From: a virus
IMG/VR virus record: IMGVR_UViG_3300027963_000178
Span: 1 to 34,985 of that record
Length of the DNA: 34,985 bases
Reading direction: 5' to 3' (one strand)
The notes under the pieces are model-generated. The model was not told the origin of the DNA, did not search any database, and saw nothing but the letters and a program-made list of their open reading frames with translations. The translations under genes were made by a program, and so were the position numbers. Positions 1 through 34,985 of the stretch are shown here, one piece after another. How positions within the stretch are numbered: position 1 is the stretch's first letter; each line of letters starts with the position of its first letter.

Positions 1-136
1 CGCTTGTTTGTACACAGGCGATACCCATGCTATCTTACTGCGTGGATTATTCAATGCCCAATACATCATTTGGTTGGTAGCCATCATCGTCTTGCCAAAC
101 TGCCTACCGATACAAATCACATAGTATTTGTATTCC
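1..136. repeat. Terminal direct repeat, left copy
   Basis: These 136 bases recur at 34850-34985 with one difference: base 10 is g here and a at 34859. Bases 11-136 match exactly. Both copies encode the Walker A region of the large terminase on the minus strand, and the difference is a silent Tyr codon change (TAC/TAT). The simplest reading is an assembly overlap of a circular or circularly permuted genome, not a functional repeat. Confidence 0.95.
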
Positions 137-204
137 TCGTCATTGATGCTATTGTGTATCTTCTGTTGATTCGGATGGGGATTGTATAAGATTGCTTGTG
201 CCAA
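1..204 (-). CDS. terL: Terminase large subunit, 5' part (split by window ends)
   Basis: This is the N-terminal part of the terminase motor protein that packages DNA into proheads. The frame is open from the TGA at 222-220 down to base 1 and continues in phase at 34849 when the terminal repeats are joined. It reads ...NPHPNQQKIHNSINDEEYK then the Walker A motif GRQFGKT, a usual TerL beginning. No ATG is available; the TTG at 204 is my best start (402 residues in all), and a GTG at 120 would lose conserved N-terminal sequence. It overlaps the end of the small-subunit gene by 56 bases in another frame, as is common for terS/terL. The start is uncertain; the identity is secure. Confidence 0.85.
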   Translation of the reverse strand, partial: MAQAILYNPHPNQQKIHNSINDEEYKYYVICIGRQFGKTMMATNQMMYWALNNPRSKIAWVSPVYKQA

Positions 205-595
205 AGTCTGCTCTAAATTTCATGTTACCTTTTATCTCGATTGTGCTTTGCTCAATGTACCCCCGCTTCTTTGCTTTACATTTAAGGTAGAAGATTGTTG
301 ACAATGGATTGCCCTTTGCAATCTGTTTGTGCAAACACGATTCAGCGAAGTCAAGTGCTACATTGTCGATGTCTTGACATAACTTTCTATACTCCTTGTT
401 CTTCTTCAACCACACATAGTGAGTAGTCCTATCAATGCCAACAGCACGACACGCTGCTGTGATTATTCCCAACGACCTCTCCAATGCCATGACCATTGCT
501 TGTTGTTGCAAAGTTATGCCTGTGCTAATAATAGTGTGTTTATCCGTTGAAGTAACAGTAACATCTACGTTGTCTGCTGTCAGTTTATTTTCCAC
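149..595 (-). CDS. terS: Terminase small subunit
   Basis: A 148-residue protein directly before terL. Residues about 38-66 (LGIITAACRAVGIDRTTHYV) form a helix-turn-helix like that of the phBC6A51-type small terminases, which bind the packaging site and deliver DNA to TerL. The middle, with WLKKNKEYRKL and FAESCLHKQI, matches the usual helical body of these proteins. It starts at a GTG (595-593) and overlaps the preceding ParB-like gene by 11 bases, so translation is probably coupled. The function rests on the domain and the neighbour; I cannot confirm which sequence it binds. Confidence 0.75.
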   Translation of the reverse strand: MENKLTADNVDVTVTSTDKHTIISTGITLQQQAMVMALERSLGIITAACRAVGIDRTTHYVWLKKNKEYRKLCQDIDNVALDFAESCLHKQIAKGNPLSTIFYLKCKAKKRGYIEQSTIEIKGNMKFRADFGTSNLIQSPSESTEDTQ

Positions 596-1010
596 AAACT
601 ATACATTTATCGGTTTCGTTACCTTCTTTTTCTTCACTTTCTGTTTCGCTGTCAAAGTTTGGTATGGATAAACCCCACTCCAATAATAAATTTTCATCCC
701 AAGAATTTGCAAGTACGTCAAAATCGAAACTTCCAGTATTTGCATTTAATCGTATATTCAATTCTTTTTCGTCTTCAATGTTTAAATCTACAATTACGCA
801 CTCAATTTCTTTATATCCTAATTTTTGTAATTCTCTCACCCTAAAATGACCTCCAACAATATAGCCAGTTTGTTTGTTGAAAATAATTGGCTCGACAACA
901 CCAAACTTTTTTAGAGAATTTTTTAAATGATTCTCTTGCTTTGCTGTACTCGTTCTTGGATTATATGGAGCTGGATTTAACTCGCTTAATTTCTTTATTT
1001 CTATTTTCAT
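585..1010 (-). CDS. ParB/sulfiredoxin-fold protein
   Basis: A 141-residue protein with a ParB N-terminal domain: residues 8-20 read LNPAPYNPRTSTA, followed by VEPIIFNKQTGYIVGGHFRV. GGHFRVREL corresponds to the GGHRRxRA-type motif of ParB-like domains. There is no ParB DNA-binding helix-turn-helix and no ParA in the genome, so plasmid-style partition is unlikely. Phages often carry such stand-alone domains next to terminase or methyltransferase genes. The acidic C-terminus ends in CIVCGK, a possible half zinc site. The start is placed at 1010 because its ATG forms an ATGA overlap with the stop of the preceding small gene; an upstream ATG at 1043 is the alternative. Confidence 0.75.
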   Translation of the reverse strand: MKIEIKKLSELNPAPYNPRTSTAKQENHLKNSLKKFGVVEPIIFNKQTGYIVGGHFRVRELQKLGYKEIECVIVDLNIEDEKELNIRLNANTGSFDFDVLANSWDENLLLEWGLSIPNFDSETESEEKEGNETDKCIVCGK

Positions 1011-1126
1011 CCTTGTCCTCTTGTTCTTTTTGTCTTGCGACAATGTTTATTCTTTGACTTCTTTGCTTTGCCCTTTTTACGCACCCCAAAGTTCTTCTTT
1101 GATGTCGTTGCTTTAATCTGTGCCAT
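1007..1126 (-). CDS. Very basic 39-residue peptide
   Basis: A short gene squeezed between two coupled genes. Its ATG (1126-1124) lies inside the end of the upstream gene and its TGA overlaps the next ATG (ATGA at 1010-1007). The product begins MAQIKATTSKKNFG and ends KTKRTRGQG. About 40 percent of residues are Lys or Arg, with one His and one Cys and no hydrophobic core, so it is probably disordered and binds nucleic acid. The double overlap and full packing of the space are the main evidence that it is real. A role near packaging (DNA or TerS binding) is a guess from its position. Confidence 0.7.
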   Translation of the reverse strand: MAQIKATTSKKNFGVRKKGKAKKSKNKHCRKTKRTRGQG

Positions 1127-1367
1127 TCTCGTATTGTATCATTAAATTATTTATGTCTGCATACAGTTGCAACACACACGCATTGCAGTTAGTGTTCACC
1201 GGTGCTTGTCCTAACTGCATCCACACCCTCGCCATTGTGTCGTGTGGTGAATTGCTTACATTCAGCTTCTGCTCTGCTACCATTTTAATCACACCCCTGT
1301 GGTTAACTAATTCTTGGTACTGGTCATCTCTTAATTTCATAGTGTTTTTAATTATTAGAAACCTCAT
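1113..1367 (-). CDS. Hypothetical protein
   Basis: An 84-residue soluble protein of unknown function. The start at 1367 is chosen because its ATG forms an ATGA overlap with the stop of the upstream membrane-protein gene; an internal ATG at 1340 (MKLRDDQYQEL) is the alternative. It contains DTMARVWMQLGQ and an isolated CNAC pair at residues 62-65 followed by a predicted helix LQLYADINNLMI. A single CxxC could bind metal only as a dimer or with a partner. Confidence 0.65.
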   Translation of the reverse strand: MRFLIIKNTMKLRDDQYQELVNHRGVIKMVAEQKLNVSNSPHDTMARVWMQLGQAPVNTNCNACVLQLYADINNLMIQYENGTD

Positions 1368-1687
1368 AGGTTTAACGACTTTAATTTGTTTAAGATACAT
1401 ATAAGTAAGACCGCACCAACAGAACAGATAGAGCAGTATGCTACCAGATGAAAGATGTTTGTGAAGTTCACTAATTGATAAACAAATCCTATCCAACTTG
1501 CAAGACACATCGCACAATCAAATGGTCTGCACCTTCGTGGTTGTGGACTGTTGTAAATGTCTATCTTGTAAAAAATTTTGTACTTACAAAGTAGGTACAT
1601 CAACTGCTGTGGTACATTCGACAGCTCTGCAAAAAATACAGAAAAGCAAACAATCTCAATAAAGTGAATTAACATCTGTATAGTCAT
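1364..1687 (-). CDS. Small cysteine-rich membrane protein
   Basis: A 107-residue protein with hydrophobic segments near residues 5-21, 58-75 and 78-100, so probably two or three membrane spans. Between them is RRCRPFDCAMCLASWIGF, a C-x(4)-C-x(2)-C motif running into an aromatic membrane segment, a pattern seen in small phage and bacterial membrane proteins of unknown function. It follows the glycan genes and overlaps the preceding gene by 32 bases (20 if the ATG at 1675 is used). It could be a membrane partner of the glycan enzymes or an accessory lysis protein; nothing in the sequence decides this. Confidence 0.65.
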   Translation of the reverse strand: MTIQMLIHFIEIVCFSVFFAELSNVPQQLMYLLCKYKIFYKIDIYNSPQPRRCRPFDCAMCLASWIGFVYQLVNFTNIFHLVAYCSICSVGAVLLICILNKLKSLNL

Positions 1688-2330
1688 ATATTTTTAAGTT
1701 AGTGTCTTTACTTATTGTCTTAATTCTTAGTTGTGTATTCCATTTATCAATTTTTTCCCACCCTCCTAATGATGCACCCAGATACCCATCAAACAAACTA
1801 TCATTTGCGTGTAATGATTGTTGTAATGTTTCTAACAATTCTTGTGGTATGTTTTCATTCACAGACTGGTCATAAGCATATTTCCTTGATGCTGTCATGT
1901 GTTTCAAATCTACTCCTGCTAAAATAATTTGTGATGCTCCCATCATCCAAGCAATATGTACTGCACAATGAATAACATCATACCCTCCAATTACCTTCGT
2001 GTCTGTTTCTTCAAACTTCCAGTTGTCAAAATCCTTCTCAAAATATATTGTGTTTCGTTTTATTTTAGGTATTTCTTGATTGCAGTTAATTATTGTACAC
2101 TTTTTTTTAGTTAAATTCAAATACCAATTTGAATAGTTTGCTGTGCCATCGGTGAACACTCCATAGTCAAATTTCTTAAAATGATAGGTTGCTGAATTGC
2201 AACACATCACAATGATGTTAGGATGTAATTTTTTTGTATCAATATCAAGCAATGAGCCACCGCTTCCACACACAAGGATTGTCTTGCCTTTGTGAATGTC
2301 TTTAATTTTTTGTAATGATTCTATTTTCAT
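1656..2330 (-). CDS. MptE/DUF115-like Rossmann protein of the glycan cluster
   Basis: A 224-residue protein with a nucleotide-binding-like start, TILVCGSGGSLLDID (residues about 18-32), and a second conserved block VIGGYDVIHCAVHIAWMMGA followed by ILAGVDLKH. This pattern fits the 6-hydroxymethylpterin pyrophosphokinase MptE-like/DUF115 superfamily. In bacteria its members sit in surface-glycan and flagellin-glycosylation loci (Maf-type proteins), where they are thought to transfer nonulosonic acids or other sugars. It is the last gene of the glycosyltransferase run, with an ATGA overlap to the gene before it. A sugar-transfer role is inferred from family and context; the substrate is unknown. 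Confidence 0.65.
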   Translation of the reverse strand: MKIESLQKIKDIHKGKTILVCGSGGSLLDIDTKKLHPNIIVMCCNSATYHFKKFDYGVFTDGTANYSNWYLNLTKKKCTIINCNQEIPKIKRNTIYFEKDFDNWKFEETDTKVIGGYDVIHCAVHIAWMMGASQIILAGVDLKHMTASRKYAYDQSVNENIPQELLETLQQSLHANDSLFDGYLGASLGGWEKIDKWNTQLRIKTISKDTNLKIYDYTDVNSLY

Positions 2331-3016
2331 CCGTAAATAATATAAAAATCTTGTCCGTACTCGTATGGTGGTAAGCTGTGTGCATTAATTACAATATTGC
2401 CATAAGGCAATAAGTATATTTTATGTTGATGAAATATGACAGACATCACAGCTTGATCATGTCGATGTGCCACAAACTCATTTCTGTTGCTTGTGCCTTC
2501 GTTGAATGATCCAAGTTCTACCTGTTCCAAAATCTCTTTATAGATTACCAATGTTATTGGATGCTCAAAGTTAAATGCGATAGCACCACCCCAAATCTGT
2601 TTGATGTCCGAAAGGTAGGTAATGCAATTTAGATTAACAACTGCCTGATCTGAAATGTATTTGGACAATGGATGTCCTAAATTATCGAATGCCATTATCG
2701 GTGATGCAAGTCCTGTGATGTCCTTGTGTAACACCAGAGATGAATCAAGCCAATATATTTCTGTATATCCTTTTTCTCTTGCAAGTTGAATCATTGTAAA
2801 CTTGAAGAAGTATGGCACATCATTATGTTCACGATGTTTGAATAGCAATGGATCGGGAAGTATTCCATCCCTTTCCTTTGAATGCAACCAATAGTCCCCA
2901 TCCCAATGTTCAAGGATAGATTGATATAACTTTTGTTGTCCTATGTTGTAGTCTGCACGACCTTTGGAAGCATAGGAAACAATTATCTTTTTACATTCAG
3001 GTGTATTCTTTATCAT
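2327..3016 (-). CDS. Putative GT-A-type glycosyltransferase
   Basis: A 229-residue protein beginning KKIIVSYASKGRADYNIGQQ. It has IYWLDSSLVLHKD (residues about 90-102), which sits where GT-A enzymes carry the metal-binding DxD, here with D-S-S. Later come WGGAIAFNF and HRHDQAVMSVIFH, resembling the acceptor and DQ motif regions of GT8/GT77-like enzymes. It overlaps the preceding GT2 gene by 20 bases and ends in an ATGA overlap with the next gene, so it belongs to the glycan operon. No membrane segment is seen. The sugar donor is unknown, and the fold assignment is weaker than for the neighbouring GT2 enzymes. Confidence 0.6.
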   Translation of the reverse strand: MIKNTPECKKIIVSYASKGRADYNIGQQKLYQSILEHWDGDYWLHSKERDGILPDPLLFKHREHNDVPYFFKFTMIQLAREKGYTEIYWLDSSLVLHKDITGLASPIMAFDNLGHPLSKYISDQAVVNLNCITYLSDIKQIWGGAIAFNFEHPITLVIYKEILEQVELGSFNEGTSNRNEFVAHRHDQAVMSVIFHQHKIYLLPYGNIVINAHSLPPYEYGQDFYIIYG

Positions 3017-3578
3017 AGCTTCTGTAATCGTAATGGTAAACCAATTCTTTTATTTCAACTTCTGACTGCAAAAATGGATTCAATCGTGATGAATATTCTT
3101 TATCCTCTGCATTTGATTTGTCAGGGAACATTGCTTGTAGTGCAAGTTCTCTTTTGACTGGTGTCAAATGGTTTGCCCTTCTAAAATAAACTATTTGATT
3201 GAACTCCTCACTATACTTATTTTCATCTTCATAGTCTTTTGATAATTTCCATCTTACTTTCCTGCCATTGTCAACTGTGTATATTCCTGTTGTTGCAATG
3301 CAGTCCGCATCTGATTCTATTGCCTCTAAAATTAATTTAATGTAATTAGGATAGATGTGGTCATCGTCATCAATGAAACAGATGTACTTGCCACATGCTT
3401 TGTTTAGCAAGTTGTTTCTTTTTGCTCCTGTCGTGATTTGTTTGTTGTCAACTTCTGTGATGACTTCAACGATAGCAGTTGCATCGCAACTTGTTATTTG
3501 CAAGTTAATTTCTGCTAACAATTCAGCAAGTTGCTCTTGCCTTTTTTCAAGTGAGCAAATTAGTATTGATAATTTCAT
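2997..3578 (-). CDS. GT2-family glycosyltransferase
   Basis: A 193-residue GT-A fold enzyme. It starts MKLSILICSLEKRQEQL, the usual first strand, then has GAKRNNLLNKACGKYICFID followed by DDDHIYPNYIK, where the DDDD run is the metal and nucleotide-sugar site. It is closely similar in plan to the next gene upstream (3575-4186): both share GAKR, A-x-G-x-Y and F-x-DDDD-x(3)-PNY. The start at 3578 gives an ATGA overlap with the upstream gene; an ATG three codons earlier (3587) is possible. At under 200 residues it is a minimal catalytic domain with no membrane anchor. Donor and acceptor are unknown. Confidence 0.85.
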   Translation of the reverse strand: MKLSILICSLEKRQEQLAELLAEINLQITSCDATAIVEVITEVDNKQITTGAKRNNLLNKACGKYICFIDDDDHIYPNYIKLILEAIESDADCIATTGIYTVDNGRKVRWKLSKDYEDENKYSEEFNQIVYFRRANHLTPVKRELALQAMFPDKSNAEDKEYSSRLNPFLQSEVEIKELVYHYDYRSYDKEYT

Positions 3579-4186
3579 TTGTTGCATTCTATTTCGTTGA
3601 CTGCTGATGTAGTTGAAAAATCATTGTATTGATGCAATATCTGATCGGTGTGTGCTTGTGTGTGGCAATCTGGCAATATCTTTTGCATCCATCCCCAATC
3701 CTCTCCATTGTTGATGTCAGGGAAAGTATGTCGCTGTGCAATGGTTGTGCGAATGGGACACACATGAAATGGCTGTCGCTTGACAATTACTGATTCATTC
3801 ATTTGTTCATTCTCTGAATGTATTAAGTTCATATCAACTATTGACCAATAGTTATCTGAATTGTAAAATGACCTAAATGTGATAATGTCAGGATTCGTTT
3901 CTGTCAATCTTAAAATTTGCTGAACATAGTTTGGTGCAACATTATCATCATCATCAACAAAGACAAGGTATTGACCAGTTGCCCTGCACTTCAACGCATC
4001 TCTCTTTGCTCCAACAGTCAACCCACCTTTGAGAAACTTCTTTGACTTGTCGAACAATATCTCGACTTTCCCAAGTGATGGATGTGTTGTATGCACAAAG
4101 TCTATCTGTGACATTAGATTCTTATACAAGATGTTGAACATCTTTTTGCGTTGTGGTAGTGTTGGAATTAATATGCTCAATCTCAT
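3575..4186 (-). CDS. GT2-family glycosyltransferase
   Basis: A 203-residue GT-A fold enzyme. It begins MRLSILIPTLPQRKKM, then has VGAKRDALKCRATGQYLVFV followed by DDDDNVAPNYVQ, with the DDDD metal site near residue 85, and a later GEDWGWMQK block typical of the GT2 acceptor side. The start is set at 4186 because its ATG overlaps the stop of the methyltransferase gene (ATGA); an in-frame ATG at 4207 is less likely. It looks like a diverged duplicate of the following gene (2997-3578). It probably adds one sugar to the same glycan as its neighbours, but the substrate is not readable from sequence. Confidence 0.85.
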   Translation of the reverse strand: MRLSILIPTLPQRKKMFNILYKNLMSQIDFVHTTHPSLGKVEILFDKSKKFLKGGLTVGAKRDALKCRATGQYLVFVDDDDNVAPNYVQQILRLTETNPDIITFRSFYNSDNYWSIVDMNLIHSENEQMNESVIVKRQPFHVCPIRTTIAQRHTFPDINNGEDWGWMQKILPDCHTQAHTDQILHQYNDFSTTSAVNEIECNK

Positions 4187-4797
4187 AGTGCCATTATTAT
4201 ATTGCATCCGTTCATCATGATAATTTTAAAGCCAAATTGCTCCATGTACTTGACATACTTCATCCCATCAATGTTGTTGTATTCCACGCATACCATTTGA
4301 CAATTCAATGCCTTCAAGTCAATCTGTTCAAGTATTCGATAGTCGCTTCCCTCTGCATCAATGCTGATGAAGTCAATCGTTGTTAGCTTTGTGATGTCAA
4401 GCAATGTCTTGAAGTCAATCACATCAACTTCTACCTCTGTGAATGTTTCTTTGTGCCACCTCTCTTTCTCTTTCTCGTTGATCGTTGACAGCAACCCCAT
4501 GTCACCCATGTTCAAGTGTGTGCCTGAACAGTGCATCGTTATCTTATCGTTGTAGTTGTCAATGGCATTGTCTATTATCTGAATGCTTGGATTGTGATAA
4601 TACAATTTCTCTAACGCATACAATGGCTGTGGATCAGGTTCAACCAATGCACCTGTCCATCCGTTCAGAATCAATGCTCTTGAATTGCTGAATGTTTCCC
4701 CATCATTTGCTCCGATGTCAAGCAGTATGCCATGCTCTTTGCTTTCAAAGTAGTTCAAGATGACATCCTGTTCAAGCTGTTGTGTGTAATCTATCAT
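4183..4797 (-). CDS. FkbM-family methyltransferase
   Basis: A 204-residue S-adenosylmethionine-dependent methyltransferase. Motif I is ILLDIGANDGETFSNS (residues about 24-39), followed by ALVEPDPQPLYAL, the acidic residue that holds the ribose, and IDFISIDAEGSDYRIL, the hallmark IDxEGxD of the FkbM family. Such enzymes O-methylate sugars or polyketides, and in glycan loci they often cap the chain. It lies between glycosyltransferase genes with ATGA overlaps on both sides, so its substrate is probably the glycan they build. It is not a DNA methyltransferase: the target-base motifs are absent. Confidence 0.85.
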   Translation of the reverse strand: MIDYTQQLEQDVILNYFESKEHGILLDIGANDGETFSNSRALILNGWTGALVEPDPQPLYALEKLYYHNPSIQIIDNAIDNYNDKITMHCSGTHLNMGDMGLLSTINEKEKERWHKETFTEVEVDVIDFKTLLDITKLTTIDFISIDAEGSDYRILEQIDLKALNCQMVCVEYNNIDGMKYVKYMEQFGFKIIMMNGCNIIMAL

Positions 4798-5474
4798 AAA
4801 TTTTCGTATTTAAATCCATTTATTATTTCATTTTCTTTCAATCCGTAGTTTTTTGCACGATTATTATCTATACATTGCTTGTCCTTTTGCCAATAGTATG
4901 GTGATTCAGTCTTGCGATACTGTTCATCGTGTAGGCAGAAACCCCATGCAGGATGGTGGTGTGCGAATAGAATTGTGGCATCACCCATGTATTTATACTT
5001 CCCTCTCATGTGTGCTACTTCTGTTGCTTCCACATCGCACCACAAAGATTGGTACTCTGGATTGTAGATGTACCCATCCCTCTGATAGTACTTCCTGCCA
5101 ATGATTGACATTGTCATCACATTTGCTTTCTGATTTCCATCATTGTAATGAAGAACTCCATCGGTATCTGGAAAGTTCTCATTCATGTCTTGACGAATGA
5201 TGTCATCCCACCCATGAGTGACGCACACCATGTCATCAGACATAACAACCAGAATGTCCCAATCTGATTCAGGAACATCTCTATTGACTGCATGAATTTT
5301 ATTGTTGCTCTTGCCTCCCAATGTTTCGATAAAGTACAAATCAACTTCGTCATCATCTATTGTAAAGTGAAACATAATGTCGTTAAGGTTATTGGCCATT
5401 GCTTTCATCTTGTTCAATGTTTCGTAAAACTTTTCTTTACGATTTCTTGATGGGTATTTTACAAGTATTTTCAT
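4794..5474 (-). CDS. Putative GT2-like glycosyltransferase
   Basis: A 226-residue protein with the GT-A outline: MKILVKYPSRNRKEKF, then FTIDDDEVDLYF, a central DWDILVVMSDDMVCVTHGWD (the SDDM block fits the metal-binding DxD region), and a C-terminal half with YQSLWCDVEATEVAHMRGKY. The C-terminal DVE and late histidines (FAHHHPAWGF) resemble the catalytic side of such enzymes. It is 13 bases after the preceding glycosyltransferase gene and ends in an ATGA overlap with the methyltransferase. The family is fairly clear, the substrate unknown. Confidence 0.7.
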   Translation of the reverse strand: MKILVKYPSRNRKEKFYETLNKMKAMANNLNDIMFHFTIDDDEVDLYFIETLGGKSNNKIHAVNRDVPESDWDILVVMSDDMVCVTHGWDDIIRQDMNENFPDTDGVLHYNDGNQKANVMTMSIIGRKYYQRDGYIYNPEYQSLWCDVEATEVAHMRGKYKYMGDATILFAHHHPAWGFCLHDEQYRKTESPYYWQKDKQCIDNNRAKNYGLKENEIINGFKYENL

Positions 5475-5487
5475 AGTTTATTTTTGT

Positions 5488-6135
5488 TTAAGGTTTCAAA
5501 TTGAAACCTTTATATACTGCCTCTGCTTTCTTTACTGATTCCAACATTTCTTTGAATGGCATTGATGACTTGTGCTTGATGTTAAATGAGCCGACACCCT
5601 GCAAGTCTATCGCATAGATTTTGTCATTGCCTTTACAGGACAAATATTGTCCAAACAGATTAAACTTGTTTTGATAAATTCGATTTGTGAACTCTGCATG
5701 TTCGTAACCATACCTTCCAAATGATTCATCAAACATTCCAACAGTCTGAATGGTTGACTTTGTAAGGAACATCATGCACCCTGCACAGTTGGTCCATGAA
5801 GTGATTCCATCAATAACCTCTTTGATTTCAATGCTCGGTGTTTCGTTGATCTTCAAGAAGTGGTGGTTGCCAGTTCGGATATATTCGGATATATACGCAT
5901 CTGCCCATCCATCTTCTATTGGAAAGCAATCGTCATCAAACAGGAATACATAGTCGCACTCTTTCAATGCTTCCAGACACTTGTTCTTCTGATGTGCCAC
6001 ACCCATCTTGTTGGTGTCGTGGGCCACAAATAGCATTGCATCTTCTGGCATGTACTTGTTCATCTGTGACAAACATAGTTCAAGATGTGCAGGTCTGCTC
6101 GGTGTCGAAGTTATGCCTATGCCTATACGTGTCAT
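5488..6135 (-). CDS. GT2-family glycosyltransferase
   Basis: A 215-residue GT-A enzyme starting MTRIGIGITSTPSRPAHLEL. It has GVAHQKNKCLEALKECDYVF followed by LFDDDCFP, the metal-binding DDD at residues about 66-68, and then VGMFDESFGRYGYEHAEFTN, which matches the galactosyltransferase-like C-terminal motif (FDE-x-F...E/DxE) of GT2/GT27 enzymes. It overlaps the upstream GT4 gene by an ATGA. No membrane segment is seen, so it probably works in the host cytoplasm. Confidence 0.85.
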   Translation of the reverse strand: MTRIGIGITSTPSRPAHLELCLSQMNKYMPEDAMLFVAHDTNKMGVAHQKNKCLEALKECDYVFLFDDDCFPIEDGWADAYISEYIRTGNHHFLKINETPSIEIKEVIDGITSWTNCAGCMMFLTKSTIQTVGMFDESFGRYGYEHAEFTNRIYQNKFNLFGQYLSCKGNDKIYAIDLQGVGSFNIKHKSSMPFKEMLESVKKAEAVYKGFNLKP

Positions 6136-7253
6136 ACTAATTTGTTTACGTGTATTTTCAGTTTCTCAACTTCTTTTTCGTGATTAAAATGTTCACGCAC
6201 ATCTTCTGCTAAATTGTCAACCAAGTCTTGTCGATATTCTTTGTCATTAAGCAAGGTGCGAATAGCCATGTGCCAGTCGTTTGCTGTGTTAACTCGGTAA
6301 CAGTTGTCGTGTGTTAGGTATTTTGAATATGGAAGAACATTTGATACTATCGCAGCACAGCCAGTCATTCCTGCCTCAATAAGTTTCAGCTCTGACTTGC
6401 AGTTTGAGAATAGTGTGTCTTGCAATGGTATCAATGCCACATCGATGTGCCGGTATAACCTTCCATAAGTGTCCACATCCCTTCCCCACAATCTTCTGTA
6501 TTGTTTGTCCTGTCCGATATGCTCACCCATCTGTGTGAACTCTTTCAGGTAGTCCATGTAATCCCCATCCCAAGTAGCGTTGAGCTTGTAGTTAGATGTG
6601 AAAATCTTCTCATAGTCGATGTACTCCTGATTGAAATTAAAGCCACCTAAAATAAATTGATACTTCTTTTGGATGTTGTTTGTCGCATAGATTTTCTCAA
6701 TGCCTTGTTTCATCAGTTCGATGTCTTTGGTGTGGAAGACACCACCCACCCACCCAAATCGAAGTCTGTCATGTGGTACTTTCTCGCTGTTGAAATTAAT
6801 GAAGTTCTCTGGTATGGTGTTCTTCACCACCTGTGCCACCTTACCGAATTCCTCAAATATCTTTTCTGCAAGTAATGGTGTTGATGTTGTGATAAGGTCA
6901 GCAAGTTGAAAGCACTTGCGAAGTTCTTCAAGGTAGTTTGTTGTGCGTGGATCATTGAATAGCAGGTGTGTCTTGTCCAATGTCCAGATGTCATCAATGT
7001 CAATGACTAACTTCTTGTTGCACCTCTTAATCTTCTCTGCGATTTCAATGTAGTGCAGACGATTGAAAACATAGATGTCGGAATCAATGTCTTTATCTTC
7101 GCAGTTGCGTACTTCATCCATGCTCCACGCATTGACAGCGTAATTGGTTGTGTCATTCGATATGCCACCATAAGGAATCACAAGTCTGTACAGCTCCATG
7201 CCTGTTTCACTTTGTGCGTTGCCTTTGTACTTTACGATTCCTATTTTAATCAT
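6132..7253 (-). CDS. GT4-like (GT-B fold) glycosyltransferase
   Basis: A 373-residue protein with two Rossmann-like halves. The N-terminal half has VIDIDDIWTLDKTH and ADLITTSTPLLAEKI. The C-terminal half has LRFGWVGGVFHTKDIELM and NCKSELKLIEAGMTGCAAIV, the E-x(3)-E/G nucleotide-sugar motif of GT4 enzymes, which is the main evidence. It is the first and largest enzyme of the glycan run, joined by an ATGA overlap to the sigma-like gene upstream, so the cluster seems to be transcribed with the middle genes. It is the only GT-B enzyme in the set. Similar genes occur in Bacteroidota phages; the product it helps to make is unknown. Confidence 0.8.
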   Translation of the reverse strand: MIKIGIVKYKGNAQSETGMELYRLVIPYGGISNDTTNYAVNAWSMDEVRNCEDKDIDSDIYVFNRLHYIEIAEKIKRCNKKLVIDIDDIWTLDKTHLLFNDPRTTNYLEELRKCFQLADLITTSTPLLAEKIFEEFGKVAQVVKNTIPENFINFNSEKVPHDRLRFGWVGGVFHTKDIELMKQGIEKIYATNNIQKKYQFILGGFNFNQEYIDYEKIFTSNYKLNATWDGDYMDYLKEFTQMGEHIGQDKQYRRLWGRDVDTYGRLYRHIDVALIPLQDTLFSNCKSELKLIEAGMTGCAAIVSNVLPYSKYLTHDNCYRVNTANDWHMAIRTLLNDKEYRQDLVDNLAEDVREHFNHEKEVEKLKIHVNKLV

Positions 7254-7825
7254 TTTATTTTCAAGTTGTCGTTTGCAATCTCTTTGAAATCTTTTACCAT
7301 TCTATGGATGGTCATCTTATTCACTCCTGTATGCACAGACACCTTACGATAGTTGCCTAACTCTAAATAAGCATTAGCAGCAAGTACTGATTCGTATTGC
7401 TTCAAATCTTTCTTTGTATTTGTCAATACCTTATCGCATGTGCGTTCAAACTTTATTACCTGATCATTCACAAACCCATACTTCTTTATCGCACTTGTGA
7501 TTTCTTTCTTTGTTGTGACAATCCCCTCTTGACTATCGTTTGTTAAGTTCTGCACTGTCACCTCTACCTTCACAATGTCTATCTCGTATAACTTGCGGAA
7601 CTTGTTGTTAGGATTGAATGCTTCATTAGTCATGATGCCATAAGCATATCGTTCCAGTTGTTTATTCTCTTGCAGTTCAATGATCCTTTCCTCTGGCATG
7701 TTTAGTAGTCGCAGTAACATCTCTTGGAATAAGTCCTCAAAGTTTGACATGCCAACAAACTTGTAAGCCATTGCTTTCAATGACTTGCTGTTTGCTATGG
7801 ATGTGATTGCATCGTTTCTGCTCAC
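7250..7825 (-). CDS. Sigma-70-like RNA polymerase factor
   Basis: A 191-residue protein. Residues about 26-41, SNFEDLFQEMLLRLLN, match sigma region 2.1 (D-L-x-Q-E), and YAYGIMTNEAF fits region 2.2/2.3. After a variable linker, residues 150-185 (LELGNYRKVSVHTGVNKMTI) form a helix-turn-helix like region 4. It probably redirects host RNA polymerase to the glycan, packaging and structural genes that follow. It sits at the border between early replication genes and those genes, where phages often place a late activator. It overlaps the GT4 gene by an ATGA. Its target promoter sequence is not evident. Confidence 0.7.
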   Translation of the reverse strand: MSRNDAITSIANSKSLKAMAYKFVGMSNFEDLFQEMLLRLLNMPEERIIELQENKQLERYAYGIMTNEAFNPNNKFRKLYEIDIVKVEVTVQNLTNDSQEGIVTTKKEITSAIKKYGFVNDQVIKFERTCDKVLTNTKKDLKQYESVLAANAYLELGNYRKVSVHTGVNKMTIHRMVKDFKEIANDNLKIK

Positions 7826-7834
7826 GTTTCAAAT

Positions 7835-8209
7835 TTAGGTATTATTTAGATACCACCTAATTTCTTTGATAGCATCGTCAATGTTCCAAGCATGTATGCA
7901 ATAGTAACCTCTTGTCGTTAGGTTAGCCATTGTCTGTGCCTGTGATTCAAGATGCACATCTTTTTTTAGTGTCCCATCCTTTTTGAATGGTGTTTTAGAT
8001 TTCAGCTCGATAAACATTCCATGATATTGACCTCTTGGCTCTGCGATGAAAATGTCAAGGTGTGCATGGTTGCTTCGTGTTGATTTCAGTATGGCACGAA
8101 GTCCTATCGACACTCGTAGTCCTGATGGATCGGAATCAAAGTATGCGTAAGGATAGGCAATCTTTAACCACGCACACAAAGACCTGTGCATTTGTTGTTC
8201 TGGTTTCAT
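7835..8209 (-). CDS. VRR-NUC domain nuclease
   Basis: A 124-residue single-domain nuclease of the PD-(D/E)XK superfamily, VRR-NUC type. Visible parts are FDSDPSGLRVSIG near residue 24, SNHAHLDIFIAEP with the metal-binding Asp at about 52, and GMFIELKSKTPF with the E-x-K pair at about 67-69. QAQTMANLTTRGYYCIHAWN near the end is the usual VRR-NUC closing segment. Phage members of this family act on branched or flapped DNA, such as recombination or replication intermediates. It follows a zinc-ribbon gene with an ATGA overlap. Confidence 0.85.
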   Translation of the reverse strand: MKPEQQMHRSLCAWLKIAYPYAYFDSDPSGLRVSIGLRAILKSTRSNHAHLDIFIAEPRGQYHGMFIELKSKTPFKKDGTLKKDVHLESQAQTMANLTTRGYYCIHAWNIDDAIKEIRWYLNNT

Positions 8210-8406
8210 AATAGTTTAGTTTGTTGTTCAACAACAATAAAGTTGTCATCTGTGTAGTCTGTAATCATGTCGCATTGGGAACAATTAAAATAACCCTCCA
8301 AATATGTCTTGCAAATCTTTGCTTCTTCTTCATTTCTGTAAAAGTCATTGCATCCGCACTGGCAGGTTATTGTGATTGCTTTGTTATTTTCAATTAGTAT
8401 TTTCAT
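8206..8406 (-). CDS. Zinc-ribbon-like small protein
   Basis: A 66-residue protein with CQCGC near residues 15-19 and CSQCD near 42-46, two knuckles that could hold one zinc. It lies between two nuclease genes, with ATGA overlaps on both sides. It may be a DNA- or protein-binding accessory to either nuclease; this rests on context only. Confidence 0.65.
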   Translation of the reverse strand: MKILIENNKAITITCQCGCNDFYRNEEEAKICKTYLEGYFNCSQCDMITDYTDDNFIVVEQQTKLL

Positions 8407-9134
8407 AGTCTTATTCTTTTAGTGCCATAGCCATTTAGCTGTTCTATTTTATGATCTAACATTGGTGTGTTTAAATCAATTAAATCTACTTCGTAAGTAT
8501 CTTCTGAAAATTGAAATTGAGTACCATTGGCTCTTATTCTATTTGTGCCTTTCAAATATAACTTTCCAACCCTACCACTTTTTATTTCGTTTTTGTTAAC
8601 AAAGCCAACAAATGATGCCACATAATTATTATCAAAACATTTCTCTTTATGGATATTTATATGAAAATAATAGTCAGTCAAAGAATTAATTTTGTTTAAT
8701 TGATAGGATGGAATATTCAATACATAATCTTTATAAAACGCATTGTTATTTCTTTTCATGGACTTAATGTCAAAATTTGCTTTTTTACCTTCAACTTGTA
8801 TTTCAAAGTCTTTTCCAAAATCTTGTCCATCTGATGCACCAAAGGATCGTGTTGGTCTAACAAGACCATAAACATCTGCAAATACAATTTCACCAAGTGA
8901 TCCTGTAAATCTTAAATCGAATGTATTATTTTCTTTACTTGTATTGTCCCACTTGTTTTTGACTGTATGGTAATCAACAGAATGCTGAACTAATTGGTTG
9001 GCATAGTCAACTTGTTCAGAAGTTACTGTTGTATAAAAATAAAAATCGTTTTTTATTTTTGTTTGTTCTTTTATAATTGACACCACAGTATTGATGTCAG
9101 GTGGAAAGAAATCATTCATTAAATTTATTTGCAT
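8403..9134 (-). CDS. Putative PD-(D/E)XK superfamily endonuclease
   Basis: A 243-residue protein. Residues about 36-47 (YTTVTSEQVDYA) begin a helical region; then come FTGSLGEIVFADVYGL (candidate Glu of the nuclease core), SFGASDGQDFGKDFEI, and NFDIKSMKRNN, which carries the D-x-K end of the active site near residue 125. The E...D...DxK order is that of restriction-type nucleases. Similar proteins are common in Bacteroidota phages without an assigned target. It could degrade host DNA or act in recombination. It overlaps the upstream gene by 10 bases and ends in an ATGA overlap. Confidence 0.6.
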   Translation of the reverse strand: MQINLMNDFFPPDINTVVSIIKEQTKIKNDFYFYTTVTSEQVDYANQLVQHSVDYHTVKNKWDNTSKENNTFDLRFTGSLGEIVFADVYGLVRPTRSFGASDGQDFGKDFEIQVEGKKANFDIKSMKRNNNAFYKDYVLNIPSYQLNKINSLTDYYFHINIHKEKCFDNNYVASFVGFVNKNEIKSGRVGKLYLKGTNRIRANGTQFQFSEDTYEVDLIDLNTPMLDHKIEQLNGYGTKRIRL

Positions 9135-9439
9135 AAAAAGTATTTATTTTTATTTAAGTAATCATACAGACCTTTCACATCCTTACAAATCTCAACATCA
9201 CCATCGTGTGCTTTATAATCTTTTTTTGGTTTACCACTTATGCCATTCTTTTCGTATAAATACCAACTTACCCAATCATCGCCATCTGCTGTTAACACTT
9301 GCTTCCAGAGTGCATCAATCACTTTCTCTTGTTCGTCAAATGCTTCAATCAAGTTAATGTTTAATTTGTACAACTTGTCCATCTTTTGAGAATGTGCAAT
9401 TTGCCAATCAATGATTTGCTTAAATTGTGCGTATGTCAT
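9125..9439 (-). CDS. Hypothetical protein
   Basis: A 104-residue acidic protein of unknown function. The first half is helical (FKQIIDWQIAHSQKMDKLYK). The middle has DGDDWVSWYLYE, an aromatic acidic patch. It overlaps the nuclease gene that follows by 10 bases, so the two may be translated together. No motif allows an assignment. Confidence 0.7.
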   Translation of the reverse strand: MTYAQFKQIIDWQIAHSQKMDKLYKLNINLIEAFDEQEKVIDALWKQVLTADGDDWVSWYLYEKNGISGKPKKDYKAHDGDVEICKDVKGLYDYLNKNKYFLCK

Positions 9440-9443
9440 AGGT

Positions 9444-9626
9444 TTATTTATTTAGCCAAATTTTTATCAGTTCGTTGCAGTAAATCTTATCTTCACAAAT
9501 AGGTGTTTGTGTGATGTCGATAATATATTGCCCTATTTCTGTACTGCTCATTTCTCTTATTTGCCCTAATTCTATGCGTATCATTCTTGTCAGTTTAATC
9601 CTTACATTGTTACTACAAAACATCAT
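9444..9626 (-). CDS. Hypothetical protein
   Basis: A 60-residue protein of unknown function with no recognisable motif, beginning with two Met residues. It overlaps the preceding gene by an ATGA and leaves only four bases before the next one. The tight packing supports it as a real gene. Confidence 0.6.
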   Translation of the reverse strand: MMFCSNNVRIKLTRMIRIELGQIREMSSTEIGQYIIDITQTPICEDKIYCNELIKIWLNK

Positions 9627-9832
9627 ACGCTATAATCAATCTTGTTCATTTTCTCAATTAATATCTCTCTGGTGATGAATGATGGTTGCGTCAATGAATT
9701 GCTCCACAACACCCCCCACTCCATCAATACCTTCTCTGAATCTTCGACCTCCTCATTCCAATAGACATCGATGTAAAGTTCTGCCTCCTCGTTGGAAGGT
9801 GTTATGATGTTGAAGTATGCTCGTTGATTCAT
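9623..9832 (-). CDS. Hypothetical acidic protein
   Basis: A 69-residue protein of unknown function, rich in Glu and Asp (VYWNEEVEDSEKVLMEWGVL). ATGA overlaps at both ends place it firmly in the early operon. Confidence 0.65.
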   Translation of the reverse strand: MNQRAYFNIITPSNEEAELYIDVYWNEEVEDSEKVLMEWGVLWSNSLTQPSFITREILIEKMNKIDYSV

Positions 9833-10035
9833 TTGGCGTGTCGCATTAAGTAATGTCTTTTGATTTCCTTGTCTAACATCAATATTTCATCTTCCAACTT
9901 TGGCAACCACACCCACTTGTCAACCTCATCCATGTCCCTGCTCAATCTGAATTCAAGCAATCTATCTCGATATTCTGTGAGCTGCGATGCTGTCATGGCT
10001 CTTGGTCTTCTTGCCTTTATTTCTTTTATTATCAT
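9829..10035 (-). CDS. Hypothetical helical protein
   Basis: A 68-residue, charged, probably all-helical protein. It has a basic start (KARRPRAMTASQLTEYRDRL) and a coiled-coil-like second half (LEDEILMLDKEIKRH). ATGA overlaps with both neighbours. Function unknown. Confidence 0.65.
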   Translation of the reverse strand: MIIKEIKARRPRAMTASQLTEYRDRLLEFRLSRDMDEVDKWVWLPKLEDEILMLDKEIKRHYLMRHAK

Positions 10036-10382
10036 CGTTTTCTGAATTGATTGTTAATGATTCCTTCTGCCTGTTTCTCTGTCAAGTCAAAGATTTTGCC
10101 AATGGCTGAAAAACTATTCTCGTTGTTATGCAAATAATATTTGTAAACAGCAGCAACAAGTTCCTGCGAATGTAGTGATACTCCTGAATTATACGAAAAC
10201 CTGCCCTGCCTTACTTTCTTTTCAGGTATCGTTCTTACTTTCTTTTCAGGCATTGTCACCTTGTATGGTTTCAGTTCAAGGCACTTTGGACAGCTCACCA
10301 GATGTTGCTTCGTTGTCAGGTTGATTGCTGATGTGCCACATAGTGCATCGCCTTCGTGTTTGTGGTGGGTAAAGTTTTTCAT
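10032..10382 (-). CDS. Small protein with cysteine/histidine cluster and HTH-like end
   Basis: A 116-residue protein. The N-terminus has HHKHEGDALCG and later CPKC (residues about 31-34), a possible zinc site. A repeated basic stretch, PEKKVRTIPEKKVRQ, links it to a C-terminal region, SAIGKIFDLTEKQAEGIINN, which reads as a helix-turn-helix. It may bind DNA. It overlaps the replication accessory gene before it and the next gene after it by ATGA. Confidence 0.65.
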   Translation of the reverse strand: MKNFTHHKHEGDALCGTSAINLTTKQHLVSCPKCLELKPYKVTMPEKKVRTIPEKKVRQGRFSYNSGVSLHSQELVAAVYKYYLHNNENSFSAIGKIFDLTEKQAEGIINNQFRKR

Positions 10383-11065
10383 CGTTTTTCTATTTCGTTT
10401 TTAATTTCATTTACCAACATCGCCCATCCCCTGTCTGTTGCAAATTCAAGTTCACCCTCCAACTGGTCAATGTCGTAGGTGTGTCCAAACACTTGAAACA
10501 TGCCAAGCATCTTACTCTCCGATGACTGTACTTTTTTTACCTCTTTTGGTATGTGGTAACAATCTTTGTACATTAAGTCAATAGATGGAAAGTTGTCTTG
10601 CCTAATAGAACTTGCCAATGCTTTTTCCTTAATTCTCATGTCAGTCACCGCAATTAACCTGTCTTCGTCAAGGTAGGTGTTTAGCCATTCAGCAAGGTGA
10701 ATGTAAGACAAGTTCCCAAAAATCTTACCGTAACCACCATTGATGCCTTTGTTCAGGGAAAACATAACTTCCTCAAATTTAAGCATCCAAAAGTTTGTTC
10801 TGATCTGGACAGCTATTGCAGTTAATTGGTCAGCATTAATTGGCGATAAGGTCAATTCAAAGATTTGCCTTAAAATGTTGATTAAGGCGAAGTCAACGCT
10901 TAATGTACCATTTTGCTTAACACACACCGAAAGTGCATCAGATGTCGAATTAAGGGCATCTGTGGCTGTTTTAGGCGTTAAAGTTAGAATTGCCATGTCG
11001 CTTGATAACCGCTGCAAGTAATTCTTCGTTGGTGATTGGTGATCCTGCTTTTCGATTTGTTGCAT
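10379..11065 (-). CDS. Putative replication accessory protein
   Basis: A 228-residue protein that follows the initiator gene. Its body (LSVDFALINILRQIFELTLS, KGINGGYGKIFGNLSYIH, AEWLNTYLDEDR) matches the outline of phage proteins found beside initiators in Bacteroidota phages. A helicase-loader or replisome adaptor role is possible, but no Walker motif is present. The start at 11065 is favoured because the A-rich leader ACTAAAAACTAAAAACA directly precedes it, the same leader seen before several other genes here, although this overlaps the initiator's coding end by 95 bases. The ATG at 10996 is the alternative. Confidence 0.55.
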   Translation of the reverse strand: MQQIEKQDHQSPTKNYLQRLSSDMAILTLTPKTATDALNSTSDALSVCVKQNGTLSVDFALINILRQIFELTLSPINADQLTAIAVQIRTNFWMLKFEEVMFSLNKGINGGYGKIFGNLSYIHLAEWLNTYLDEDRLIAVTDMRIKEKALASSIRQDNFPSIDLMYKDCYHIPKEVKKVQSSESKMLGMFQVFGHTYDIDQLEGELEFATDRGWAMLVNEIKNEIEKR

Positions 11066-11768
11066 TGTTTTTAGTTTTTAGTTTTAAATCTTTTTGTATT
11101 CTAAACCAATTATCGTAGTGGCTCTTGGCATCCTGCAATGTCTTTGATTCCTCTCCCTGTGCTTCAAGGTGAATGATAAAGTCAAGAATCTTGTCTGTGG
11201 CAAATGTAATGGAACATTTGTATTTTCTTGCAATAGATTCAAGCCATGAATCTTCTGCCTGTAAAACCAAAGACAATTTTTGTGTGTCGTAAAAAATTTG
11301 GTTACTTGTTCTATTGTTTAATTGTTTAATTGTTATATTGTTTAATTGTTTATCTATACTCACAATGCTTTGGTCTATGCTTTGCACTGTGCTACTACAA
11401 TGCTTTGCACTATGCTTTGGTATATGCTTTGTAAGTGCTTTGTCAAGTGCTTTGCTATTTGCTTTGCAATTTTCTTTCAAAGCAATTATGTTAGAACTGT
11501 ATTGATTTTTGGAATATTGCACTACTTCAAAGAATCCAAATTCAACCAAATCATCAAACGCTTTTTTATAAACTGAATAAGATTTTACGGTTATCGCCTC
11601 CAATACCATGCTTGTTGGAAGTCCAAAATTCTTCTTCCATCCCAACCTATTGCAATGCTCGATAGCAAAGAAATATATAGCCACATGCGTAGCTTTTATT
11701 TTGCCAGTGTTTTCAAATGCAAAATCCCAAAAATTACGAGATAGAGCATATCCGTTCATCTTATCCAT
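10971..11768 (-). CDS. Replication initiator-like protein with internal origin repeats
   Basis: A 265-residue protein with a winged-helix-like N-terminal domain (residues about 1-95: THVAIYFFAIEHCNRLGWKK, then a stretch to SYSVYKKAFDDLVEFGFFEV), as in phage replication proteins of the lambda O/DnaD kind. A low-complexity linker spans residues about 100-155 (KALDKALTKHIPKHSAKH and QLNNITIKQLNN). The C-terminal domain has DAKSHYDNWFRIQKDL, like the DUF7833/DnaD-type tails of Bacteroidota phage initiators. The linker DNA carries an iteron array and an AT-rich tandem repeat, so the gene probably contains the origin it recognises, as in lambda. Its ATG overlaps the stop of the small gene before it (TAATG). 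Confidence 0.7.
   Translation of the reverse strand: MDKMNGYALSRNFWDFAFENTGKIKATHVAIYFFAIEHCNRLGWKKNFGLPTSMVLEAITVKSYSVYKKAFDDLVEFGFFEVVQYSKNQYSSNIIALKENCKANSKALDKALTKHIPKHSAKHCSSTVQSIDQSIVSIDKQLNNITIKQLNNRTSNQIFYDTQKLSLVLQAEDSWLESIARKYKCSITFATDKILDFIIHLEAQGEESKTLQDAKSHYDNWFRIQKDLKLKTKNNATNRKAGSPITNEELLAAVIKRHGNSNFNA
11313..11352 (-). repeat. AT-rich 8-bp tandem repeat (possible unwinding element)
   Basis: Five head-to-tail copies of ATTGTTTA (as read on the plus strand) start at 11313, 11321, 11329, 11337 and 11345; the third reads ATTGTTAT. They lie just left of the iteron array, inside the initiator gene, where they encode QLNN repeats. An AT-rich repeat beside iterons is the usual layout of a DNA unwinding element. 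The coding explanation alone (a low-complexity linker) is also possible. Confidence 0.7.
11366..11466 (-). repeat. Iteron array, probable replication origin
   Basis: Eight exact copies of TGCTTTG (plus strand; CAAAGCA on the coding strand) start at 11366, 11378, 11401, 11413, 11425, 11436, 11448 and 11460. A degenerate copy at 11390 (TGCTACT) fills the one gap. The spacing is 11 or 12 bases throughout, about one helix turn. Because it is not a multiple of three in every step, the repeats pass through different reading frames and encode different residues, so selection on DNA is more likely than a protein repeat. With the AT-rich repeat next to it, this resembles the origin inside lambda gene O. 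Confidence 0.75.
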
Positions 11769-11935
11769 TATTCATTTATTAAGTGAATAAACATAAAATA
11801 ACTTTGTCCTGTAACAATAAATTCACGACCAGATTCAAGGTCAATAAATTTCAAACAATCTGAAAACACTTCAACTTCCATAATGTTTTCTTCTGAATCA
11901 GTAATTTGAATTACTTTTTTTACAAATATATTCAT
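11768..11935 (-). CDS. Hypothetical small protein
   Basis: A 55-residue protein of unknown function (MNIFVKKVIQITDSEENIME...). The start at 11935 is chosen because a TAnnTTTG box lies about 29 bases upstream; the frame is open further, but that part lies in the intergenic region. It overlaps the initiator gene by TAATG and may be the first gene of that transcript. Confidence 0.65.
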   Translation of the reverse strand: MNIFVKKVIQITDSEENIMEVEVFSDCLKFIDLESGREFIVTGQSYFMFIHLINE

Positions 11936-11963
11936 GATATAAAAAATTAATGCCCACCAATTA

Positions 11964-11971
11964 CAAAAGTA
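11964..11971 (-). promoter_or_regulatory. Candidate -7 box before the initiator genes
   Basis: TACTTTTG on the minus strand fits the Bacteroidota -7 box TAnnTTTG. It lies in a gene-free stretch (11936-12086), about 29 bases before the ATG at 11935. No clear -33 TTG is found at the right distance, so support is moderate. A second TAnnTTTG (TACCTTTG, 12061-12054) lies further upstream. Confidence 0.4.
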
Positions 11972-12086
11972 CATCCGATTACTTGGGAAGTAAACAGCAG
12001 TTGTAACGGTGAGCAATGTTAGTGTTTGTCATAGGTAGGATGTAAACTACTTTTCAAAGGTAAACAAATTTTTCAATAAACCTAAT

Positions 12087-12356
12087 TTAAAAAGGCAAAT
12101 CAGCTTTGTTCTCACTTTGGGAACTGGCATTGCCATCCCACACACTCTTGCCATTACCGATGTACACCTTCTTGTCCTTTGCCTCACGTTCCTCTTTGCT
12201 CTGGCTCTGACTGATAGCACAGTCGTTGCCATACTGATCCTTCTCATCCTTTATGAAGATGTCAATGTTGTAGTACGCACTACCGTTCTTGTGGTTGTTG
12301 ATTTTTGACTTGTCAATCTTGGTCAAGTCAATCGATGCTGAAATAATTCGTGCCAT
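12087..12356 (-). CDS. ssb: SSB-like single-stranded DNA-binding protein
   Basis: An 89-residue protein beginning MARIISASIDLTKIDKSKIN, then YYNIDIFIKDEKDQYGNDCA and a polar tail ending ENKADLPF. The length and beta-rich start fit a small OB-like domain. The ending is like the acidic tip (D-D-I-P-F) with which bacterial SSBs recruit partner proteins. Proteins of this type are found beside ERF/recombination genes in Bacteroidota phages, and here it follows the ERF gene. The OB fold itself cannot be proven by eye. Confidence 0.6.
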   Translation of the reverse strand: MARIISASIDLTKIDKSKINNHKNGSAYYNIDIFIKDEKDQYGNDCAISQSQSKEEREAKDKKVYIGNGKSVWDGNASSQSENKADLPF

Positions 12357-12398
12357 TTGTTTTTGGTTTTTAGTAGTTATTTATTTTCAATTTTAAAG

Positions 12399-12473
12399 AA
12401 GGATGTCTGCCGGGAAGAATCGATGTTAACTAACAAACATCATTCGAAGCTCCATCTCGCCACAGACATCCTT
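12399..12473 (-). ncRNA. Structured intergenic RNA element, unknown function
   Basis: A perfect 11-bp inverted repeat (AAGGATGTCTG at 12399-12409, CAGACATCCTT at 12463-12473) encloses a second stem (12417-12427 with 12436-12445, ten pairs and one bulged C) with an 8-base loop. It fills the gap between two minus-strand genes. A TAACTTTG box (12498-12491) lies about 18 bases upstream on the minus strand. Only TTCTTT follows the stem, so it is a poor terminator. It could be a small RNA, a control element for the SSB-like gene or a single-strand DNA structure. The strand is assumed from the flanking genes. Confidence 0.5.
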
Positions 12474-12476
12474 GTG

Positions 12477-12785
12477 TTAAATCTCTTTTGCAAAGTTACT
12501 TCCATCTACTTGTCTACGATGCCAATGCTCACCTCGTAGTGATGGATTCATCTCCTGTACCTTCTGCCTACACCTACGTATAGATTCAGCAGATGACAGT
12601 TGTCCAAGACAGTAACATTGTAGCAGGTCAAATGCTGTCATCAGTTTAAGATTCTCCTTGCCACCAAACTGCACAGACCAGACTGTTGCAATCAACCTGT
12701 TGTCGTTATCACGCAGGTGCGTGTGCGTTGCCAATTTCATTGACACAAGTTCTGTTAGATTTCTAATTGATTCTATCTGTTTCAT
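12477..12785 (-). CDS. Conserved-looking small phage protein
   Basis: A 102-residue protein. The central part has HLRDNDNRLIATVWSVQFGG, and the second half LGQLSSAESIRRCRQKVQEM followed by NPSLRGEHWHRRQ, a helical block with a turn that resembles short HTH-like proteins in Bacteroidota phage replication regions. The start at 12785 is chosen because its ATG overlaps the stop of the hidden gene upstream (ATGA). It may bind DNA; no function is established. Confidence 0.65.
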   Translation of the reverse strand: MKQIESIRNLTELVSMKLATHTHLRDNDNRLIATVWSVQFGGKENLKLMTAFDLLQCYCLGQLSSAESIRRCRQKVQEMNPSLRGEHWHRRQVDGSNFAKEI

Positions 12786-12952
12786 AATGGTTTGATTTGT
12801 TTGTGAACATGATTCCAAAACTCGTTGTAGTTCAATCTCTCTGGTGGCACGATGGTGTGACTGATTCGTAACACTGGCTTGTACTTCACAGGAACAACTT
12901 GTCGCATATCTTGAAACTTTTCAAGTATGGTAAAGAAGTTAATGGCTCTCAA
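12782..12952 (-). CDS. Hidden 56-residue gene with TTG start
   Basis: This gene is easily missed because it has no early ATG. Its TTG (12952-12950) overlaps the TGA of the preceding gene (TTGA, the counterpart of the ATGA overlaps used elsewhere), and its own TGA overlaps the next ATG. The product starts RAINFFTILEKFQDMRQVVP, continues VKYKPVLRISHTIVPPERLN and ends YNEFWNHVHKQIKPL, with normal composition and an amphipathic start. An internal ATG would give 41 residues. Function unknown; it lies among recombination and replication genes. Confidence 0.7.
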   Translation of the reverse strand: MRAINFFTILEKFQDMRQVVPVKYKPVLRISHTIVPPERLNYNEFWNHVHKQIKPL

Positions 12953-13389
12953 AATGTAACGAATAAAGATTCAACACCATTTGTCTTAATTGGAATTTTT
13001 GGGACTTCAATTCCATCTTCGTCAAAAATTGTCGCAGAGTAAGACTTGTATGAAAAGTTCAACAGCTCTTTCCTTGCCTTCAACTTTGCTTCAAGTTCAG
13101 CGTAGATGATGTCAGATGAATAATCAAGTTTATCACCAGTGTTCCTGATCTCAACCTTTGCTCCAAGTGTTATTTGCTTGTTGAATTTATAACCGCTATC
13201 CGTTGCACTGTCTTTCAACTTGTCAACAAGTGTGGAATAATACTCAATGATTTTTTTGCAGGTAACATACATCGCCAATGGTGACTGGATGCCCTCGTTC
13301 AGCAAGGCATTAGCACTATCAACTGCCAACTGCTGAATCTCTTTCTTGTCAAGCGTATTTATCGCTGATGGAATTATTAAGTTGCTCAT
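12949..13389 (-). CDS. Hypothetical protein of the recombination region
   Basis: A 146-residue protein with a helical first half (DKKEIQQLAVDSANALLNEG) and a charged second half (AELEAKLKARKELLNFSYKS). It overlaps the ERF gene by an ATGA. Proteins of this size and place are usual between ERF-type annealing proteins and SSB in related phages, so a helper role in recombination is plausible but not shown. Confidence 0.65.
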   Translation of the reverse strand: MSNLIIPSAINTLDKKEIQQLAVDSANALLNEGIQSPLAMYVTCKKIIEYYSTLVDKLKDSATDSGYKFNKQITLGAKVEIRNTGDKLDYSSDIIYAELEAKLKARKELLNFSYKSYSATIFDEDGIEVPKIPIKTNGVESLFVTF

Positions 13390-13940
13390 ATTCCTGCCTC
13401 CTTGTTTAGTTGTGTTTTCTGTTCTGCTGTCAACATATATGTCTTAAAGATGTTCTCCAATAACAATGGATCAGATGCTCTGCTCAACGCTTCTTTAAAT
13501 TGCTTTTCAGATATGTTTGGCTTCGCTGATGTGGTTTTCAAACCACTATTATCACCGTAACTTCCATCTGTATCTTCGTCAGCGTTCACTCCTATCATAC
13601 TCCCCAACTGATAACGCTTTGCGTAAGTAGTTGCCACACCCATTGACTGTGCCAGTGACAACCCTTTGCTCTCCTGTGGTGTGATTAGCAATGCACCTGA
13701 CGAAAGCCATTCACCAGATGAATGCAGTAAGAAAGTTTCGACACCATCGTTGTTGATTGTTTGAATGATTGCGATGTCATTACTTGCCATGATTGGCTTT
13801 GCAGATTCCAAGATGGAATCAAGACTGATGTACTTGTTTTTCAAGAATGGATTCTGTGCATCCTTCTTGATTGATTTGATTTGTGATAGTGCCTTCGTTA
13901 GAGATAGCATCAGTTTGGTAATTGTTGTTGAAGTTTTCAT
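13386..13940 (-). CDS. erf: ERF-family single-strand annealing protein
   Basis: A 184-residue recombinase of the ERF superfamily, which anneals complementary single strands during phage recombination and genome circularisation. Diagnostic segments are KKDAQNPFLKNKYISLDSIL (residues about 25-44), then PIMASNDIAIIQT, and GVATTYAKRYQLGSMIGVNA followed by DEDTDG (about 101-126), the ERF signature. The C-terminal third is a helical tail (EKQFKEALSRASDPLLLENI) where family members vary. A leader of the form ACTAAAAACCAAAACAACT precedes the ATG. An internal ATG at 13910 is possible. Confidence 0.9.
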   Translation of the reverse strand: MKTSTTITKLMLSLTKALSQIKSIKKDAQNPFLKNKYISLDSILESAKPIMASNDIAIIQTINNDGVETFLLHSSGEWLSSGALLITPQESKGLSLAQSMGVATTYAKRYQLGSMIGVNADEDTDGSYGDNSGLKTTSAKPNISEKQFKEALSRASDPLLLENIFKTYMLTAEQKTQLNKEAGI

Positions 13941-14028
13941 AGTTGTTTTGGTTTTTAGTAATTATTATTTGATAGTAAAATTTTTTGTTTTCGATTTCTG
14001 CCATTTCAAAATACAAGTCTTTGCTCAT
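13819..14028 (-). CDS. Possible small gene overlapping the ERF start
   Basis: An open frame of 69 codons whose ATG overlaps the upstream stop (ATGA at 14028-14025), as for true genes here. It begins MSKDLYFEMAEIENKKFYYQ. It then overlaps the ERF gene by 122 bases, far more than any other pair in this genome, and its last part is Asn/Gln-rich. The 85 bases before the ERF start could instead be an untranslated leader. Confidence 0.3.
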   Translation of the reverse strand: MSKDLYFEMAEIENKKFYYQIIITKNQNNYENFNNNYQTDAISNEGTITNQINQEGCTESILEKQVHQS

Positions 14029-14300
14029 ACAATGCCATTTAAGATAAGTGCTACCTGTCCATAGATTTTCTTGAACTCATCCTTTGTAATTTCAATAGAA
14101 TTTTCTTTTGTTGATACTACTAAAACATGTTCAATCATTGATGAATAGTTATTAATCGATTCATGTTTTTCAAGACCGAAGCTCACACAGATAGCACTCT
14201 GCTCTGTACAGATAACGTATGCGTGACAGTTGTTTTTAAAGTAATAGGGAAGTTCGATGTCAACCTCGACCTCTGTTGTTTGTTTGATAGTTGTTTTCAT
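14025..14300 (-). CDS. Hypothetical early protein
   Basis: A 91-residue protein of unknown function, beginning MKTTIKQTTEVEVDIELPYY and with a central region of mixed strands (HAYVICTEQSAICVSFG). An A-rich leader (AAACTAAACCAAACAAA) precedes the ATG. Its position near the leftward promoter suggests early expression. Confidence 0.65.
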   Translation of the reverse strand: MKTTIKQTTEVEVDIELPYYFKNNCHAYVICTEQSAICVSFGLEKHESINNYSSMIEHVLVVSTKENSIEITKDEFKKIYGQVALILNGIV

Positions 14301-14320
14301 TTTGTTTGGTTTAGTTTAAG

Positions 14321-14509
14321 TTAAATGTTTTCAATGAATTCTTGGTTGTCTTTGCAGGAAGGACATACATGCTTGTCTTTGCCGACTTCTTCAAACCATT
14401 CGTCAGCAGGTGCGATGTCACCACACCAGTCACACTCGGTGGTGTCAATGTCTTCGTGCCACTCGTTCTCGTAGTGTCCAGAAGATTGGAAGTAAGATGT
14501 CATGCTCAT
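14321..14509 (-). CDS. Zinc-ribbon-like early protein
   Basis: A 62-residue acidic protein with CDWC (residues about 26-29) and CPSC (about 49-52), spaced like a single treble-clef or ribbon zinc site. Small zinc proteins of this kind are frequent in early phage regions and may bind host proteins or nucleic acid. Its ATG overlaps the stop of the 25-residue peptide gene (ATGA). Confidence 0.7.
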   Translation of the reverse strand: MSMTSYFQSSGHYENEWHEDIDTTECDWCGDIAPADEWFEEVGKDKHVCPSCKDNQEFIENI

Positions 14510-14583
14510 AGTCCTAATGATATTAAGGCCATAAATAGAATTGCAACTGCGATTGCTTCGTTAGTAGTAATTTGATTTTTCAT
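14506..14583 (-). CDS. 25-residue membrane micropeptide
   Basis: The ATG at 14583 opens MKNQITTNEAIAVAILFMAL followed by ISLGL and a TGA that overlaps the next gene's ATG (ATGA at 14509-14506). Residues 10-25 are hydrophobic and could span a membrane once. It fills the space between two early genes, and an A-rich stretch precedes its start. No function can be named; such peptides often act on membrane proteins. Confidence 0.55.
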   Translation of the reverse strand: MKNQITTNEAIAVAILFMALISLGL

Positions 14584-14586
14584 AGT

Positions 14587-14853
14587 TTAGTTATTTAAAT
14601 TATAAATTTTTTCTGTCAAAATGCTTTCCAAATCAGTTTCGATTCTGTTAAATAACATTTCTTGATATTCTTCCCAAGAGATATCATCATCACTACGCCT
14701 GTCATACAACTCACTATCTGTTGAATGAAATGAAATGTTTTTCTTTCCATTCAAAAAATAACACATTGCTGAAATTGAATACTGGCCGTATCCACTCCAT
14801 CCGATTGACATGTGTACCTGTACTTCTGTGTTTGAAATTTTAATTGTTTTCAT
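14587..14853 (-). CDS. First leftward early gene, hypothetical
   Basis: An 88-residue protein of unknown function. It begins MKTIKISNTEVQVHMSIGWS and has an acidic middle (DSELYDRRSDDDISWEEYQE). It is the first gene after the leftward promoter, with an A-rich leader of about 30 bases from the predicted transcription start. First genes of early phage operons often encode host-takeover or counter-regulator proteins; nothing in the sequence proves this here. Confidence 0.7.
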   Translation of the reverse strand: MKTIKISNTEVQVHMSIGWSGYGQYSISAMCYFLNGKKNISFHSTDSELYDRRSDDDISWEEYQEMLFNRIETDLESILTEKIYNLNN

Positions 14854-14888
14854 AGTAGTTATTTTAATTGTTTAGTAATAATTATACC

Positions 14889-14920
14889 CAAAGGTAATAC
14901 AAAAGTATTACCAAAAACAA
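14889..14920 (-). promoter_or_regulatory. Leftward early promoter
   Basis: On the minus strand a -33-type TTG (14920-14918) is followed after 21 bases by TACCTTTG (14896-14889), which fits the Bacteroidota -7 consensus TAnnTTTG. A second box, TACTTTTG (14907-14900), lies 11 bases upstream but has no TTG at the right distance. The predicted start is near 14882, giving a leader of about 30 bases before the ATG at 14853. Confidence 0.65.
14893..14912. promoter_or_regulatory. Palindromic operator over the leftward promoter
   Basis: GGTAATAC-AAAA-GTATTACC is a perfect 8+8 inverted repeat lying between the -33 and -7 elements and covering part of the -7 box of the leftward promoter. The half-site GTATTACC recurs at 15003-15010 in the regulator's promoter. 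Its position would block transcription when occupied, and the neighbouring RHH protein is the obvious candidate ligand. Confidence 0.65.
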
Positions 14921-14972
14921 GAAGGTAAAAAGAAATACTAAAATAAATGTAAAGTGCTGATAATCAAAGGCA

Positions 14973-15014
14973 TTGTTTTTAAATTGATATTCTCATATCT
15001 TTGTATTACCTTTG
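14973..15014 (+). promoter_or_regulatory. Rightward tandem promoter of the RHH regulator
   Basis: Two TAnnTTTG boxes, TATCTTTG (14996-15003) and TACCTTTG (15007-15014), each have a TTG exactly 20 bases upstream (14973-14975 and 14984-14986). The second would start transcription at or near the ATG at 15020, giving an almost leaderless message. The half-site GTATTACC (15003-15010) lies between and inside the boxes, which suggests autoregulation. Confidence 0.6.
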
Positions 15015-15019
15015 CGAAT

Positions 15020-15175
15020 ATGAAAAAGACATACAACAGAACAACATCATCAATGGTAGCACTACGCATACCCATTGCATTGCTAAAAAAAATAAATAAG
15101 AATCATGATAAATCAAAATTATCAAGACACAAGTTCATTATCGCACAGCTTGAAAAAGCAAACAGAAGTGTGTGA
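15020..15175 (+). CDS. Ribbon-helix-helix transcription regulator
   Basis: A 51-residue protein, one of only two genes on the plus strand. MVALRIPIALLKKINKN is the DNA-contacting strand and first helix of a CopG/Arc-type fold, and SRHKFIIAQLEKANR is the second helix. It would bind as a dimer to inverted repeats. The matching palindrome lies in the facing promoter and one half-site in its own. The start at 15020 is chosen because the promoter occupies the sequence just before it; the in-frame ATG at 14954 would place the promoter inside the gene. It is the likely master switch for the leftward genes. Confidence 0.75.
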   Translation: MKKTYNRTTSSMVALRIPIALLKKINKNHDKSKLSRHKFIIAQLEKANRSV

Positions 15176-15302
15176 AGGATGTGCAGGTACTTCTGGCACA
15201 TCGGAGATGCACCCATGCCCTATGCAATGCAAGATCAATGGTGATGAATCTGACTTTTGTAATTGTTGTTTGGTCTGTGAGCAGGACTGCTCTGAAATTT
15301 AG
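15168..15302 (+). CDS. Cysteine-rich micropeptide
   Basis: A 44-residue product from a GTG at 15168 that overlaps the regulator's stop; an ATG at 15105 in the same frame would give 65 residues but overlaps the regulator by 71 bases. It has nine cysteines: CEGC, HPCPMQC and FCNCCLVCEQDC, enough for two metal sites. It is cotranscribed with the RHH regulator and ends two bases before the convergent minus-strand gene. It may modulate the regulator or bind metal; function unknown. Confidence 0.55.
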   Translation: MCEGCAGTSGTSEMHPCPMQCKINGDESDFCNCCLVCEQDCSEI

Positions 15303-15303
15303 T

Positions 15304-15639
15304 TCACGATTTCATGAACTCGCACAACTTTTCAAAGATTGCATCTGGCTTACCAACAGCAAAGACAACATTGCCTGATTCAAGGATCAGTTCAGTATAA
15401 TACTTCTTGTTCTTTGCATTCTTTGGTAGCAGACAACAAGGTAGCATCCCAACGATAGGATCGTTGACAATGTTCAGGTAAGCAATGTCAACCTCATACC
15501 CATCCACAAGTCCCATGTTGCTCATGCGTATGCGTTTCAACACTTCGTCTTCGTCATCTTCATTGTCAACATTCTCATACTGTTGTAGCGAAGATGTGAT
15601 TGCGTATATTGTCTGTATCTTAAACCAGTTGTCTGTCAT
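15304..15639 (-). CDS. Hypothetical protein after the endolysin
   Basis: A 111-residue protein of unknown function and the last gene of the long leftward unit. It has an acidic middle (ENVDNEDDEDEVLKRIRMSN) and a mixed second half (GMLPCCLLPKNAKNKKYYTE). Its ATG overlaps the amidase stop (ATGA). A lysis-related role would rest on position only. Confidence 0.65.
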   Translation of the reverse strand: MTDNWFKIQTIYAITSSLQQYENVDNEDDEDEVLKRIRMSNMGLVDGYEVDIAYLNIVNDPIVGMLPCCLLPKNAKNKKYYTELILESGNVVFAVGKPDAIFEKLCEFMKS

Positions 15640-16304
15640 AATGATAGCAACATATCAATCAAATTCTGTTGTGGACTGCAATCAACTTTACCCTTCAATA
15701 CATTGGTGTGTGTCCACATTCCATGCTTGTTGGTACACATGGCCACATCCATCACATCAAATGCATCTGCACCCTTTTCTTTGATTAACTCAACCAATCC
15801 CTTGCGTGGATCAATGGCATCTCTATTGGCTATGAATAGAATCAATGCCTTTAAACTAACAAGTTGCTTGTCTGAATACTTATGCCAGTGCTGAAACCCT
15901 CTGAATGCTTTTGTGAGCTTTACTGTCTGTTCTTCCGGTACAGGTAGGTTGACATAGTTCTTACCCTTTACCACTTGACCAAAGGAACAAATCTCAATGC
16001 CTACTGAATTGCGGTGCATCAGACTGTTGCCTGTTCCAAGATGCCAACCGTAGTTGCCTGATGGAAATGCCTGTGCAATTACCCCATCATAAATGTGTTC
16101 TTTCTTCTTAATGTTCTGACCACCCAACACAAATTCCGTTGCTATCTGTCCCCTCGTATCTCTATTCCATCCATCAATAGTTTGGAATGGATCATCCCAT
16201 CCTGCTGTGTGGTGCAGGAATATCCACTCTTTCTTTCCACTACCGACAAGGTACTGTGCCTTGTCCATGAAGTGTTCTTTGATTTGAATTTTAGTTGCTT
16301 CCAT
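15636..16304 (-). CDS. N-acetylmuramoyl-L-alanine amidase (endolysin)
   Basis: A 222-residue Amidase_2-type enzyme that cuts the amide bond between muramic acid and the peptide stem. WIFLHHTAGWDDPFQTID (residues about 27-44) holds the first zinc-ligand His; YGWHLGTGNSLMHRNSVGIE is the central motif; MWTHTNVLKGKVDCSPQ near the C-terminus supplies the second His, a Lys and the Cys ligand. There is no signal peptide and no binding domain, as is usual for endolysins released by a holin. It lies among small membrane-protein genes and would act at the end of infection. Confidence 0.9.
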   Translation of the reverse strand: MEATKIQIKEHFMDKAQYLVGSGKKEWIFLHHTAGWDDPFQTIDGWNRDTRGQIATEFVLGGQNIKKKEHIYDGVIAQAFPSGNYGWHLGTGNSLMHRNSVGIEICSFGQVVKGKNYVNLPVPEEQTVKLTKAFRGFQHWHKYSDKQLVSLKALILFIANRDAIDPRKGLVELIKEKGADAFDVMDVAMCTNKHGMWTHTNVLKGKVDCSPQQNLIDMLLSL

Positions 16305-16319
16305 CTTATCTGTGTTGTA

Positions 16320-16349
16320 TTATCCACATTTACTTTAAATATGTGGATA
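16320..16349. other. Hairpin containing DnaA-box-like sequences
   Basis: TATCCACAT (16321-16329) and ATGTGGATA (16341-16349) are perfect inverted arms around an AT-rich loop. The left arm with the base before it reads TTATCCACA, identical to the strict DnaA box; the right arm is one base off, and a further ATCCACA follows at 16353. It lies in the 62-base gap between the phosphoesterase and amidase genes. No U-tract follows, so a terminator is unlikely. Confidence 0.5.
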
Positions 16350-16366
16350 GAAATCCACACACAATT

Positions 16367-17374
16367 TTATTTATAGATTTTGCCTTTTATAATCTTTAAA
16401 TTTTCAAGCTCATACTCACCTGTCTTCAAATTCATTTCGCAATAAGCAAATCCCAAGTTCCATTTGTTGATTGGCATCCATTGTGGATTCATGCCACACA
16501 AACATCCTGTTGACTTGGTGTTTATGACTTCGCCACCAAAGGTGCTTTCTGTCGCTTCTGATGTGCGATGGAAGTGACCGACAACAACATTGTCCAATGT
16601 CTTCAAGAACACGCCACGAGCAGGATTCATACCACCACCACCTGCAAGTTCATGACCATGTAACACATTTAACTTACCAATCTTAATTGGCTTCTTGTCC
16701 TTCACCATGTCGATGCCAAGTTCACCTAACTTTAACAACACATCAAGTTGGAATTCTGTGCAGTCAAATATCTCTGGTGCTTTTACATACAGCCATTTCT
16801 CCCACCTCTCATCGTGGTTGCCTTGCTTATAAACTATCTTTGCCTTTGGGAAGTGTTCACGCAATGTAGTGAGAAACAATCGCACCGCATCAAATTCCTC
16901 CTTCACACTTCTGGCTCGGAAATCTTTCTCATGCCTACTGATAGTCGCAAAGTCAATAAGATCACCATTGATAAGAATGCAGGTAACTTCCTTCTGTAAC
17001 CCATAATTCAAAGCAAGTTCAATGGCTTCGTTGTGTTGGTAAGGGAAGTGCAAGTCACTTATTATAAGTGTGCGTGATTGGTCAATCACATAAGGTGTGT
17101 AGTCCTCTGCGTGAGAGATAGGCAAGTTAAATGGATTCTTATTCCCTGCTTCTTTAAACATAGACTTGTCTTTTATAAGCTCACGATTTCTCTTACCTCT
17201 CTGACCTCGATTGTAGCGGATCACACTTCTGCAATGCTCCACATCTGTAAACAGAACAGAATTCTCTTTATAGATTTTCTTCGCCAATGTAAGAGTAGGC
17301 ACATCGGGAAACCTTTTCAGGTAAGATGCCACCACCTTACCTGAAACCTTCTTTTCATTACGCATTGAAACCAA
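16367..17374 (-). CDS. Calcineurin-like metallophosphoesterase
   Basis: A 335-residue protein. The N-terminal ~80 residues look helical and basic (KKVSGKVVASYLKRF, RYNRGQRGKRNRELIKD), possibly DNA-binding. The catalytic domain shows all the two-metal motifs: IISDLHFPYQH, ILINGDLIDF, YKQGNHDERWE, VLHGHELAG and VVGHFHRTSE. These enzymes split phosphodiesters or phosphomonoesters; in phages the substrate may be DNA ends, nucleotides or cell-wall polymers. It lies between two lysis-type genes, which leaves its role open. Starts at 17374 or 17365 are both possible, overlapping the preceding gene. Confidence 0.85.
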   Translation of the reverse strand: MVSMRNEKKVSGKVVASYLKRFPDVPTLTLAKKIYKENSVLFTDVEHCRSVIRYNRGQRGKRNRELIKDKSMFKEAGNKNPFNLPISHAEDYTPYVIDQSRTLIISDLHFPYQHNEAIELALNYGLQKEVTCILINGDLIDFATISRHEKDFRARSVKEEFDAVRLFLTTLREHFPKAKIVYKQGNHDERWEKWLYVKAPEIFDCTEFQLDVLLKLGELGIDMVKDKKPIKIGKLNVLHGHELAGGGGMNPARGVFLKTLDNVVVGHFHRTSEATESTFGGEVINTKSTGCLCGMNPQWMPINKWNLGFAYCEMNLKTGEYELENLKIIKGKIYK

Positions 17375-17639
17375 TGAACTCTAATACCTGCTCAATGGTT
17401 ATTGCCTTTGTGATGAATGCGTAAACTATCACCGATAGTCCAATGATTTGCACTAAAATAGAAACCCAATTATGTGTCAATGGCTTCGCTGAATCCTTTG
17501 CGTTGTTGTCAACGCTCTCTTTTATAGATTCTCCGATTTCAACAACTGCATTTCCAAACGGAAGTGATTTGATTGCACCTCTTAAAATTGGTTTAAGGAA
17601 TACAAATACTTTTTTTAGATTGTTTTTTTTAGCTGACAT
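17358..17639 (-). CDS. Small membrane protein, holin candidate
   Basis: A 93-residue protein. A basic N-terminus (MSAKKNNLKKVFVFLKPILR) leads to a soluble middle and one clear membrane span near residues 58-80 (WVSILVQIIGLSVIVYAFIT). Position just before the amidase and phosphoesterase and the small size fit a holin or holin partner. The start at 17639 is chosen because the longer frame begins inside the previous gene and the ATG here has an A-rich leader. Confidence 0.55.
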   Translation of the reverse strand: MSAKKNNLKKVFVFLKPILRGAIKSLPFGNAVVEIGESIKESVDNNAKDSAKPLTHNWVSILVQIIGLSVIVYAFITKAITIEQVLEFIGFNA

Positions 17640-17659
17640 TTTATTTGGTTTTAGTTTAA

Positions 17660-18037
17660 TTATCCTAATGTATAAAAAATTTCGCAATAAGGAACTGTTA
17701 CCATTGCACTGGTGTCTGCATCAGATACCGCACCTGTTATTGCCACGCACATTGCTGTGTCGAAGTATTCAAGTCCAATTTCTTCTGCACTGATGAATGT
17801 CGCTGCGTTCTGTTCGCAAAGTATTGTCTTCACGATTGCTGTTGTACCTACTGTTGCAGATGTCGCATTGTAAAATTTCAAGAATGCGTGTGAAGTAGCA
17901 CCAACATTGGGATTGATGACATTGATGCCCTTTAAAACTACTGGAACACTTGCTACTTGTACTGCTGAATTTGTCAATGCTGTGTTGCGATAAACAGCAG
18001 GAATCTTACCTGCTCCTTTGATTGTTGTGATTGCCAT
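17660..18037 (-). CDS. Putative virion surface protein
   Basis: A 125-residue protein rich in Ala, Thr and Val, predicted mostly beta (VQVASVPVVLKGINVINPNV, SHAFLKFYNATSATVGTTAI). This composition is typical of fibre-associated or capsid-decoration proteins. It lies between the two small membrane-protein genes, downstream of the fibres. The leader before its ATG is the clearest example of the A-rich pattern (ACTAAAACTAAAAACT). Exact role unknown. Confidence 0.45.
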   Translation of the reverse strand: MAITTIKGAGKIPAVYRNTALTNSAVQVASVPVVLKGINVINPNVGATSHAFLKFYNATSATVGTTAIVKTILCEQNAATFISAEEIGLEYFDTAMCVAITGAVSDADTSAMVTVPYCEIFYTLG

Positions 18038-18065
18038 TTGTTTTAGTTTTTAGTTTTAGTTTATT

Positions 18066-18320
18066 TTATTTTAATCCGATTATGTGTAATAATTTATCCC
18101 AAAATACAATGAAGATAGGTGTGCCAACTGCTATGCCTCCAAGAACTTTATTCCTAAACTTCTTGTCATTCTCAATGTACTCCGCATGATACTTAACCTT
18201 CTGCACCAATCCATCCTGCTCTGCTTCTTCATCACCAAGTAGCACACGTTCAATGCGTTCTACTCGCTTGTCAATGCGATGTATCGCTGCTATAATTTTG
18301 TCATCGTCACTCACGTTCAT
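18066..18320 (-). CDS. XhlA-like small membrane protein, second holin candidate
   Basis: An 84-residue protein. Residues 6-30 form an amphipathic coiled coil (IAAIHRIDKRVERIERVLLG), followed by a charged link and a C-terminal membrane span (VLGGIAVGTPIFIVFWDKLL). This is the layout of XhlA-type proteins, which help phage lysis. Its ATG overlaps the stop of the preceding gene (TAATG). Confidence 0.55.
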   Translation of the reverse strand: MNVSDDDKIIAAIHRIDKRVERIERVLLGDEEAEQDGLVQKVKYHAEYIENDKKFRNKVLGGIAVGTPIFIVFWDKLLHIIGLK

Positions 18321-18568
18321 TACATTTTATTTATTCTGTTTTTCAATTCTAATATCTGTGCATCAGTTAACGAAGATATGTCAATATTTGACAAGTCAAC
18401 CTTTGGTAACTCAACCGCTTCAACCTTTGCAACTGGCAATGATGCCTCTATCTCTGCAACATCACTTTCGTTCTCTGCAAAGAAGTAGTTAATTCCATCA
18501 CAATGCACTCTGATAAATTCAGAAGGCAAAGGTGTGGTGTTATAGTTTTCGTATTTTATAATTTTCAT
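18320..18568 (-). CDS. Hypothetical protein after the tail fibre
   Basis: An 82-residue protein of unknown function. The second half contains DLSNIDISSLTDAQILELKN, a short helical end. Overlaps of one base (TAATG) link it to the fibre gene before it and the membrane-protein gene after it. A fibre-assembly helper is possible from position only. Confidence 0.6.
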   Translation of the reverse strand: MKIIKYENYNTTPLPSEFIRVHCDGINYFFAENESDVAEIEASLPVAKVEAVELPKVDLSNIDISSLTDAQILELKNRINKM

Positions 18569-19734
18569 TATGATACTTTTTTAAATGTTGCGTATGAAGA
18601 CAAGCCAGTAGATATTCCTCCGTTGACAGTAATTGTGTTTGATGCCAAAGCACTTTTTATTTGTAAATTTATGTTTCCAGCAGTTGCGACTGTTGTAAGG
18701 AATCCGCTAAATCTTACTATATTGGTTGTAATAAATCTTGCCATAAAAACAGTATTTCCAATTCCATTTATATTATTAACTTGCTGAAATAATAAATTGC
18801 TTGTTGACTGTCCAAACATTAATGAATTACTTGAAGCACCAGCGACAAGGTCATTCCCAATAGTATAACCACTTGTGTTGCTTGTCCCAACTAACCATAC
18901 ACCTTCAACAAGATAAGTCGAATTTGCTTCAACTGGAAACGTAAATCCCGTTACAGTTACCATTGTTATTGATGTTGTTGAAAAATCAGAAGTTAATTTT
19001 TTAAATATTGTGTAATCCCAAAATGTTCCATTGTAGGTGCAAGTAGTTCCAATGGTTGTATCGTACACAACATCACCACTTGTCGGTGTCAATGCTTGTC
19101 TTTGTGCAGTTGTTAGTTTGTTTATTGTCAATCCACTTACTGTTGTAGATGAGAATGTCAATGCAGTTGCACTTGCACTACCAAGAATAGGTGTGACTAA
19201 TGTTGGCGATGTTGCAAATACATTCACACCAGTTCCAGTTTCATCAGTTAACGCTGCTCCAAGTTGTGCCGATGTGAATGAGCCAAGTACCGCAGCATTT
19301 CCAACAGATGTGATGTGACCAGTTAGATTGGCATTGGTTGTTACCGTTGCAGCATTGCCCGAAATACTTCCAGTTGCACTACCAATATTTGGTGTTGTCA
19401 GAACTGGCGAAATTGAAAGTACAGTATTTCCGCTTCCTGTTGATGTTGTTACTCCTGTGCCACCATTTGCAACTGGCAACGCTGTTCCACTTAAAGTAAC
19501 CGCTAATGTACCACTTGATGTGATTGGACTCCCTGCTACTGATAAGAATGTTGGTACTGTTGCTGCTACACTTGTAACAGTTCCACTACCGCCACCCAAT
19601 GCCACACCACCTGCTGTTACTCCATCGCCTTTATACACACCGCCATTGGTAGTGTCGTAAACCAACTCACCGACATCTAATGTCAATGCTATGCGTTGTA
19701 CTGTTGTTATTCTTGGAATTTTTATCTGTCCCAT
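18568..19734 (-). CDS. Tail fibre / receptor-binding protein
   Basis: A 388-residue protein. Residues about 10-37 (TTVQRIALTLDVGELVYDTT) recur in diverged form at about 207-228 (LTTAQRQALTPTSGDVVYDT), so a short domain is duplicated. Between them is a low-complexity Gly/Ser/Thr/Val shaft (ALPVANGGTGVTTSTGSGNT, SATGSISGNAATVTT) typical of fibres in environmental phages. The last ~150 residues form a beta-rich end (TSNTSGYTIGNDLVAGASSN) that probably contacts the receptor. It stands three bases after a related small gene. Confidence 0.7.
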   Translation of the reverse strand: MGQIKIPRITTVQRIALTLDVGELVYDTTNGGVYKGDGVTAGGVALGGGSGTVTSVAATVPTFLSVAGSPITSSGTLAVTLSGTALPVANGGTGVTTSTGSGNTVLSISPVLTTPNIGSATGSISGNAATVTTNANLTGHITSVGNAAVLGSFTSAQLGAALTDETGTGVNVFATSPTLVTPILGSASATALTFSSTTVSGLTINKLTTAQRQALTPTSGDVVYDTTIGTTCTYNGTFWDYTIFKKLTSDFSTTSITMVTVTGFTFPVEANSTYLVEGVWLVGTSNTSGYTIGNDLVAGASSNSLMFGQSTSNLLFQQVNNINGIGNTVFMARFITTNIVRFSGFLTTVATAGNINLQIKSALASNTITVNGGISTGLSSYATFKKVS

Positions 19735-19736
19735 AA

Positions 19737-20048
19737 TTATACTCTTTGTCCTATGTCTAAAATTTCACTACCAATCATCCTATCACCCATGTCAACTATC
19801 TCACCGCTACCTGCACCCCCACCACCGCCACCACTCCCACCAAATGTGCCAAGCTGTGCGTATGGTAACGATGTCCATGCTGTAACCCCATCACCAATCT
19901 TTGTCTTGTATAACCTTACCGTTCCGCTTGTAAAGTAAGTGTTATTCTCCACACCTACCTCTGCCACCAACAACACAGGATTGAGTGCAGTCCATGTGGC
20001 TGCTGTTTCGTTCCTAATCGCATACGGTGACTTCGTGATGTAACTCAT
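19737..20048 (-). CDS. Small fibre-associated protein
   Basis: A 103-residue protein. NPVLLVAEVGVENNTYFTSG and LYKTKIGDGVTAWTSLPYAQ match the repeat unit found in phage fibres and hyaluronidase-type tail proteins. The C-terminus has a Gly-rich hinge (GSGGGGGGAGSG). The start at 20048 is chosen because its ATG overlaps the previous stop (TAATG). It probably belongs to the fibre or its attachment. Confidence 0.6.
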   Translation of the reverse strand: MSYITKSPYAIRNETAATWTALNPVLLVAEVGVENNTYFTSGTVRLYKTKIGDGVTAWTSLPYAQLGTFGGSGGGGGGAGSGEIVDMGDRMIGSEILDIGQRV

Positions 20049-20527
20049 TAGTATTTTGTTGGCTCTGTTATAAATGGAATCGCACACCTGTCATCTGCCT
20101 TGCGTAACTGAATGGCTGCCTTGAAGCTCACACCAAAATACCTCTCTGGTGTGATCTCGTTAAAGAACGTAATATCAATGTCATCGTCTTCACTCACATT
20201 GATGAATGTCCAGTTGTAGTCAGGATGTCGCAGTTGTGCAATCACATCTTCTGCTATCTGTGCTGTGTCTGAATAGACTTCTGTGAACGCATCACTTCCC
20301 CTACGCACTGAATCTACAATCCAAAAGGTGAATGAATACTTTGATGTGCTTCTGGTCCGCTTGATGGAATCTACCTGCACCCACAACTCAATAGGATTAC
20401 TCACACCTGATGTGTAAAGGTCAGGCAACTCACCAAATTGAAACCCATGTATTTGCCTATGGTTTGTCGCAATGCTTTGCAACGAGCTTACTATCTGGTT
20501 TAATGTTGTTGTCGGTGTGGTTGCCAT
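20048..20527 (-). CDS. Putative neck or tail-completion protein
   Basis: A 159-residue protein following the connector gene. QVDSIKRTRSTSKYSFTFWI and EVYSDTAQIAEDVIAQLRHP suggest an alpha/beta fold as in tail-completion proteins of siphophages. The position after portal and connector genes is the main argument. No catalytic motif is seen. Confidence 0.5.
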   Translation of the reverse strand: MATTPTTTLNQIVSSLQSIATNHRQIHGFQFGELPDLYTSGVSNPIELWVQVDSIKRTRSTSKYSFTFWIVDSVRRGSDAFTEVYSDTAQIAEDVIAQLRHPDYNWTFINVSEDDDIDITFFNEITPERYFGVSFKAAIQLRKADDRCAIPFITEPTKY

Positions 20528-20565
20528 CTTTTATCTTTTCAAAATACAATTCTAACTTCTTCCCA

Positions 20566-21144
20566 TTATGGGACAATTTTCGTTGGTGGGAACCTTTCTT
20601 TTTCATCTGGTGATAATTTAGAATAACGTGTGCCTGTGTACCAACCTGTTTCGTAACTTGATGCCTTTGGATAGATTGTGTCTATGCCCGGTGTTGGTGG
20701 ATTGTAATAAGTAGGATATAGCTGTTGATTCTGTGCTAAATAATTAGTTAGTCGCTGTGCAAACTCCTGTGCTTGGTCAGAGAATTGTTGACGCATCCTG
20801 TCAAGGATTGACAAGTCAACAGATGCTGAATTATCAGAACTCATTGTCTGCACTCCCTTATCTCGTATCTTGTAGTTAAACACATGCAGTCCATTTGCCA
20901 ACACCTCAAACCGATGTGCAGGTCTTAACTTTGTCAGCACCGTTGCATTTAGCACACTTACTGTATTGGCTTCTATCTCTGCCTTTATGGTAGCATACAA
21001 ACCACTTCCAAGCAATGGAACGATTCTGTATTCCTGCACATCAAAAATCAATGCAGCAAGTTGTTGCTGATCGTAGTTGTTGTCAATGTATGCCAACAAT
21101 CTTTCATCCGTTGGCTTTAAAAATAACCCATCTATAATTGCCAT
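20566..21144 (-). CDS. Putative head-tail connector protein
   Basis: A 192-residue protein starting one base after the portal gene. The first half is helical (LLAYIDNNYDQQQLAALIFD, NATVLTKLRPAHRFEVLANG), as in gp6/adaptor-like connectors, and the C-terminus is Tyr/Pro-rich. It would form the ring joining portal and tail. Confidence 0.6.
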   Translation of the reverse strand: MAIIDGLFLKPTDERLLAYIDNNYDQQQLAALIFDVQEYRIVPLLGSGLYATIKAEIEANTVSVLNATVLTKLRPAHRFEVLANGLHVFNYKIRDKGVQTMSSDNSASVDLSILDRMRQQFSDQAQEFAQRLTNYLAQNQQLYPTYYNPPTPGIDTIYPKASSYETGWYTGTRYSKLSPDEKERFPPTKIVP

Positions 21145-21145
21145 A

Positions 21146-22972
21146 CTATTTTCTTGTTGATCCTTTCTTAACTAAATTACTTTGCCATTCGTGTCTGCAA
21201 TGTGGAACGTGAATAGTTGTGTCTGGCTTTGTGTACCAACCACCACGCATCATCCACACACTACCACCCACCTCATTGCTCATGTTGTCTATCTCTGCTC
21301 TTGTGTATAGTTTCTGTGCATCCATCAACTTCACGCAGAACTCTCTCGACACACCACCTACCGCCAATGGTGGTGATTCAGGTGACAGCTCGTAGGAATA
21401 TAACACAACCAATTCAGGTTGCTGAACATCTGCCTTTGCTATCTCTGATTTCGTTGGTTGACTGATAATGATGTCACCTTCAATACCACCCTTCGTGCTT
21501 ATCTTTTCTTCTGCAAAGTTCATGTAACTTTCTTTCAGCTCGTTCTCATACGCATCAAAGTTCATCCCTTCTGTGAATTTCAATGACTGCGATTTCAATA
21601 TCTCGTAGTCTGCCTTTGGTGATCCACATTTAAGGAACATTTCAATGTTTGCCTGTGAATTAAAGTGTGCCTGAATGTTTGTCGTTTCTGTTGCCTGTGT
21701 TTCAATACCTATCAATCCCAATATCTGTGATGCCGACATCGAATCTAAAATCTTTTGTGCCACCGCTTGTGGTAAAGAATTGAGTGCCTGTATCGTGTCA
21801 ATAGTTTTCTGTGATGCGTTTGGCAAAGTGAATCCTAATGGCTGTACAGTTTTTAATCTTAATTCAACACCAATTTCAAAGTCACCGATAAACATGTTAA
21901 CCATGTCTTCAATTAACTTCTGTCTTGGTATGATGTACATCTGATTGAACTCATTGTGTGCAATCTCAATCTCGGAACGCATACCCAATGCACCCTCTCT
22001 CGCTATGCCGAATAAAATTGGATTTGCAAAGTGTGCTGAAAATATCTTTGTTTCTGATTGCTTCGCCACCTCAATATATTGCTTGTCGATGTCACTCATT
22101 GCAAGTGTCTGCACATCTGTTCCTGTTTCTTTGCTCATGGCAAAGTTCAACACAATGCGCTGACCTTTTTCGCCTGTCCACTTTTCAAGTATTCGATTCT
22201 CAATTTCTTCCTGCTTGATTTCATCAGGAACTCCATTGTAGAAGTTTATGATGTGTGCAGGAACAAATCCATTTTTGATATTATGATAGTGAAAATCAGA
22301 AAGTGCAATGTCAACATTTATCCAAATAACCGCACCTGAATACGATGGTAAAGGATAGACTTGTTGATTAGGATGGTAAACAGAAAAGTAATAAAGTTGT
22401 GACTTCTTATTTGTAGCTTCTTTATCATACGCATCAAATACTTTGTAGTCTGGCTCGTTCTCTGGATTTTTATTCATCTTCCTGTTACCAACCCCATCCA
22501 ATGTGTACCAACGTGATGTGTAATAATATTTCTTTTTGTCAGGACTGCTACGCACATTCGCAAAGTCAATGTAATTGATAGATGACAATGCACCACCCTT
22601 ATTGTAGATCACCTCTGCTGCCATGCCATTGAACAGCTCCAAATCATTCGCCCACTTCTGTGATGCCTGATTCAAAGTTTCATTGCCAAAGTTCTTTGTA
22701 AGGAAATCATTCACCATTGACTGCTTCTGCACCGTTGCTGTGCGTGAATCGTAAGTCCATCCATTGCCAACAAGATAACGCACCTTTTGGTCAATGATAG
22801 TCTTGTGGTATGCACTCCGAGTGTATAGGTCAATCAAGTAATAGGGATAGTCATTGAACTGACCAAACAATACATAATGCTTGTCTTTCTTTTCCACGAA
22901 TGCAGGAAGGTCTTGATTGCCGAAGGTCAAGAATCTTTGTGATGCTGTTGGTATATTGTTTAATTCTGCCAT
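21146..22972 (-). CDS. Portal protein with MuF-like C-terminal extension
   Basis: A 608-residue protein. The first ~450 residues are a portal: VLFGQFNDYPYYLIDLYTRS, KTIIDQKVRYLVGNGWTY, and FANPILFGIAREGALGMRSE followed by EIEIAHNEFNQMY are typical of portals in Bacteroidota phages. Portals form the dodecameric ring through which DNA enters. The last ~90 residues (SREFCVKLMDAQKLYTRAEI, RGGWYTKPDTTIHVPHCRHEW in two pieces) resemble the Cys/His end of MuF minor head proteins, so two head proteins may be fused. No separate MuF gene is present. Its ATG lies 13 bases inside the preceding gene. Confidence 0.85.
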   Translation of the reverse strand: MAELNNIPTASQRFLTFGNQDLPAFVEKKDKHYVLFGQFNDYPYYLIDLYTRSAYHKTIIDQKVRYLVGNGWTYDSRTATVQKQSMVNDFLTKNFGNETLNQASQKWANDLELFNGMAAEVIYNKGGALSSINYIDFANVRSSPDKKKYYYTSRWYTLDGVGNRKMNKNPENEPDYKVFDAYDKEATNKKSQLYYFSVYHPNQQVYPLPSYSGAVIWINVDIALSDFHYHNIKNGFVPAHIINFYNGVPDEIKQEEIENRILEKWTGEKGQRIVLNFAMSKETGTDVQTLAMSDIDKQYIEVAKQSETKIFSAHFANPILFGIAREGALGMRSEIEIAHNEFNQMYIIPRQKLIEDMVNMFIGDFEIGVELRLKTVQPLGFTLPNASQKTIDTIQALNSLPQAVAQKILDSMSASQILGLIGIETQATETTNIQAHFNSQANIEMFLKCGSPKADYEILKSQSLKFTEGMNFDAYENELKESYMNFAEEKISTKGGIEGDIIISQPTKSEIAKADVQQPELVVLYSYELSPESPPLAVGGVSREFCVKLMDAQKLYTRAEIDNMSNEVGGSVWMMRGGWYTKPDTTIHVPHCRHEWQSNLVKKGSTRK

Positions 22973-23349
22973 ACGAATTCTTCTGTATATGTGTTGTCAA
23001 TGAATGAGCTTGTTGCTGTGGTTGTGCTTTTGAGCAGTCCTGTTTCAACCAAAGAAGTTGATAGTGATGGATCAAGATTTGATGAACTTGTTTGCTCGTA
23101 AATTTTGTATTGATATGTCCCTTCTACTAACTTCACCTGCCCTGACAATGGAATGGATGTGTTCGATTCAATTATAGTAAGTAGGTTGTATCTCGTTGTC
23201 TGTGTGGATGTATCTGGACATATAGCATACACAAGTTCATTTGTTGCCAAGTTATTGAACACGACCAAAAAGTAAGGTGATGTCAATGTTGTCTTTTCGG
23301 TAAGTGTGACTGGCACACTGTTAGATTGCAGTCTGATAATCTTCAACAT
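22960..23349 (-). CDS. Hypothetical virion protein
   Basis: A 129-residue, beta-rich protein (SPYFLVVFNNLATNELVYAI, GTYQYKIYEQTSSSNLDPSL) between the terminator and the portal gene. The leader before its ATG (ACTTATATTATT) is shared with the tail chaperone gene at 33802. It overlaps the portal gene by 13 bases. Probably structural; function unknown. Confidence 0.55.
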   Translation of the reverse strand: MLKIIRLQSNSVPVTLTEKTTLTSPYFLVVFNNLATNELVYAICPDTSTQTTRYNLLTIIESNTSIPLSGQVKLVEGTYQYKIYEQTSSSNLDPSLSTSLVETGLLKSTTTATSSFIDNTYTEEFVWQN

Positions 23350-23380
23350 AATAATATAAGTAAAGAATTGTCATTTGTAC

Positions 23381-23416
23381 AAAAAAGAAAGTTTGGCTAT
23401 TGCTAACCAAACTTTC
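23381..23416 (-). terminator. Intrinsic terminator after the capsid unit
   Basis: On the minus strand a perfect 10-bp stem, GAAAGTTTGG and CCAAACTTTC, with a 10-base loop (23416-23387), is followed by six T (23386-23381). This is the best terminator in the window. It stands between the gene ending at 23444 and the one starting at 23349. Confidence 0.85.
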
Positions 23417-23443
23417 AAACCTTACCTCACTATGAAAACAATT

Positions 23444-23965
23444 CTATTGTATTAACAATGCGTAGTTTGCTGAACTCATTGATGCTATTGGAGCAATTTC
23501 CATTCCTGTCCATGTTAATGAGTAACCGCTACGATCACCATCTGCTGTGCCTGAATCAGATTCACCTGCACTCAAATCAAGTCCACGAAGATAACCTAAC
23601 AACCAGATATTACCATTGCGATCCTTAACTGCTATCTGAACTCTTGCTTGTGCGTAGTTCTGTAATTCGTTACGGAATGATGCTTGTAGTTGGTTGTAGA
23701 TGTACACCAAAGTTTCTGTATAGAACACTGTGCCATTCTGAACATTGACAGTTGCTGAATCTTTAAGATTCGCTGTTTGTTTCTCACAAGACAATGTGTA
23801 CCATCCTGACAACGATGCTCCTGTTATTGCAACAACACCACTTGTAAGTGTGTATTGAGCAGCAAGTGTTGCATCACTTGGCATTGCGTGTATTTTGATT
23901 TCTTGAATTCCACCTACTGATGCTCTGCATCCGATAGGGAAACTACTTACTAATGTACATGCCAT
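23444..23965 (-). CDS. Putative major tail or head-decoration protein
   Basis: A 173-residue protein directly after the major capsid gene. It is beta-rich with few charges (AAQYTLTSGVVAITGASLSG, SATVNVQNGTVFYTETLVYI), then has RNELQNYAQARVQIAVKDRN and a Gly/Asp-rich loop before SGYSLTWTGMEIAPI. The pattern fits a tail-tube subunit. A terminator follows it, so capsid and this protein can be made in excess over the portal, as expected for an abundant virion protein. Tail tube versus head decoration cannot be settled by eye. Confidence 0.5.
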   Translation of the reverse strand: MACTLVSSFPIGCRASVGGIQEIKIHAMPSDATLAAQYTLTSGVVAITGASLSGWYTLSCEKQTANLKDSATVNVQNGTVFYTETLVYIYNQLQASFRNELQNYAQARVQIAVKDRNGNIWLLGYLRGLDLSAGESDSGTADGDRSGYSLTWTGMEIAPIASMSSANYALLIQ

Positions 23966-23981
23966 TTCTTATTTTGTATTT

Positions 23982-24017
23982 AAGAATTGGGAGCAGGTTA
24001 CCCCACTCCCATTTCTT
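23982..24017 (-). promoter_or_regulatory. Intergenic hairpin after the major capsid gene
   Basis: AAGAATTGGGAG (23982-23993) pairs with CTCCCATTTCTT (24006-24017) with one mismatch, loop of 12. On the minus strand no T-run follows, so it is more likely to stabilise the 3' end of the capsid message or lower read-through than to stop transcription fully. Confidence 0.5.
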
Positions 24018-24026
24018 GGTTAATTA

Positions 24027-25013
24027 TTAGATATTTTTGTACTGAACGATTTGGTCTGTGAAGTGATTCGCAACACCAAGTTTGAAGTCCATTACCATTC
24101 TAACTTCACGATTGTCTTTTGAATACCAAAGGTCGAAGTTCTGTATGTCATTTTCAAGATCAACACCTGCAATAAAGTTGCTTGTTGTTCCTGCGAAGAT
24201 ACGATGCTTTGCTGCTGTTGGTAGACCTGTTCCGTTATCGGAATTCAAACCACTTACGGCAATTACTTTCACGTTACTTCCCGGATAAGTCAATTCAAGA
24301 CCTGCATTCTCTGCTGTTGTTGGAATGTAACTGTATAAATTGTCAACCCAAAGTTTATTCAAAAGTAAACGGAAATCTTCTTGTGAACAGAATACAACTG
24401 GATTGTCACCTAAAATTGCATTAGGAATCTTTTGGAAGATGATTTCCTCAAATATACCACGAACAGTTGACAATGAAATAGATGTTTGTTGTGTTGCTGC
24501 TACTGCTGTTGCTGCTGTGTCGATTGTCTTGATGAATCCGTTCATCAATTTCAAGTTAGGATCAGCAGTTGTTGCTGTGTTACCTAACCACAACATTGCT
24601 TCAATTTGCTTGTTGACATACGCCTGAACTCGGTCAGTGATAGCTGTGAAGAACGCATTGTCGATACCATCTTGTGAATCGTATGTACCTGAATACAACG
24701 CACCTGCTTTAAGATACTTCTGTGTGAAATACGCTTCAAGTTCTGATGGACACCATGACATATTTAATTTCAAAGCAACTGGTGTGATAGTTGTTTGTGT
24801 TACTGTTGTTGTTCCTGATGTGTTGAACGCACATGATCCTCCAACTTGGAAGTTAGATGTGGTGTCAAGGATAGGAATCTTCATTGCTGATTTGATTCCT
24901 GCACGAACATCAATAAGTCCCATTGTTCTTGCTCCAAGAATGGATTTGGTTACGATGTCCGCTTTGTTTTCTTCGGTGTAAGCGGATAGACCGCTTAATG
25001 AAAATGTTGCCAT
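24027..25013 (-). CDS. Major capsid protein
   Basis: A 328-residue protein of HK97-fold type. It starts MATFSLSGLSAYTEENKADI, then VRAGIKSAMKIPILDTTSNF, a long helical block (ITDRVQAYVNKQIEAMLWLG), and an ending with AAKHRIFAGTTSNFIAGVDL followed by RMVMDFKLGVANHFTD, all in keeping with capsid subunits of Bacteroidota phages. It follows the protease and scaffold-like genes, the usual head order. No long N-terminal extension is seen, so scaffolding is probably separate (25044-25682). Confidence 0.8.
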   Translation of the reverse strand: MATFSLSGLSAYTEENKADIVTKSILGARTMGLIDVRAGIKSAMKIPILDTTSNFQVGGSCAFNTSGTTTVTQTTITPVALKLNMSWCPSELEAYFTQKYLKAGALYSGTYDSQDGIDNAFFTAITDRVQAYVNKQIEAMLWLGNTATTADPNLKLMNGFIKTIDTAATAVAATQQTSISLSTVRGIFEEIIFQKIPNAILGDNPVVFCSQEDFRLLLNKLWVDNLYSYIPTTAENAGLELTYPGSNVKVIAVSGLNSDNGTGLPTAAKHRIFAGTTSNFIAGVDLENDIQNFDLWYSKDNREVRMVMDFKLGVANHFTDQIVQYKNI

Positions 25014-25043
25014 TGTTTATTTTTTTTAGTTTGTTTTTATAAA

Positions 25044-25682
25044 TTATTTTTGTGTGTTCATTCGTTTGCGATACTCCTCTAAACTTTCACGTTTAGAAGT
25101 TGGCTCTGACTTCAAGTTTACTGGTAGTTTCTTCACAGATGTTTCGGCAGGTTGTTCGCTGAACTTTAATACCAATGCACTCAAATCTGAATTATAACCT
25201 TCCATTACTTCTATCTTGTCCGAAAGTTCTTTTGTTGCTGTTGCAAATTTTTCTGTCATGTTAACTACTGACTGCTCCAACAATGATGTCACTTCTTCTT
25301 TTGTAAAGTGATGCTCTTTGGTGTGCGTTTCAATAAGTGTCTTAACAGTTGCTGTGTTGTTCTCCATTTCTGTTGGTGTCGTTGGCATTGCTGATTCTGG
25401 TGATTCTACTTCTGCTGCTGGTGGTGTAACTGTTACAATGATGCCTCCGATAACTTCGATGCTTGTGCCATCTTCCATTTCGTAAATAGCATCAGGTGCA
25501 GGTAGTTCTGTTCCATCAGGTTGAAGTATTGTCACTGGCATCTGTACCATTGGCATATCACCTTCGTAACGAAGTGTGCTTCCATCAGGTAACATGATGT
25601 CTTTGAAATTCAATTTTGTTGGTGACAAATGTTTCTTAACAAGTGTCGCTAATTCTGAAATGAATGTTGCTTTGTCTGCCAT
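25044..25682 (-). CDS. Putative scaffold protein
   Basis: A 212-residue protein between protease and capsid genes. The first ~85 residues are beta-rich with repeated DGT/DGS turns (LPDGSTLRYEGDMPM, QPDGTELPAPDAIYEMEDGT). An acidic Pro/Thr link leads to a helical coiled-coil-like part (KEEVTSLLEQSVVNMTEKFA) and a basic end (KRESLEEYRKRMNTQK), which suits a scaffold that binds capsid subunits by its C-terminus. Its place supports this. Confidence 0.6.
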   Translation of the reverse strand: MADKATFISELATLVKKHLSPTKLNFKDIMLPDGSTLRYEGDMPMVQMPVTILQPDGTELPAPDAIYEMEDGTSIEVIGGIIVTVTPPAAEVESPESAMPTTPTEMENNTATVKTLIETHTKEHHFTKEEVTSLLEQSVVNMTEKFATATKELSDKIEVMEGYNSDLSALVLKFSEQPAETSVKKLPVNLKSEPTSKRESLEEYRKRMNTQK

Positions 25683-25738
25683 GATTAAGTTTATTTAAAT
25701 TAATAAGTACATATTTTATATGTGTACCATTTTATGAG

Positions 25739-26413
25739 TTACTTTGTTTTCCCACCAACTGATCCCAAAACATAAGGTATCCTTTTTAAACCTTGCTTTT
25801 CTGCAAAGTTTAGAATATCAAAAATAGTTTGTAGATGCTTTTCATCAGCATCGACTTCAACCACCTCTGCCTGTGCCTTGATTTCAAAACCAAACATACC
25901 TTCAACGCTGAATCCTTTGAAGATGCCAGTCTTGATGAACTCGTTCCAAACTACGTCATTTTCGATGTAATAAGAAAGAAACCAACTACCATCAGGTGCT
26001 TTGTCAAATATCTTCGGTGTAGTGATGCCTCTGCTCGAATCAACGATGAATGATTCTATACAATAGATGCCTTCTGTTTGTGTATCTTCTTCGTGCATCA
26101 TGTTCACGTTGTTGAACTTGTTGAGCTTCGCCCACTTCTTGACAATCTTTTCAATCACAGGTTTGCGAAATACTACATTGTACTCACCACGCACATCATC
26201 CTTGCGATAGATAGGCATGTCAGCAATCATGGCCGCACCTGTAATTATTCTGCGTTCTGGTGCAGACACTTTGAATGCAAAAGATTTCTGTGCTTCAAAT
26301 GTCATCCAATTCTCTTTGATTGCAGGATCATCGACAAGTGCAACGTAGTCCACACCGCTTTGAGCAGCTTCATCTTCGTTGATGTCTAACTCGTAGGTCA
26401 TTAATTTTTTCAT
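25739..26413 (-). CDS. XkdF-like prohead protease
   Basis: A 224-residue protein. YVALVDDPAIKENWMTFE, ITGAAMIADMPIYRKDD, VNMMHEEDTQTEGIYCIESF and FIKTGIFKGFSVEGMFGFE are the sequence blocks of the XkdF/head-maturation protease family. The His of MMHEE and the Ser of GFSVEG are the likely catalytic pair. It trims scaffold and capsid proteins during head maturation. It stands before the scaffold-like and capsid genes, as expected. Confidence 0.75.
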   Translation of the reverse strand: MKKLMTYELDINEDEAAQSGVDYVALVDDPAIKENWMTFEAQKSFAFKVSAPERRIITGAAMIADMPIYRKDDVRGEYNVVFRKPVIEKIVKKWAKLNKFNNVNMMHEEDTQTEGIYCIESFIVDSSRGITTPKIFDKAPDGSWFLSYYIENDVVWNEFIKTGIFKGFSVEGMFGFEIKAQAEVVEVDADEKHLQTIFDILNFAEKQGLKRIPYVLGSVGGKTK

Positions 26414-26428
26414 CTTATTTTATTTTAG

Positions 26429-28465
26429 TTATTGAAAATTCATTTGATTTTGTACCACCGCCACCTGTGTCTGTGTCGATGTAATGTCTGATTCCACCAC
26501 ATACACTTGTATTGGTGCAGGTGTTGGTGTGTTTTGATTGTTTACCGTTCCATCAGGATTGAGCAATGTAGATGGTTGTGAATTGCTTGTCGCTGTCGCT
26601 GCACCTGTATTAAGGTCACCACCTCCACCACCCCCACCGCCACCAACTCCACCACTTACACTTGTGGTGTCAAATTGTGTCGCTGCTATTTTAGCAATAG
26701 TTCCTGCTGACATTAACGCTGCACCAACCATTGCTGCTGCCATTGCGAATCCACCATCGAACTTTGGATATTGTGCCAATATAGTCATTTGTGCTTGCGC
26801 TGCACTAATAATGGCAGTTGATAATTGCAATGCTTTGTTGATTTTAAATTGAGCTCTTAATACAGCTTCTTCATCTTTTGCTCCCTTCTTCATGTACGCA
26901 AATTTCACAGAGAAAGCCATGTCTGAAATCCTTTGTAATTTATTAACGAACTCCTGTGCTTGTACTAATTTAGCACTGGCTTCTGTTTGCCTTTCAACTC
27001 TGTCTTTTACTTTTTGCTCTGCATTTATTCGTGTAATTTCATCCGCTTCAAATTGTGCTATCTGAATTGCTGTGAACGCATCATCAGATTTCATGACCTT
27101 TAATTCTTCCGATGCTGTTACATCAATAGATTTTACCTCATCATATAACTCCCTTCTTTTATCAATTATCTTTTGATTATACTCATCCTCTGTTATATTA
27201 CCATTATCAAGATATACCTTTTGTAATGCAGCAAAATCTTCAAGTTGCTTTTCTTCATCTGAAAGTTGTGACCTTCTGTATTCTTCATCAACTTTTTTAT
27301 TATTTTCAATTTCTAATTCTCTTTGTGTTGGGTGCGTTATCTTTGGTTTCTCGGCAACAACTTTCGATGCTACACCCTCTGCCTTTATTAATTCAGCATC
27401 TTTTTCAAACTTTGCCAAGTCACCTAAAACGTCAGCATTGTTTTTATTGAACAACTCTTTTTTTTCTGCTAAACTCCTTCTCAATAATATTATTTCTGTT
27501 GCTGACTCTGCCGCATATCCAAATTTAACTGACTTTTCTTTTATTTCGTTTAATACTACTTGCTCCTCCTCTGCGAAAGCCATCGCTGCTTTATCAAGCA
27601 CTCCTTGCTTTGCTTTAATCATTGATGCTGCAAGAATGCTTTTGCTTAAATCATCATACCTTTCCTTTGCCTTTCCCAATGCAAAATCTTCATCAGTAAA
27701 GTTCTTGAATGTTAATGGATAGGTCTTTTGTAATTCTATCTGTGCCTCTTTTCTTTCCTTTAAAGATTTTGTTTGGTCAGTAGATGCCTTGTAAAGATTG
27801 TCAAGATTGTTTCTTTCAACTGCTGCATTCTTTGCTCCATCAATACTTGCCGCATTAAGTTCTTTGGTCAACTTTACTTGTCGTTCCTGCTCTACATTGG
27901 AACTACTAAATGCCTTTACCAACAAGTATACCCCTGCTGTCAACGCCACTACTCCTGCAATCAACAATCCTATTGGATTAGCTGCTAATGCTGCATTCCA
28001 AAGTCTTGTTCCTATGGTTACTAATTTTTGAACAATCTCTGTTGATGCCATTGCAGCTTTCAAGTTGTTCCATGCCTTCGGCAATTCACTAATTGCAGCA
28101 AGTCCCTGACTTAAAGCCATTGCACTTTGAACTTTCGCAAGTGTCTTTGTGACTTCTTCTGACTGCTCACCGAACAAACCCATTGCACCAGTCACAGCAC
28201 TAATGCCACCTGCTGCTGCTCCTGCGAATGTTGCCACCGCCTGAAACTTGTTTGGATTCATTGCATTGATGGCTTCGTTTGAATCATCAACCTTGTCCTT
28301 CAACTGACCTGCTGCTGCTGCTAACTTATTAAATTCAGCTGTGCCTTCCCCTGCACCTATCATTGCATCCTTGATGTCCTTCAAAGATTGCTTCACCTCT
28401 TTAAGTGAAGATGCTGCCTCTGAACTCTTGATAATTAAATCTATCGATACTGACTTGTCTGCCAT
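26429..28465 (-). CDS. Tape measure protein
   Basis: A 678-residue protein that sets tail length and passes into the host envelope during DNA entry. It starts with a long helical part (SSLKEVKQSLKDIKDAMIGA), has Ala/Gly-rich segments (ATFAGAAAGGISAVTGAMGL), a strongly hydrophobic span near residues 160-188 (ANPIGLLIAGVVALTAGVYL), long charged coiled coils, and a C-terminal run of glycines followed by a Thr/Gln-rich end. At roughly 1.5 angstrom per residue this would suit a tail of about 100 nm, pointing to a siphophage; this is an estimate from length only. Confidence 0.8.
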   Translation of the reverse strand: MADKSVSIDLIIKSSEAASSLKEVKQSLKDIKDAMIGAGEGTAEFNKLAAAAGQLKDKVDDSNEAINAMNPNKFQAVATFAGAAAGGISAVTGAMGLFGEQSEEVTKTLAKVQSAMALSQGLAAISELPKAWNNLKAAMASTEIVQKLVTIGTRLWNAALAANPIGLLIAGVVALTAGVYLLVKAFSSSNVEQERQVKLTKELNAASIDGAKNAAVERNNLDNLYKASTDQTKSLKERKEAQIELQKTYPLTFKNFTDEDFALGKAKERYDDLSKSILAASMIKAKQGVLDKAAMAFAEEEQVVLNEIKEKSVKFGYAAESATEIILLRRSLAEKKELFNKNNADVLGDLAKFEKDAELIKAEGVASKVVAEKPKITHPTQRELEIENNKKVDEEYRRSQLSDEEKQLEDFAALQKVYLDNGNITEDEYNQKIIDKRRELYDEVKSIDVTASEELKVMKSDDAFTAIQIAQFEADEITRINAEQKVKDRVERQTEASAKLVQAQEFVNKLQRISDMAFSVKFAYMKKGAKDEEAVLRAQFKINKALQLSTAIISAAQAQMTILAQYPKFDGGFAMAAAMVGAALMSAGTIAKIAATQFDTTSVSGGVGGGGGGGGGDLNTGAATATSNSQPSTLLNPDGTVNNQNTPTPAPIQVYVVESDITSTQTQVAVVQNQMNFQ

Positions 28466-28469
28466 GTTC

Positions 28470-31217
28470 TTATCTTATAAAATAAACTGTTCCGTTGTAA
28501 TATATTTCTAATGTGTCGTAAGCAATCGCCATCACTTGTGTAGCACTACCATCTATCAAGATGCCATTGCCATCAACGATAACTGTTGCACCGCCACCTA
28601 CATTTTTTATTCGTATTGAATCGCCTGTATTAAACAATGTCACATCTAATGTCAATGTCATTGGTGATGTACATTCCCATGTTCCAAGTGCTGAAATCGT
28701 TTGACTTGCACTGGCTGTGTATATGTTGTCGCTTCCACTCATTCGCACACCATTGATGTATGTCACATTTGATTCACGAATAACAATGTCGTTTGTGTTG
28801 ATGACAGTAACATTTGTCAAGCCACCCATTACACTTACACCACTACTCGATGTGATGCTAATACTCGCAGCATCATTGCCTACAAAATTGTTGCTACCAT
28901 TCACCAGAGAATAACGTGCCGATGGACTGATGTAATTGTCCCTACCTGCTGTCACATTGTTTGTCGATGCTGCTATGTCACCCCTACCTACATTGACTGG
29001 TGCTGATGGAGCTCTGTCGATGCCTAACTTCTCGCCACTTGTGAATGTAAGTCCTGATGTTGTCTGTACAAATGGCACTCCATTCTTTATCTTCAACAAC
29101 TCGCACTTGGTCACTCCCTCAACTAATGGATTGTAGTCAATGACTTTATTCAATCGATAGTATTGTCCATCAATATAAATCTTATTTCTAAATGATAACA
29201 CAAGGATGTCCAATGGCTGTAAGCGAAAGAATGCAGTCACTATCTTTGAATTCACATCTGTGATTTCATCAATAAATAGTTTGTGATATTGGTTAAATAT
29301 ATTGTTATTCGTGTACGAAGTTTGTCCGTATGGATTCACATAGTAGATTTCATTTGGCACTCCGAATGACAAGTCTGTTGTCGGTGTGATGGGATCGTCA
29401 ATATGTCCTGCATAGGGATAATAAACTTCGGAAGATGTACCTGCAACATAACTTGTGTAATTCCACGCATTGACAGTTGCCTTTGCACCATTCCAATATA
29501 GCACCCTCAACTTACTCCGCAACCTTGTTTGTAGTCCTGTGGAATCCAATGTGTATATCTCTGGAATAATTCTATCGACAGCAGTTGTGCCTATCGATGG
29601 TGTTGGTGCAAATATCACCTCATTCTTATTCTCGTTCTTTAAGAAGTCATTTGTGATGTCACGATTATACTCTCCATACGTTTTACCATAAGAATCAAAA
29701 TATCTTTTGTTCCAATAGTCTGTGTCTTGTGTGTACTTTACTGTGTACCTTCTCGCATCCAAAGCACCCATCGGTGTGATTGTTACTGGCTTTGACACAT
29801 CAAGTAACTTGCTCCAATCTTGTGTTGTCCCTGCACCATAGAACGCATCATAAGTGTCAATGATAAGATTGTTGGAATCGTTCTTATCAGTTTCAACAAA
29901 CAAGTTAAACATTCTGATAATTGACATTAAAAAGTCTGATTGCTTGATGTCGATAGGTAGTGTTTCGTTGATTGTCATTGTAGCACCATCAACTATTGCT
30001 GTGTTTGATATTTGATTAACAAAAACTGAATTTGCTGAAATTGTTTGACCAACTGTTCCATAAGGATAAGACGAAGAATAAGGTGAATGAATTTCCACTT
30101 GCACCACATCACCTGCCTGACATACAAACGTAGGTGTCCATCCTCCGTATGTAAATGTTTTAAGAACTGTTCCACTTGGCATAATTGAATTATTTGTCGC
30201 ACCATACGCATTGCCAACATTGTATGTATTAATTAATACAGATGCTCGATACACATTTACATTAGCTAAAAAAGAAAATGTATAAGAAGATGGAGCTGCT
30301 ATAACTGTTGTGACAGCATCAAACTTTGAAACTCCACTTGCATAAAATGAATAGTAACCACCTTGCACTGCTGTGAACTTTCCTGTGACAATACTGAACT
30401 GATTTAATGGATCAAGTGTTTCTGCATTATAAACAATAGGTGTGTAACTGGTAACAGCAACGCCACTTGTCAGTGCGGTTGTATTTGCTCTAAATGTTCT
30501 CTGATAAGCTGTCAACGCACTTATCGTTAACTTATCACCTGCAAATGGTACGATTAGATGTTTGAAGTATGATGATGAAAAGAATGTTGATGTATAACTA
30601 TATCCTGCTGCATCAAATATTTCATCGATGTATGTCTTCAAATATATTGCAGGAAAGAAATCATTCACATCCCAATTTAACACACCCACACCCCCATAAT
30701 TAATCATCGGATATACATACCCTGCACCACCAATGGCTGCTGTCCATGTTGCTATTTGTGTTGCCTTGTTGTAGGTGTGGTTGTATGCACTCAAATCCAA
30801 TGCTGATAACTTCGCATCCCCTATCACTCCAAAGATACTCGCCACATCCCCAAACAGATTCACCTCATACATCACCTGCTGTAACTGGTCTTGTGTGCGT
30901 GTGATGTTCTGCAACTTCATATAACCACGAAACTGCTCAATGCCTTCTACCAACAGCACGAATGATGCTTTAAGATTTGGATTGAAGTCAGGAGCAAAGT
31001 TAATCACACCACTTGTCTGCACCGATGTGTTCAGGTCAAAGATGGATGTGAATAGGTTGTTGATTGTTGGACTACCTGGCAATGTCACAGTCTTTGAGAA
31101 ACTGCCCTGCCTCTTGTCAGGCATACGGATGTCTGCTATCTGATAAGTGATAGATGCCTGTACCTCTGCATTCAGCTCAACACGAATGTTGTTTATATAA
31201 AGTTCTGACCTTATCAT
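28470..31217 (-). CDS. Large tail-tip or baseplate protein
   Basis: A 915-residue protein. The N-terminus (SITYQIADIRMPDKRQGSFS, KTVTLPGSPTINNLFTSIFD) is a type often found beside the tape measure in Bacteroidota phages. The middle is beta-rich. Residues about 760-840 contain YSLVNGSNNFVGNDAASISI and GGLTNVTVINTNDIVIRESN, resembling head repeats of trimeric fibres, and the final ~70 residues form a beta end (TGDSIRIKNVGGGATVIVDG). It probably forms the tail tip with a receptor-facing C-terminal part. Confidence 0.65.
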   Translation of the reverse strand: MIRSELYINNIRVELNAEVQASITYQIADIRMPDKRQGSFSKTVTLPGSPTINNLFTSIFDLNTSVQTSGVINFAPDFNPNLKASFVLLVEGIEQFRGYMKLQNITRTQDQLQQVMYEVNLFGDVASIFGVIGDAKLSALDLSAYNHTYNKATQIATWTAAIGGAGYVYPMINYGGVGVLNWDVNDFFPAIYLKTYIDEIFDAAGYSYTSTFFSSSYFKHLIVPFAGDKLTISALTAYQRTFRANTTALTSGVAVTSYTPIVYNAETLDPLNQFSIVTGKFTAVQGGYYSFYASGVSKFDAVTTVIAAPSSYTFSFLANVNVYRASVLINTYNVGNAYGATNNSIMPSGTVLKTFTYGGWTPTFVCQAGDVVQVEIHSPYSSSYPYGTVGQTISANSVFVNQISNTAIVDGATMTINETLPIDIKQSDFLMSIIRMFNLFVETDKNDSNNLIIDTYDAFYGAGTTQDWSKLLDVSKPVTITPMGALDARRYTVKYTQDTDYWNKRYFDSYGKTYGEYNRDITNDFLKNENKNEVIFAPTPSIGTTAVDRIIPEIYTLDSTGLQTRLRSKLRVLYWNGAKATVNAWNYTSYVAGTSSEVYYPYAGHIDDPITPTTDLSFGVPNEIYYVNPYGQTSYTNNNIFNQYHKLFIDEITDVNSKIVTAFFRLQPLDILVLSFRNKIYIDGQYYRLNKVIDYNPLVEGVTKCELLKIKNGVPFVQTTSGLTFTSGEKLGIDRAPSAPVNVGRGDIAASTNNVTAGRDNYISPSARYSLVNGSNNFVGNDAASISITSSSGVSVMGGLTNVTVINTNDIVIRESNVTYINGVRMSGSDNIYTASASQTISALGTWECTSPMTLTLDVTLFNTGDSIRIKNVGGGATVIVDGNGILIDGSATQVMAIAYDTLEIYYNGTVYFIR

Positions 31218-32465
31218 CTATTGTTGTTGTCTGTAAGATTGCTGTGATGCTTCTAATTCTAATGTCAAGTTAAACATCTTCTCGTTGTCTATCTTCTTTG
31301 ATTCGTATGCTGATGCTTTCACATTCACTCGCACATGGATAGCCAACATTGGATCGTACAGATACACCTCTGGTGATGTGAATAATTGTTTGAGCCACTT
31401 GGCTGTGTTGTCTGTTATCCAATCTGAATTCAACAAATACTTGTCGCTGATCTGTGTGTCCATTGTCACCTCGCCTGCATCCGTTGTCAAGTAATTCCAC
31501 TTGCTACCGATAAGACTTCCCACATTCTTTTGGTATGTCTTGCGTGAAATCTCTGCTATACGCTTTGACTTCTTGTAAAATGAATAGGTATCAAATCCAC
31601 CGTAATTGTTTTTAAAGTACACTGGGAACTCCTCTGAATTGGTGCATGTCTTGTCGATGTAATATGTCATCATCTCACTTGACTGCGTTCCTGTGCTGTT
31701 TGTCAAGTTGATGGTGTAATATGCAACAGATGAAGTGATGAATGGCTGTGTGCCTGTGACTATCAATGTAGCATCGACAAGGTTAAGGTCAACAGGGCCA
31801 ACTGATGCACGTTGAAATAGTTTGTATGTTGATTTGTTCGTATATTGATTTGTCAAGGTGATAGTCTGCAATGGTGTTGCTGAAAGTCCATTGTAAGTCA
31901 CAATCTTCAACAACGCATCTTTATTTGTCGTGTCGCAGAAGTAGTGCAGCCATGCTTGATCTGTAATGCGGATGGGGAAGTTAGCAAATGACTTGTCCTT
32001 CTGAAAGAATTTGCGTGTGCTTAATAAAATGTTATAAGTTGAGCCAATGTAATTCAGCCAATCTTGTGAATCAAGTGAGCCATTGAATCCGTATAGTGTG
32101 CCTGTCACAAGTATGTTTGGATAGGTGACAATGCTACCAGATGCACCGTACTGCTGTCCAAACTTTAACTCATAGATGACATGACCATTGCTACATTGTT
32201 TAAATGGATTTGTTACCGTTGTTGTGGTAACATCGAAGTCAGATGTAACTCTGCTCCTTAAAATCTGATTGACAAGGAATGCTGCTGCTCCTGTCGTTGG
32301 ATCGGAATTGAGCAGAAGTCTTGTGTACCCTGTCACCCCACTCACATACACATCGCACACATATTTAAAGTTTGGTTGTGTGTTGTCTGTTGATGTCACA
32401 ACGAATGGCATCGGATTGAATACTGGTGCAGGACTTTGATAAGCTGCTACGAATGAATAAGCCAT
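31218..32465 (-). CDS. Tail structural protein
   Basis: A 415-residue, Thr/Tyr-rich, beta-type protein (VCDVYVSGVTGYTRLLLNSD, FKQCSNGHVIYELKFGQQYG). It lies between the gp10-like gene and the tail-tip gene and stops directly before the next ATG (TAG ATG). A distal tail or baseplate role is likely from place and composition. Confidence 0.55.
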   Translation of the reverse strand: MAYSFVAAYQSPAPVFNPMPFVVTSTDNTQPNFKYVCDVYVSGVTGYTRLLLNSDPTTGAAAFLVNQILRSRVTSDFDVTTTTVTNPFKQCSNGHVIYELKFGQQYGASGSIVTYPNILVTGTLYGFNGSLDSQDWLNYIGSTYNILLSTRKFFQKDKSFANFPIRITDQAWLHYFCDTTNKDALLKIVTYNGLSATPLQTITLTNQYTNKSTYKLFQRASVGPVDLNLVDATLIVTGTQPFITSSVAYYTINLTNSTGTQSSEMMTYYIDKTCTNSEEFPVYFKNNYGGFDTYSFYKKSKRIAEISRKTYQKNVGSLIGSKWNYLTTDAGEVTMDTQISDKYLLNSDWITDNTAKWLKQLFTSPEVYLYDPMLAIHVRVNVKASAYESKKIDNEKMFNLTLELEASQQSYRQQQ

Positions 32466-33013
32466 TATTTTATTTCTATTTTATTTATATCTATCAAAAC
32501 ATCCTTCTTAAATGAATCACTTAAATCTATCCGCAAGTCATCAAACAATGAATCATTGACAACAGCAGAATAGAAGTTGTTGCCTCTTGTTCCAAATCTG
32601 TTTATCTTTCTTGCTATCAAATATGCCATGTTCATTCTTTGTGTTTTAATCATAGAACGCAGCGTTTGTTGGCCTACTCCTAACTTCTTGCCTGCACCCT
32701 TTGCTGTAAGGTTGCCTCTATTTGAACTTATTGGTATTCCCTTCTGAATTATCCATTGATAGATTGCTTCCTTCAATGGTATCGCACTTTTCTTTGTTGC
32801 CTTGCCTCTGCCCTTGTCAACTGCCTCGTAGTATCTGTCAAGTTCTAACTTGAATTGAATCTCGGTGTCACTCTTAAACTTGACATTGAATGCAATGGAC
32901 TGCGATAAGTTCTTGGATGCGTTGGACTTCTTATCGACCAAACTCTTTCGTAAGTCACTCTGCACCTTGTTTCCAAAGTCTTCAAGTGTTTGATATATTG
33001 TCCTTTCTTCCAT
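32465..33013 (-). CDS. HK97 gp10-like tail-completion protein
   Basis: A 182-residue protein. An N-terminal helix (TIYQTLEDFGNKVQSDLRKS) is followed by strands (AFNVKFKSDTEIQFKLELDR) and YYEAVDKGRGKATKKSAIPL, the segment by which HK97 gp10-type proteins are recognised. It would cap or join the tail end. It overlaps the next gene by TAATG. Confidence 0.6.
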   Translation of the reverse strand: MEERTIYQTLEDFGNKVQSDLRKSLVDKKSNASKNLSQSIAFNVKFKSDTEIQFKLELDRYYEAVDKGRGKATKKSAIPLKEAIYQWIIQKGIPISSNRGNLTAKGAGKKLGVGQQTLRSMIKTQRMNMAYLIARKINRFGTRGNNFYSAVVNDSLFDDLRIDLSDSFKKDVLIDINKIEIK

Positions 33014-33014
33014 C

Positions 33015-33188
33015 TTACTTTTGCATCATGCGTTGTAACTCTCTTTCCTTTTCGATGTCCTGTTCCAAACTCATGTAGTTAAAGAAATCGATTATGTTCA
33101 TCTCCATAAAATAGTCCCACTTTGTTCTATCATACTTACACAGAATGTGGACTGTGTACATATATCCCCACTGCTCAAATAAGGTCAT
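33015..33188 (-). CDS. Small second tail-chaperone-like protein
   Basis: A 57-residue protein (MTLFEQWGYMYTVHILCKYD, then an acidic helical end). Its ATG overlaps the stop of the preceding gene (ATGA at 33188-33185). A chaperone pair of unequal size upstream of the tape measure is usual in long-tailed phages. The open frame extends upstream to 33305 inside the first gene, so a -1 frameshift product is possible but no good slippery site is seen. Confidence 0.6.
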   Translation of the reverse strand: MTLFEQWGYMYTVHILCKYDRTKWDYFMEMNIIDFFNYMSLEQDIEKERELQRMMQK

Positions 33189-33802
33189 CCCTCCTCCACC
33201 TGTCGTATCATCTCTTTCGCCTCGTTCAGCAGGTTGTCCACTTTCAGCAGTTCGGCTTCCAAATAGCTCTGCATAAGATTGGGTAATTCTTCCGATACCT
33301 TGCAAAAAAAAACAGCCACACCGAATCCAATCTCTAAATTTAGTTGCTCCTTAAACAACTTCATGCGTTGTTGGAATTCCAATGGCTTTCTGAATGGCAT
33401 GTACCACACCTTCTTTTCTTTGCAGAATATACTCACGATTGTTGGCAACTGCTCTGCCAGATTCTCTCCTGTAATCTTTAACAGCGACAAGTCAGTAAGG
33501 TTGCTCACCTTGATGTTGTTGTTGGATGGATCAAAGACAAACTTGCGATGTGCCAACTTAAACTTGGCCATGAATCTACCTTTTAACTCTACCGCCACAA
33601 ATTCATACATTGCCTTGCGATACTCGTTGAACTCTGCCATTGGCATTGATTCAAGTTCTGACAAAGGAATCTTTGTAAGTAGTGAAATCAGTTTACAATC
33701 CTTTTCAAGAAGGTCAACTGGTAAGATGCACTCTTGCTTCCTTGCTGTTTCAAAATCAGCATATTGACCTAATGTAAGATTACCCCATGAGAATTTCTTC
33801 AT
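33185..33802 (-). CDS. Putative tail assembly chaperone
   Basis: A 205-residue protein. It starts MKKFSWGNLTLGQYADFETA, continues with LISLLTKIPLSELESMPMAE, and has NLTDLSLLKITGENLAEQLP and later FEFQQ-like helical segments. The all-helical build and position before a small coupled gene and the tape measure fit a tail assembly chaperone. The start at 33802 has the leader ACTTATATTATT, identical to that of the gene at 23349; an earlier in-frame ATG at 33835 is less likely. Confidence 0.55.
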   Translation of the reverse strand: MKKFSWGNLTLGQYADFETARKQECILPVDLLEKDCKLISLLTKIPLSELESMPMAEFNEYRKAMYEFVAVELKGRFMAKFKLAHRKFVFDPSNNNIKVSNLTDLSLLKITGENLAEQLPTIVSIFCKEKKVWYMPFRKPLEFQQRMKLFKEQLNLEIGFGVAVFFCKVSEELPNLMQSYLEAELLKVDNLLNEAKEMIRQVEEG

Positions 33803-33844
33803 AATAATATAAGTTAGATTAATTGATTTGTACAACCCCCTTCA

Positions 33845-34985
33845 TCACCTAACATTGTAGATGCCTGAATTCTTGTTTGACTTCAATGAGTAGTATGCGA
33901 TGCAGGTAGCCATAACACCGTCATCGTGGAATCCTGATGGTGCAGAATACTTGACCGACTTGGAAGCAGGATTGTATTCGTAGGTGAATACCTCGAATTC
34001 TTTTTTTAGCCAATCTATTGGTAGGAACTGCACCTCTTTATTGTTGTTGGCTACTATGAGAGCTTCAATGATGTCTTGCTTTGATTTCGATGTGGTGACG
34101 AATGGATAGATTCTATCCCTGTGCATCACACCCTTCTGCACCTGCTCAAAGATAGCATCACCAATGCTGTTCACCTCAACAAACGTAAATGCTTGATAGG
34201 TGTTGATGTGCTTACATACCTCCGATACAATGTTGCTCCATGTCGTTTGCCTCCACCTGTCTGCAAATACCATCTGCCCTTGTTGGTTGAAGATAGTCAG
34301 GACAGTGTAATCATCTGCCCTTCCCAAGTCAAGACCTGCATAATACTTTGGTGATGTGTCAACCTGTGTTGAATAGTTGATGTGCATGAACAGACCACTA
34401 CCCCCATCGAGAAATTCAGCCATGTACTCTTGCTTGAAGATATGTTCTGGTAGTGTGAGCTTCGCATCGTCAATCTCTGATCTCTGAATCATTGGATTGT
34501 CGTAGGATGACATTGAGAATGACTTGTATTGCGGATTGACTGAATCTAATTGATGCAAGTGGTAGAAGTGATTCTTACCTCTCGGTGTGGAAATCAATAT
34601 AACCTTCTTGCCTTTCACCAGTACAGTTGCCCGTAACACTTCTGTCCATGCCTCTGCATCCATGAACGCAAACTCATCGCATATCAGATAGTCAAAGGTG
34701 TAACCACGAATGTTGTCGTATCTCTCGGATGAAAAGAATTGGATAGTTGAGCCATTGCGATATTCGACAATCAAATCACCCTTGTTGATGTTCTTGTAAA
34801 TCTCTGGTCGCTTGATGAATGCCTTGTATGTGTCGGCAAATACTTTCTTCGCTTGTTTATACACAGGCGATACCCATGCTATCTTACTGCGTGGATTATT
34901 CAATGCCCAATACATCATTTGGTTGGTAGCCATCATCGTCTTGCCAAACTGCCTACCGATACAAATCACATAGTATTTGTATTCC
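33845..34985 (-). CDS. terL: Terminase large subunit, main part
   Basis: The ATPase and nuclease that pumps DNA into proheads; its 5' end lies at window bases 1-204. Walker A is CIGRQFGKT, Walker B LICDEFAF, and the coupling motif ILISTPRGKNHFYHL follows. The RNase H-like nuclease has AGLDLGRADDYTVLTIF (first Asp), FVEVNSIGDAIFEQV, and SGFHDDGVMATCIAYY (last Asp pair). All key residues are present, so the enzyme looks intact. The total of about 402 residues is on the short side for the family. Confidence 0.95.
   Translation of the reverse strand, partial: EYKYYVICIGRQFGKTMMATNQMMYWALNNPRSKIAWVSPVYKQAKKVFADTYKAFIKRPEIYKNINKGDLIVEYRNGSTIQFFSSERYDNIRGYTFDYLICDEFAFMDAEAWTEVLRATVLVKGKKVILISTPRGKNHFYHLHQLDSVNPQYKSFSMSSYDNPMIQRSEIDDAKLTLPEHIFKQEYMAEFLDGGSGLFMHINYSTQVDTSPKYYAGLDLGRADDYTVLTIFNQQGQMVFADRWRQTTWSNIVSEVCKHINTYQAFTFVEVNSIGDAIFEQVQKGVMHRDRIYPFVTTSKSKQDIIEALIVANNNKEVQFLPIDWLKKEFEVFTYEYNPASKSVKYSAPSGFHDDGVMATCIAYYSLKSNKNSGIYNVR
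34850..34985. repeat. Terminal direct repeat, right copy
   Basis: Second copy of the 136-base redundancy found at 1-136, differing only at 34859. Joining the copies restores one uninterrupted terL reading frame, which supports a circular map of about 34.85 kb. Confidence 0.95.

Follow-up and report, generated by a model that had tools for sequence, protein, structure and literature searches.

An Eight-Gene Glycan-Building Cassette with a Conserved Core in a ~35 kb Phage and Its Possible Role in Virion Glycosylation

The cassette and its core glycosyltransferases

Eight co-directional ORFs lie on the minus strand between positions 1656 and 7253 of the whole stretch of DNA analyzed here (the window, ~35 kb), where they take up 5598 bp, or 16% of its length. 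Since the window ends in a 136-bp terminal repeat with 99% identity, it represents a nearly complete genome that was assembled as a circle. An earlier note had placed an eight-gene glycan-building cassette in this interval, covering about one sixth of the genome, and all eight ORFs are indeed found there. They encode six glycosyltransferases, an FkbM methyltransferase and a putative transferase of the Maf/GT42 type. Among the seven internal junctions there are six overlaps of 4 to 25 nt and a single 13-nt gap, in line with the proposal that stop/start overlaps join nearly all of the genes. The transferases had also been said to be free of membrane segments, and hydropathy analysis agrees: no such segments were found in the cassette proteins, in all of which the 19-residue mean never exceeded 1.6, and this favors a cytosolic target, as had been suggested. 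All cassette genes are under purifying selection, with dN/dS values of 0.05–0.26 in each of the eight in comparison with near relatives.

Apart from the low-GC Maf-like gene (1656–2330), the cassette differs little in GC content from the remaining genome. Given this composition and the conserved position of the cassette in the lineage, its recent wholesale insertion was rejected, and the view that it belongs to the phage programme stands. The gene located directly upstream (7250–7825, minus strand) overlaps the first cassette gene by 4 nt, and a small HTH-type gene occupies the same position in several relatives. The “sigma-like” label given to this gene fared less well; with a Sigma70_r2 match (E 0.0013) below the cut-off, it is a weak one. 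No clear operon promoter was revealed by σ70 and terminator scans or by counts of the Bacteroidota −7/−33 motif, which was found 4 times vs. 1.2 in simple shuffles. On the other side of the cassette, a gene at positions 1364–1687 of the minus strand codes for a small membrane protein (hydropathy peak 2.58) in a holin-like position; in relatives, matches to its product (24–47%) lie between the cassette and the terminase, and a small membrane protein comes after the cassette in many of them.

One GT4-type and about five GT-A/GT2-type transferases had been predicted, and six glycosyltransferases are supported by PHROG, Pfam or predicted fold. Four of them, designated GT4, GTA1, GTA2 and GT2b, form the core. 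The first cassette gene (6132–7253, minus strand) codes for a GT4-type (GT-B) enzyme that matches PHROG 7162 (E 3e-45) and contains a KSxxKxxEAG motif that is invariant in the alignment. Its match to Pfam Glycos_transf_1 (PF00534; E 8e-5) scores 22.7 bits, below the curated cut-off of 26.4, and a sequence search against the PDB returned nothing useful. The product of the next gene, GTA1 (5488–6135, minus strand), is a GT-A enzyme similar to GT7C/GT27 (PHROG 2456, E 3e-38; Pfam Glyco_transf_7C, E 2.6e-5, above the cut-off) with an invariant DDD (residues 67–69) and E145 in the alignment. Glycosyltransferases with ~31% identity to GTA1 occur in 544 records of mycobacteriophages. GTA2 (4794–5474, minus strand; PHROG 14945, E 2e-15) is GT-A/GT2-like, has no Pfam match and retains an SDD(M) motif in the alignment. 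The AF2 model of GTA2 has a pLDDT of 84, and its listed Foldseek PDB matches are glycosyltransferases (WrtF, TarP and B4GalT7; best E 1.5e-7), so that the assignment to the GT-A fold is well supported by the predicted structure. Finally, GT2b (2997–3587, minus strand; PHROG 14775, E 3e-34) matches Glycos_transf_2 (PF00535) with an E-value of 1.2e-8 and 35.5 bits vs. a cut-off of 23.3, has conserved DDD and ED motifs and is 32% identical to the glycosyltransferase domain of Che8 gp108 (E 3e-27).

The variable genes and the relatives of the phage

The remaining four genes belong to the variable 3′ half. GT2a (3575–4207, minus strand), a paralogue of GT2b, matches PHROG 14775 (E 3e-24) and Glycos_transf_2 (E 2.8e-6; 27.8 bits to PF00535, cut-off 23.3) and is 31% identical to the glycosyltransferase domain of Che8 gp108 (E 2e-19); the DDD is invariant in the alignment with Che8 gp108. 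The true start of GT2a may be the ATG at position 4186. The presence of an FkbM-family SAM methyltransferase (4183–4797, minus strand), predicted earlier, is confirmed by a match to Methyltransf_21 (PF05050) with an E-value of 6.7e-20 and 72.4 bits vs. a curated cut-off of 22.7, covering positions 1–171 of the 173 in the profile. This enzyme probably carries out sugar O-methylation.

The GTx gene (2327–3016, minus strand) codes for a candidate glycosyltransferase with conserved W-x-DS and HRHDQ motifs. Its product has no match in Pfam or PHROG, and a PDB sequence search also yielded nothing useful. The best Foldseek match of its low-confidence AF2 model (pLDDT 60) is BoGT6a (E 9.8e-7, TM 0.56), and we assign GTx as GT6-like with low confidence. 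Two of the transferase assignments had been marked as weaker from the outset, and the models back GTA2 well and GTx at this lower level.

The last gene (1656–2330, minus strand), described earlier as MptE/DUF115-like, does match PF01973 (Maf_flag10/DUF115/“MptE-like”) above the curated cut-off (E 1.8e-12; 47.8 bits vs. 34.6), the match being restricted to residues 4–143 of the 224-residue protein. A pterin (MptE) function was set aside, since a match to CST-I (E 8.9e-6) is also above the cut-off and the best PDB profile matches, though weak (E 0.008–0.05), are the sialyltransferases CstI and CstII. The protein is therefore better read as a putative Maf-like, CST/GT42-like transferase than as a pterin enzyme. 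It has no match in 50,697 phage records, and its gene is missing from the near relatives L002 and L044.

Relatives were collected from IMG/VR by their terminases (62–100% identical), and those whose loci extend 5 kb or more upstream, 26 in all, were counted. In 25 of these loci the core genes immediately precede the terminase genes and keep their order, so that there is synteny with related phages; the GT4 gene was found in 24 and the GTx gene in 15. The cassettes contain six to eight sugar-handling enzymes. Their 3′ half is mosaic, with GT6-like, FkbM, TylF (as in relative L050), acyltransferase, nucleotide-sugar dehydratase and Maf genes gained or lost. Ordinary DNA methylases occur in some relatives, and one member of the set matches QueC. 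No isolated relatives were found: tblastn with the putative capsid protein gave no match in the 50,697 phage records, and the terminase reaches at most ~30%. Weak support for a Bacteroidota host comes from a Chitinophagaceae MAG, which includes a 3.1 kb phage-like contig with a terminase relative (64%).

The proposed pathway and its acceptor

On balance, we think that the cassette encodes a cytosolic pathway that puts a short, methylated and capped glycan on virion proteins using host sugar nucleotides. The eight genes would form a single operon with translational coupling, and its soluble products would assemble the glycan step by step. Drawing on host sugar nucleotides, the core (GT4, the GT7C/GT27-like GT-A enzyme, the second GT-A enzyme and GT2) would attach a short glycan to a cytosolic protein acceptor and lengthen it; capsid, tail-tube or fibre subunits, modified before or during assembly, are the most likely substrates. 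The variable half (GT2a, the GT6-like, FkbM and Maf/GT42-like proteins and, in relatives, TylF, an acyltransferase and a nucleotide-sugar dehydratase) would decorate and cap the chain, with caps swapped between phages. We infer which sugars are used, in what sequence the enzymes act and that the virion is the acceptor. Virion proteins are the most likely and best-supported acceptor, since the cassette enzymes have homologues among the glycosyltransferases of mycobacteriophages whose virions are glycosylated; such homology does not by itself define an acceptor, and no signature specific to one was found. Nor are the missing membrane segments decisive, since many GT4 and GT2 enzymes act peripherally on lipid-linked glycans. 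The C-terminus of the putative capsid protein is not rich in Ser/Thr, which counts against a virion acceptor; the candidate acceptors richest in Ser/Thr (29%) are encoded at 18568–19734 and 22960–23349 and are suggestive at best.

During infection the enzymes could instead modify a glycan of the host surface, such as LPS, capsule or the O-glycans on surface proteins of Bacteroidota, and thereby block superinfection or re-adsorption to debris. Sets of GT4, GT2, FkbM and GT6-like enzymes such as the one found here are typical of bacterial surface-glycan loci, the variable 3′ half looks like serotype-like variation, and the small membrane protein gene follows the cassette. Tannerella S-layer O-glycans have nonulosonate caps. 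Methylated S-layer O-glycans occur in this Bacteroidota genus as well, according to PMC4030854. Yet Pfam scans of the window ORFs revealed no flippase, polymerase, initiating phosphoglycosyltransferase or Gtr-type membrane transferase and no integrase family; a complex exclusion system is of less benefit to a fast-killing phage, and the cassette adjoins packaging genes. We consider a surface target possible but rather unlikely. A target inside the cell other than the virion, be it a cytosolic host protein or, e.g., a defence factor, would suit the soluble enzymes and the protein-type transferases in the set (GT27/GT7C-like and Maf-like), but a multi-sugar, methylated and variably capped chain is better suited to an exposed surface than to an intracellular switch. 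To our knowledge, such a target has no precedent, and we regard it as improbable.

Glycosylation of modified phage DNA bases against restriction is unlikely, and we place it last. GTA1 has a sub-threshold match to the TET-associated glycosyltransferase family (E 0.07), which its Phapecoctavirus homologue also matches below the cut-off (E 0.0013), and viral DNA-glycosylating enzymes exist (Pyle 2024, as cited in PMC12619734). However, no Tet_JBP, thymidylate-synthase-type, hydroxymethylase or other base-modification family was detected when the window ORFs were scanned with Pfam, and known base glycosylation needs fewer genes than six glycosyltransferases, a methyltransferase of the sugar type and a Maf-like gene. 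The DNA methylases and the QueC match among relatives point to other modification routes.

Returning to virion glycosylation, we tentatively raise a broader possibility, namely that in this lineage of ~35 kb phages a multi-sugar, methylated and possibly nonulosonate-capped virion glycan is obligate, its core being conserved while the “serotype-like” cap region recombines. Such phages would vary their surface glycans as bacteria vary O-antigens, perhaps mimicking host O-glycans. Virion glycosylation, already known, has been shown in few phages; the cassette is unusually large and lineage-wide. Any role of virion glycosylation in nature would be played where antibodies are absent. A pathway of six to eight enzymes that occupies one sixth of a small genome, recurs across the relatives and has its caps swapped between close ones suggests that the glycan matters for environmental phage fitness. 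Virion glycosylation can thus be tested as a core trait throughout the lineage, with defined genes for a glycan role in stability, adsorption or escape from surface defences or grazing. The glycosyltransferases of the cassette, being small and soluble, are also of use in enzymology.

Comparison with known systems

GTx resembles bacterial GT6 enzymes in its best fold match, BoGT6a of Bacteroides ovatus, and in its HRHDQ motif, placed comparably late to the HDES motif of the GT6 family; unlike BoGT6a, it has no sequence-level match to the family and its model is of low confidence. Maf enzymes with the PF01973 domain, which resembles Cst-II, O-glycosylate flagellin at Ser/Thr and consist of three domains (PMC11339370). 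The 1656–2330 protein shares the Maf_flag10 domain and the CST-like similarity but stands alone, without flanking N- and C-terminal domains and without a flagellin, and no nonulosonate synthesis genes were found in the window. Escherichia phage ESCO5 (Phapecoctavirus; gp211–gp214) has adjacent homologues of GTA1 (gp212) and GT4 (gp213/gp214) with 22–26% identity; in contrast to the cassette, its cluster belongs to a 149 kb phage and has just four genes, with no neighbouring methyltransferase or Maf-like gene.

The closest functional parallel comes from mycobacteriophages. Freeman et al. 2023 (PMID 37329881) reportedly described virion glycosylation by Che8 (gp108–gp110), Corndog and Myrna. PMC12363180, PMC12619734 and PMC11256854 name capsid and tail tube among the glycosylated virion proteins of these phages, and Che8 gp110 is reported there (PMC12363180) to be essential for capsid glycosylation. 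Che8 gp108 is a glycosyltransferase domain fused to a TylF methyltransferase, and gp110 is GT25-like. Since no homologue of gp110 was detected in the cassette by BLASTP at E 0.05, the cassette would “work like” the Che8 system without being a member of it. The virion glycans of Che8 are proven, and those of the present phage are predicted; the cassette has six glycosyltransferases and a Maf-like gene vs. three glycosyltransferase genes in Che8, lies directly before the terminase and belongs to a phage of another host group. Both systems consist of soluble phage glycosyltransferases encoded in an overlapping gene run and pair them with a methyltransferase (TylF in Che8 and L050, FkbM here), GT2a and GT2b are homologous to the gp108 glycosyltransferase domain, and the GTA1 family is common to Ardmore and other relatives of Che8.

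Organization of the cassette and family assignment of its products

The eight cassette genes (window 1656-7253) all lie on the minus strand and occupy 5598 bp, or 16% of the 34,985-base record. The earlier note had described stop/start overlaps joining nearly all of these genes, and indeed neighbouring genes overlap at six of the seven internal junctions, the remaining one being a 13-nt gap. Its statement that the cluster directly follows a sigma-like gene also holds: the first cassette gene, GT4 (6132-7253), shares 4 nt with the sigma-like gene located upstream (7250-7825). A small membrane protein is encoded right behind the cassette (1364-1687), a position that is kept in many relatives. 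The ends of the window carry a 136-bp repeat (99% identity).

Profile searches bore out the proposed glycosyltransferase content, with PHROG annotating five of the eight proteins as glycosyltransferases. Matches above the cut-off of curated Pfam profiles were obtained for the FkbM methyltransferase (4183-4797), for both GT2 proteins (GT2a, 3575-4207, and GT2b, 2997-3587), for the GT7C-like protein GTA1 (5488-6135), and for PF01973 and CST-I. Two glycosyltransferase assignments had been put forward as weaker ones, and they fared differently. That of GTA2 (4794-5474) is upheld by its predicted fold (pLDDT 84): the PDB matches listed for this model are GT-A glycosyltransferases, with WrtF and TarP at the top (best E-value 1.5e-7), and 177 matches have an E-value of 1e-3 or lower. 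For GTx (2327-3016), which yielded no sequence match, there is a low-confidence model (pLDDT 60) whose top match is BoGT6a, a metal-independent GT6 enzyme of Bacteroides (E-value 9.8e-7); the GT6 label is tentative. The W-x-DS and HRHDQ motifs conserved in GTx would fit a GT-A enzyme.

The product of the last gene (1656-2330), previously described as MptE/DUF115-like, matches both PF01973 and CST-I. In flagellin O-glycosyltransferases, PF01973 forms the Maf_flag10 domain, a domain with structural resemblance to the sialyltransferase Cst-II (PMC11339370). Given these matches and this resemblance, we set aside a pterin enzyme and read the Maf-like protein as a putative transferase.

Conservation across the lineage

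IMG/VR was searched with terminase, capsid and glycosyltransferase queries, which retrieved relatives with terminase identity from 100% down to ca. 62%, and profiles built in this analysis were run on all loci to count cassette genes. Since the loci were picked by similarity and include near-duplicates, the fractions that follow are descriptive and do not represent independent samples. Upstream sequence of 5 kb or more is available for 26 terminase loci; in 25 of these, GTA1, GTA2 and GT2 genes precede the terminase gene on the same strand, and GT4 is also present in 24. The sole exception, locus L103, has GT4 and GTA1 matches farther off and on the opposite strand. The GTx gene was found in 15 of the same 26 loci and the Maf-like gene in three. 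GT4 stands immediately ahead of GTA1 in 51 of 53 GTA1 loci with upstream sequence; its own distribution is wider, GTA1 being located just downstream in 24 of 65 GT4 loci. Several related contigs are similar in size (35.8 to 36.5 kb). On a 52.6-kb contig whose capsid protein is 52% identical, the cassette (L025:2825-7156) is oriented opposite to the capsid gene.

Modularity and selection

Two near relatives, L002 and L044, share the 5' genes of the window's cassette at 94-98% identity; in both, identity falls to 75-87% in GT2a, GT2b and GTx, and the Maf-like gene is absent. Segments of the cassette have different histories, because dS relative to the L003 locus differs between genes (GT4, 0.56; GT2a/GT2b, 0.15; Maf-like gene, 0.09), and these unequal histories point to recombination. 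In a comparison with the distant L066 locus, identity is 66% for the Maf-like gene and 29-48% for the other cassette genes. The variable slot is occupied in other relatives by TylF (L050), by another FkbM gene in addition to the first (L061), by a hexapeptide acyltransferase together with a nucleotide-sugar dehydratase (L049) or, in some, by family-less proteins. All tested pairs gave dN/dS values of at most 0.26, with 0.05-0.09 for the 5' genes and 0.13-0.26, i.e., weaker constraint, for GT2a, GT2b and GTx.

Genes of DNA N4/N6 methylases (PF01555) occur within two relatives' cassettes, between GTA1 and GTA2 in one (L044:518-1177) and between GT4 and GTA1 in the other (L066:1179-2114). The ParB-like gene (585-1043), located between the cassette and the terminase gene, marks a second variable spot: the gene shows 35-50% identity in L002, L003, L037 and L044 despite 98-100% identical terminases, and extra genes are inserted there in some relatives, e.g., L044 ORFs of 379 and 161 aa. 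Among the scanned genes of relatives there are also QueC-type and queuine tRNA-ribosyltransferase-type matches, probably in the L095 region 5611-7354, after the ParB-like gene, hinting at deazaguanine DNA modification.

Probable target and relation to mycobacteriophage glycosylation

We conclude that the cassette is a genuine, conserved and modular phage glycan pathway. Judging from sequence, it would most likely act on virion proteins, a target to which we give somewhat better than an even chance; the main rival, modification of the host surface, we regard as unlikely. As the earlier note had observed, the transferases lack membrane segments, no cassette protein showing a membrane-spanning hydropathy peak. 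Neither flippase, polymerase or membrane glycosyltransferase families nor base-modifying enzyme families were found in the window. Nucleotide-sugar synthesis families were likewise not found there, so the sugars must presumably be supplied by the host. The window also encodes a 388-aa Ser/Thr-rich (29%) protein with fibre-like repeats (18568-19734), which may be a tail fibre or accept the glycan.

Action on virion proteins is linked to known systems by homology. GT2a and GT2b are 31-32% identical to the glycosyltransferase domain of gp108 of mycobacteriophage Che8, a protein that carries a TylF methyltransferase as its second domain, and GTA1 matches glycosyltransferases in 544 mycobacteriophage records, including Ardmore, a phage of the same genus as Che8. 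Two reports describe glycosylated proteins in the mycobacteriophages Che8, Corndog and Myrna and place glycans on the C-terminal ends of the capsid and tail-tube subunits (PMC12363180, PMC12619734), and the former names gp110 as essential for capsid glycosylation in Che8 (PMC12363180). What is new here is the scale of the cassette, its conservation across an isolate-free lineage and its variable cap region. Since no gp110 homologue was detected in the cassette, we do not claim it as a member of the Che8 system, from which it differs in lacking this counterpart and which it resembles in the homology of GT2a and GT2b to the gp108 glycosyltransferase domain.
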